46,849 bases of DNA. Source: a virus. The DNA lies in the IMG/VR virus record IMGVR_UViG_3300035703_000149, positions 1 through 46,849 of that record; one strand, given 5' to 3'. The notes under the pieces are model-generated. The model did no database searches, had not been told where the DNA came from, and saw nothing but the letters and a program-made list of their open reading frames with translations. The translations under genes and the position numbers were made by a program. Positions within the stretch are counted from its first letter, which is position 1; every line of letters begins with the position of its first letter. Of the stretch, positions 1-46,849 are shown one piece after another.

Positions 1-26
1 AAAAAAAGGACCCTTTCGGGTCCTTT
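1..26 (-). terminator. Intrinsic terminator after the capsid gene
   Basis: On the minus strand a 9-bp perfect stem (AAAGGACCC / GGGTCCTTT) closes a GAAA tetraloop and runs straight into seven T residues. It begins about 26 bases after the gp23 stop codon. This is a textbook rho-independent terminator and probably ends the 22-23 transcript. The stem also reads on the plus strand, but the T-run there is interrupted. Confidence 0.93.
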
Positions 27-52
27 GAGTTTTTAAAAAATATGAACCAATA

Positions 53-1471
53 TCACATGAGGTTCTTAACAGCGACTCTTCTGTAGTAACGGTTGGCGTT
101 AACATTAAGTTCACCGAGACCTTGAGTGGTTCCCTGTGCGAATGGGTTAGCAACCATACCGTAACGAGTCTTAAATCCAATTTTTGGTTGGAAAGTATTC
201 TCGCCAACGGCACGTACCATTTGGAGAGGTACATATGGGCAATAGAAGATACCAGCGTCATAGGGTGAAGAACCCTTATAACCAACAACATAATACTGGT
301 TGCCTGGGGTCGCATTAGCGGAAGTCAGGTTAGCAGCATATGGGTCAATGTAGACGCGATACTTACCTTGGAGGACACCAGCGAAGGTGTTACCAGTGTC
401 ATCAACATTGAGATTGGCGTTGAGTGCTGGGGTGTAGTCCAGAACACCAGCCATGGTTAGAGCGGAAGCAACGTCTGCTGAACAGAGGATGATGTTGCCC
501 TTTCCACGACGAGTTCTCTGAGCGATTGCATTAGCATCACGCTCGATTTGGAACAGAAGACCCTTGAACTTCTCAACTGACCAACGACCGTTTGAGTCAA
601 CGTCGAGGTCGAAGATACCAGCAGTAGCAACGTTTTGTGCTGCACCTTGCTCAGCAACCTTATAGATGGTTCTGATAACTTCGCGGTTGATTTCAGCAAG
701 AATCTCAGTTGAGAGAATGTTTGCTAATTCCGCTTCAGCATTCAGACCATGGATTGCCTTAAGGTCCTGAGCGAGCTCGAGTGAGTACTCAGCTTTCAGA
801 GCGCGTGACTTTGCAGTAACAGTGACTTTCTCGATTGAGAATGCCATCTGGTTGAAGTGACCCTCAGTGCCATCGCCAAGTGCTTCTGCTTGATCTGTAC
901 GTAGGCCCTGACCTACATCATAAGCAAGGTTGTCACCTGCGCCACCAACTGGGTTAAGAACTGCTGGGTTGCTACCAGATTGTGAAGTAGTACCCATACC
1001 AGAGGTAACTGAGGAGAAACCTGCGGTATTGTTGAAGTTTGCACTCTGACCTGAGAATGCAGTATCTGCTTCATTAAACAGTGCTTCGTCACCAGTTTGA
1101 TTGGTGTAACGTGAGCGCATTGCGAAGATAAGTCCAGTAGGACCACTCATTGGTTGAACGCCTGCCAGGTCATAAGCGACCAGGTTAGGCATTGAACGTC
1201 TGATGAGTGAAATAAGAACTGGATCGAAACCTGCAGTTGCGGTTGCTGAACCGGATGAAGTATATCCACCATTACCAACTGCGTTGGTTGGGGATTCCAT
1301 CAGGTTTCCAATACCACCTGAGTTGAATGCAGATTCTTCTCTTAAAAATTTTTCCTGGTTTTCGAGCAGGACAGCAGTTACAGCTCTTCTGTGTGAATCT
1401 TTGATTGGATCAAGACCCTCATAATTGAGGAGAGGTGCCCACTTTTCCTGCAGATGCTCGGAATGGAACAT
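53..1471 (-). CDS. 23: Major capsid protein gp23
   Basis: 472-aa major head protein of the T4 family, which forms the hexamers of the capsid shell. The N-terminus (EKWAPLL, EGLDPI, then LLENQEKF) follows the T4 gp23 pattern of KWKPLL, EGLPEI and FENQEK. The rest has the usual HK97-type capsid body and ends in an Arg-rich segment followed by Val-Ala-Val-Lys. T4 gp23 is 521 aa, so this is a shorter cyanophage-type version. A likely gp21 cleavage site of the form Leu-X-Glu is Leu57-Met58-Glu59, before Ser60. The start is chosen because it aligns with T4 and is preceded by an AAGG-type ribosome site. It is last in the operon after gp22 and is followed by a strong terminator. A separate vertex protein gp24 is not seen in this window. 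Confidence 0.97.
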   Translation of the reverse strand: MFHSEHLQEKWAPLLNYEGLDPIKDSHRRAVTAVLLENQEKFLREESAFNSGGIGNLMESPTNAVGNGGYTSSGSATATAGFDPVLISLIRRSMPNLVAYDLAGVQPMSGPTGLIFAMRSRYTNQTGDEALFNEADTAFSGQSANFNNTAGFSSVTSGMGTTSQSGSNPAVLNPVGGAGDNLAYDVGQGLRTDQAEALGDGTEGHFNQMAFSIEKVTVTAKSRALKAEYSLELAQDLKAIHGLNAEAELANILSTEILAEINREVIRTIYKVAEQGAAQNVATAGIFDLDVDSNGRWSVEKFKGLLFQIERDANAIAQRTRRGKGNIILCSADVASALTMAGVLDYTPALNANLNVDDTGNTFAGVLQGKYRVYIDPYAANLTSANATPGNQYYVVGYKGSSPYDAGIFYCPYVPLQMVRAVGENTFQPKIGFKTRYGMVANPFAQGTTQGLGELNVNANRYYRRVAVKNLM

Positions 1472-1507
1472 TTGCTTTTACCTTTTACTAAGTGTTCTTT
1501 TTTTGGT

Positions 1508-1527
1508 TTGAATTATATTAAATTCAA
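1508..1527 (-). repeat. Inverted repeat between gp22 and gp23
   Basis: Perfect 7-bp arms (TTGAATT and AATTCAA) flank a 6-base AT loop and fill the space right after the gp22 stop. On the minus strand the loop side contains TATAAT. It could be an mRNA stem protecting or separating the gp23 message, or part of a promoter for gp23. No TATAAATA octamer lies in this gap. The function is not shown by sequence alone. Confidence 0.5.
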
Positions 1528-2700
1528 TTATTTGCTAAATGCTGAAAGAGTTTTCAGATAAGCAGCCATTGAATCTGAAATATACTCAGATCCAACTTCT
1601 ACTCCTTCAGAAAGAGTTTCAGTTTTAGCTGATGGAGAAACTACTCTTGAAGGAAAATATGATTCCTTCAAAGTCTCCAGTTTTTCACGATATTCTTCTT
1701 CACTTTCAAACTCAACACTTTCGGCAAGTGAAGCGAGCTTGTCTTTCTGAGTGTCTGCAAGACCATCAGAGACCTGTTCAAAGATTCCGTCTGCAACCGC
1801 CTCTGCGAGACGCTTGTTTAGGGAAACGTTTTTCTCAATTTGCTCGTTGAGTTTTGTCTCCATTTCATCAAGTTTTTCTACCATGCTCTCAAGCACATCA
1901 TATTTATCTTCAGGGATTGATACATAATGTTCTTCAAAAAGACCCTTCATTCCTTGTAGGAATGATTCGGTCATTTCGGTCTTAAGACCTTGTTCGATGA
2001 TAAGTGAATTTTCTCTCATCCACTCATCAGCAACATACTCAAGATATGCATCTACTCTTTCTGAAAGTTGAGTTTTGATGTCTTCAACTTCTTCTGCAAG
2101 AGCAGTTGCATATTGCTCTTCAAGTGATTCTTGAATTTGTGAAACTTTAGAGTGAAGAGCCGCTTCAAAAATAGTACGTGCTTTTTCTTGGAACTCCTCA
2201 GAAAGTTCTTCACCTTCGAGGAGAGCATTTACATCTTCTTCAACACTAAACTCTTCTTTTACTTCTTCCTCATCCTCTTCATCCTCTTCATCCTCTTCGT
2301 CTTCTTCGTCTTCTTCTTTTTTGGCTTCTACGATTTCTTCTTCAGTTTCTTCTTCAGTTTCTTCTTCAAACTCTTCTTCAACTTCTTCTTCGATGAGGTC
2401 TTCATCTTCGAGTTCTTCTTCCTCTTTCATGCCTTTCATTGCTTCAGCAGGCTTAGCACCTTTATTTACAACATCCTTAACTTGCTTGAGGGTTGCACCA
2501 GGTGTTTTAAGTTTTGCTGAATCGTCATCTGGACGATAATTAGAAGGATCTGGTCCACCAAGATCTTCCCAACCTCCGGTTTGTCCTGGGGTTGACGCTG
2601 ACAATTTTGGCATTGCTTCCCCTGCCTTTGCATTTGCATTGACAGCGGTTTTGGATTGCTTTGTGCCTACTTCCATTTCTTGTAAATCTCCACGAGACAT
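1528..2700 (-). CDS. 22: Prohead core scaffold protein gp22
   Basis: 390-aa scaffold protein expected to form the inner core on which the gp23 shell assembles, later digested by gp21. The protein is very acidic. Residues about 95-150 are almost only Glu and Asp with a few Lys, and the rest is mainly helical coiled-coil sequence rich in Glu, Leu and Lys. The C-terminus (SDSMAAYLKTLSAF) is the conserved end of T4-type gp22. At 390 aa it is longer than T4 gp22 (about 269 aa), and much of the excess is the acidic tract. It lies directly between gp21 and gp23 as in T4, and a late promoter octamer sits 39 bases upstream. Glu-rich Leu-X-Glu sites for gp21 are frequent. Confidence 0.93.
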   Translation of the reverse strand: MSRGDLQEMEVGTKQSKTAVNANAKAGEAMPKLSASTPGQTGGWEDLGGPDPSNYRPDDDSAKLKTPGATLKQVKDVVNKGAKPAEAMKGMKEEEELEDEDLIEEEVEEEFEEETEEETEEEIVEAKKEEDEEDEEDEEDEEDEEEVKEEFSVEEDVNALLEGEELSEEFQEKARTIFEAALHSKVSQIQESLEEQYATALAEEVEDIKTQLSERVDAYLEYVADEWMRENSLIIEQGLKTEMTESFLQGMKGLFEEHYVSIPEDKYDVLESMVEKLDEMETKLNEQIEKNVSLNKRLAEAVADGIFEQVSDGLADTQKDKLASLAESVEFESEEEYREKLETLKESYFPSRVVSPSAKTETLSEGVEVGSEYISDSMAAYLKTLSAFSK

Positions 2701-2738
2701 TTGAACTCTCCGTTTAACCTTTAGTTATAAACTATATT

Positions 2739-2746
2739 TATTTATA
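2739..2746 (-). promoter_or_regulatory. T4-type late promoter octamer upstream of gp22
   Basis: Exact TATAAATA on the minus strand, 38 bases before the gp22 start and within the gp21-gp22 gap. This matches the T4 late promoter recognised by the gp55/gp33/gp45 machinery. It probably drives 22 and 23. Confidence 0.8.
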
Positions 2747-2756
2747 ATTTAATAAA

Positions 2757-3410
2757 TTACAATGAATTTAAAAACTCATTGAATAGGGATAACTTATATT
2801 CTTCAAGGATACCCTCATCAACAAGAGTATTTATTCTACGTCTAGTGTTTTCTGCAACTTTTTCTCTTAACATGCCACCATCCCATACCCATTCCTTACC
2901 TTCCATAATTCCGTGAACAAAAGCATCGGGTGCAGAGGGATCAGCAACAATATCAGCAGCGGTTGCAAGCATGAAATCTTCACCAACTTCAGTATATCCT
3001 TCCCTGGTTGGTCTGACCGAACCAATACCACGGGAAGAAACTCCAAGAGTAACACCTTCTTTTAGAAGTGACTCTGCAATTTTTCCCATTGGTGTAGAAA
3101 GAATTTGTGCCTTACCAATGAAATTATTTCCTTCTTTATGGAGAGAAACAATTTTATGAGAAACCCTATCAAGGTTTACTGTTGGTCCATCTGGATGGCC
3201 AAGTTCTCCAAGAGCACGACCTTTGTTTACATATTGCTCAGTATAACGCTTCACTTCTCTTTCCATTACAGGCATACGATACATTCTGCCGTTCCTGTTT
3301 ACAACTTCAGTTTGTAAAAAAGGTCCTTGAATATAGAGAGTTTTCTTACCGTTTACATTTTCGGTAATAACTTCTACTGATTCGATTTCTTCGGTAATGA
3401 GTTTCATCAT
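2757..3410 (-). CDS. 21: Prohead core protease gp21
   Basis: 217-aa serine protease of the T4 prohead (herpesvirus-assemblin-like fold), which degrades the core and trims gp23 at Ile/Leu-X-Glu sites. T4 landmarks are all present: GPFLQTEVVNRNGR near residues 29-42, the catalytic His in GELGHPDG (His72), the Ser motif GVSSRG (Ser125/126), and DPSAPDAFV, which matches T4 GPSAPDAWV. T4 gp21 is 212 aa. There are two adjacent ATG codons (3410 and 3407). The first overlaps the upstream TGA in an ATGA arrangement, indicating translational coupling, and either could be used. Its neighbours gp22 and gp23 are its substrates. Confidence 0.95.
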   Translation of the reverse strand: MMKLITEEIESVEVITENVNGKKTLYIQGPFLQTEVVNRNGRMYRMPVMEREVKRYTEQYVNKGRALGELGHPDGPTVNLDRVSHKIVSLHKEGNNFIGKAQILSTPMGKIAESLLKEGVTLGVSSRGIGSVRPTREGYTEVGEDFMLATAADIVADPSAPDAFVHGIMEGKEWVWDGGMLREKVAENTRRRINTLVDEGILEEYKLSLFNEFLNSL

Positions 3411-3964
3411 GCTTGCCCCGTAATTTGTACTTGTTGATAGTAAAGAGTTCCTGAACCTGCACCATATGCAGAGACTTTATTTGAAATTGATATGGTTGAA
3501 TCTACTGAAGAAAATGCCGTTACAATTCCGCTGGAATTATTAGCCACGGTCATTCTAGTTTGATAGTATCCATTTACACCTGCAGAAGTATCAATTGACA
3601 AGACTTCTTTATGTGTAAAATTATAATATGACTGGCCAGTAGCAGTAAGAGTTACATAATCACCAACACCAAATGGAACTTGAGTTCCTTCTGGAACAGT
3701 AATAATTGTTGTTGTTCCAGTGGTTACTCCGACAACACGGTTTGATGCCTTGGTGAGGGCAAGGGTTGCGGTTCCTCCGGAGGGAATATAATAATCAGTA
3801 TTTGTTGCAGATGGAGTTCCTACTCCAATTTTTACATATGCTCCTGCATTTTCTGCAACAATTCTCAATACACTTGATTGTACAGTAAATGAATTTAAAG
3901 ATGTTGTTGCAGTACCTGCAGAAAAAGTAAATGAGGAACCTACCCCAACTGGTCTATGAGCCAT
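3407..3964 (-). CDS. Putative beta-rich virion protein between gp20 and gp21
   Basis: 185-aa protein of unknown function. It is rich in Ser, Thr, Val and Gly with alternating hydrophobic residues, as in beta-sandwich virion proteins, and has no signal peptide, membrane segment or catalytic motif that I recognise. It begins MAHRPVGVGSSFTFSAGT and ends YYQQVQITGQA. It has its own late promoter octamer about 25 bases upstream and its stop overlaps the gp21 start (ATGA), so it is expressed late with the head genes. The location inside the T4 head cluster suggests a capsid-associated or decoration protein. T4 has no equivalent gene at this place. The assignment is contextual only. Confidence 0.85.
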   Translation of the reverse strand: MAHRPVGVGSSFTFSAGTATTSLNSFTVQSSVLRIVAENAGAYVKIGVGTPSATNTDYYIPSGGTATLALTKASNRVVGVTTGTTTIITVPEGTQVPFGVGDYVTLTATGQSYYNFTHKEVLSIDTSAGVNGYYQTRMTVANNSSGIVTAFSSVDSTISISNKVSAYGAGSGTLYYQQVQITGQA

Positions 3965-3988
3965 TATTTTAAATAGTACACTTTTAGT

Positions 3989-3996
3989 TATTTATT
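3989..3996 (-). promoter_or_regulatory. Late promoter octamer (AATAAATA)
   Basis: AATAAATA on the minus strand, 24 bases before the 185-aa gene and in a short AT-rich gap after the 519-aa gene. It is one mismatch from the T4 consensus and the same variant as at other operon heads in this window. It probably drives the 185-aa gene and gp21. Confidence 0.65.
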
Positions 3997-4002
3997 ATTT
4001 AA

Positions 4003-5562
4003 TTAATCCTCAATAAATGTCACACCACAACTTGCAGTTTGCATAACAGCACTAGAAGAAACTGCAACTGCAAATTTTGTTTGAGGTGGAAGTACAAGTC
4101 TTAGATTATCTAGGTCAAAATGATCGGGAGCACCAGATGTAAGGTTAAATACTGCGATTGGTGTTCCGCTAGTGATTAAACATTCAGTTGGTGAATATGA
4201 TGATGAGTTTCCAATCGGTGTAAAATCAAGTGGTGTTGAATATGTTGGATCAATATACAAATAAAGAGTGCAGGGGTTTGATGCAGATGCAGTTGTTCCA
4301 CCAGTAAGTCTTTTAAGTATAATTTCTCTAGTATTAATTTTATTATTTGCAATTAAATTATTTTTAATTGTAAGTAAATGATAAATTACATCCGTTGTAT
4401 TCATACCACCACTTCTTGTATGGGTAGCAGCAACTGGATATGTTGTAGTACTAATAATGCCTTCAATTGCACCCATCATTGATGCACCAGATACTGTTAC
4501 CCCAACTCCAGAACTTCCATTTAGTTCTGCAGCAACATATCCAATTTTAAGAGATGGATTGTCTAAATGAACATCGTTATTTCTATTTGAATAATGAATA
4601 TGATGAATGGGCATCATATCACCCGTTAATGGATTTTCAATAGCAAATCTCATTTCACCAACACCTAACCAGCGGAAGTTGATTTGGTAAACATTTAATT
4701 TTGTTGGATCTAACGTAACTCCTGATGGATTTGCAGTTCCACCAACACCTGTTAATGTATCAAAATTCCATTCATCTTGATATATCCAATTACTTGAATG
4801 TGCTATTCCTGTCTGTGCTGTTGTTGATGTTGCTACAAGAGTTCCAGAACTTGCAATAGAAAATGTTCCTGTTTTTGCACCAACACTAGTTGCTAAAAAC
4901 TCAACTTTAGAATCTTGATAATCAACAATCCATCCAGGAAATGTATTAGTACCAATTCCAGTTGCATTGTGTGTTGTTATGCCAGATGGAATACTTACAG
5001 TTTTAGCAACTCCTGCAAGAGTAACAGTTATATTTTCTGTTCCGGATGCTGCTGATGTGATGGTAAATCTATGAATATGCGCTTTACCGCCATTTTCACG
5101 AAGAATTCCGAATTGACCCGTCGTATTATATCCAACTTGAAGTGCTTGTTCTTGTGCAAAAAAACCAGCTCTTTGTGTATATCCAGTTACAATTCCAGAA
5201 AATTGTGCAGTAAACCTTGCAAGAGCACCTTGCCCTGGACGATATCTTACTGCTCTTTTTGAACGAATAACACTATACCCATAAGCACCAGTTCCAGATG
5301 ATGCTTTCATCAAAGTGTTTGATGTTACAATCCCAGTTCCAGAGGTAAATGTTTCAAACTTATTTGTTTCCAATCCATACAATGCATCAAGTTGCAAAAC
5401 AGGTGTTACTGGAACGGCAATACTTTCTCCAAATGCACTATTTGCACTTGCTGTTCCATTGCATCCATCAATATTGCCATATCTGTCGGCACAGATATTA
5501 ACTTCAAATAAACTTCTTTCTTGATTTAAATAATCTTGTGTAGTTTTATTCCACTGAGCCAT
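4003..5562 (-). CDS. Putative virion surface or head-associated structural protein
   Basis: 519-aa protein, Ser/Thr/Gly-rich with predicted beta structure. A central block (YRPGQGALARFTAQF near residue 107, then FGILRENGG near 150) resembles a family I recall in T4-like cyanophages and some algal viruses. It combines an Arg-Pro-Gly-Gln motif with aromatic beta strands and is generally annotated only as structural or hypothetical. The C-terminal half (IGYVAAELNGSSGVGVTVSG) is similar in style. It lies between the 106-aa capsid-targeted protein and the 185-aa protein, with two bases between it and the upstream stop, so it is co-transcribed from the gp67 promoter. The position implies a capsid exterior or vertex component, but this is inference. 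Confidence 0.85.
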   Translation of the reverse strand: MAQWNKTTQDYLNQERSLFEVNICADRYGNIDGCNGTASANSAFGESIAVPVTPVLQLDALYGLETNKFETFTSGTGIVTSNTLMKASSGTGAYGYSVIRSKRAVRYRPGQGALARFTAQFSGIVTGYTQRAGFFAQEQALQVGYNTTGQFGILRENGGKAHIHRFTITSAASGTENITVTLAGVAKTVSIPSGITTHNATGIGTNTFPGWIVDYQDSKVEFLATSVGAKTGTFSIASSGTLVATSTTAQTGIAHSSNWIYQDEWNFDTLTGVGGTANPSGVTLDPTKLNVYQINFRWLGVGEMRFAIENPLTGDMMPIHHIHYSNRNNDVHLDNPSLKIGYVAAELNGSSGVGVTVSGASMMGAIEGIISTTTYPVAATHTRSGGMNTTDVIYHLLTIKNNLIANNKINTREIILKRLTGGTTASASNPCTLYLYIDPTYSTPLDFTPIGNSSSYSPTECLITSGTPIAVFNLTSGAPDHFDLDNLRLVLPPQTKFAVAVSSSAVMQTASCGVTFIED

Positions 5563-5564
5563 TA

Positions 5565-5885
5565 TTAATCAATCCATTCTAATTTTGATGGGTGATATCG
5601 TTTTGCGTTTTTAATGTTTAAGTTCTTTTCTGTTATTGGGTAAATTTGGTGAACAACTGCTCCAGGATAATTTGCTTGTAGTTGTTCTCCCAATTCCTTT
5701 TTAGATGGAAGTCCATTCTTGGTAATCATTTCCAATCTATAAAGACTTCCGTTCCACATTACATCGGCAACATATTCTTCACCAACTTGTTGTGGTTGCT
5801 CTGGTTGAGACCCAATGTAAAGATTTCCTGTGAAATCACCAGCAATATTAACTGATTCTGAGATAAATTGCTTGAAAGATTTCAT
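5565..5885 (-). CDS. Predicted internal head protein with capsid-targeting peptide
   Basis: 106-aa protein starting MKSFKQFISES. This matches the 10-residue capsid-targeting sequence of T4 internal proteins (MKTYQEFIAEA in IPI/IPII/IPIII): Met-Lys, an aromatic residue at 4, Phe7-Ile8, Glu10. Ile8-Ser9-Glu10 fits the gp21 cleavage rule Ile/Leu-X-Glu, so the mature protein would start at Ser11. The rest (residues 34-90) is a small domain with a Trp-Asn-Gly turn followed by LPSKKEL and NYPGAVVHQIYP, also present in the 582-aa protein at 12575-14323. The start at 5885 is preferred over an upstream in-frame Met at 5906, because it falls two bases past the gp67 stop and gives the targeting peptide at the true N-terminus. 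It occupies the T4 gene 68 position. Function as an internal or ejected protein is inferred. Confidence 0.88.
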   Translation of the reverse strand: MKSFKQFISESVNIAGDFTGNLYIGSQPEQPQQVGEEYVADVMWNGSLYRLEMITKNGLPSKKELGEQLQANYPGAVVHQIYPITEKNLNIKNAKRYHPSKLEWID

Positions 5886-5886
5886 A

Positions 5887-6039
5887 TTACTCCTCTTTCT
5901 GGCCAAACATACTCATTGCTACTGTGGGACGAAATTCATCGATCTTTTCTGCCGATCTGGCGAAAAGTAGTTCTTTAATCTTGTCGCTAATCTGAGACGG
6001 TGATTCATCAGATGCAATCATATCCATAAGATCATCCAT
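5887..6039 (-). CDS. 67: Prohead core protein gp67
   Basis: 50-aa protein starting MDDLMDMIASDESPSQISDK. It aligns with the N-terminal half of T4 gp67 (MEGLIEAIKSNDLVAARK, then FAEAMAARTIDLIKEEK). The shared pattern is Met-Asp/Glu-x-Leu, Met-Ile/Ala-Ile, then a helix containing Leu-Phe-Ala and Ala-Arg-Ser/Thr. The acidic tail of T4 gp67 is reduced to Gln-Lys-Glu-Glu here. Gene order (20-67-21) is as in T4. Ile21-Lys-Glu and Ile33-Asp-Glu are possible gp21 cuts. An AGGT ribosome site precedes the ATG, and a TATAAATA late octamer lies 25 bases further up. It is a scaffold-core component expected to help set head shape. Confidence 0.88.
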   Translation of the reverse strand: MDDLMDMIASDESPSQISDKIKELLFARSAEKIDEFRPTVAMSMFGQKEE

Positions 6040-6064
6040 TTTAATACCTATCAACAATCGTTTT

Positions 6065-6072
6065 TATTTATA
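6065..6072 (-). promoter_or_regulatory. T4-type late promoter octamer upstream of gp67
   Basis: Exact TATAAATA on the minus strand, 25 bases before the gp67 start. It overlaps the gp20 stop codon (TAA at 6068-6070). It probably drives gp67, the 106-aa protein and the 519-aa protein. Confidence 0.8.
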
Positions 6073-7750
6073 TCTCACCACCCTTAGGAATTTCTGCTAC
6101 TCTTCCATCCGCTTCTGTTGCCGCACCTTGAGCATCAAGATTTGGTTCCATCACCGGTTGACCCAAATTCATCTGTGTATTTTGGTCCAAAGGCATACCT
6201 GTCATTGGATCTACTGGTGCATTGGGATCTGGAATTATTCCGTCTTTAATTTCTTTTTTAATAATCTTGTCTTGCTCTATAATTTCCATATCAGTTTGTC
6301 TTAAAATTTTACGACGAACATAATCTTGCGAAAAATATTTTCCTACGTATGGTTCCGCAATTTGAACCATACCAAGTCTCTCATTTAAAAGTTCTGCTTC
6401 TTTAAGTTCAGAGAAATGATTATCATATAGAAAATCATATTGAATATGTTCACTCATGATTTCCCAATCTTCAGGGGTAACTATATTTTTTAAAATCAAT
6501 TGAGTTTTTAGCATATCATTAAACATATTTGAGAATCTTTTTCTCAAACGTCCGACAAATTTAGTGAATTTAAGTTCATCTCTCAGAATTTCTGAAGAAC
6601 GACCCAAATTAAATCCACCTTCTCCATCCATTCTTGATGGGGGGACGTTTAGTGAACGATATAATTTTTTCTTAAAATATTCAATATCAGTAATCTCTCC
6701 TAAATTTTGTCCTCCGGGAAGAGTAGAAATTTCCGTTCCTCTTCCACCTTCTCTTCTAGGAAGCCAAAAATCTTCTAACATTGCCATATATTTTTTATCA
6801 TCACGAACTTCTCCAGTTGATGCATCATAGACAAGTTTATTGCGATAACGCATCATGACATCACGAAGATATTGCTCTGCTTTTACTTTGGGTAGATTGC
6901 CAACATCAATATAGAAAATTCTACGTTCTGGAGCACGAGACAAACGATAGATAACCAAAGAGTCTTCAATCATGCGAAGTTGATTGAGAGACTTAATTGC
7001 TTTGTGAAGATATGAAAGTGTTGATCCCTTATTTCTATCTACAAGACCTGAGGTGCAGTATGTAATAGCATCTTTTGCGATTTTTACTCCTTGACTTGCA
7101 CTTGTTGCATAAACATTTCCCGTTGGATATTGAGATTTTGGATTATAGATAAAATATTCTTCTATATCAGGAAAATCATATTGCATTGGATCATCATTAT
7201 TAAGGTCCTGTATATTTTTTCTATCGTTATTTTTTGATTTTTTAGACTGTCTAACATACCTCATTTTCATTGCATCAATGTAACGCAATTCTTGAATACC
7301 TTCATGAGGATTTTTTAAATCTATAACTTTATGATAATAAAGTCTACCATCAATATACCAATTTCTATATATTTCATGAGATTTTTTATCAAAATCTAAT
7401 AAATCTAAAATATATTTAAATTCTTGTCTTATCTTCCTTTTAATACCATCACTTGCATTGAGGTTTGATAACTCAATTTCTACTGGAGTGTCATTAGTAT
7501 CTGATACAATTGCTTCATTTACAATATCTTCAATGGCACTATCAACTTCTGGATGAAGTGCCATTTCACGATATCTTTTAATTAATTCAAATTCTGTTCT
7601 ATATACACCCTCTAAATCTACATAAGAACCAAAAAAACCACTACTCATATAGTGGTCAACCCCGTCCTCGTTGTTTTGAGGAACGGGGGAGACCGCACTA
7701 GGAGGTAATGGTTCAGTATCCTCGATAGAGAATCCAAATAATTTTGCCAT
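6068..7750 (-). CDS. 20: Portal vertex protein gp20
   Basis: 560-aa dodecameric portal, the DNA channel at the unique head vertex and the docking site for gp17 and the neck. Strong T4 gp20 signatures: LIKRYREMALHPEVDSAIED near residue 57, VEIELSNLN near 94, and EFKYILDLLDFDKKSHEIYRN near 109. Further on come the core TISTLPGGQNLGEITDIEYF-like segment (here EISTLPGGQNLGEI, about residue 340) and RMDGEGGFNLGRSSEI. T4 gp20 is 524 aa. The C-terminal 50 residues are Pro- and Asn-rich and variable. It has its own late octamer upstream and is followed within its stop codon by the gp67 promoter. Confidence 0.97.
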   Translation of the reverse strand: MAKLFGFSIEDTEPLPPSAVSPVPQNNEDGVDHYMSSGFFGSYVDLEGVYRTEFELIKRYREMALHPEVDSAIEDIVNEAIVSDTNDTPVEIELSNLNASDGIKRKIRQEFKYILDLLDFDKKSHEIYRNWYIDGRLYYHKVIDLKNPHEGIQELRYIDAMKMRYVRQSKKSKNNDRKNIQDLNNDDPMQYDFPDIEEYFIYNPKSQYPTGNVYATSASQGVKIAKDAITYCTSGLVDRNKGSTLSYLHKAIKSLNQLRMIEDSLVIYRLSRAPERRIFYIDVGNLPKVKAEQYLRDVMMRYRNKLVYDASTGEVRDDKKYMAMLEDFWLPRREGGRGTEISTLPGGQNLGEITDIEYFKKKLYRSLNVPPSRMDGEGGFNLGRSSEILRDELKFTKFVGRLRKRFSNMFNDMLKTQLILKNIVTPEDWEIMSEHIQYDFLYDNHFSELKEAELLNERLGMVQIAEPYVGKYFSQDYVRRKILRQTDMEIIEQDKIIKKEIKDGIIPDPNAPVDPMTGMPLDQNTQMNLGQPVMEPNLDAQGAATEADGRVAEIPKGGEI

Positions 7751-7779
7751 AATTTATTATTTTAGATTAACCTTTAGAC

Positions 7780-7787
7780 TATTTATT
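7780..7787 (-). promoter_or_regulatory. Late promoter octamer upstream of gp20
   Basis: AATAAATA on the minus strand, 29 bases before the portal gene start. It overlaps the TAA stop of gp19 (7786-7788). Confidence 0.68.
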
Positions 7788-8376
7788 AACCGTTGGGTGA
7801 ACCAGCTCCAGTCACTGAAAACGATTGAACTTGGAATTCAACAGTAAATTCTTCAATAGTATCTGAAGAATCATAAGAAAGATCAATCTGGGAAACATTT
7901 GTTGGGAAAATATCAATAAATTCATATTCCTTCAAGACTGCATTTGATGTTCCAGTATTATTTTGGCTACTAGCAGTTGATCCTCTACCTAATTGAAAGA
8001 CTTTAGCATTAACCATGTAAGCAGAAGGATCAGTTGCTCCAAGATTTGTATCCAACTTTGCGATTAACTCTGACCAAGCTTCAAATGCATTTCTAAGAAT
8101 AAATCCCTCATCATTAATGACAGTTACTGTCCAAGTATCAATAGTTCTATCTCCAGCAACCTTAAAAATTCTTCCTCTAAAAGGAACATCTATAGATGCC
8201 ACATTCTGTGCTGGAAGTGCTGCTGCTTTACACATAAATCTAAAATTATCAGAATTCCAAGAAATACCACCGGGAAGTGTTGTTAATTCTACCTCAAATA
8301 GATTGGGACGAGCGCCCCCACCTACAAGAGCAGACTTAAATTGAGAAATTGTTTTATTCTCTCTAGTTGTTGCCAT
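7786..8376 (-). CDS. 19: Tail tube protein gp19
   Basis: 196-aa tail tube subunit that stacks as hexameric rings inside the sheath. The sequence SQFKSALVGGGARPNLFEVE at residues 11-30 and the following CKAAALPAQNVASIDVPFRGR (residues 49-69) are typical of the T4-like tube family. They are followed by a GDRTIDTWTVTVIND strand and a C-terminal YDSSDTIEEFTVEFQVQSF. T4 gp19 is 163 aa. A strong ribosome site (AAGGAGG at 8386-8392, nine bases from the ATG) fits very high expression. No late octamer lies in the 39-base gap to gp18, so it is probably expressed from the gp18 promoter. Confidence 0.96.
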   Translation of the reverse strand: MATTRENKTISQFKSALVGGGARPNLFEVELTTLPGGISWNSDNFRFMCKAAALPAQNVASIDVPFRGRIFKVAGDRTIDTWTVTVINDEGFILRNAFEAWSELIAKLDTNLGATDPSAYMVNAKVFQLGRGSTASSQNNTGTSNAVLKEYEFIDIFPTNVSQIDLSYDSSDTIEEFTVEFQVQSFSVTGAGSPNG

Positions 8377-8415
8377 GATTAGTTTCCTCCTTAAGTGTTG
8401 TTATAACAAAATTAA

Positions 8416-10599
8416 TTAAACTCTACCAGCCACTTCTTCAAAACTTACACCAGTACGTGTAGCAACAAAAGTTAGTGTCACATAATTAATAGATTTTGCA
8501 GGTTTCAGGAAGATATCTGCTCTAAACTCATTATTATCAATCACGTCTGGGGTGTTGTTTGTTGTATCACAAACTACTAGGAATCCGTAAAGACCTCTCT
8601 TCGCTTGAACATCACGTAAATAAGGTTCAACAATATTTCTGAAGTTTGCTCTAGTCAATTCATCATTAAGTTCAAAAAGTTGAGCCTCTGCAGCTCTTTG
8701 CAGTGCTTGTTCTATAGTTAGGAATAGTCTGCGAACATTAATTCTATCAAACGCTGATGGATATCCTAATGCAGTTTTATCACCAAATAAGAGAGTTCCT
8801 ATTCCAGGTTGAGTAACAACAGCATTGATTCTCTGTGGATACAATTGATCTCTTTGAGACTTATTTGGATTGTATGCAAGTTTGACTGCATTGTTAATAA
8901 TTCCTCTTTGCTGACCTGCAGGAGAGAACCAAGGATATGCAACAATGTTTGTTCTTGTCATAAGACCAGCGATGTCGCCGTTGCATGGAATATAAACAAA
9001 CTTGTTATTAAATCTATCATAAGTATACTTATATCCACTATCAAATACTGCATATGAAGATGATGATAAAGAACTAAAATACTTAATTAGATTATTAGTT
9101 TGGGTTGTGGTATTTGTAATACCTATTAAGTTTGCTCTGTGTGCTCCAATTGTAGCAACACAATCTTTTCTTTGCTCTGCAATAGAAATTAGATATTGAG
9201 CCTTTGCTTGAGAATCAGATTCTGAATCAAGACCTGGACCCATTATTAAATAATCAACTTGAATTTCATCTTTATTGGAGAACAAATTATAAGATGTAAT
9301 TAAATCGGAAAGTTCTGCTTTCATTCCACCAACAGCAGAGTAATTAACTCCTCCGCTTAGAGTGTATGTTTTGTTTCCTATTGCGCTGAATGTAACATCT
9401 TGTGCAGCTAATCCCCAAAGACTATTTGCAGTCGATATTGGAGAGAATCCTGTAGCGAATCCAGTCGCTCTTGGTGCAGTTCCCCAGTAAGAATCAATCC
9501 CACTTGATGGATTACTTCCGGCATAAATTTGAGATGAAAAATCCGCAAGATATTGTTCATACCAAATTTTTTGTGGTGAATTAACTGCAGATACTGAATC
9601 CAATGCTTTGGAAAGACTCAGATGTTTCTCAAGTATAGTTCCTTGATTTCCACTGATGGTTCCCAAATCATCAACAACGGCAATATGAATAGCATCATTT
9701 TTGCCATTTCTTTCCGAAGAGTATCTATTTGTTACTGGTTTTGGTGCAATAGATTTCCAGTAAATTGTTGAATTTGTCAGATTCAGAGTTTGATTGTTGT
9801 ACCAGTCTGATACTGAAACTACCGTTGCGTTTCCAGCAGAAGCACCTGAGGAGTTTATAAAGTTTACTGTCTGCGATGCTGAAAATGCTGCGAAACTAGT
9901 TCCTTCTGCATAAGAAATTTGAGTCTCCGTTCCTGCAGAAGAAACCCTGGAAACAATCTTCACATCGACAGTACTGTTTCCATTTGTAGAGTCTGTTGAA
10001 ACTCCAGTGATAATCCCCTTTAAGTAACCATTAAAAGTGGAAGTAGATCCAGCACCTGGAATTACTTGATTGGAGAGCGTAAATGTAACTCCATATCCAA
10101 TTGTAGCTCCTAATCCAGCAAGACTTGTAGTATTAAACCCTAGAGTTTGATCTGCTAGATCATCAATTACACAAACTTTAAGATTGTTAGCCCAAGAACC
10201 TGGATTTTTAGCTGCAAAAGTAAAATTATTACCGTCAGAGTGGTTGTTGGTGTAATCATCATAATTGTCAATTCTTAACGAGGTTGTAGTTCCAATTCCA
10301 ACACCAGCATTTGCGTTATTGAGTGATGATCCACCAGTTCTTACAACTTTAAGAACACCACCATACGAAAGATATGATGCTGCACTCATCCAATATTCAT
10401 ACTGGGCGTCTGTTGAAATCGGTTTTCCAAATACGTTAATTAAATCTTGCTCTGTAGCAATGTCAATAGGGTAGTCAACTGGTCCAATAGGAAAAGGTCC
10501 TGCAATTGCACCAATATTATCTAAAACATTATCAGCTCTTCCTACAGTTAAATCAACCTCCCTGACTAATACACCAGGAGATAATTGAGGAGTCGCCAT
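8416..10599 (-). CDS. 18: Tail sheath protein gp18
   Basis: 727-aa contractile sheath subunit. It starts MATPQLSPGVLVREVDLT with the conserved phage sheath opening (Pro-Gly-Val-x-Val-x-Glu-x-Asp). It ends with the conserved C-terminal sheath domain: YPSAFDRINVRRLFLTIEQA near residue 615, then FEPNxxxT-like ANFRNIVEPYLRDVQAKRGL, and VTLTFVATRTGVSFEEV at the end. T4 gp18 is 659 aa. The extra length lies in the variable Ser/Asn-rich middle, residues about 95-330, which usually faces outward. A late octamer precedes it by 34 bases. It is followed by gp19 as in T4. Confidence 0.97.
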   Translation of the reverse strand: MATPQLSPGVLVREVDLTVGRADNVLDNIGAIAGPFPIGPVDYPIDIATEQDLINVFGKPISTDAQYEYWMSAASYLSYGGVLKVVRTGGSSLNNANAGVGIGTTTSLRIDNYDDYTNNHSDGNNFTFAAKNPGSWANNLKVCVIDDLADQTLGFNTTSLAGLGATIGYGVTFTLSNQVIPGAGSTSTFNGYLKGIITGVSTDSTNGNSTVDVKIVSRVSSAGTETQISYAEGTSFAAFSASQTVNFINSSGASAGNATVVSVSDWYNNQTLNLTNSTIYWKSIAPKPVTNRYSSERNGKNDAIHIAVVDDLGTISGNQGTILEKHLSLSKALDSVSAVNSPQKIWYEQYLADFSSQIYAGSNPSSGIDSYWGTAPRATGFATGFSPISTANSLWGLAAQDVTFSAIGNKTYTLSGGVNYSAVGGMKAELSDLITSYNLFSNKDEIQVDYLIMGPGLDSESDSQAKAQYLISIAEQRKDCVATIGAHRANLIGITNTTTQTNNLIKYFSSLSSSSYAVFDSGYKYTYDRFNNKFVYIPCNGDIAGLMTRTNIVAYPWFSPAGQQRGIINNAVKLAYNPNKSQRDQLYPQRINAVVTQPGIGTLLFGDKTALGYPSAFDRINVRRLFLTIEQALQRAAEAQLFELNDELTRANFRNIVEPYLRDVQAKRGLYGFLVVCDTTNNTPDVIDNNEFRADIFLKPAKSINYVTLTFVATRTGVSFEEVAGRV

Positions 10600-10633
10600 G
10601 TTTTTCTCCGTAAATCTCAGTTTAACTAAAAAA

Positions 10634-10641
10634 TATTTATT
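10634..10641 (-). promoter_or_regulatory. Late promoter octamer upstream of gp18
   Basis: AATAAATA on the minus strand, 34 bases before the sheath gene and in the 80-base gap after the zinc-ribbon gene. It probably drives 18 and 19. Confidence 0.7.
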
Positions 10642-10679
10642 AAAAATTTACTTTTCGTGGGGGAAACGTGACGTGAATG

Positions 10680-10910
10680 TTACCAGTCGGGATATTCCCA
10701 TTTTCCCAAAACTTTTGATATCATTTTATTAGTAACTATTCTCTTTATTGTACACTCTTTACATTCATAGGAATATGACGATGCTACTGGACCTCTATCC
10801 TTTCTAGTTCTATAAAAACTATCTACTAAGTTTTTAATTTCTCCGCACTTCCTACATTGCCTATCTACAAGTAATAAATGTCCAAGTTTTATTTGTTTAT
10901 CTATTTCCAT
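10680..10910 (-). CDS. Small zinc-ribbon protein between gp17 and gp18
   Basis: 76-aa protein starting MEIDKQIKLGHLLLVD with two Cys pairs. The first pair is CRKC at residues 18-21 and the second is CKEC at about 50-53, with an Arg/Lys-rich link that includes SFYRTRKDRGP. This CxxC-x28-CxxC layout resembles the treble-clef or zinc-ribbon part of phage HNH and endonuclease VII-like proteins, but no HNH catalytic His-Asn-His follows. The start at 10910 overlaps the gp17 stop by one base (TAATG). An in-frame Met at 10928 lies inside gp17 and is less likely. T4 has no gene here. It may bind nucleic acid or a terminase partner, but function is unknown. Confidence 0.82.
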   Translation of the reverse strand: MEIDKQIKLGHLLLVDRQCRKCGEIKNLVDSFYRTRKDRGPVASSYSYECKECTIKRIVTNKMISKVLGKWEYPDW

Positions 10911-12559
10911 TAATTGAGATATTCCCACATATATGATCTATCGCCGTATTCGTCAGCAAACCATCTGTCTCCTTCACTATCTATAAAACTATTGTCATCT
11001 AATCCATCTGATATAAATCCAAATGGTGCCATATCTTGTTCTATTTGATTTTTTTGTTCTTCATACAATCTTTTTCTTACGTCTTGATCAGTGAGTTCTT
11101 TAAAATAATCTTGTGCAACCAACCAAGCATAAATTACCAGACACATTGCAAGATCATCATTACATCCTTCTTCTGCTTCAAATGAATTATGTTTTTGAAT
11201 AAAGGTTGTTAATTCACTAATAATTTCATAATCATTTAAAAGAAGTTTATTTTCCTCAATCATTGTTTTAAGATTAAGGCATCCAACTTTTTTAACCGTT
11301 TTGGACATCTTTACTCCAAGTTGAGTTTTCTTACCGGAAAATCCTTGCCCAACAATCTGCCCCGCTCTTCCTCTCATAGAACACATGAGTAGATTATTAT
11401 ATTCTAAATCATATTGAAGAATACTTGCTACTTGATCACCAACATCATTTACTTCGCATAAAATATATGCACTATTATATGCAGTTGCAGCTTCATGAAC
11501 AATGCTTGGGAATAGCATTGGTTTAATCTCATTATTCCTATACTTTGCAACTACTTTGTGCGGGAATTGTGTAATGTCTACCACAGTAAAGGCAGAATAA
11601 TCATTTCCAACGCCCCTAGCAACGTCTACAGTGATAAGGTAATCATGATTTTCAATTGGGTCTTCATAAACGTCTAAACCTGCGCTACGTGTCTTAGGAT
11701 GGTCGTATACAAGCGTTCTGAGTTTAGATGGAGCAATTAATGTATCAACAGAACCTAGAAATTCGCATTCAAACTCAACTTTAAACTGTTGTTCAGATGT
11801 GTTAGCAATAGTTTGTTTTTTCCACTCTTCATCACGCCCAGGAACTTCACTCCAATGAACATCTGTAAATACATATTCATTCTTACCCTTTTCTGCATCA
11901 TGCCACATTCGGTAAAAATGATTCATACCATGTGGAGTAGATACAATGATTACTTTTGTATTTTTACCTGAAGTAATTGTTGGATAAACCGAAGCAAAAA
12001 ATGAATCTGCAATATGATTTGGAACGAATGCAAATTCGTCCAAGAACAGAATGTTAAAAGACATTCCTCGAACAGCAGATGCTGATGTAGATGCCGCTAG
12101 AATTTTAGAGCCGTTCTCTAATTCAAGAGAACCTTTATTCCATGATATAATACCCTGCTGCATCCATTTTGGGAGGTTTTCATATGCTGTTTGAAGTCTA
12201 TCTAGAAGTTCCCTTGCAGTTGCTGCTTTGTTTGCTAGGATACCAATGTTTACATTATCATTGAATACTGCATAGTGCAAAAGAAAAGATACCACTGTAG
12301 TAGATTTTCCAGTCTGACGCGGCATCTTACAGATATTAAATCTGTGCTTATGGAAATTATTGATTAATTTTTCTTGGAAATGATATGGTTTAAAAGTTTG
12401 AAGACCATGATCCAGGGTTACAATTTTTACATAGTTATTAGCAAAATAAACCGGATCATTCTGACACTTAGCAAACTCAAGAATTTGTTCTTGAGTAAAC
12501 TCAATGGCAGTGTTGGCTTTCTTTAATAGTGGATTACCAAGATAAACATCATTTGACAT
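10910..12559 (-). CDS. 17: Terminase large subunit gp17
   Basis: 549-aa packaging motor with an N-terminal ATPase and a C-terminal nuclease that cuts the concatemer. The adenine and nucleotide region includes Gln62 in FKPYHFQEKL. Walker A is MPRQTGKST (residues 79-87), Walker B is ILFLDEFAF (170-178) with catalytic Glu175, and the coupling motif STPHG is at 207-211. The RNase-H-like nuclease acidic residues are visible in ITVDVARG (Asp312), CEVNDVGD (Glu369/Asp372) and NDDLAMCL (Asp468/469). T4 gp17 is 610 aa. It follows the 582-aa protein by 15 bases and shares the transcript begun upstream of gp15. It docks on gp20 and works with gp16. Confidence 0.98.
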   Translation of the reverse strand: MSNDVYLGNPLLKKANTAIEFTQEQILEFAKCQNDPVYFANNYVKIVTLDHGLQTFKPYHFQEKLINNFHKHRFNICKMPRQTGKSTTVVSFLLHYAVFNDNVNIGILANKAATARELLDRLQTAYENLPKWMQQGIISWNKGSLELENGSKILAASTSASAVRGMSFNILFLDEFAFVPNHIADSFFASVYPTITSGKNTKVIIVSTPHGMNHFYRMWHDAEKGKNEYVFTDVHWSEVPGRDEEWKKQTIANTSEQQFKVEFECEFLGSVDTLIAPSKLRTLVYDHPKTRSAGLDVYEDPIENHDYLITVDVARGVGNDYSAFTVVDITQFPHKVVAKYRNNEIKPMLFPSIVHEAATAYNSAYILCEVNDVGDQVASILQYDLEYNNLLMCSMRGRAGQIVGQGFSGKKTQLGVKMSKTVKKVGCLNLKTMIEENKLLLNDYEIISELTTFIQKHNSFEAEEGCNDDLAMCLVIYAWLVAQDYFKELTDQDVRKRLYEEQKNQIEQDMAPFGFISDGLDDNSFIDSEGDRWFADEYGDRSYMWEYLN

Positions 12560-12574
12560 AACAAAACCTACTTA

Positions 12575-14323
12575 TTAATTACAATTCCAGCGACGAAGTG
12601 CCTTGTTAATATTGCTGTCGGGATCTCTTGCAGTTTTTGTTGAGGTAAGTTTTGATTTCATTCCAGACATACGACGACAAAATGATTTACGACGTTCTGC
12701 TCTTTTACCTGAAGGATTTTTTTCTGTAACTGCAGTTTGTAATTTTGATCCTGGATTTTCTTTGCGATATGCATCAACCGCTTTTTGACTTAATCCAGCA
12801 GTTTTGTCCTGACGATTAACCTTTTGCCAATCTTCACCAACCTCAAATTGTTCTCCATAAGGTTTTACATATTTTTTACTTGGTCCAGGATGCCCAAAGC
12901 TTCCTCCCTGAGGTCCAGATACTTGAATTAGAGGTTGTCCTGGTTGGAGTTCTGAAACTGAATGATAAAGAACTACAGAACCTGGATAAACTTTCTGGAG
13001 TTCATCTGAAATTTCTTTTTTGCTTGGAAGTTTGACTTGAGGGAAAAACATTTTAATTGAGTAATATTTTCCTCTCCAAGAAAGAGTAACCCCTACAATA
13101 TTTCCAGTTTGTGCTTGTAAACGTGTTGCTTCTTCTACCTGAGATTTGAATCCTTTAATTGGTTCAGGATCAATTAAATCTACTATTTCTGCAAAAGTAT
13201 TTCCATCTGCATCCTCAATAGTTACATCTTCTTTCTTTACACAACGATTATATTTTTTTCCAAAAAGTGTCTGAGTTCCTTTCTTCTTGTATCCAGGCCA
13301 ACAGTTCATTTCATCCACTACATTATCTGTTATTTTTTGTTCCTCCATTTCACCACTTGCAATATAATCAGCCGCAGTATCAATATAATCAGCTGCTTTG
13401 GTGATTTTTGATTGTACCCACGCTTCAAGATTGCCCTCACCCTTACCAACTTTCTGTTCTAATCTTTTAAGAGCATCGTGAATGGTTTTTAATTCAGATC
13501 TTGCCATTGAATATTCTTCATCCTTTACGGAAACTTTATCCCACGCTTTTTCCCCGTAAGAACATTGAGATCTTGTCTCTCTTTTATTGCATAGTGGACA
13601 ATATCTTTCTTCTTCGTGCATGTGAGTTTCCTCTGATTTAGTTCCCCAGTTTGCGGCACCAACTTTACGACATTTAACCAATGCCCCTGATGCATAAGCA
13701 CTGGGCCATACATCATATCTAGATTTTACTTTATGATAGCAAGCATCCTTTTTACCACTACCTTTACCTGGTTTATCCTTTACTTCTTGTAAATCCATTT
13801 CCTCAGTTCTTACGTTAGTTGGTTTTGCTCCACCCGTTTTTTGTGGTTGATTTGGGTCCTGTCTATTTTTTCTTCTTCTTGCTCTTTCCTCTTCTTCGTC
13901 AGATAAATTTGACGACATTTTAGAACTACCACATTTTGGAGTTGAAGTTTGTCCTGGTTGACGAGCGCATGGTTTCCCTGCCCACTTTCCACCCAACTGA
14001 ACCCAACCTCTTTTACCATCAGATGACTTTGATTTGTTAAACCAATCATGAAGACCTTCATCTCCAGATTTGGTTTCTTCTTTTACATCTTTAAATTTTT
14101 TATGATGCTTTTTAGCATCTGCTTCCATCTTTTTCAAACGAGTGTAGTAATCTGGAATTTCATCAAGATGTTGAAGAGCAATGTCTCTCGCAAGTTCATG
14201 ATCTTTTGTATGTTCATGCTCAATTGGTTCACCCATATCAAGTTGCTTTTGTACAAAAGAAACATCAAGACGATGCTTCTTTGCAATTTGCTCAACTGTT
14301 TTATGTGTCTTAAATTTGGGCAT
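12575..14323 (-). CDS. Modular Cys-rich protein of unknown function between gp16 and gp17
   Basis: 582-aa protein built from short, separable modules joined by charged linkers. Residues 1-70 (KDHELARDIALQHLDEIPDY) resemble DUF5661. At 88-175 there is a Gly-Trp-Val / GKPCARQPGQTSTPKCGSSK segment. At 190-228 is CYHKVKSRYDVWPSAYASGA followed by VKCRK and AANWG. At 242-254 is CPLCNKRETRSQC, a possible zinc site. At 268-325 there is a helical hairpin with YSMARSELKTI and AWVQSKITKAADYIDTAADY. At 341-361 a Cys pair brackets WPGYKKKG. At 400-460 is a LPSKKEI / YPGSVV domain shared with the 106-aa capsid-targeted protein. At 499-582 is RRKSFCRRMSGMKSKLTSTK ending RRWNCN. Similar modules occur in cyanophages and some giant viruses as I recall, unverified. 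The gene starts in a TAATG overlap with the 51-aa gene. Function unknown. Confidence 0.88.
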   Translation of the reverse strand: MPKFKTHKTVEQIAKKHRLDVSFVQKQLDMGEPIEHEHTKDHELARDIALQHLDEIPDYYTRLKKMEADAKKHHKKFKDVKEETKSGDEGLHDWFNKSKSSDGKRGWVQLGGKWAGKPCARQPGQTSTPKCGSSKMSSNLSDEEEERARRRKNRQDPNQPQKTGGAKPTNVRTEEMDLQEVKDKPGKGSGKKDACYHKVKSRYDVWPSAYASGALVKCRKVGAANWGTKSEETHMHEEERYCPLCNKRETRSQCSYGEKAWDKVSVKDEEYSMARSELKTIHDALKRLEQKVGKGEGNLEAWVQSKITKAADYIDTAADYIASGEMEEQKITDNVVDEMNCWPGYKKKGTQTLFGKKYNRCVKKEDVTIEDADGNTFAEIVDLIDPEPIKGFKSQVEEATRLQAQTGNIVGVTLSWRGKYYSIKMFFPQVKLPSKKEISDELQKVYPGSVVLYHSVSELQPGQPLIQVSGPQGGSFGHPGPSKKYVKPYGEQFEVGEDWQKVNRQDKTAGLSQKAVDAYRKENPGSKLQTAVTEKNPSGKRAERRKSFCRRMSGMKSKLTSTKTARDPDSNINKALRRWNCN

Positions 14324-14478
14324 TATTCAACTGGATTTGATTTAGTTTCTTCACCTTTTGCTCTTTTTTTTCTCCCCGCACAATGAGCACGTTGAGAAAA
14401 TCCTTTTGGGGATGAGCAATCAATACTCTTTTTATATTTATTACTCCACTCTTCTCGAAATTGCTTAAACGTCTTCAT
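14323..14478 (-). CDS. Small basic Cys protein with capsid-targeting-like start
   Basis: 51-aa protein starting MKTFKQFREEWSNKYKK, then CSSPKGFSQRAHCAGRKKRA and an acidic end. The first seven residues closely match those of the 106-aa protein at 5565-5885 and T4 capsid-targeting peptides (MKTYQEF). However, Phe-Arg-Glu-Glu lacks the Ile/Leu-X-Glu cleavage rule. The two Cys residues in an Arg/Lys-rich setting suggest metal or nucleic acid binding. It overlaps the end of gp16 by 14 bases and the start of the 582-aa gene by one base (TAATG), so it is tightly coupled with both. It could be a detached N-terminal module of the 582-aa protein. Function unknown. Confidence 0.75.
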   Translation of the reverse strand: MKTFKQFREEWSNKYKKSIDCSSPKGFSQRAHCAGRKKRAKGEETKSNPVE

Positions 14479-14896
14479 TTTGAGTTTGTTGCTTTAAAAG
14501 TTTTGCTAATTCTGCAGTAGATCCAACAAAAAGTGCATTGTTGACTGTAGTTGGCCCTTTTTGCTTTTCTTCTTCAACATCTTTTAATTTTTTCTGAAGA
14601 TCCATTAATTTATCGGTCGCATCGGCAACATTTTTTATCAACTGGCCAGCAACTTCATATGCACGAGGCATTTCACTTTCTTGAGCAAGTTCCAATATAC
14701 CATTAATTGCTTCTTGTCCCTTTTCAATTAGTGAATATAAATTTCCTCTGGTATATTCATAGTCCTTTTTAATGTCATCTACAGTAGATGCAATTTTCTC
14801 TACTTTTTCAACTGAAGTTTCTACTTCTGCGGAAATTATTTCACCATCCACATTAAAAGTTTCATTTAGCTTATCAAATTTTTTTGTCATCTTCAT
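14465..14896 (-). CDS. 16: Terminase small subunit gp16
   Basis: 143-aa regulator of DNA packaging that forms rings and modulates gp17. It has the T4 gp16 plan. An acidic N-terminus is followed by DYEYTRGNLYSLIEKGQEAI (T4: [20 protein letters not shown]). Next comes LAQESEMPRAYEVAGQLIKN (T4: [20 protein letters not shown]), a long helix, and NNALFVGSTAELAKLL (T4: QNATVFMGSPTELMDEI). T4 gp16 is 164 aa. The gene begins six bases after the gp15 stop. A second in-frame Met two codons in (MTKKFDK) is an alternative start. It is separated from gp17 by the 51-aa and 582-aa genes, whereas in T4 the two subunits are adjacent. Confidence 0.93.
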   Translation of the reverse strand: MKMTKKFDKLNETFNVDGEIISAEVETSVEKVEKIASTVDDIKKDYEYTRGNLYSLIEKGQEAINGILELAQESEMPRAYEVAGQLIKNVADATDKLMDLQKKLKDVEEEKQKGPTTVNNALFVGSTAELAKLLKQQTQNEDV

Positions 14897-14902
14897 ATTC
14901 TA

Positions 14903-15904
14903 TCAAAATACAGATCCACTAAAACCAAAATCATCACCCTCTTGAATTAATTCATTATCTTGAGTGGTTATTGATTTTATTGGTGCTCCTTTTAAATGAG
15001 ATGTTATTGCTGTACCATCTCTTCCCCTTTCAACGGTTAAAATATTTCCACTTTTAAGTTTAACATATACTTCTTCACCTTCTATATCCAAATACGTATT
15101 TTTAGATATAGAAGAAGAATCATCAACGGTAATCAAAGTATCAGTTGTTGTAATATCTTTGGTCAATAAAGTTACAATAGTTCCAGTATAATTTTTTATT
15201 GCTCTTGGTTCTGAAGAATAAACAACCTCTCTAGTAACATTGTCTGCGCTAGATCCAGTGAGATAACTAATTGTTGCTTTTTTGACAACATCTTTCGTTG
15301 CACTAGATACTGGTCCAAATAAGTAAGTCTTAGCAGTAAATCTCAAAGTATAAAGAAGAACTCTTCTTGTTGTAAAATTACCTTCATAATCATCCTGCAT
15401 AGTGATATTTTCTAGTATAATAGGAATATCTCTCTTCTCATTGATACTATCAACTAATTCTACTGTAAGATTGTATGCTGGTTGAAAGTACGGTAGAATT
15501 TGCTCAATTATTTGTAAAGCATCATCATTTAATTTTGACATTATACTTAATTCAAATTGCATATTATACGGAACTGGCATGTATGCCTTTTTAGTTTCTG
15601 TTCCGTCTGTAGAATCCTTTACGGTGAATACTTGGGTTGTGCTAACTTTTCTTGATGGATCATATGTTAACCCTGTAAATTCAAATGACATTCTTGGCAG
15701 AGTTATTGCTGTAGATTTGCTTAAATCCGGTGATTGCTCTAGTCTCGCTAAGAATTTTTGAGTTGGTCCATATGCCAAAGGAACTTTTATAACACTTACT
15801 ACTTGCCCTGAATTGTTGGAATGTTTAATAGAAATTTCATTAAACAAAGTTCCAAACGCAATTACTGTTTTTCTTAAAATTTCGTTATAAAAGTATTCAA
15901 ACAT
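14903..15904 (-). CDS. 15: Tail sheath stabiliser gp15 with extra C-terminal module
   Basis: 333-aa tail terminator that caps the finished sheath and binds the neck. It starts MFEYFYNEILRKTVIAFGTL, matching T4 gp15 (MFGYFYNSSFRRYATLMGDL), and contains QIIEQILPYFQPAYN (T4: QIVEQILPYFQPHFN). T4 gp15 is 272 aa. The additional C-terminal part (about residues 240-312) carries a module of the form Leu-Asp-Ile-Glu-Gly-Glu, then Leu-Thr-Val-Glu-Arg-Gly-x-Asp-Gly-Thr, then His-x-x-Gly. The same kind of module occurs in both giant tail proteins of this window. A late octamer (CATAAATA) lies 42 bases upstream. It probably heads the operon 15-16-51aa-582aa-17-zinc protein. Confidence 0.95.
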   Translation of the reverse strand: MFEYFYNEILRKTVIAFGTLFNEISIKHSNNSGQVVSVIKVPLAYGPTQKFLARLEQSPDLSKSTAITLPRMSFEFTGLTYDPSRKVSTTQVFTVKDSTDGTETKKAYMPVPYNMQFELSIMSKLNDDALQIIEQILPYFQPAYNLTVELVDSINEKRDIPIILENITMQDDYEGNFTTRRVLLYTLRFTAKTYLFGPVSSATKDVVKKATISYLTGSSADNVTREVVYSSEPRAIKNYTGTIVTLLTKDITTTDTLITVDDSSSISKNTYLDIEGEEVYVKLKSGNILTVERGRDGTAITSHLKGAPIKSITTQDNELIQEGDDFGFSGSVF

Positions 15905-15946
15905 TGTTTATTACCTATTATAATACTATTTAACAATAATAAAATT

Positions 15947-15954
15947 TATTTATG
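15947..15954 (-). promoter_or_regulatory. Late promoter octamer upstream of gp15
   Basis: CATAAATA on the minus strand, 42 bases before gp15. It overlaps the TAA stop of gp14 (15950-15952). One mismatch from TATAAATA. Confidence 0.6.
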
Positions 15955-18526
15955 GATTTCCGAAAGGATTAGATTCACTAAAATCAATTATTAAATTACC
16001 CTGAGTTTCTATATCATTATTGTCTGCATATCCATCTTCATTTATTTCTTCATCAACAAATCTTATTTTGTAAGTCGCGCTAGATGCTGCTCCAACAACA
16101 ATTTCTCCAGCAATAAATTCACCAGAAACATTTGATACTTCAAGTTCATTTGTAATTGAACTCCATTTTCTAACTCTTGCTGTTGTTCCGGAGACACTTC
16201 CAGTAACAACCTCATTGAATTCAAATGTACCAATACCAGAACTTGCCGGAGTTTGTATGGTTATTGTTGGAGGTAGAACATAATTAGATCCAGAATCGGT
16301 TACTCTAATGCTAGTTATTGTTCCGGCAGAACTAACAACTGCAACACCTTTTGCGGTATTGACTCCAACTATAAGTTCAATATAATTCTTAATTTGAGGA
16401 TCATTTTGAATTGTTACTGTTGGTGGCGTTAAATATCCACCTCCACCAAAAGTAACTGCAATACCAGTAACAATCCCACATTGATCTATTCCAAATTCAA
16501 AAGATGTTGTTGCAACACCTACATTTGTTGCAGATTCTGATAAGAAAATGGTTCCATAACCAATCGAAGAAACGTATGTAGTTGTAGATATAAAATTAAT
16601 ACTGGGAAATATATTATGATCATTTAGATATTCATATTGAAGTCTTACCCTATCACCTTTTAAAATTCCAGTAGTCGTTATTCCTGTTATAAAGTTTGAC
16701 CCTATTCCTATTATTCCCGAAGTTTTAACAGAATTATATCTCATTGTTGCCACACCCAATGCTCTAAATTGTTCTCCTATTCCTCCTGGACCTGCAATTG
16801 TAACAGTCGGTATAAATCCATTTGCATATCCATATCCACTGTTACCTATAGATATTGAACTTATAGTTCCTGCTATAGAAACAACTGCAGTAGCAGTTGC
16901 CTGAACTGGAGATGGAGATCCGGAAAATGAAATCAACGGTGCAGTAGTATAACCAGACCCAACTGTTGCGCCAGTACCTATACACCAAGGTAAAGAAGAA
17001 TCAAATCCAACAGCAGTAACTATTCCAGTAATTGGGTGTATAGTCGCAACACCAACAGCAACTTGTGTTGGAACACTTTGCCCTGGACCTGTTGTTATAG
17101 CAACTATTGGTGCGGTTGTGTATGCTCTTCCTGTATTAGTAAAGACTAAAGAATTTGGATCTATACTAGAACCATCTATTCCACCTCCATTATCAATAGT
17201 TGCGGCCGCAAAACTAAATCCAGGATGAGATATTGTAACAGATGGAGCACTGGTATAATATTTTCCTTCAGAAGTTATTGCTATACTAGAAACTCTTCCT
17301 CCAGTTGAGTTATAATCACTCATTATTGCAGTTGCTATAGCAACGTTTCCAGACCCTGAAGGTAGGTCTACAGTGACAGTTGGTACGAATCCTGGTTTAT
17401 AGAAACGACCCCCAGTAGTATCAGTAAACAAATAATAAGGTCCACTTTGACTAATAATAATATCAGTTACACTACCTCCTGTCCCAACAGTAGTGTCGAT
17501 AATGGCAGTGGCCGCTGCGCCAACATGTTTTGGTGTTGAAAATGTTACTGTTGGTGCAGTAGAATATCCAGAACCACCAGAAGTAATAGTTACAATTCCA
17601 ATTATTCCACTTTCTATTATTGAAGTTGCAGCAGCACCAGATCCATTTCCACCAATAAATCTAACTTTTGGAGCTACAGTATAACCACTACCCGGATTAA
17701 TTAATTGAACAGATTGGACAGATTTTGCAAGAGGATTGACATTATCATTACATGCTACAACTCCTCCAATCATAATTGCGGTTGCAATTCCTGTTATTCC
17801 TCCATTTGGTGCAGATGATATAGCAACTCTTGGAGTAGAAGTGTAACCACCTCCTCTATTTGTAACCGCAATAAATCTAATACCTCCATTTCTCAGGGAG
17901 GTAATTGCCGTAGCAGTCGCAGCAGATCCTACCAAAGTTAATGTTTGAGTTCTTCCTAAGAAAATCTCATTTCCATCAGCCCCATCAATTTCAGTAAGAA
18001 CATCATCTATCTCATCAACTCCGGTATCAATTACTTCATCTTCATATCTGAACAACTCACATCTTAATTCATAAACATAATTTTTTTGCAATTGATAGAA
18101 AGGTTTTTCATGTTCTACATATTTAATTTCAAAAAGACGATCTCCTAGAGGAAAATACAAAAGATCTCCTTCTTTTGGTCTAGAAGATAACTTTATATTG
18201 GGTTTATTTTCAATTAAAGGAGAGATATAATCATCATATCTTTCCTTGGAAATTATTAAAGTTATTTCATTGGTTGCCTGAATACCAAATTTTGTAAGTA
18301 TCGTAGAATTATCCGCATAACCTTCGTAATTGTCTACGTATGCTTCTATAGGATGAGCTATTTCAAATTTAGATTCTATAACCTCCCTAATTACAGTTTT
18401 TTCAGTAACATACTGTCTTGGTAAATAATAAATTTCAACGCCATACATCCTTAATTGTTCGTTGATTAAGTCTTGTATTAGACTTTGTTCTTCTCTTGAA
18501 CCTTGTTGAAAAAAGGGATTTAACAT
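15950..18526 (-). CDS. 14: Neck protein gp14 with large beta-repeat insertion
   Basis: 858-aa neck protein, while T4 gp14 is 256 aa. The N-terminal 185 residues are true gp14: YGVEIYYLPRQYVTEKTVI (T4: RGVECYYVPREYVSPDLIF), then EAYVDNYEGY, EGDLLYFPLGDRLFEIKYVE and PFYQLQKNYVYEL. Residues about 190-790 are about ten imperfect repeats of Gly-x-Gly-Tyr-x-x-x-Pro-x-Val-x-Ile followed by a Gly-rich, Ala-rich turn and a Gly-Thr-Ile-x-Ser-Ile strand. The C-terminus (GYADNNDIETQG, then DFSESNPFGN) resumes a gp14-like ending, compare T4 SSPFDNDF. The repeat block therefore looks like an insertion. gp13 lies five bases upstream. gp14 joins tail to head, and the repeats may project as neck fibres or whiskers (inference). 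Confidence 0.92.
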   Translation of the reverse strand: MLNPFFQQGSREEQSLIQDLINEQLRMYGVEIYYLPRQYVTEKTVIREVIESKFEIAHPIEAYVDNYEGYADNSTILTKFGIQATNEITLIISKERYDDYISPLIENKPNIKLSSRPKEGDLLYFPLGDRLFEIKYVEHEKPFYQLQKNYVYELRCELFRYEDEVIDTGVDEIDDVLTEIDGADGNEIFLGRTQTLTLVGSAATATAITSLRNGGIRFIAVTNRGGGYTSTPRVAISSAPNGGITGIATAIMIGGVVACNDNVNPLAKSVQSVQLINPGSGYTVAPKVRFIGGNGSGAAATSIIESGIIGIVTITSGGSGYSTAPTVTFSTPKHVGAAATAIIDTTVGTGGSVTDIIISQSGPYYLFTDTTGGRFYKPGFVPTVTVDLPSGSGNVAIATAIMSDYNSTGGRVSSIAITSEGKYYTSAPSVTISHPGFSFAAATIDNGGGIDGSSIDPNSLVFTNTGRAYTTAPIVAITTGPGQSVPTQVAVGVATIHPITGIVTAVGFDSSLPWCIGTGATVGSGYTTAPLISFSGSPSPVQATATAVVSIAGTISSISIGNSGYGYANGFIPTVTIAGPGGIGEQFRALGVATMRYNSVKTSGIIGIGSNFITGITTTGILKGDRVRLQYEYLNDHNIFPSINFISTTTYVSSIGYGTIFLSESATNVGVATTSFEFGIDQCGIVTGIAVTFGGGGYLTPPTVTIQNDPQIKNYIELIVGVNTAKGVAVVSSAGTITSIRVTDSGSNYVLPPTITIQTPASSGIGTFEFNEVVTGSVSGTTARVRKWSSITNELEVSNVSGEFIAGEIVVGAASSATYKIRFVDEEINEDGYADNNDIETQGNLIIDFSESNPFGNP

Positions 18527-18531
18527 ATGAA

Positions 18532-19377
18532 TTAACCAATCATGTCTAATGGTGGAAGTTCATATGTATTAGACATTTTTTCCATAATTAAATCAATTTC
18601 TCTCTGAGCATCATCGTATAATTGTCTACCATTTAGTTCTACTCCACCAGGTAATTTAACTCCTTGGAATTTAATTAAATTTTGACCCCACTGTCTTTTA
18701 ATTAACGCTGTCAAGTATGGTTTTAAAAATGAATCATTCCACACTCTACTAAAATCATTAGGATCTAATGCTCTATAGCAATCAATAATAAGATAATCTC
18801 CAACGGTTACGCTTCCCCAATCAATATCCAAGTATAATCTATCTTGTCTCTGATTAAATCTTATTTGTTTCTGAGTTGTCAATAGAAAATTAATATCTTC
18901 TAAGTAAGTTTTAAGCATTGCATATGTTAAAATTTCTGTAGATCCCCAGTAATAAATATCATTCAAAAATAATTGATATTTAACACTAAACATATTGTTT
19001 GTTGTAGTGTTTGTTCCATCAAAATGATATATTTTTTGTATGCCAATTATTGACGGTGGAACCTGAAGAAAATTACTATTCTCTTTATATGTAAATGATG
19101 TTGTCACTCCAGAGATAGTTGCTGTTGCTGTAGTTGTAGCTAATCCGGCAGTTGAGTTGTTTGCCGGAGCTCTTCCTCTGTCAATATCATTTTGTGTTAT
19201 TTGATATTTTAAATATACTTGACCAACACCATCAAAGTGTCTTTCTTGGAAAAATTGAACAGCGTCATCAACTAAATCATCTATTTGTTCATCCGCGACA
19301 TTAATCTCTAATACTGGCGCTCCAAGTTTTCTCTTACAATAATCTATTAATTGTTGCCTAGATGCGGGTTGCGCCAT
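18532..19377 (-). CDS. 13: Neck protein gp13
   Basis: 281-aa head-completion and neck protein (T4 gp13 is 309 aa), expected to form the dodecameric ring under the portal. It starts MAQPASRQQLIDYCKRKLGA followed by PVLEINVADEQIDDLVDDAV, the standard T4-like gp13 opening. A helical C-terminal part (FSRVWNDSFLKPYLTALIKR, then GVELNGRQLYDDAQREIDLI) also fits the family. A ribosome site GAGAGG precedes the ATG, and a TATAAATA octamer lies 19 bases upstream. It is followed at once by gp14, its partner in the neck. Confidence 0.95.
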   Translation of the reverse strand: MAQPASRQQLIDYCKRKLGAPVLEINVADEQIDDLVDDAVQFFQERHFDGVGQVYLKYQITQNDIDRGRAPANNSTAGLATTTATATISGVTTSFTYKENSNFLQVPPSIIGIQKIYHFDGTNTTTNNMFSVKYQLFLNDIYYWGSTEILTYAMLKTYLEDINFLLTTQKQIRFNQRQDRLYLDIDWGSVTVGDYLIIDCYRALDPNDFSRVWNDSFLKPYLTALIKRQWGQNLIKFQGVKLPGGVELNGRQLYDDAQREIDLIMEKMSNTYELPPLDMIG

Positions 19378-19396
19378 TTTTTATTACCTCTCAAAA

Positions 19397-19404
19397 TATT
19401 TATA
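19397..19404 (-). promoter_or_regulatory. T4-type late promoter octamer upstream of gp13
   Basis: Exact TATAAATA on the minus strand, 19 bases before gp13. It overlaps the stop codon of the 60-aa gene (19400-19402). It probably drives 13 and 14. Confidence 0.78.
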
Positions 19405-19582
19405 TTTTATTTGTTGAGATTAAATCCGACAAAACTTCCTGTTGCTTCATATATAACTTCATATATGCTTTAGATATATTTCTTAAATCTTCAACGTTAT
19501 CTATCGAATCTATTTCAATACAAGCCTTTGCATATTCAAAATTTTTAGAAAGATTTTCTAATACTATTTTATCTGGGTCCAT
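19400..19582 (-). CDS. Small hypothetical helical protein
   Basis: 60-aa protein starting MDPDKIVLENLSKNFEYAKA and rich in Lys, Glu, Asp, Leu and Ile, predicted mostly helical. No motif is recognised. It has a good ribosome site (AGGAG, spacing eight) and overlaps the preceding 75-aa gene by 14 bases, so it is very likely translated. Its stop lies inside the gp13 promoter octamer. Lying between the DUF4815-type gene and gp13, it occupies the space where T4 has 11, 12 and wac. It could be a small chaperone or assembly factor for the tail genes, but this is only positional. Confidence 0.75.
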   Translation of the reverse strand: MDPDKIVLENLSKNFEYAKACIEIDSIDNVEDLRNISKAYMKLYMKQQEVLSDLISTNKI

Positions 19583-19796
19583 CTAATAAACTCCTGAGTA
19601 AAAATTTTATTTCTTGAATTTCACTTTTTATATTAACAACTTCTTCTTCAATGTTCTGTATTTTTTGATTCTCTTCAATTTTGTTTCTTTTTTTGGAAAT
19701 ATATTCCTTGTATTCAGAAGTGTTAGTGTTAATAATTGAATTTGTTTTTGGGTCACGAATTAAATTATCATGACCCTTTACTTTCATGTATTCCAT
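19569..19796 (-). CDS. Small conserved coiled-coil protein
   Basis: 75-aa protein starting MEYMKVKGHDNLIRDPKTNS, then TSEYKEYISKKRNK and a C-terminal coiled coil (heptads of Ile, Val and Leu with Glu and Lys, about residues 35-70). The N-terminal motif (Lys-Val-x-Gly-x-x-Asn-Leu-x-Arg-Asp, then Asn-Thr-Asn) is one I recall in many T4-like phage small proteins without known function. The start at 19796 sits two bases after the stop of the 2715-aa gene and is chosen over an in-frame Met at 19841 inside that gene. Overlap with the 60-aa gene suggests coupling. Confidence 0.82.
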   Translation of the reverse strand: MEYMKVKGHDNLIRDPKTNSIINTNTSEYKEYISKKRNKIEENQKIQNIEEEVVNIKSEIQEIKFLLRSLLDGPR

Positions 19797-19797
19797 A

Positions 19798-22700
19798 TTA
19801 TGCCAATGCAATGACTCTAAGATCTTTAATTCGAGGGACATATACTTGACTTGTTGAAGTCAACACCAACTTAATTCTGTACGATCTGAACGATGGTAAT
19901 TGATCAGCAGTAAAAGTATACTCTTTATACGCTAATTCTTCTGCAGTAAATCCTAGTGTATTCACTGGAGTTACATATGAATCAGATCTTCCATTGCTAT
20001 CTTCAAAATTAATAATTTGGTTCTTAAAGTCTAAATTATCATAACCTGGGAATGGAGTGAAAATAGGAGTGAAGTTGGAATTGTCAGAAATAGCATAGAA
20101 TGCTCTTATATCACAATATGAATTAATATGTGCATTTACAATGATTTTGATTGAAGATGCAGGGTATTCTATTGTTATTTCTTTAGATATGTATTGGAAA
20201 GCAGTTGGATCAGTTGTTAGTGATGAAACTCTAGAATCATTTGCATAATCTGTTATAATGTTGTTAACTCTGTTTGATGTTAAAATCAAAGCAACCCTTT
20301 GAGTATCAATAACAGGAGTTAATTTTGTATTTGTTGTCCCCAAAAGTAGTCTCATATTAATGGATTTGTTACCCGGAATATTACTCAGTTTGAGATCTTC
20401 ATTAATCTTAGAACATACTATTCTTGGGGAATCCAAATAATTTGGAGTGTTAACATTCAAATCTTCAAATCCACTATCGATAAATGGAATTTCATTTCCA
20501 CTAATACTCTTACCAGTAATTGTTCTAATTTGAGAACCTACTGTGGTCCCAGTAACAGTTAAGTTTTGAACAATTGGTGTTACTACCTCAAAAGGAATAT
20601 TTTGAGTAGCGTTAATATTATAACCACCTGAAGCTTTTGTAGAATTTTGATAAAGAATTGGGAAACTAGATCCATCAGTTCTATCAACTCCATCTAAAGA
20701 AGTATCAATCTTAATATGATAAGAATCAAAAGTTATCGGATTTGGTACAGTTGCATCTCCTAAGTAATGCGTTTTGTTTATTCTTCTAAGAGAAATGTTA
20801 TTCAATTCATACTTATAAACTGGACTTCCAATTGGATGTGTTACTGGATTTGATCCTCTTATGATATTACCACCTAAAGTATTTCCAGAAACAGAAGTAT
20901 ACTCAATTATTTCATTTCCAATTAATAAAAATCCAGGATTTGTCGTTCCCACTCCAACACCTTCAAAATTAGCGAACTGAGATGCATCATCAACACTTAT
21001 AGACGTTGTTGAGTCTGCAGAATATGATGTACTAAGTTTTGTCGGTCTTATATCGGAAGCAACATTTGAAATGATCACATAGTTTTCATTCGAGTACATT
21101 CCATGATTCTTATGATTTACCTTAATATGCAAACCGTCACTTTCTGTTTCTATATTTGATATTGCAACGTTTCCGCCATACTGCCAATTGAGATTAGTTG
21201 TTATTCCTGCACTATCAATATATCTCATTGTATTCGCAGCACCAGTTACGAAATCTCCCTGAACATTATCTAAGATGATTTGATTTGTGTTTGCGATAGA
21301 TACTATGGATAATCTAGCATTTCTTCCTACATTAAGTGTTCCTATAGTTGAAATTTCAACTACGTCACCTGACTTGTAACCATTTCCACTAGAATTAATT
21401 GTAGCAGCTATGGCAACTCCATTAGAAATGGTAATATTCGCTGTGGCACCAGAACCATTCCCTGTTATGGAAGAGAGAACAACGTTATTGAATACGTAAG
21501 ATCCTGAAGATGGTGTATAACCAATTCCAGCATTAATAATATTTAAGTTTCCTGTCGCAATACCAGCATTTGCAACATAATTTCCGGATGCATTAGAACC
21601 ATATTGGAAAACAGTATTTCCAAATTGGATACCCGAGTCTGATATTGTCGATGCTAGACTAATTTTAACTCTCCTTGAATTCATTTCAAGAGAATTCGGA
21701 AGCAATTTGGCAATTTGATTGTTACCTGAATTTAATTCTGGGTTATAAAATTCAATAGTTCCACTTTCTAAGAAATCTGCCCTGTAGAGTTCAAATTTTA
21801 AATCTTCCCACTGACTAGGTTCCCATGTTGATGCATTTTGAGATTTAAATAATGATCCTAGTGTGGGTTGATTTGAAACAAATGCCTGAGTTATTAAATC
21901 ATTTTCACCCACTCTAGAAATATACACACTATAATCTGCAGAGTGTGACAACAGAACAATAGCATACTCAGTGTTTCCGTTTAGATAGACTGGAGATTCA
22001 AATTCAAAAAATGTTACTGAAGATCCATCCTGGGAAACATTAATCTGACTTGGTTGTAAGAATACTTCAGAGAATGGAAGGACCTTCTGACTTGGTAGTC
22101 CAAGTTCCACCGTTCTTATTTGCAATGTTACTGGAATATTATTAGAATCTACACTTCTAAAATAAATACCACATTTTGTTAAGAATATACCTTCTGCCTC
22201 TTCAACAAAGAATGATTGTGCAAGAGGGTCTCCTCTTCTTGGTGGGGGTGGAGGTGGATTTCTTGGTGGTGGAGGTGGTGGTGGTGGAAAAACAATCGTC
22301 CTAGACGAAAGAACTGATGAAGACACGACTTGTGTTCCTGTAGTTCTTCTTACATTTCTTTCTTCGGATTGTTGAACAAGATCAACTCTACCATTTCTAA
22401 CAGATACTATATTTTCTTGAACTGTTTCTAAAGTTCCGGAAGAAGTAAATGACTCTACTGCAGAAGTTGTAGATGTTGTAGGATCATTAGTTTCATCATT
22501 AATAAGTATAAATGATTTGGTTCCAGTTTCAAATCTTGGATTAATATCAAGATTTGGATTTGGTATGAACAAACTTCCCGCAACAGTTGCTGTAATATCA
22601 GAAATTAATCTTATATTAGTAATTGTTGCTTGGGCTCCACTATTTCTTCCAACTAAAAGCATTCCGGGTTCTATCCACCCACTAAATTGACCTTGAGCAA

Positions 22701-25700
22701 TATTCGAAAGAGATGCCGTATCTACATTAAGAATTGATGATGTAGAAGAATATGACTCAGGAATAGGTTGATTATTATATGGATTAGTTGGATAAGTTAA
22801 ATCTGGAGTATCAAATGGTCCTGTTCTATGATTTGATTGTGCTACTCTGAAAGAAATTGAAGGTAAAAATTCCTGCAAATCTGCCCCTAATCCTGTAACT
22901 TGAACAGAACCATCTACGGTTTCTCCAACTTCAAATGTTCCCGAAACCATGCTAATTTCCATAAGTTTTGGAACGCAGAAATTAGTTACATTTATGCCGT
23001 CAAAAAACGCATAAACTCTGGTATTTGGTTTCAGTCCGTTCGCAATAAATGCAATGTTTCTTGATCTCATGAATGGGATCAAATCTCTACTTACAACCCT
23101 ATCACCAACTGAAGTGTTGTCAATTTGCTCACTAAATACTGCTCTTGTTCCAGACCTATTTTCAACTCCAGTATCAATTACTTCCAATAAGTTATCTTGA
23201 ACAGTGTTAAATGTTACTCCCCATCCAAACCAGTTTGAAGTTTCTCTTACTCGCGTTGAAGTTATTCTTTCCTGTCCTGTCCAGTTTGCAATCCAAGAAT
23301 TCCATACAGTTGGTGCAAATCCTGTTTGAGGATCAACGTTCAGATTTCTAACAGCATCACTTAACACTCTTGCATAATTACCTTCTACATTAATAAACTT
23401 AGCAGCAAGTCTTACAGTATCTACCCAAGTATCAGATGCTGGTGTTAATTTAATAGAACCCTTCCAAAAATTCAAAATAAATGGAGTTACACTTTCGGAT
23501 CTAGTTCCAAATGTTTGTTGTTGCCATAATACCTCCGCATAATCTAAAGTAATAATATCACCGGTTTTTCTAATGTTCACACCCTCCGGTTGTGTGAAAG
23601 AAAGATCTGCATTTGGATCTAATCCAACTACTGGACCTGGGACCAAATCAATTGCATTAGTATAGTGCGATGGTCTCAGTTCTTTAGATCTAATATCAAT
23701 ACTATTTTTGTATAAGAACGAATCTTCTTGCGCTAAAAGTGAAGTAAAGTTATCAACAAAAAATCCAGATTTAAATCTAGAAAGACCATCAGCGTCAGGT
23801 ATAAAAAGATTAGCCGTATTTGTTTCTAATAAAGATAGTGCGGTGTAATATTCTAAATTTTTAATTCTATTTTCAAGTTGCTTAATATCCGACATTCTAT
23901 ATCTCTTATGATCCAAAAATTCAATAGAAGCATCTTCTACGTTATAGAGATATGGCGGTAAAGATATTGATGCAAGTTCCAATGCATCGTCTACAACTAC
24001 AGGTTTTTCTGGTTTTTCTGCTGGATTTCCATATTTAACCTGAAAAACTCCAGATTTTGTTAAATAGATCCTATCAATTCTTCCCAAATAGAAAGAGAAA
24101 GAAGTTACTATGTCTTCATCTGATGCTAAAATATTAGATGCGGAATTTCCTGAAGCATCAAATGATCTTCCATAGAATTCAAAAGGAGATCTAGATGAAA
24201 CAATAAAATCATAGTCAGAAACTCTTGGTCTAATATCGATTATATCAGAGTTTCTTATGCCATTAATTTTTCTAATTTCTGTTCCATAGTTAAAATCAAC
24301 GTAAGAATTAATCGTGGTAATATCTCCATCATCCGCAGAATCATAATAGGTATTAGAAAAATAAACCTTAAGTTGTCTTGTTGGTTCTACTATTTCTGAT
24401 TTTCTTGAAATAGATCCATAGTCATAGTATGTACCTCTTTGTCCAGTTTTAAATGTATAGTTAGTAGATACGTCAAAACTTGAAGAATCGAGAGTAGTTA
24501 TTATTGCGGTAGTATTCGATTCCGAAAATATGATCGTTTCTCCCTCTTTAAATGCATTCTTATTTTTGTAAATAAATGATAGTTGTACTGAAGAAATTTT
24601 CTCAGCGCAAATAGCAACAGCTCCACTAGATTGACCTACAAATTCTTCACCAATAATCAAATCAGAAGTAGTTCCAGACTGAGTGGTGATAGATGTTAAA
24701 ATTGCTTTTGGTGGTTGAGGTTCATTTGTGTCTGCTGATTCATAAATTCCATGAATCTCAATTATATCTGGAGTGTTTAGAGATATATTTTCATCCTGAA
24801 CTCTTGTCCCATAAGGATAACTTCCATAAATTAAACCATCATTAAGAGTCGTTGCTCCTACACCAGAACCTTCATATTTTGATTTATCAATCAATACACT
24901 ATTAACTCTATTTTTTCTCTTTGACTTCGCTTTTGGTTTTATCTTTCTTAACGTAGCTATTAAAGTAGCACCAGTATCGTTACTACCCAAATTATAAATT
25001 TGAAGTTGAGATCCTCCTAAAATATATGAAAATTTATCAGAGGTTAATGTCTCATAAGACCCATCCGATCTTACTAATGAATATCTCTCCTCATCAAATG
25101 GTAAAAATGTTTCATTAGTTCCTGCAGAAATAGGAAGAGATAATTCTCCACTGGAAATATTAACAGTAAATGATTTTCTTATAGTTAACGATGAATTTGT
25201 CAAATCTACATCTGAAATATTTTCTTTTGGAAGTCTTGTGTATAAAGTATTATCTGACGAAACATCTAAACTACTACTAACAACAGTTAAGTCAGTTATA
25301 TTAAGAGAGGATGTTGGTAATATTGAGGAAGTAATTCCAGTAACGGTTTGGACTTGTTTTGCTTCGACAAAATTATTTCCTATGACAGCAACTTTGGCTA
25401 TTACAGGATCAGATAAAGAACTATCAGTATACTTTATTAGATCATTTTCCTTTACTAATGTTCCGGGGAAAACGGGATTTACAGTAGTGACTCTACTTGC
25501 AAATGCTCTTTCAGTAAATGTTACTGCTTCTCCAACAGTTAAAGTAGAAACTTTAGTAAATGTAACCGCAGTTCCTGTTATCATCGAAGATACATTAGTA
25601 AATGTTACAGCTATACCTGCAGTAAGTGCTACTGAAGCCGTTGCAAATCCGGCAATGGTTACATAAGTATTTCCAACTGAAACGATGGGGGCATTAGTTA

Positions 25701-27945
25701 ATCCACTACCAACAGAAATTGAACTACCTATAGAAACACCAGTTACTATTCCAACAAAAATATCAGTTGCTCCTATAGAAACCGTTGATGATATGGTTGT
25801 TTGTAAAGGATGAGAACTTCCAGATGCAACACTAAAGAAAGTATCTCCCACAGAAACTACACTTGCATTTGTAAATCCAACACCAATAGAAACCGTACTT
25901 CCTACAGTAACCCCAGTTAAGTTATTTACATATACAATAGTACTATTAAAACCTACAGTTTCAGATAAAGTTGTCAATAAAGAAGTTGATGGTGGAACTT
26001 GAGTGGGACTAATATATACAAAAGTTGTTCCAACTCCAACAACTTGTGCGGTAGTTAAAGATGACCCTACCGTAATAGAATCCCCTATGGAAACTACACT
26101 ATCAACGTTATCAACATAAATTGTTGTGGATCCTACTCCCACTACAGGTATAGTTGTTGTTAAAAGAGTTTCTGATATAGTTTCGTCTCTTAAAAACCTT
26201 AATGGTCCTACCGTTGCAATACCAATAACATATCTGTCGTATTGAGAAACATCTGCCGAAAAAGTGAGACCCGAACCAACAACTCCATAGATGGATTTTA
26301 CATTTGATGTTCCATATGAAGTTATAGCTATTCCAGTAATTCCAGTTTGAATACCATCAAAAATAAATGATTCATTTGGAATAAAAGATCCCTCAGTATT
26401 ATAAACAGTTAAAGAAGTGCTGTCAGAAACAGAATTCATTAAAAATCCAGTTGCTCCACTATTTGCACCCTTAATGTAAGTCGGTGTAGATAATGTTACC
26501 GGATAATTTAAAGTAATTTCTGTTGTAGTTTGTAAATCATATAAAGATATTTCCCATTCATTTAGATTTTGATTTTGAAGATTATATGATCCTGAACTTA
26601 ATTTATAATCATAAACTCTAGCAACACCAATTTCTTTTCCGCTTGGGATTGTGCTAGAAGATCCTACTCTTTCATCTCTTAGACTTACAATAAATGTATT
26701 TCCAATTCCTACAGTTGGTGCGCCATAAATTCTATTAAGTTTAAATGTTGGGCCTGTATTATAAAGTAAAGATTGGTTTTCTAATGTTTTTGTTGTTCTT
26801 GGTTTAGGTACATCTAAAAATATAGATCCAGTAGTTTCAACTTCATAACCTTTAACAAACGCTTTTCCTGGAGATACTTGATAAAGAGAAAGGTTTTCTG
26901 ATGGAGTTCCTCCTGAATATGTAAATTGACCGTCATTAAATACTCCCCTATTTCCTTTTCTGTTGTTTAATGACTCTTTTATTGCAACGTCAAATGGTTT
27001 TACTACGTAATCACCAGATTCAGAATAGGTTCTTCTTGCCAGTTCATCTGCAATAAGACTTTTATCTGTAGATAGTGGTTTTATTTTTACTGAACCATTA
27101 ATAATTGTTGCCAGTTCGATAAAATTATTGTCATCAAAATCCGAAAGTTCTTTTTTAAACAGTCTTACTGATAATTGTAGGCGATCAGCACCTGGAGCTC
27201 CATAATTATTAAATCCCTGAGAATTATCATTTAAACTTTCATCTAAATCTGAATTAATAATTTGCTCAGTTATGTATAAACCAACTCTATAGTTTGATAG
27301 ATTTGTGTATTGATCTAGAATAAGTGTCTCTGTATTTACATTTACAAACTGACCTCTAATAAAATAAACACCACTAGCAATACTAAATGCAGATCCCGTT
27401 GATGTTGCGTTATTTGCCAGCGTAATTGCAAAGGGCGATCCTGCTGCAATAGAAGTATTTCCTAAAAGACCACTCGTAATTGATGAAGTAGTAATTAACG
27501 ATTCTCCATCTGAAAATATTTCTGTTAAATTATTTTGAGTATTTGAACTTAAATAATCAACGTATAAAGTTAAATTTCCTCTTTCAGAATCTTGTGGAAG
27601 TAATACTTTATCAACAATAGCACTAACGCCAGATGTTTGTCCTGTAATTTTTAATCCTACTAATTGATCTGCATATGCAGATACTGGAATTCCCTGAAAA
27701 GTATTATTTAATTCTACAGCATAATAATATCCATTGAAATTTGTATTTCCGGGAATTACTTTTGCACCTTCTTTAAAGAAGTGTTGACCAAATTTTTCAA
27801 TTTGATTTTGTAGTATTGATTGTAATCCGGTTAATTCTCTTGCTTGTACTGGATATCCTGGTTTAAAAAGAATTTTGTGATAGTCATTATTTGCATCAAA
27901 ATCGTCAAAATAAGGTGATACATTTAGATTAGTTTGTTGTGCCAT
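19798..27945 (-). CDS. Giant DUF4815-type tail structural protein
   Basis: 2715-aa virion protein. The N-terminus (NVSPYFDDFDANNDYHKILF, then PGYPVQARELTGLQSILQNQ and FGQHFFKEGAKVIPGN) is the hallmark of the DUF4815 family of T4-like marine phages. Residues about 590-815 are tandem Val/Ser/Thr/Gly repeats. Near residue 1885 is a Pro tract of eight prolines, Arg-Asn, then six prolines. It is followed by the conserved GDPLAQSFFVEEAEGIFLTK block and a beta-rich domain ending SLFKSQN / EDLKFELYRADF. Residues about 2135-2200 hold Gly-x-Gly-Tyr repeats, and about 2310-2380 a LLIGNEIIEYT ... IIRGSNPVTHP module. The end (PRIKDLRVIALA) is also typical. It lies where T4 has 9-12, between 8 and 13. It probably forms baseplate-linked tail fibre or spike material; the exact role is unknown. 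Confidence 0.9.
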   Translation of the reverse strand: MAQQTNLNVSPYFDDFDANNDYHKILFKPGYPVQARELTGLQSILQNQIEKFGQHFFKEGAKVIPGNTNFNGYYYAVELNNTFQGIPVSAYADQLVGLKITGQTSGVSAIVDKVLLPQDSERGNLTLYVDYLSSNTQNNLTEIFSDGESLITTSSITSGLLGNTSIAAGSPFAITLANNATSTGSAFSIASGVYFIRGQFVNVNTETLILDQYTNLSNYRVGLYITEQIINSDLDESLNDNSQGFNNYGAPGADRLQLSVRLFKKELSDFDDNNFIELATIINGSVKIKPLSTDKSLIADELARRTYSESGDYVVKPFDVAIKESLNNRKGNRGVFNDGQFTYSGGTPSENLSLYQVSPGKAFVKGYEVETTGSIFLDVPKPRTTKTLENQSLLYNTGPTFKLNRIYGAPTVGIGNTFIVSLRDERVGSSSTIPSGKEIGVARVYDYKLSSGSYNLQNQNLNEWEISLYDLQTTTEITLNYPVTLSTPTYIKGANSGATGFLMNSVSDSTSLTVYNTEGSFIPNESFIFDGIQTGITGIAITSYGTSNVKSIYGVVGSGLTFSADVSQYDRYVIGIATVGPLRFLRDETISETLLTTTIPVVGVGSTTIYVDNVDSVVSIGDSITVGSSLTTAQVVGVGTTFVYISPTQVPPSTSLLTTLSETVGFNSTIVYVNNLTGVTVGSTVSIGVGFTNASVVSVGDTFFSVASGSSHPLQTTISSTVSIGATDIFVGIVTGVSIGSSISVGSGLTNAPIVSVGNTYVTIAGFATASVALTAGIAVTFTNVSSMITGTAVTFTKVSTLTVGEAVTFTERAFASRVTTVNPVFPGTLVKENDLIKYTDSSLSDPVIAKVAVIGNNFVEAKQVQTVTGITSSILPTSSLNITDLTVVSSSLDVSSDNTLYTRLPKENISDVDLTNSSLTIRKSFTVNISSGELSLPISAGTNETFLPFDEERYSLVRSDGSYETLTSDKFSYILGGSQLQIYNLGSNDTGATLIATLRKIKPKAKSKRKNRVNSVLIDKSKYEGSGVGATTLNDGLIYGSYPYGTRVQDENISLNTPDIIEIHGIYESADTNEPQPPKAILTSITTQSGTTSDLIIGEEFVGQSSGAVAICAEKISSVQLSFIYKNKNAFKEGETIIFSESNTTAIITTLDSSSFDVSTNYTFKTGQRGTYYDYGSISRKSEIVEPTRQLKVYFSNTYYDSADDGDITTINSYVDFNYGTEIRKINGIRNSDIIDIRPRVSDYDFIVSSRSPFEFYGRSFDASGNSASNILASDEDIVTSFSFYLGRIDRIYLTKSGVFQVKYGNPAEKPEKPVVVDDALELASISLPPYLYNVEDASIEFLDHKRYRMSDIKQLENRIKNLEYYTALSLLETNTANLFIPDADGLSRFKSGFFVDNFTSLLAQEDSFLYKNSIDIRSKELRPSHYTNAIDLVPGPVVGLDPNADLSFTQPEGVNIRKTGDIITLDYAEVLWQQQTFGTRSESVTPFILNFWKGSIKLTPASDTWVDTVRLAAKFINVEGNYARVLSDAVRNLNVDPQTGFAPTVWNSWIANWTGQERITSTRVRETSNWFGWGVTFNTVQDNLLEVIDTGVENRSGTRAVFSEQIDNTSVGDRVVSRDLIPFMRSRNIAFIANGLKPNTRVYAFFDGINVTNFCVPKLMEISMVSGTFEVGETVDGSVQVTGLGADLQEFLPSISFRVAQSNHRTGPFDTPDLTYPTNPYNNQPIPESYSSTSSILNVDTASLSNIAQGQFSGWIEPGMLLVGRNSGAQATITNIRLISDITATVAGSLFIPNPNLDINPRFETGTKSFILINDETNDPTTSTTSAVESFTSSGTLETVQENIVSVRNGRVDLVQQSEERNVRRTTGTQVVSSSVLSSRTIVFPPPPPPPPRNPPPPPPRRGDPLAQSFFVEEAEGIFLTKCGIYFRSVDSNNIPVTLQIRTVELGLPSQKVLPFSEVFLQPSQINVSQDGSSVTFFEFESPVYLNGNTEYAIVLLSHSADYSVYISRVGENDLITQAFVSNQPTLGSLFKSQNASTWEPSQWEDLKFELYRADFLESGTIEFYNPELNSGNNQIAKLLPNSLEMNSRRVKISLASTISDSGIQFGNTVFQYGSNASGNYVANAGIATGNLNIINAGIGYTPSSGSYVFNNVVLSSITGNGSGATANITISNGVAIAATINSSGNGYKSGDVVEISTIGTLNVGRNARLSIVSIANTNQIILDNVQGDFVTGAANTMRYIDSAGITTNLNWQYGGNVAISNIETESDGLHIKVNHKNHGMYSNENYVIISNVASDIRPTKLSTSYSADSTTSISVDDASQFANFEGVGVGTTNPGFLLIGNEIIEYTSVSGNTLGGNIIRGSNPVTHPIGSPVYKYELNNISLRRINKTHYLGDATVPNPITFDSYHIKIDTSLDGVDRTDGSSFPILYQNSTKASGGYNINATQNIPFEVVTPIVQNLTVTGTTVGSQIRTITGKSISGNEIPFIDSGFEDLNVNTPNYLDSPRIVCSKINEDLKLSNIPGNKSINMRLLLGTTNTKLTPVIDTQRVALILTSNRVNNIITDYANDSRVSSLTTDPTAFQYISKEITIEYPASSIKIIVNAHINSYCDIRAFYAISDNSNFTPIFTPFPGYDNLDFKNQIINFEDSNGRSDSYVTPVNTLGFTAEELAYKEYTFTADQLPSFRSYRIKLVLTSTSQVYVPRIKDLRVIALA
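25500..26170 (-). repeat. Tandem protein repeats within the DUF4815-type gene
   Basis: Three consecutive units of about 60 codons follow the plan Thr-Ile / VGVGSTTIYVDN / VSIGDSITVGSSLTTA / VVGVGTTFVYI. They are diverged at DNA level but plain in protein. They are followed by three short units of about 14 codons ending AVTFT (GIAVTFTNVSS, GTAVTFTKVST, GEAVTFTERAF). Boundaries are approximate. Such arrays usually form beta-solenoid or shaft segments of fibres. Confidence 0.8.
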
Positions 27946-27951
27946 AATTCT

Positions 27952-29502
27952 TTAGAACTGCAAAATGACTTTAATATCTTCTTTTTGATTGGATGACCTC
28001 GTAATAGAAGGTCTATTGTCAACATAGATTATATTTCCAGAATATTTTTTTACCTCTGGAGAAGACAATCCATTTGTGAATGATTGGCCAAGATAATATG
28101 TTCTATTATTTATTATGGTGGATATACCAGTAAAAGATGTACTAATAGAAAGAACGGTTGATCCACCCAAAATATTTACATTTCCACCAGTACCGGGAAA
28201 ACTTGAAAATTCTGTAAGATCAAATCCGTATTTTGGATTTGACTGGGCTATTCCAACCGTATTGAATCCCGCTAAAGATCTATCTTGCCAATATTTTAAA
28301 ACACCTGTCGTTTGGTCATAACTAACAACTCTACCTACAGCTGTAGTTCCTGTGGAAACAGTTTGTGTGATATAGGAATCTTGTGTAAAAATTGCAGAAC
28401 TAAAACCAATTCCCGTCAGTCTTATTGCACCTAATGAACTTACCTTGTCAGAATTTAAAAGTTGCGTTGATCCAAATGATTGTGGGTTTTCTACAATTCC
28501 AACCCTAGCTATTTGATTTCCCGTTATAAAATCCGGATTTTCATTATCATTTTCAATTCTTGAATAAAGAAGAACATTATATGCACCTAATTCACGGTAT
28601 ACATCTGCCCCATGTCCACCCTTAGGAGAAATTATAACATCAAATGTTGGTCTAGTAGTTCCTGTTGGTACATTTCCTGCAACAATATCAACATTTCCGT
28701 ATGTATAACCAGATCCTTGATTTGAAACTGTTACTGATTGAACCTGTTGATTATTGTCGATTACAATCGTACATTCAGCACCAACTCCATCCCCCCTTAT
28801 GGGAACTCTAGTATATGTTCTATTTGCTGTACCTACCCCAACACCTCTGTTAGTTATGGTTACAATTTTTATTGATCCATCAACAGCATTATCTCTTACT
28901 GATGCGTTGTCAGTTCCATTTTCCCAATCCGAAGGAACCGGCATAAAATCTGTTGATTCAAATTTAATAATGTCAGTCGGTCTTATAGTATAAAGATATT
29001 TCCAGATATATCCATCACCACTTGTTCCTGCAGATTTTGGTTCTAAATCCGTAAATGTCGGTTCATCTAGAGATGGTTTTCCATTAGGATTATCGGGATC
29101 AGTTCCATTCTGTAAACATATATAAACTCTATAATCACTATTGACAACGTAATAGTTTGCAGAATATAAGTTTGTTGATCCAGAAACCTTTGCGGGATTT
29201 GATCTACTATAATCATGCCTATACATGTCATAAGTAGTTCCCGAAGACCAAAATCTTTTTCTAACCACCTGTCTAACATCATTTGCACTAATTTTCTTCA
29301 GTGCAATCATAGTATCCCAATAAGAATTTTCATCATCAAAACTATCTCTAGGTGAAGGTGGGTTAGTATCCCAATCAGTTTGTATTTCATTAGGATTTGT
29401 TAATCCTATGAAAGAATAGTATGAATTTGTTGATGAACTAACCCCCGCAACAAAATTTTTTGCATTTAATATTCTAATCTGGTCAGTTATAATTGCAGCC
29501 AT
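27952..29502 (-). CDS. 8: Baseplate wedge protein gp8
   Basis: 516-aa wedge protein (T4 gp8 is 334 aa). Shared landmarks with T4 gp8 are YYSFIGLTNPN near residue 28, NPPSPRDSFDDENSYWDTMI, VVRKRFWSSGT, YRVYICLQNG, SGDGYIWKYLYTI (T4: PGDGYVWEYLFEI), and the C-terminus VDNRPSITRSSNQKEDIKVI (T4: MENRPPIIMAMDQTEEINIL). About 100-150 extra residues lie in the middle. They include a copy of the Gly-Ser-Gly-Tyr repeat (VSNQGSGYTYGNVDI), the same element seen in gp14. It starts from its own late octamer 18 bases upstream. It follows the gene-7-position giant, as 8 follows 7 in T4. Confidence 0.93.
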   Translation of the reverse strand: MAAIITDQIRILNAKNFVAGVSSSTNSYYSFIGLTNPNEIQTDWDTNPPSPRDSFDDENSYWDTMIALKKISANDVRQVVRKRFWSSGTTYDMYRHDYSRSNPAKVSGSTNLYSANYYVVNSDYRVYICLQNGTDPDNPNGKPSLDEPTFTDLEPKSAGTSGDGYIWKYLYTIRPTDIIKFESTDFMPVPSDWENGTDNASVRDNAVDGSIKIVTITNRGVGVGTANRTYTRVPIRGDGVGAECTIVIDNNQQVQSVTVSNQGSGYTYGNVDIVAGNVPTGTTRPTFDVIISPKGGHGADVYRELGAYNVLLYSRIENDNENPDFITGNQIARVGIVENPQSFGSTQLLNSDKVSSLGAIRLTGIGFSSAIFTQDSYITQTVSTGTTAVGRVVSYDQTTGVLKYWQDRSLAGFNTVGIAQSNPKYGFDLTEFSSFPGTGGNVNILGGSTVLSISTSFTGISTIINNRTYYLGQSFTNGLSSPEVKKYSGNIIYVDNRPSITRSSNQKEDIKVILQF

Positions 29503-29520
29503 TTTACGGAGTTTTTTATC

Positions 29521-29528
29521 TATTTATT
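29521..29528 (-). promoter_or_regulatory. Late promoter octamer upstream of gp8
   Basis: AATAAATA on the minus strand, 18 bases before gp8. It overlaps the TAA stop of the 4079-aa gene (29527-29529). It probably drives 8, the DUF4815-type gene and the two small genes after it. Confidence 0.65.
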
Positions 29529-32500
29529 AGGTGTAGTTTGAATACTTAAGAGAATTGGTTCGTTTAACGATTGTTCCTGAAGAAATTCCAGAAACTCCCG
29601 AGGTATTATATGAATTATAATTAACACTTTCTGATCTAGAGTTCAGAGTGATTCTTCCCCAAGAATACTCTCCAAAATAACTACCCAATCCAGTTGCAAC
29701 TAGACCATTATATCCAGAAACACTTATCAATACCTTAGTAATATAAGTCAATCCAATACCAGTTATTGATGTTTGTGCGAAAGAAACATTTATTGCTTGA
29801 TAGACATTATCAAAGAATGAAGTTCCTACACCTACTACACCTCCAGAAGAATTCAGTGAAGTGAGTCCATAGCCAATGTTGGATTTATAAACTGTGAAAT
29901 AATATTCGTTTTGAATGCCACTGAGTGTAGTGACCCCAGTTATTCTAGAATCTCTTAAGAAAGAATTTTGCGGTATGTATAAATCTAAAATTAATCCTGT
30001 ATATGCCACTCCAACAGAGGTAGTAGATATACCAACAATAATACCAGAATCACCTTCATAAGAACTTACGGAATTTTTTTCTGAGATAAATGCTGGTGGT
30101 TCTATAAGAACCAATGGAGGATTTGTAGTAGCGTATCCAGTTCCTGGACCAGTTATAGAAACAAATGTAACTATACCTGAAGTTATAGAAGAAGATGCAG
30201 TTGCTCTTTGTGTTGTTCCTAGTCCCACTGGATTCTGTATAGTAACAGATGGTGCAGAAACATATCCATTACCACCGTCACTAATAGAAATTGAAGTTAT
30301 TGTTCCTGCTGAAGAAACAATAGCAGTTGCAGAAGCAGAAACCTTACTTTCCTGAGACAAGAACGTAATATTATTTTGGAAACTTAAAGTGGAATCATTT
30401 TCATTAATAGGATTGAAAAATGGTCTTATATTATCAACATAAATTATTGTTGAACCTACTCCTACAGGTTGAATTAAATATGCGTATGGGTTTATGAGTG
30501 GTTCATATAATACTCTATCTTTTCCAATCTCTTTTCCGTCAATTATTTTATCTTCGGATTGCCTACACCAAATAATTGGTCTGAAAACATCTTCATTATC
30601 AATATTTCCTGGTCCAAAATAAGGATTGGTGGTGACAAAATCTGTAGAATTTATTTTAGTTACTGTTCTGAAGTCTTCTTGCCAAGAGGATGGTTGATTC
30701 AAATATGAATCATAACCAAGAGTCAATTCATCTCCAACTTTGACAGTCTCCAAAATGTCTGTTTCAGAGACATCTACAGAACCACTTCCTTTGTAGAAAA
30801 GAATTATACAAGTGTCATCTTGCTTTGGAGGCTCTGTGAACGTTATTAAACTACCACCTTCAAATATATAACCTTCTCCGGGAACTTGAAGAATGTCATT
30901 TACAAATACAAGTAATGTATCTTGAACATTAATATTTGAACCCTTGGATGATCTTATAGAAACTAAATTATCAGATACTTTTAACGGGAAAACAAATTCT
31001 TCACCATCAAATAAATCTTCAATACTATCAATAATTTGAAGTTCTCCTATAGACCATCCAGTAAATCTATCATTAAAAACTTTTTGTATTGATATCTGAA
31101 ATTCTGATAATGATGATGTTGTTGGAATTCCTGTCAATCCTCCTGTAGGAATTGTCAAAACTTGCCCTTCACCATAGCCATATCCTGTATTATTAATTTC
31201 AAAATCAATAACACTTGAACCTTGACCAACTACAATATCAATAGTTGCTTCAGTTCCAAGGCCAGACGAAGATGAACTATAAATTAAAGGAATATTTGTG
31301 TATGAAAGTGGATCATCAATTACTACAAGGGGTGGATTAGATGAGGTATATCCATATCCTGAATTTGTTATCGTTACAGTTTTGGATATGTTTCCGGAAA
31401 TTATTGTAGAATATCCAACATGAGTAACTGTGCATATCCCAACAGAACTATTAGCAACACCTACATTAGCAAATCCAATCTGGGGATTTGAAATTTTAAC
31501 AGTTGCTTGTGTGCCAGAAGGAATTGTATAGGAGCTTGTTGCACTAGTTCCGACATAAACAAATGTAGATCCTATAGACGTTATAACACTTCCAATTCCA
31601 ATAAAAGTCCCAATTCCAATACTACAATTAGATCCAGTATTCAATAGATTTAATAAACTAAAGAGACTATTATTATTCTGTAAATAAATGATAGTAGAAC
31701 CAATTCCAATTGGATGCGAAGTATTTACACTTATTTCATATGAGGTTGGGGCTCTATATCCAGATCCAGTGTTTCCAACACTAATTGATGTTATGGTTCC
31801 TGATGTTGATACTATTGCAGTAGCTCCAGCTGATATTAATGGTTGATATCCAAAACCTTCAGTAGATCCAACTGAAACGATAATTCCACCAGAAGGTAAA
31901 CTTGAGGTATTAATATCATATGATACGGAGGTTGCAGTTCCAGTAAAACGTATTGAAGTTATTCCTGAGGACTCTTGGAGAACATATTGATTTTTTAGTC
32001 CTGGACCTTGGAAAATATCGTTTATTAAAATGATTGCATTTTCTGTTGTAATTCCAGTTACATTGGAGGAAGACGATTTTAAAGTAAATGTATTTTTACT
32101 TCCAGTAAATTGTCCTGAAATATCATCAAAGATGTAATTTTTATGATAAGTTTCATTAGAAGTATTAATAATTCCAGATCTTAAGAATACTCTCCCTTGA
32201 AAACTTGATCCAGTGGATATTCCTGTCCAGTCTCTTTCATCAGGAGAATTCGTTACAGATGAGAATGGGAGATTTCCATATGGAGCTGTAACAAAATTTA
32301 ATACATTATCAACAATATTGTAATTACCTACAACTTTAGTTACCAGAGAACCTGTTGAATACCCCACATTTACTGTTCCTAACCAAGGTCTTCTAACTTT
32401 TATACCATTCGTAGTTCCAAAACCAACAGATTCAATTCTCATAATTTCTGAACCTATTTTTATCAGGTCTCCTCCAAAGAATGAAGTTATTCCGCTAAAA

Positions 32501-35500
32501 TATAGTACATCATCTATTGTTGTTGATGATTTTGAAAGAGTTGAGGTAAGAGCAGTTGATACTATTGGAGATTGTATTACATTATCGATTGCAACAATGA
32601 CCTTAGGATTTTGATTTGTTGCGACAAATCTATGAGACGTTCCTATTCCAACACTAGTAATATTCAAAGTCTCTGGTATAGATTTTAGAGCATTTTCCGC
32701 ACTTGATGCTAGTTTAATTAAACTCTCATTTACTTTTATAGCATAAATCTCCGAAGGTAATTTATCTGTTGTTCCAATTCCAACTCCAAAATAAGTAGAG
32801 GCTATGCCTATCGCTTGAGTAGTTCCTGCTCCGGCATGATAATATTTAATTTTTTCCCCAGATACGAAGAAGTGATTTGGTATTAGTATTGTATTATTAA
32901 TTGTATCTACAGTGTTAGAACTACTCCCATCAAAATATCTCTCAAATATTGGGAAATTTTTATGATTTAAATTAAATGCACGTTTCACATCAGTGTCAGT
33001 TCCGGTGTAATTTGCATAAGCAGTTTGTATGGTTGCATTCATGAAGTCAACGATATCCAAATCATCATTTTCATGACGCAAAGAATTCATGAAAACTTTT
33101 ACTTGAACATCAATATTCTCTATTGGTGTGAAAAGTAACTCAGTTATCGAACCTGTTCTTTGAGTTCCTATAGTTCCTATTCCAGAAGAAGTTTCTACAT
33201 TTCCATACTCAACACTGTAAGTTTCCGTATCATCATCTATTACTACAACTTCTGAAATTTGACTTTCATTATTTGTCAAGTCAAAAACTTGAACTATAAA
33301 ATAGGCAACATCATATGCATCTGGATATTCTCCAATAATGTGCGATATTGGTGAGGTTGAAGAAGCGATACTCGTTGTTCTCGATTCAATACGTGCATGT
33401 TTCATATCAAAGGTTCCAATTCCAGTAGACTCTGTATTACCTAAAGAAATTTGAACTGTATTTACTGTCAATGCTGTTCCTACATTTGGTATAAAATCAA
33501 CATTCAAATTTGATCCAGAAATATAGGGATAATATGTCCCAAATCCCGAAATTGAATATGGACCCAAGTTGGTGGTTAATTGGCCATACTCAACGAATTC
33601 TACGTCAGATCCATTATTAATTAAATTGATCTCATCAAATTCAAATTCATTATTAACACCTGAAATATTAACAAGAATTTTGACTCCACTATATGAAGAA
33701 TCTAGAGATACAATAGTTGTAGTAGATCCAGAAGAAACTACTGTACTTGCTGTACTAATTAAACTTGAACCAATTGAGGTACTTCCAACTCCCAATAAAT
33801 TATCATTTAAATTGTATGAAATAAATGACAAATCATAATCATTAATTGAATAATTGACTGGATAAAAATTTAGAATCCCTTGATTTCCAGATATTGAAAA
33901 GTCAAATGATCCTAAATCATAGGCACTTTCCAATCTTGCATACTGATTGATATATCCATTAAAATTATCATTAACTAATGTCACCAACATCAATTGTCTT
34001 TGATTGTAATATCTCTTATCTTTAATGTATACAATGTATTTTTGTGATCTTATATCATTTAAATCAAATCTAAAGACCTCAGAGTAGCGAGTTGGTCTTG
34101 GATTACTATTAAACTGGCCGCTTAAATCATCAATTGATAATACTCTATTACCTACAGATTCTAGATAATCTGATAGTATTCTATTTGCGAATCTTATTTC
34201 ATCAGAAAATAATCTTGAAGAGATGCGTAGCGAGTTTTCACTAGCTAAATCAAAATCATAAACACAATTTAAATCAATAACCCCTATAATGTCGGTTACT
34301 ACATCGACTGATGTAGTAGCTGTGGTAATACCTATATTCATAGGTATGCTTGAAAGTGATTCTAGTTGATAATCCGAAAACTTTTTAAATCCGGCAGTAT
34401 GGTTTAGAGTGCTTACTGGATCATTCCAAGTATCATAATCAACTCTTGATTTTAAACTGTAAGAGAAATTTTGATAGTAGAAATTATCTTGAATTCTTTG
34501 TAAACTGTTATTTAATGTTCCTGCATCATTTTCCCATCCATTCTCTACTTTAGAAAATGCCCCCAATTTAATAGAACTATCAAAATAAGTTATTGAAGAT
34601 GCGATTCCTTGGGTACTTGATGAAGATCCTTCAATAATTTCTCCAACAACAAATCTTTGATTTGAGATGACTTTTAAATAATTGTTCTTAGGATCCCAAT
34701 TTTCAACCACTCCCGAGGAAACTGAATTTGAAAAAACATTCTCATTTTTTAAGTAATCATTTTTTGTTAATTTTATTTCAAATATTGGGAAATCTTTCTC
34801 TGGAATTATTCTACCCGAAGAATTTGTCGAATTAAAAGTTCCAGGAAATTCAGATCCGTTTAAAAACTGACTTAAATTGTACGTAACAGATCCTATTCCG
34901 CCTCTGTTTTCATCAACTGATGTTAAAGTGAATAGGGAATAATTATAATTTTCTGAATTATATCCCTTTCCTGTAGATCCAACGCCTACACTAATATTTT
35001 CAATAAGAACTCTATCATTAACTTTAAATGGGAATGAATCACTTGTACTAAACCCAACTGATAGTTTTACGGTAACGTCTTTTGTTACTGGGTTAAAACT
35101 AATTGTTGAAATTCCTACTCCATTGGAGTTTTGGGTTGGTAATAATCTGGGAACAACATCAGATATTCCGTACGTATTTTTAATAATCGATACAAATGAA
35201 TCTCCCACTTCATACCTTAAATCGACTTCTGGAATAATATTTCCAGTTTTTCCATCAAAAACTAATATTTTTGGAGAGACTGAATATCCTTTTCCAAAAG
35301 AACTAATACCAATGGAAAGGAAAGAAGACAGTGGTTCTACCTTAATAACTTGAGGGAGAGATGTTACTGGTCTTAATGTATAATCTGATGGGTAATTAAA
35401 TCCAATATCATTTATTTTTGAATTTTTTATTCTACCTATAGATTTACTGTCTGTTTCTAAGATAGCACCAATTCCAAGTAAACTGCTTACAGTGGTAATT

Positions 35501-38500
35501 CCAGGAAGAGAACTATAAGAGAATCCTTTGTTTAGAATTTTTACTTGTGCGATAGGACCTAAAGCATTTTCTGAGTCAGTTTGGTATGTGATATTTGCAT
35601 CTTCTCCAACATAAGATTGTTTTTCCGGAATTTTGGATAAAGTATAAGTAAAAGAAGTCGTTGATGCAATAGAAACTTTTTTATTTCCGTTATATCCACT
35701 GTTGTTAAATAACAGTTCACTACTAGAAATTACAGTATCATCTACAACTATTTCACTCTTTTCTTTTGGAATATTACCATCATAAACCGGAGTCAATTTA
35801 TAATATAATTTTTCTGGCAATTCGTCACTCATAGTAAGAACTACCTTTGCATTAGTACTTATTCCGATAGATCCTACTTTTTGTACATCAAAAACCCTAG
35901 AATTTCTTGTAGTTTCAAATATTTCTGTAAAATTAGAATTCTTATAAAAATTAAAGTCAAACGCAGAGTATTTTGTTGATTGATAAGTATATGAAAGAGA
36001 TGAGTGGGACAGATCAAAATCTACTATAGAGTTTTTATATAAATTTATTGCAGGATTTACTAATGAAATTTCTCCAAATGAAGTACTTGAAATTCCAACG
36101 ATACTTGGTTTTAATTTAACGGAATCATAATAAGTTGGTGAAAGTTTAATAGTGTTTGGATCAAAAACAACAACATAATACTCTCCGTTGTCGTTCAGTC
36201 CACCACAAGGAGATGTGGAAGTGTGAATAACTTTCTGACCAGTTTTAAATCCATGACTACTAATTACGATAGAATTGGTAGAAGTGTTTACTCCAGAAGC
36301 GGAGAAAGATTGTGGATTGATTAATAATACTCTATTGTAATCATTGTATTTTACTGTTATGGTGGTTACTGATCCAACATTAACATTAATATCAACATAA
36401 TCATCATTTTTCAATCCATGTGTTTGTGCCGTAGAAACAGTAACAATATTTCTAGATATTTCTCCCGTAATTGAATTAAAATTAGTTTTAAAACTATGAT
36501 AAACGCCGGTTCCAATCCCCACAAAATATAAAGTAGATTCAAAATTTTGATTACTTGCAATACCAACAAAAGTACCTGTGGAACCAAGACCAACACGAAC
36601 AGTCGATATTCCAATTAAATCATTGGATATTTTTGCAACGTAAACAGTTGATGAATCGGACAAAGTTAAACTAGTAGAAATACCATTCGTGGATACTGCA
36701 ATAACACTTCCGCCATTTGAAAGGTATGTAAGTTCATCCCCAGTCAATAAACCGTGATTTGGTAAGTAAATTGTTTTTGTTGGTATAAAAATTTGAGTTA
36801 AACCAGCACCCGGATTTGAAATATTTAATGTTGTACCTATTCCGACTCCAGAGACTGTACCCAATCCAATTGCTTCTTTGGGATTAAAATATAATTCTTT
36901 ATTAACTCTATATGAATACTCACTCTTAAACCCTACACTAATTGTTATTTTTCTTGGATTCTCATAAATTACCGAAGATGTAGAATGAGATACGCCAATA
37001 GTACCATCAATTTGTCTTAGAATTCTTAATCTAGAAGATTCTCTATCAACATTTAAAACTTTTATTTTCTCCGAATCAATCTGAAGTATATCATTTTCTC
37101 TGATATATTGATCACTTAAGTTTCCTCTCACAGAAATATATGTAACTATACCTGTTGTTGAAACTGTATGTAATCCTATGGTTGATGTTCCTATTCCAAC
37201 TAAAAATAATGCATTAGAACTAATTCCTGCGGAAAAAGATCCTTCTAATAGTGAAGAAGTTGTATTTAAACCAGATACATTAATAATATCTGTGTTTTTT
37301 AAATTATGAGGTGTATTTGAATAGATATTATAAGAATCTTTTTCTGCTCCAGGGTAAAATTCCGCATTATAAATTGTAGTTGTAGCTACACTTATGGAAT
37401 TTATTGATTTTCCGCCAATTTTAACTACCTTTGCAGAAACTCCAAAACCTCTTTGTTTACCACTAGCATCCAAATTATCAAAAACTAGTTGATCATTAAC
37501 TCTATAATTATCACCTCCGGTAGAAATTCCTATTTTTTCTACTTCTCCTGTATAAGTTGACTTAATATCAATTGTTTGATCTAAATTATTTGGAAGATTT
37601 ACATACTTATAGTATTGATTTCCTGAACTTAAATTATAGTAATAAGTATTTCTTTTCCAATTCGTATCATTCAAATTTAAGTCATTTTGATTTGAATCTG
37701 GGTCAAAATTAAATTGATTTGGTTTAGACTTAAATGAATTACCTATTATAAATGGAAATACCGGTCTTTTATATCCAGAAAAACTTCCAGAAGAATCTGC
37801 GTTTCCGTCATTAATAGTGGCAAAATATGCGTATGTACCATTTGGAAAATCTGGAGTTATACAAAATCTTCCATTATTTTCATCCAATACTGTATCATCA
37901 TTTACTTCATAGTGAGTATAATCCTCAATAAAAAATCCTGCAGGAAATATACTAAGTGGTGGTCTATTTGACTTTATATCAATTTTATATCCAGATTTCA
38001 TTTGAGATACGCTTCCACCCTGCGAGGTAGAATATCCATAAGGTCCATATATTGGATTTCCATCATATGCCCATCCAATTATAGGAGAATGATCTGAAGA
38101 GGTTAATTCTAGATTATTAGATTTTCTTAAATCTTTTTTAGAATATATTACTTTTCCTGATTGATCTAAAGCATATACAATTTCTCTTAGTTTTCTTGGA
38201 GCATATAAATGACAATATTGAATTCCAAATTTAGGATTAGATGAGTCTGTAAGAAATCCATCATCCGAAGTTATATTATTAATATATTTTTGGAACAGAT
38301 TTACAGTCCAGGTTTTAATTTTTGCCTTCGCACTAAAGAATAATCCGGATGGAGAAACTGATATTGTAGTGCTATTTGAATTATATCCAGATCCACCTTG
38401 TATAATTTTTATTGATGTAATTTGTCCATTTTCAATTATTGGAGTTAGTGTAGCTCCTGAACCATCTCCAGTTATTAGAAGATCTGGAGTAGAAAAATAA

Positions 38501-41500
38501 TTTTTTCCTACATTTGATACTAGAACTTCTGTTATTTGACCATTCGAAATTATTGGAATTAACTCCGCATTAGTTCCATTTAGAATATCAATGTTTGGTT
38601 GTCTTTGATAATTAAGTGTTTCTAAAGAACCATAATTTGAACCATTTGAATCTACATGAACAGATGTAATTTCTCCCCTAAAGATTGGTCTTATTTGTGC
38701 TTTAAAGGTAACACCGTTTGTAGAAGATATTCCAACATTCCCTAAAAGACTTACCTCTATTTCTGGATAATTAAAAATATGAGATCCAGAACCAACAGAT
38801 TTCAAATCAACATATTGTTTGGTTCTGTAGTAAAAATCCTTCTCGTCCAAATTAATGAAAGTATTTGAAAGTCTAAAATTATCATTATCAATTTTAGTTA
38901 CATAATATTCAGTGTTAGTTGTCAATCCGGATATTGATGTACCTTCGTTGTAATATTTTACGATTTCTCCAGATTTAAAATCATGATTTTTTATATTAAT
39001 ACTATCTAATGATGTATTGATTCCAGAGATAGAACAAGTTCTTTTTTTATTTTGATATCCTGATCCGGGGTTAATCACATTGATAGAATCAACAACCAGT
39101 TTTTTATTTACTGATTCTAAATTATGATTACCTGTACCATAGGAAGTTAATGCTATGGTATTAATTCCGGATATTGCATCATCTTTTGTTTTGTGCAACT
39201 TTATTTGATATGGAGTTTTAACTGATACGTGGTATATTGCATCAGTAGACAATCCACCTACAGCAGTTTGAGAATCTGTTTTATAAACTACAGGTTCTCC
39301 ATTTCTAAATTTATGATAAGTCGAAAAACCTATCGTTGATTGGGAAGAACCCAATGAGACAAATTGCGATTCTATTTCCGAATTAAATGAAATTCTATGA
39401 TCTATAAGTTTAGTTTTAACAGTTGCTTTAGCTCCAATACCATTTCCGCCCGTGATTGTAACTATAGGAGTTTCTTGGTAATCAAAACCAGGATCAATGA
39501 TATCAATTCTCTCTAGTGATCCGTTTATCGCACAAAAACCGGTTGCTCCAGAACCAACACTATCACTTATTAAAAGTCTAGGTGGATTTATTACATCATA
39601 ACCACTTCCATTAGATGTAACTTCAATCTCTTCTATACCACCGTAGTATAAAATATCATATGATTTGTAGTTTAATATTTCAACTCCATTGACCAGAATT
39701 CCAGTTTTTCCGGGGAAAGTTTCATAATAATTTCCATCATTTTGTTGAGGAGATATTTCTCTAAAAATTCTTTGATTGTCTAAGTATTTTGAATATAAAT
39801 TGTATGGAGTAATCTTGTTAGATGTCACAGTAGTTTGCGAGCTAACACTAACAAATCTTGAATTATCAATATCTGATCTACTTCTAGAAAACTTTACTTG
39901 ATTCGAATCAATTCTTTTTATAAAATAAAGACCTTCATCAAATAAAGATGTTCCATTTGGAGTATAATATACAGCATCTCCCGTATAAAATCCATGATCT
40001 GAGAGATTTGTTATTTTAAAAGTGTCTCCGACATAAGTTCCAGAAAAAATTATAGACCTATCACTTGCATCTAAAGAAATATCGTTAAACGAAGGTAATG
40101 ATGTGGAAGCAACTAATGTTTTTTCCTTGTCATTATAGACATTTTGTACATTTGTTGAGAAAACATTAGAGTTTAAAAATTTGCTCGAATTTGTTTTAGA
40201 AATATTTTTTGTTACAACAAAATTTGTATTTGATGTGGAAATAATATTATTAAACTTAGTAATAATAGATCTATCTGAAGTTACATCTATTACTTTTGCT
40301 GTTTCTGTAATATTTAAATTATTTGTAATAGAAAATGTATTACCTATTCTAAAAATATGATTTTTATCAAGTGTTATTGAATAAATTTTATTTAAAGAAT
40401 CAATCAAACTAATTGACGAAACTTTATACGTTGTAGATACGTTTAAAAACCAATCTTTAGTTGAAACAAGTTTTTCATCTAATCCTAGAGATTTTATTTT
40501 TAAAGTATCTCCCTTTTCATAAAAATAAGAAGAAGAATTTGGGTCAAAGGAATTTAAAACAGAATTGATTCTTACTCTAATTTCAGTACCAAATCCTGTC
40601 GTGGCATATGCATATGTATTAATCCCTATTACAGAATTATCTGAGATATCTGATGATATATTAGAACAATTTAAAAATTGATTTATTGATTTTGAAGAAT
40701 AACTAACGATTCCTGAGGAACCATCAAAATAAGTTACATTAATTTCTCCGCTATTGGGAAATCCAACTGTAGAATCAACATCGATAGTTGAAGATCCGGT
40801 TGATACATTTCCAATTGCGATTGTTTTTGGGTGAACTGAGAAATTTCCGTATACAGAACCTTCATAGTTAATATCTTTATTATACCCTACATCAAGTTTT
40901 AATTTATAAAATTCGCCTTCAGTTTTAGTATTTAATTTACTTACTGAAGTTACTGGAGAATACGCTTTTTCAATTTCTCCGTATTTTTTTTGAAATAGTG
41001 TTAGATTTTCTAAATCTAATGGATTTCCACTTATTCTTTCTACGACAAGATCGTTGGTAATTCTATAATGTGCGTCGGAAGGTCTAAAAAGAAGTTCTTT
41101 TGGTCTTATAACTTTAACTTCTTCGTTATAAAGAGCTTTGAATAAGATTTCAAATGATAAATCAGTACCTTTAGATGAATAAAAATCTTTAGCTTGTTTG
41201 ATGAACAGATTTTGATTTAAATCTGAATCCAATTCTCTATTTTCTAAACCAGGTGTTAGTTGATACTTAATTTTGAGTAAAAATTGCTTTAAAAATAAAT
41301 CACTTAAATTGTAAATGGTATCTCCAGATCTATGTTCACTAGAATCTGACTCCGAAAAAGTTAATTCCGATCCATAAGATGTAATTCCACTAAACCCCCT
41401 AATACATCCAGTAAAGGAGTTTGTGGTTTTCCCCGTATATGTTATGATTTCGTTTCCTATTTTTAATAGTCCATAAGAATCTGGAAAATTAAAAGTTCCT

Positions 41501-41766
41501 CTGGGGGATTGTATCAAATCAATAGTAATTGTGGTATCGATCGCAGAAATATCATTTAATAAAAAGATAGAATCCGTAGTGTTAGTAAGTTCATCAAGTT
41601 TTACATATTGGTCAATATTTTGAATTAAATCTAAGGGAGCTCCTTTAAATTCTTGAGCAATATAATATTGCGATAAAAAGTCAATAACCAGTGGAAACTC
41701 TTCCCTAACATATGAGGGAACTTGATTTTTTACAATGTTATTGATCTGTACTCTTTTTTCTGTCAT
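29527..41766 (-). CDS. Giant 4079-aa baseplate/tail protein in the gene 7 position
   Basis: The largest gene here, 12.2 kb without interruption. It sits between gp6 and gp8, exactly where T4 encodes the wedge protein gp7 (1032 aa), so a gp7-like wedge role is the best positional guess. I see no clear T4 gp7 sequence match. The N-terminus (NIVKNQVPSYVREEFPLVID, then FLSQYYIAQEFKGAPLDLIQ) is conserved in marine T4-like phages as I recall. Residues about 65-160 carry the module LLKIGNEIITYT ... FTGCIRGFSG, and similar copies appear near 1560 and 3110. Near 1230-1250 is a YHYH-like motif (GWAYDGNPIYGPYGYS). Gly-x-Gly-Tyr-x-x-x-Pro repeats appear near 720, 1020-1130, 3400-3500 and 3830. The rest is Ser/Thr/Gly/Ile-rich beta sequence. 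No signal peptide. Confidence 0.88.
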   Translation of the reverse strand: MTEKRVQINNIVKNQVPSYVREEFPLVIDFLSQYYIAQEFKGAPLDLIQNIDQYVKLDELTNTTDSIFLLNDISAIDTTITIDLIQSPRGTFNFPDSYGLLKIGNEIITYTGKTTNSFTGCIRGFSGITSYGSELTFSESDSSEHRSGDTIYNLSDLFLKQFLLKIKYQLTPGLENRELDSDLNQNLFIKQAKDFYSSKGTDLSFEILFKALYNEEVKVIRPKELLFRPSDAHYRITNDLVVERISGNPLDLENLTLFQKKYGEIEKAYSPVTSVSKLNTKTEGEFYKLKLDVGYNKDINYEGSVYGNFSVHPKTIAIGNVSTGSSTIDVDSTVGFPNSGEINVTYFDGSSGIVSYSSKSINQFLNCSNISSDISDNSVIGINTYAYATTGFGTEIRVRINSVLNSFDPNSSSYFYEKGDTLKIKSLGLDEKLVSTKDWFLNVSTTYKVSSISLIDSLNKIYSITLDKNHIFRIGNTFSITNNLNITETAKVIDVTSDRSIITKFNNIISTSNTNFVVTKNISKTNSSKFLNSNVFSTNVQNVYNDKEKTLVASTSLPSFNDISLDASDRSIIFSGTYVGDTFKITNLSDHGFYTGDAVYYTPNGTSLFDEGLYFIKRIDSNQVKFSRSRSDIDNSRFVSVSSQTTVTSNKITPYNLYSKYLDNQRIFREISPQQNDGNYYETFPGKTGILVNGVEILNYKSYDILYYGGIEEIEVTSNGSGYDVINPPRLLISDSVGSGATGFCAINGSLERIDIIDPGFDYQETPIVTITGGNGIGAKATVKTKLIDHRISFNSEIESQFVSLGSSQSTIGFSTYHKFRNGEPVVYKTDSQTAVGGLSTDAIYHVSVKTPYQIKLHKTKDDAISGINTIALTSYGTGNHNLESVNKKLVVDSINVINPGSGYQNKKRTCSISGINTSLDSINIKNHDFKSGEIVKYYNEGTSISGLTTNTEYYVTKIDNDNFRLSNTFINLDEKDFYYRTKQYVDLKSVGSGSHIFNYPEIEVSLLGNVGISSTNGVTFKAQIRPIFRGEITSVHVDSNGSNYGSLETLNYQRQPNIDILNGTNAELIPIISNGQITEVLVSNVGKNYFSTPDLLITGDGSGATLTPIIENGQITSIKIIQGGSGYNSNSTTISVSPSGLFFSAKAKIKTWTVNLFQKYINNITSDDGFLTDSSNPKFGIQYCHLYAPRKLREIVYALDQSGKVIYSKKDLRKSNNLELTSSDHSPIIGWAYDGNPIYGPYGYSTSQGGSVSQMKSGYKIDIKSNRPPLSIFPAGFFIEDYTHYEVNDDTVLDENNGRFCITPDFPNGTYAYFATINDGNADSSGSFSGYKRPVFPFIIGNSFKSKPNQFNFDPDSNQNDLNLNDTNWKRNTYYYNLSSGNQYYKYVNLPNNLDQTIDIKSTYTGEVEKIGISTGGDNYRVNDQLVFDNLDASGKQRGFGVSAKVVKIGGKSINSISVATTTIYNAEFYPGAEKDSYNIYSNTPHNLKNTDIINVSGLNTTSSLLEGSFSAGISSNALFLVGIGTSTIGLHTVSTTGIVTYISVRGNLSDQYIRENDILQIDSEKIKVLNVDRESSRLRILRQIDGTIGVSHSTSSVIYENPRKITISVGFKSEYSYRVNKELYFNPKEAIGLGTVSGVGIGTTLNISNPGAGLTQIFIPTKTIYLPNHGLLTGDELTYLSNGGSVIAVSTNGISTSLTLSDSSTVYVAKISNDLIGISTVRVGLGSTGTFVGIASNQNFESTLYFVGIGTGVYHSFKTNFNSITGEISRNIVTVSTAQTHGLKNDDYVDINVNVGSVTTITVKYNDYNRVLLINPQSFSASGVNTSTNSIVISSHGFKTGQKVIHTSTSPCGGLNDNGEYYVVVFDPNTIKLSPTYYDSVKLKPSIVGISSTSFGEISLVNPAINLYKNSIVDFDLSHSSLSYTYQSTKYSAFDFNFYKNSNFTEIFETTRNSRVFDVQKVGSIGISTNAKVVLTMSDELPEKLYYKLTPVYDGNIPKEKSEIVVDDTVISSSELLFNNSGYNGNKKVSIASTTSFTYTLSKIPEKQSYVGEDANITYQTDSENALGPIAQVKILNKGFSYSSLPGITTVSSLLGIGAILETDSKSIGRIKNSKINDIGFNYPSDYTLRPVTSLPQVIKVEPLSSFLSIGISSFGKGYSVSPKILVFDGKTGNIIPEVDLRYEVGDSFVSIIKNTYGISDVVPRLLPTQNSNGVGISTISFNPVTKDVTVKLSVGFSTSDSFPFKVNDRVLIENISVGVGSTGKGYNSENYNYSLFTLTSVDENRGGIGSVTYNLSQFLNGSEFPGTFNSTNSSGRIIPEKDFPIFEIKLTKNDYLKNENVFSNSVSSGVVENWDPKNNYLKVISNQRFVVGEIIEGSSSSTQGIASSITYFDSSIKLGAFSKVENGWENDAGTLNNSLQRIQDNFYYQNFSYSLKSRVDYDTWNDPVSTLNHTAGFKKFSDYQLESLSSIPMNIGITTATTSVDVVTDIIGVIDLNCVYDFDLASENSLRISSRLFSDEIRFANRILSDYLESVGNRVLSIDDLSGQFNSNPRPTRYSEVFRFDLNDIRSQKYIVYIKDKRYYNQRQLMLVTLVNDNFNGYINQYARLESAYDLGSFDFSISGNQGILNFYPVNYSINDYDLSFISYNLNDNLLGVGSTSIGSSLISTASTVVSSGSTTTIVSLDSSYSGVKILVNISGVNNEFEFDEINLINNGSDVEFVEYGQLTTNLGPYSISGFGTYYPYISGSNLNVDFIPNVGTALTVNTVQISLGNTESTGIGTFDMKHARIESRTTSIASSTSPISHIIGEYPDAYDVAYFIVQVFDLTNNESQISEVVVIDDDTETYSVEYGNVETSSGIGTIGTQRTGSITELLFTPIENIDVQVKVFMNSLRHENDDLDIVDFMNATIQTAYANYTGTDTDVKRAFNLNHKNFPIFERYFDGSSSNTVDTINNTILIPNHFFVSGEKIKYYHAGAGTTQAIGIASTYFGVGIGTTDKLPSEIYAIKVNESLIKLASSAENALKSIPETLNITSVGIGTSHRFVATNQNPKVIVAIDNVIQSPIVSTALTSTLSKSSTTIDDVLYFSGITSFFGGDLIKIGSEIMRIESVGFGTTNGIKVRRPWLGTVNVGYSTGSLVTKVVGNYNIVDNVLNFVTAPYGNLPFSSVTNSPDERDWTGISTGSSFQGRVFLRSGIINTSNETYHKNYIFDDISGQFTGSKNTFTLKSSSSNVTGITTENAIILINDIFQGPGLKNQYVLQESSGITSIRFTGTATSVSYDINTSSLPSGGIIVSVGSTEGFGYQPLISAGATAIVSTSGTITSISVGNTGSGYRAPTSYEISVNTSHPIGIGSTIIYLQNNNSLFSLLNLLNTGSNCSIGIGTFIGIGSVITSIGSTFVYVGTSATSSYTIPSGTQATVKISNPQIGFANVGVANSSVGICTVTHVGYSTIISGNISKTVTITNSGYGYTSSNPPLVVIDDPLSYTNIPLIYSSSSSGLGTEATIDIVVGQGSSVIDFEINNTGYGYGEGQVLTIPTGGLTGIPTTSSLSEFQISIQKVFNDRFTGWSIGELQIIDSIEDLFDGEEFVFPLKVSDNLVSIRSSKGSNINVQDTLLVFVNDILQVPGEGYIFEGGSLITFTEPPKQDDTCIILFYKGSGSVDVSETDILETVKVGDELTLGYDSYLNQPSSWQEDFRTVTKINSTDFVTTNPYFGPGNIDNEDVFRPIIWCRQSEDKIIDGKEIGKDRVLYEPLINPYAYLIQPVGVGSTIIYVDNIRPFFNPINENDSTLSFQNNITFLSQESKVSASATAIVSSAGTITSISISDGGNGYVSAPSVTIQNPVGLGTTQRATASSSITSGIVTFVSITGPGTGYATTNPPLVLIEPPAFISEKNSVSSYEGDSGIIVGISTTSVGVAYTGLILDLYIPQNSFLRDSRITGVTTLSGIQNEYYFTVYKSNIGYGLTSLNSSGGVVGVGTSFFDNVYQAINVSFAQTSITGIGLTYITKVLISVSGYNGLVATGLGSYFGEYSWGRITLNSRSESVNYNSYNTSGVSGISSGTIVKRTNSLKYSNYT

Positions 41767-41768
41767 TT

Positions 41769-43694
41769 TTATGATCTTACTAAATTCCCGTTACTGTAAC
41801 TTGAAGATACTATATAATTCGATGCTGATGGATCTAATCCAGAAGCAATTTCATCAACAATCATTTCAAAATTGCTGTTATTAATATCTAGTTGCAAATA
41901 TAAATCCTGTAATCCAATTACATCATTTGATTTTGGAATTGCTGAAATTTCAATAATATTCTGACCATCTTTAATCTTTGAATTAATTATGTTTATTGGA
42001 TTTAACGTAATAATTCCAGATTTATAATTAATTTGCCCGACATTTCTTCTTACAACTGTTGGAGTCGGTGAATTTACAGAGGGTACGGTGAATAAAAATA
42101 TTGACCCAGTTATTCTGTCACTATCAGGTACGTCTGAAATGTACACATCATTGTTTATATCACTTACTCTAAAAGCAGAAGATTTTATATTATATCCACT
42201 CATACTCTTAATGTGAAATTCATTGCCGAAACCAATTTGATATTCGGTAAAAGAGTTTAATACAACACGCAAATCTCTTCTAATTTGTAGTGTAGTTATA
42301 TTTGATGTAACTGAAGCATCACTGTCGTCTATGATTTTCAAAAATTTACTATATTTAAATCTAGCACCATACCTGTTTAATTCTGTTGATTCCGCATACT
42401 TGTTAGCATTTGTCTGAATCAAACTAGAAACATATTCTGCATTTGGTGCTAAATTACTATTGTAATAAATTTTGGAATTTATTTCCACATAAAGATACTT
42501 AAGATCAAGTATCTCTGGAACTATTCCAGCAACTGCATATTTTTTAAGTTTTAGCTTAATATTTTCCTTAATTAAATTTGGTAAAAAATCACCAAATCTT
42601 GGTTTAATGCTAATAAAAACTTTTCCGTATTGTGGTGGAATTAGTTCTTCTCCACCAAAAACCGAAATAGATTCTGTCTCTGGATAAATTTTGGCAGGTA
42701 TCAAAGTTTCATAGTCATTCGAAGTTAGTGCTCTATTTTGTGATGCGTAAATTCTTGGAGCATACTTCTTAATAGACTCTACAGATTCGATATTTTCTCC
42801 CCCAGAAGAAGGAATACCCGTAGTAACAAGAGAAACGCCTGAAGTTACTGTATATTCAACTCCATTTCTAGTATAAGTCAATCTTCCCGCAAAACTAAAT
42901 TGGTTGATTCCATTAGCACTATCTCCACTTGTAGTAATATATGATACTGAAATAAAATTCCCCTCTTCCAATTTTCTACCAAAAATACCATCTCCAAAAA
43001 TTAGTTCATATCTTTCGTCTTCAATTTCTTGTAAAAAGAATACATTTGATGATGAATTAATTTCAAATAAACTATCCTGGTATGAATATTTGACGGAATT
43101 TGTGGAATTTTGATTAGTTCTTACTCTAGTTGAAATTAGATTAGTATCAATTCCAACGTTATCTAATATAAATCTTTGATTTGTATTAAAACTTGAATAT
43201 GTAAAATTTGTAGTTAATAAACTTCCTTCATATATTGAAATGTCATTAAATTCTGCAATACCATTAACTACAGGAACTGTAATATCCTCTAATATTGAAA
43301 AAACAAAAGACTGATTACCAAAAGCACCTGCAGTTGTCGCAACAGGTCCTTTTCTTAAAGTTAGAGATGCAGGAACAGGAGTTATATTAGTTGTATCTAC
43401 AAAAAAACTAATAGTTGCTTTAGATGCTTTTCTTGATCTTGGAATATATCCGATATTTCTTGCTAATGCTACAACATTTTCTCTTAGAGTAGCACTATCA
43501 ATAAAAACCTCATTTGCAACCATATTTGCATTATATGAGGTAATATATGTGTTATACGCTAAAACATCTAAAATCGTTGAGAGATTTGATCCTTCAAAAT
43601 CATAATCAGTAAAATTTGGATTGGATCTTAGATAATCTCTGAGAGTTGTTTTAACTTGATCAAAATCTAAGTTGGAGAAATTGACTAATGGCAT
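41769..43694 (-). CDS. 6: Baseplate wedge protein gp6
   Basis: 641-aa wedge protein (T4 gp6 is 660 aa), the J-like core of contractile baseplates whose ring surrounds the hub. The N-terminus LDFDQVKTTLRDYLRSNPNF, followed by TDYDFEGSNLSTILDVLAYN and ANEVFIDSATLRENVVALAR, is the strongly conserved gp6/J opening. The ELIFGDGIFGRKLEEGNFIS block near residue 233 and AKIYPETESISVFGGEE near 335 are also family features. Only one base separates it from the gp25 stop, and two bases from the giant gene, so all three are one operon led by the gp25 promoter. Confidence 0.97.
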   Translation of the reverse strand: MPLVNFSNLDFDQVKTTLRDYLRSNPNFTDYDFEGSNLSTILDVLAYNTYITSYNANMVANEVFIDSATLRENVVALARNIGYIPRSRKASKATISFFVDTTNITPVPASLTLRKGPVATTAGAFGNQSFVFSILEDITVPVVNGIAEFNDISIYEGSLLTTNFTYSSFNTNQRFILDNVGIDTNLISTRVRTNQNSTNSVKYSYQDSLFEINSSSNVFFLQEIEDERYELIFGDGIFGRKLEEGNFISVSYITTSGDSANGINQFSFAGRLTYTRNGVEYTVTSGVSLVTTGIPSSGGENIESVESIKKYAPRIYASQNRALTSNDYETLIPAKIYPETESISVFGGEELIPPQYGKVFISIKPRFGDFLPNLIKENIKLKLKKYAVAGIVPEILDLKYLYVEINSKIYYNSNLAPNAEYVSSLIQTNANKYAESTELNRYGARFKYSKFLKIIDDSDASVTSNITTLQIRRDLRVVLNSFTEYQIGFGNEFHIKSMSGYNIKSSAFRVSDINNDVYISDVPDSDRITGSIFLFTVPSVNSPTPTVVRRNVGQINYKSGIITLNPINIINSKIKDGQNIIEISAIPKSNDVIGLQDLYLQLDINNSNFEMIVDEIASGLDPSASNYIVSSSYSNGNLVRS

Positions 43695-43695
43695 T

Positions 43696-44097
43696 TTACC
43701 TAGTTGGTTGCAAAACGAATTGTAATTGTTGTGCGGGAATATCTGCTCCTATAACTTCATATATGATAGTTAAGTCATATGAATTATTATCATAGTCTGG
43801 AAATGCCTGCACATCAATCAAATTGACTCTCGACTCATAATTTTGAATTGACTCTTTAATTTGATCTACAATAATAGAAGATGAAATTTCATCTATATTT
43901 TCAAATATAGACCTCGTTATGTTAGATCCAAAATTTTCATTAAAAAATTTTTCTCCAGGAAGGGTAAAAACAATGTTTTTAATGGAACGTGAAATTGCGT
44001 TTTCATTTTTCAAAGCGATTAAATCCCCATTCAGAGGATTGCTCTGAAAGGTCATACTAATATCTTTAAAACCTTGGCTTACCCTTTCTAGAGGCAT
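43696..44097 (-). CDS. 25: Baseplate wedge protein gp25
   Basis: 133-aa gpW/gp25 family protein (T4 gp25 is 132 aa) that clamps sheath to baseplate. Conserved elements are FKDISMTFQSNPLNGDLIAL, NENAISRSIKNIVFTLPGEK, FFNENFGSNITRSIFENID and ESRVNLIDVQAFPDYDNNSY. A late octamer stands 20 bases upstream. It is the first gene of the wedge operon, as order 25-6-(7)-8 predicts. Confidence 0.97.
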   Translation of the reverse strand: MPLERVSQGFKDISMTFQSNPLNGDLIALKNENAISRSIKNIVFTLPGEKFFNENFGSNITRSIFENIDEISSSIIVDQIKESIQNYESRVNLIDVQAFPDYDNNSYDLTIIYEVIGADIPAQQLQFVLQPTR

Positions 44098-44117
44098 TGA
44101 ATAGTATAAATCTATCT

Positions 44118-44125
44118 TATTTATT
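44118..44125 (-). promoter_or_regulatory. Late promoter octamer upstream of gp25
   Basis: AATAAATA on the minus strand, 20 bases before gp25. It overlaps the TAA stop of the 85-aa gene (44121-44123). It probably drives 25, 6 and the 4079-aa gene. Confidence 0.68.
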
Positions 44126-44378
44126 CATCTTTTTTGAATTCATAAAGTGGTTCAGTACCATATTCCCAATCATCGTAATCTTCATCATTACGAATTTTTG
44201 AGTGAATTTCATTTTGATGGAAAAAATCATGTTTTTTGGGTGTCAAATCATCATTTGCGATTTCACGTAGCATCTTTTGCTTTTCAATTTTCTCATCCCA
44301 ACCATATTCCGATGACAAATACTGTGTTCCCCACTCATTTTTCATGAAGTTTTCGTCTTTATCGACTTGTTTGGTCAT
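44121..44378 (-). CDS. Small acidic hypothetical protein
   Basis: 85-aa protein starting MTKQVDKDENFMKNEWGTQY, rich in Asp, Glu, Lys and Trp, with no Cys and no membrane segment. No family is recognised. Its start overlaps the end of the 233-aa gene by 20 bases and has a good ribosome site (AGGAG, spacing eight), so coupled translation is likely. The stop lies in the late promoter of the gp25 operon. Confidence 0.75.
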   Translation of the reverse strand: MTKQVDKDENFMKNEWGTQYLSSEYGWDEKIEKQKMLREIANDDLTPKKHDFFHQNEIHSKIRNDEDYDDWEYGTEPLYEFKKDE

Positions 44379-45054
44379 TTTTTAGCTCCTGATTTGTTAA
44401 ATCAGAACTTTTTACGGGGTTGCTATCCCGAATTTCTTTGATTTCATACATAAAATCGTCTGAAGTCTCTATTTTACGACGATTTTCGACAGAATATTCG
44501 GTTAAATCTATTTCGTATCCTGGATTTTTGGTAATTCTATTGCGAATCCATGCATCATCATACCATAATATCTTATTATTAGGGTATGCATAGAAATTTC
44601 CATTATCCATTTTGAAAAAATGAGCACATTTATGCTCTGGAGTCTCACTAAAATTGGTATTCAATGTGGATTTAGACTCCCATGACCAATCGAGAGTGAA
44701 CATATAGGTTCCTTCGTTTTTCTTTCCCTTATAGTTGATCAATTCAGCACGTAATCCTGCTAATCTTGAACGAACCTGAACATCAATATAAGGAGAAAAG
44801 CAATCCCACCACATACATTCTTCTAATTTAGGAACTGGTGCATCAGGTTTCCAACAAAATGCATGAATAGGTCTACGAGTCCAGTTCACCCCATTCTCTA
44901 GAAACGCCTCAAAGAGGGGTACATGCTTCTCTAAGGATGCTACAGAGTGTACATCGCATAAAGTTACCTCACCATGGCCTTTTTTGTGATTATAAAGAAA
45001 TTCATTACGAATGTAACAAGTGAATGTAGGAAGATTGTGATTTAAATATGCCAT
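44359..45054 (-). CDS. Conserved protein of unknown function, cyanophage type
   Basis: 231-aa protein starting MAYLNHNLPTFTCYIRNEFL, then NHKKGHGEVTLCDVHSVASL, GVNWTRRPIHAFCWK, WWDCFSPYIDVQVRSRLAGL, TLDWSW and PEHKCAHFFKMDNGNFYAYP. I recall close relatives in most T4-like cyanophages, always as hypothetical. It is rich in Trp, Cys and His and looks like a compact globular enzyme or binding protein, but no catalytic motif is evident. The in-frame Met at 45153 lies on the far side of an intrinsic terminator and inside the upstream gene, so the start at 45054 is preferred. Its leader is then only about 12 bases past the terminator T-run, with no clear ribosome site. Confidence 0.85.
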   Translation of the reverse strand: MAYLNHNLPTFTCYIRNEFLYNHKKGHGEVTLCDVHSVASLEKHVPLFEAFLENGVNWTRRPIHAFCWKPDAPVPKLEECMWWDCFSPYIDVQVRSRLAGLRAELINYKGKKNEGTYMFTLDWSWESKSTLNTNFSETPEHKCAHFFKMDNGNFYAYPNNKILWYDDAWIRNRITKNPGYEIDLTEYSVENRRKIETSDDFMYEIKEIRDSNPVKSSDLTNQELKNDQTSR

Positions 45055-45065
45055 ATAAAGATAAT

Positions 45066-45093
45066 AAAAAAAGCAGGAGATTAATCCTGCTTT
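45066..45093 (-). terminator. Intrinsic terminator after the 46-aa gene
   Basis: On the minus strand, stem AAAGCAGGA / TCCTGCTTT (9 bp, perfect) with loop TTAATC runs into a continuous T-run. It begins eight bases after the 46-aa gene stop. This is a strong rho-independent terminator. It probably ends the transcript that starts at the sigma70-type promoter at 46183-46211. Confidence 0.9.
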
Positions 45094-45100
45094 ATCTATA

Positions 45101-45241
45101 TTATTTACCTTGACCTCGATATTTCTTTTTGCGCCCATTGCGAGAGGTTGCACTCAGTAGTGTACGAGGAGAGCGTCCTTGACGTGTTTTCTTTGGTGCT
45201 CCTGGTTGAAACAGTACTTTATTACTTCCACCTTTAGCCAT
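45101..45241 (-). CDS. Small highly basic conserved protein
   Basis: 46-aa protein starting MAKGGSNKVLFQPGAPKKTR, then SATSRNGRKKKYRGQGK. More than a quarter of residues are Lys or Arg and the C-terminus resembles basic ribosomal-protein tails, so RNA or DNA binding is plausible. I recall it as widely conserved among T4-like cyanophages, function unknown. Its start overlaps the end of the 52-aa gene by eight bases, with a GGAGG ribosome site within that gene. A terminator follows directly. Confidence 0.82.
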   Translation of the reverse strand: MAKGGSNKVLFQPGAPKKTRQGRSPRTLLSATSRNGRKKKYRGQGK

Positions 45242-45392
45242 TTGTAATTTCCTCCAGTTCAATTAAAGTTGGATCAATATCTTCTCCCGAGTAAAAACGT
45301 TCTGAGAAGTCTTGAAGAATCTCACTACAGTCTTCTGCAGTGAGATTTGTATAAATTTTACGCCCTTGATAAAGTACGTTAAATTTTTTCAT
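45234..45392 (-). CDS. Small hypothetical protein
   Basis: 52-aa acidic protein starting MKKFNVLYQGRKIYTNLTAE, then DCSEILQDFSERFYSGEDID. It has the form of a small beta-alpha domain and no recognised motif. Its ATG overlaps the glycosyltransferase stop by one base (TAATG) and its end overlaps the 46-aa gene. The trio 255aa-52aa-46aa is thus a tightly coupled operon between the sigma70-type promoter and the terminator. Confidence 0.8.
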   Translation of the reverse strand: MKKFNVLYQGRKIYTNLTAEDCSEILQDFSERFYSGEDIDPTLIELEEITNG

Positions 45393-46159
45393 TAGATAAT
45401 ACGAGTTTTCTCATGACCGACACGAATACGAGGATCGCACCAGATCTTAAATCCCTTTTCAATGGCATCAAGACAGAATGAAACGTCTTCACCACACATA
45501 TCTTGTACTGCTCCAGATTCAAAGACTTGCATCTTAGGTGCAAACCAAGGATATTCGAGATTTTCAAAAACACCTTTTTTAATGAGAACCCAACCAAAAC
45601 CTGTGTAGTCTACAGTGAAAGGCTTACGACGCTTGCTGATCGATTCCACAGTTTCGTGATTCATGACTCCACCATTCTTGCGGAAATCATCTTCTTCCAA
45701 CCAATGGGCTACTGAGGTTGTGTGCCCATCTTCAGTTGCATACCAACCTGCGACAATTTCACGCTCTTCATCTTCTGCAGGAAAAGCAAGATCACAAAGT
45801 TGCCAGAACTTATTTGTGTCAAAGACAATATCCGAGTCAATCCAAAGTTGATAATCGTATTGTAGTTTGCCATCCCAGGGAATTTGTTTAGGTCCACGAA
45901 GTACATTTGCACCTAAACACTTACAACGTGCAAAGTTAACCATTGATGAGTAATCCTGAGAAATTTGAATACTCATTCCATTTTGTACAAGATCAAAACA
46001 AAGTTGTACAAATGCCTTCAGAAAAATAAAAGAACATCCTCTTCCAGGAAGACAAAAAACAATTGCCTTACCCTTCATTCGTTCTTTAATTGCATCATAA
46101 TCCCATTCTTGTTCTTTGGGTTTTGGTGATGCAGCTTTAACAGTAAATCCTTTTGCCAT
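45392..46159 (-). CDS. GT-A-type glycosyltransferase
   Basis: 255-aa protein of the glycosyltransferase family 2-like / GT-A class. Visible features: IVFCLPGRGCSFIF near residues 33-46, the Asp-x-Asp-type metal motif WIDSDIVF (106-113, with Asp108 and Asp110), VAGWYAT near 136, FTVDYTGFGWVLIKKGVFE near 182, GEDVSFCLDA near 223, and VGHEKTR at the end, where a His usually completes the metal site. It probably transfers a sugar from a nucleotide donor onto a phage or host acceptor. The acceptor cannot be told. No signal or membrane segment. A near-consensus sigma70-type promoter lies 24-52 bases upstream, so expression may be earlier than that of the structural genes. Confidence 0.85.
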   Translation of the reverse strand: MAKGFTVKAASPKPKEQEWDYDAIKERMKGKAIVFCLPGRGCSFIFLKAFVQLCFDLVQNGMSIQISQDYSSMVNFARCKCLGANVLRGPKQIPWDGKLQYDYQLWIDSDIVFDTNKFWQLCDLAFPAEDEEREIVAGWYATEDGHTTSVAHWLEEDDFRKNGGVMNHETVESISKRRKPFTVDYTGFGWVLIKKGVFENLEYPWFAPKMQVFESGAVQDMCGEDVSFCLDAIEKGFKIWCDPRIRVGHEKTRII

Positions 46160-46182
46160 AAGAAAAATAAACCTTCAGATCA

Positions 46183-46211
46183 ATTTTATCGTCCTATTTA
46201 GTATTTGTCAA
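46183..46211 (-). promoter_or_regulatory. Sigma70-type promoter upstream of the glycosyltransferase
   Basis: On the minus strand a perfect -35 (TTGACA, 46206-46211) is followed by a 17-base spacer and a -10 TAAAAT (46183-46188). The -35 overlaps the stop codon of the 66-aa gene. The leader to the glycosyltransferase ATG is about 23 bases and contains GAAGG. This host-type promoter contrasts with the NATAAATA late octamers elsewhere. Confidence 0.78.
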
Positions 46212-46408
46212 TAAGAAGATTCTCCAACTGCCTTCTTGTTTACTATAAGTTCTTCGAAGGTTAGATCATCCCCAGCATATCTAGTATCAAGTATATCAAT
46301 CAACCTTTTTAAAGTACTCCAAGTTATTCTAAATTCTTCTTCTTTTAATGAATGAAATAAACACTTATCCTTTGCATATATGTGATATATTTTTTCAGTT
46401 GTAGTCAT
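46208..46408 (-). CDS. Small hypothetical protein, cyanophage type
   Basis: 66-aa protein starting MTTTEKIYHIYAKDKCLFHS, then EEEFRITWSTLKRLIDILDT and a C-terminal YAGDDLTFEELIVNK. I recall similar short proteins in cyanomyoviruses as hypothetical. No known domain. The ribosome site GGAG (within TCCGGAGAT) is eight bases before the ATG. That same leader is repeated further upstream without a gene (see repeat at 46644). Confidence 0.8.
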   Translation of the reverse strand: MTTTEKIYHIYAKDKCLFHSLKEEEFRITWSTLKRLIDILDTRYAGDDLTFEELIVNKKAVGESSY

Positions 46409-46425
46409 AAAAATATCTCCGGAAA
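46409..46425 (-). repeat. Direct repeat copy 1 (RBS leader of the 66-aa gene)
   Basis: 17-base sequence (minus strand TTTCCGGAGATATTTTT) directly before the ATG of the 66-aa gene. It holds the Shine-Dalgarno GGAG and is identical to a second copy at 46644-46660. Both are flanked by A/T runs. Confidence 0.85.
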
Positions 46426-46440
46426 TTTTTTAATGTTTTT

Positions 46441-46569
46441 TCATTTAGTAATCGCATTATATATCACAATTCCACAAAATCCAAGTGCAACAAAAAAAGG
46501 ACGTGGATAACGAATCATCCATCCTGCTAAAACAACCTTCCAGAAATTCCAATAGGGGCGTCTTTTCAT
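46441..46569 (-). CDS. Small predicted membrane protein
   Basis: 42-aa protein starting MKRRPYWNFWKVVLAGWMIR. A single hydrophobic stretch (PFFVALGFCGIVIYNAI, residues 24-40) follows a basic, Trp-rich amphipathic segment, suggesting one membrane helix with the basic end in the cytoplasm. It is too short for any catalytic role. An AGGAGG lies upstream, but 17 bases from the ATG, which is longer than usual. I recall similar peptides in cyanophages. Function unknown; membrane-active or host-modifying roles are possible. Confidence 0.72.
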   Translation of the reverse strand: MKRRPYWNFWKVVLAGWMIRYPRPFFVALGFCGIVIYNAITK

Positions 46570-46608
46570 CGATTTGCTCTGTTTGCCCTCCTATCGCACC
46601 ATCTTAAA

Positions 46609-46631
46609 TTTGATGGGTGATATACATCAAA
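46609..46631 (-). repeat. Inverted repeat in the leader of the 42-aa gene
   Basis: Perfect 7-bp arms (TTTGATG / CATCAAA) with a 9-base spacer lie about 40 bases upstream of the 42-aa gene. No T-run follows, so it is unlikely to be a terminator. It may be an operator or mRNA structure. Confidence 0.45.
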
Positions 46632-46643
46632 CCTTGTGGAGTA

Positions 46644-46660
46644 AAAAATATCTCCGGAAA
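46644..46660 (-). repeat. Direct repeat copy 2 (orphan RBS leader)
   Basis: Identical 17-base copy of 46409-46425, also within A/T runs. Here the bases following GGAG on the minus strand run into ATTTTTTACTCC and no ATG follows at a usable distance. It may be the remnant of a lost gene or a shared regulatory element. Confidence 0.8.
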
Positions 46661-46736
46661 ATTTTTTTGAGAGTGACATTTATCTCGAAAAAGACATACA
46701 GTGTAGGTTAGGGTAGTTGGGGATTTTTATATACGC

Positions 46737-46753
46737 AACGCCCCCAGGGCGTT
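46737..46753 (-). repeat. GC-rich hairpin
   Basis: Perfect 7-bp stem AACGCCC / GGGCGTT with a 3-base loop, markedly GC-rich in an AT-rich region. Neither strand has a T-run right after it, so intrinsic termination is doubtful. It overlaps the stop codon of the possible mini-ORF at 46752-46802. Confidence 0.5.
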
Positions 46754-46802
46754 ATAAGAAACCGCCGCAAATAACTGCCAAACCACTATCATCACTGATC
46801 AT
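46752..46802 (-). other. Possible 16-codon mini-ORF
   Basis: On the minus strand ATG starts the peptide MISDDSGLAVICGGFL, stopping at TAA inside the GC-rich hairpin. A GGAGG lies 11 bases before the ATG. The open frame extends upstream to a TAA near the window end and could use a TTG for 24 residues. Composition looks protein-like, but it is too short to call. It may be chance. Confidence 0.25.
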
Positions 46803-46809
46803 AACATAA

Positions 46810-46837
46810 GTGCCCTCCAGAGTCAACCAGAGGGCAC
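46810..46837 (-). repeat. Hairpin containing a Shine-Dalgarno sequence
   Basis: Perfect 8-bp arms (GTGCCCTC / GAGGGCAC) with a 12-base loop. On the minus strand the second arm contains GGAGGG, which would be masked if the stem forms. It could be the 3' hairpin of a gene outside the window or a translational control element for the mini-ORF. Confidence 0.45.
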
Positions 46838-46849
46838 ACAGTTAGTATC

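Follow-up and report, generated by a model that had tools for sequence, protein, structure and literature searches.

ORF106 (positions 5565-5885, minus strand) is a 106-aa gene of the window, by which is meant the whole stretch of 46,849 nucleotides analysed here, an IMG/VR virus record from a T4-like cyanophage in which gp17 to gp23 are recognisable. Its position, its length and its start, MKSFKQFISES, agree exactly with the preliminary description, both in the ORF list and in the sequence read directly; the ATG lies at 5885 and the stop codon at 5567-5565. A TTG seven codons upstream is an alternative start, but the ATG is preferred because it is preceded by a GAGGAG Shine-Dalgarno site (5890-5895, minus strand) and adjoins the stop codon of the upstream 50-aa gene, which ends one base ahead of it. 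In a profile search ORF106 matches PHROG 1742, a family with no assigned function, essentially over its full length (residues 1-100 of 106, E 4.6e-42). Relatives at E <= 0.1 were retrieved by tblastn from 139 phage records, all of them cyanophages, and the family was encountered here only in cyanomyoviruses.

The 50-aa gene upstream (5887-6039, minus strand; PHROG 14164) occupies the gp67 slot and owes this label to its position and size; a profile test of low power found no similarity to T4 gp67. Two bases downstream of ORF106 begins the gene of a 519-aa virion structural protein (4003-5562, minus strand; PHROG 1645, E 6e-31), which is homologous to S-SZBM1 gp086. The preliminary description had placed ORF106 between gp67 and gp21, in the position of T4 gene 68. 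The upstream part of this location stands, as ORF106 directly follows the gp67-slot gene, but the 519-aa gene and a 185-aa gene intervene before the gp21 prohead protease (2757-3410, minus strand; Pfam Peptidase_S77, E 1.3e-36), the predicted cutting enzyme.

The analogy with gene 68 holds only in the clade of the window. Of 123 distinct sequences, 76 have the gp67-slot gene as their upstream marker, 34 have a DUF6321 relative and 11 have gp16, which places the family on the gp16/gp17 side (DUF6321 or gp16) in 45; in annotated relatives, ORF106 and the structural gene lie as a pair between gp16 and gp17. In 115 of the 123 the next gene after the ORF106 family member is that of a PHROG 1645 structural protein; what stays stable is the unit of ORF106 and a structural gene rather than the gene-68 position. 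ORF106 also differs from T4 gp68 in sequence, with no similarity detected in a comparison of low power (hhalign probability 0.2 percent). Homology of ORF106 to gp68 was rejected, given the missing hhalign signal; its position between gp67 and gp21 is not conserved either.

The N-terminus and body of ORF106

In the T4 internal protein IPIII the first 10 residues are enough for targeting; mutagenesis links residues 4 and 7 to targeting and residues 8 and 10 to processing, and the gp21 protease cleaves after L/I-X-E (review of T4 head assembly, PMC9026906). The start MKTYQEFIAEA, which the preliminary description had quoted for the T4 internal proteins, is indeed that of IPI and IPII/III. Residues 1-10 of ORF106, MKSFKQFISE (5856-5885, minus strand), follow the same rule of aromatic residues at 4 and 7, I or L at 8 and E at 10, with F4, F7, I8 and E10. 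The predicted gp21 cut falls after Glu10 and before Ser11 (codon 5855-5853), at I-S-E|S.

The leader is kept in all 114 distinct orthologues assembled from phage records and IMG/VR contigs, with F/Y at position 4, F at 7, I/L/M at 8, E at 10 and S/A at 11. Positions 7 and 10 are invariant, position 8 is M in six proteins, and position 11 is A once and otherwise S. Conservation of Phe7-Ile8-x-Glu10 had been singled out earlier as the point on which a capsid-targeting reading should be judged, and none of the 114 breaks the rule if I, L or M is allowed at position 8. Some of the IMG/VR search seeds contained the leader itself; in the tblastn of phage records, which needs no such seed, almost all of the listed alignments begin at residue 1. 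Across 75 genes of equal length, pN/pS is 0.10 for codons 2-11, 0.20 for codons 12-34 and 0.26 for codons 35-106, so that purifying selection is strongest, and constraint greatest, in codons 2-11. Conservation within the family does not stop at residue 10 but continues to around residue 24, and hence does not on its own mark a cut site at Glu10. For PHROG 1742, to which ORF106 belongs over residues 1-100, the reading of a capsid-targeting leader is new.

Cleavage would leave a mature chain of 96 residues (residues 11-106; 5568-5855, minus strand). An AlphaFold2 model of ORF106 (mean pLDDT 71.5) predicts a short helix at residues 4-8, followed by a flexible stretch through the cut site whose low confidence is what would be expected of a flexible, cleavable leader, and a strand-strand-helix-strand domain at about residues 36-83. 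I/L-x-E sites occur at 10, 67 and 86, the second of them inside a predicted helix; the two extra sites set ORF106 apart from T4 IPI and IPII/III. Nor is the mature chain basic, as its pI of 5.62 is acidic compared with 9.56 and 9.65 for T4 internal proteins. The domain recurs in the 582-aa DUF6321 protein of the window (E 8e-8), and the virion protein ORF29 of S-SCSM1 contains it too (E 8e-6). In the DUF6321 protein (12575-14323, minus strand) it occupies residues 389-451, after a leader-like IKGFKSQVEEA. Sequence and fold searches of the PDB with the ORF106 body returned nothing significant, and BFVD matches beyond cyanophage proteins, such as those to inhibitors of phage RNA polymerase type (phage RNA polymerase inhibitors, E about 0.08), were not strong enough to be used.

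The predicted cleavage machinery finds support in the gp21 gene of the window and in a gp23 with a candidate L-M-E|S site. This gp23 (53-1471, minus strand) carries the candidate, IGNLME|SPTNAVG, near residue 59, at the place equivalent to the T4 gp23 cut, FGSFLTE|A; the corresponding sequences are GSFLAE|APTNAVG in S-SCSM1 and GLLTE|APTQAVG in S-CREM2.

The leader on unrelated proteins

A DNA pattern encoding MKx[FY]xx[FY][hydrophobic]xE, with the reversed pattern as control, was run against 15 whole phage genomes chosen via membership in the ORF106 family. It gave 35 matches compared with 1 for the reversed pattern. Thirteen belong to the ORF106 family, and the search for other genes sharing this start, suggested in the preliminary description, was rewarded with the remaining 22. 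Three of these lie in T4, namely two internal protein genes, which serve as a positive control, and gene 61.1, a hypothetical protein of 54 aa (NC_000866.4:18966-19130, minus strand) that begins with MKTFKEFIKE. When the ATG is removed from the pattern the count rises to 70, and half of these matches are preceded by ATG compared with about 1 in 64 expected. A further 15 contigs yielded 35 matches versus 2 reversed, 15 of the 35 being ORF106 family members. P-SSP7, the sole non-T4 phage scanned, gave 0 matches in 45 kb.

The bodies behind the leader are unrelated to ORF106, except for one second ORF106-type copy (Sf-FS3, L101). They comprise an NMNAT/cytidylyltransferase, DUF6321, a SAM lyase (PF23780, E 1.4e-14), a kinase, one weak GNAT match and a number of strongly basic proteins. 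At 80 of 80 IMG/VR loci, found with search seeds that lie outside the leader, the cytidylyltransferase starts with the leader, as it does in 12 of 13 isolates, the exception being S-CAM9.

Several of these loci deserve separate description. In one genome four tandem leader genes, with starts between G010:79736 and 81555 (minus strand; L344, G010:78000-83500), encode unrelated, strongly basic bodies, one of them weakly GNAT-like, in an arrangement that recalls T4, whose genes for internal proteins also lie side by side. Leader-bearing SAM lyase relatives are present in contigs related to the window (L329, L330; L351:3837-5081, minus strand), and the SAM lyase of a window-related contig shares 55% identity with residues 1-172 of the SAM hydrolase found in S-CREM2 virions; a SAM lyase packed in the head could counter restriction on entry. 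A basic leader protein (L343:1501-1962, plus strand) weakly matches PHROG 2667, 'internal head protein', over its first 26 residues (E 0.006). Its likeness to an ADP-ribosyltransferase was seen by eye and set aside, as Pfam and PDB searches gave nothing. A profile search of ORF106 itself found no match to PHROG 2667.

Published virion proteomes connect the leader with the mature particle. The strict leader matches of S-CREM2 are a SAM hydrolase, an APH-like kinase and a cytidylyltransferase, and all three appear in the mass spectrometry table of 52 virion proteins (PMC10665884), as do ORF13 and ORF136, which carry close variants of the leader. A looser scan added three weak matches, none of them in the table, which brings the loose count to 5 of 8, cytidylyltransferase included, compared with 52 of 221 annotated features overall. 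The S-CREM2 Cas9-like protein has the leader motif at residue 19. S-SCSM1 has only two leader genes, of which one was detected by mass spectrometry; its NMNAT (ORF91) combines the leader with presence in the virion. The S-SZBM1 cytidylyltransferase, which starts MRFRQFIIEA, is in the published virion table of that phage, and S-SM1 virions were found to contain a related protein, T4-GC190 (PMC3037559). These NMNAT/cytidylyltransferases (T4-GC190) and the S-CREM2 SAM hydrolase and kinase share the leader and the host group with ORF106 but, unlike it, have recognisable enzyme domains and were detected in virions.

In this respect cyanophages resemble T4, whose internal proteins likewise combine one leader with unrelated bodies. 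A T4-type capsid-targeting leader is the best reading of the ORF106 N-terminus because the pattern occurs at gene starts much more often than chance would allow and heads unrelated bodies, several of which are found in virions. The preliminary description had proposed such a leader and, behind Glu10, a site of gp21 type; this proposal gains support from the orthologues and from these unrelated virion proteins.

Fate of ORF106 and alternative readings

Overall, we consider it probable that ORF106 is a cyanomyovirus protein with a T4-type capsid-targeting leader and a gp21-type site. Residues 1-10 would bind the prohead core, mainly via F4 and F7, and this binding would draw the protein inside the prohead, where gp21 may cleave after Glu10 and free the 96-residue chain; the peptide itself is shared with other cyanophage proteins of unrelated body and would be a common tag. 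Prohead targeting and the predicted gp21 cleavage are likely, judging from sequence. The mature chain probably either persists in few copies or disappears as the head matures; present data do not support the view that ORF106 itself is retained abundantly and ejected.

Two relatives bear on the last point. In S-SCSM1 the counterpart is ORF30, which is 77% identical to ORF106 and annotated as hypothetical between neighbours annotated as virion proteins; going by the GenBank labels, it is not reported among the 45 proteins detected in virions (PMC9602691). In S-SZBM1 the orthologue is gp085, equated with S-SZBM1_191 through the numbering and the lengths of its neighbours; it is absent from the published table of 30 virion proteins, while S-SZBM1_190, its downstream structural partner, is reported. 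The published data for both relatives thus give no indication of many copies in the mature virion. It is therefore doubtful that ORF106 matches the T4 internal head proteins in every respect, as a protein packed in high copy number whose chain starts at Ser11 after trimming, leaves the head along with the DNA on ejection and acts in the host. Its leader does match that of the T4 internal proteins in its length of 10 residues, in all four mapped positions and in the I/L-x-E site, and other leader-bearing proteins do occur in virions. However, the T4 internal proteins are basic and number about 360 copies (PMC9026906), whereas the body of ORF106 is unrelated and acidic, bears two further I/L-x-E sites, and is unreported in two virion proteomes that do include S-SZBM1_190 or other direct neighbours. 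The virion presence and ejection considered in the preliminary description are weakened accordingly.

A tentative alternative, in our view similarly unlikely, makes ORF106 a component of the prohead core that is targeted by its leader, undergoes gp21 cleavage at several sites and is gone once the head is mature, in the manner of gp68, which is listed at 0 copies in mature T4 heads (PMC9026906). Both the missing orthologues in the S-SCSM1 and S-SZBM1 proteomes and the sites at 10, 67 and 86 would fit such a fate, but ORF106 showed no similarity to gp68 in the low-power comparison, its site at 67 is placed in a predicted helix, and its gene position is not conserved. More improbable is a role as assembly partner or chaperone of the adjoining PHROG 1645 structural protein, with the leader serving another binding function. 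The gene pair remains intact in both genome arrangements, directly joined in the great majority of sequences, and in S-SZBM1 the partner is a virion protein while the ORF106 orthologue goes unreported; this role, however, leaves the same leader on unrelated virion proteins unexplained. That the N-terminal likeness reflects chance or plain conservation within the family, with no role in sorting, is very improbable, since the continuation of the conserved stretch past residue 10 and the leader-containing seeds are outweighed by the strong excess of matches at gene starts compared with the reversed and start-free patterns, the reuse on unrelated bodies and the 80 cytidylyltransferase loci, whose search seeds did not include the leader.

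Returning to the targeting leader as the preferred reading, we lean towards the view that in cyanomyoviruses one T4-type leader is a general loading tag for varied, exchangeable proteins that are packed in the head and carried into the host, with ORF106 as one conserved user. The SAM lyase, the kinase, NMNAT, the Cas9-like nuclease, small basic proteins and ORF106 are put forward as its users with the same modest preference. A literature search, which covered few subscription papers, found no paper on a leader of this kind in cyanophages. The recurrence of a single tag across many cyanophage proteins, published virion enzymes among them, is of greater interest than ORF106 itself. Cyanophage virion proteomes report a SAM hydrolase, a kinase and an NMNAT with no stated route of entry into the particle. 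A T4-type leader common to them offers a testable route, and sequence alone would then suffice to predict which proteins are packaged. A single, simple sorting signal may thus explain the loading of proteins that cyanophages carry into cyanobacteria.
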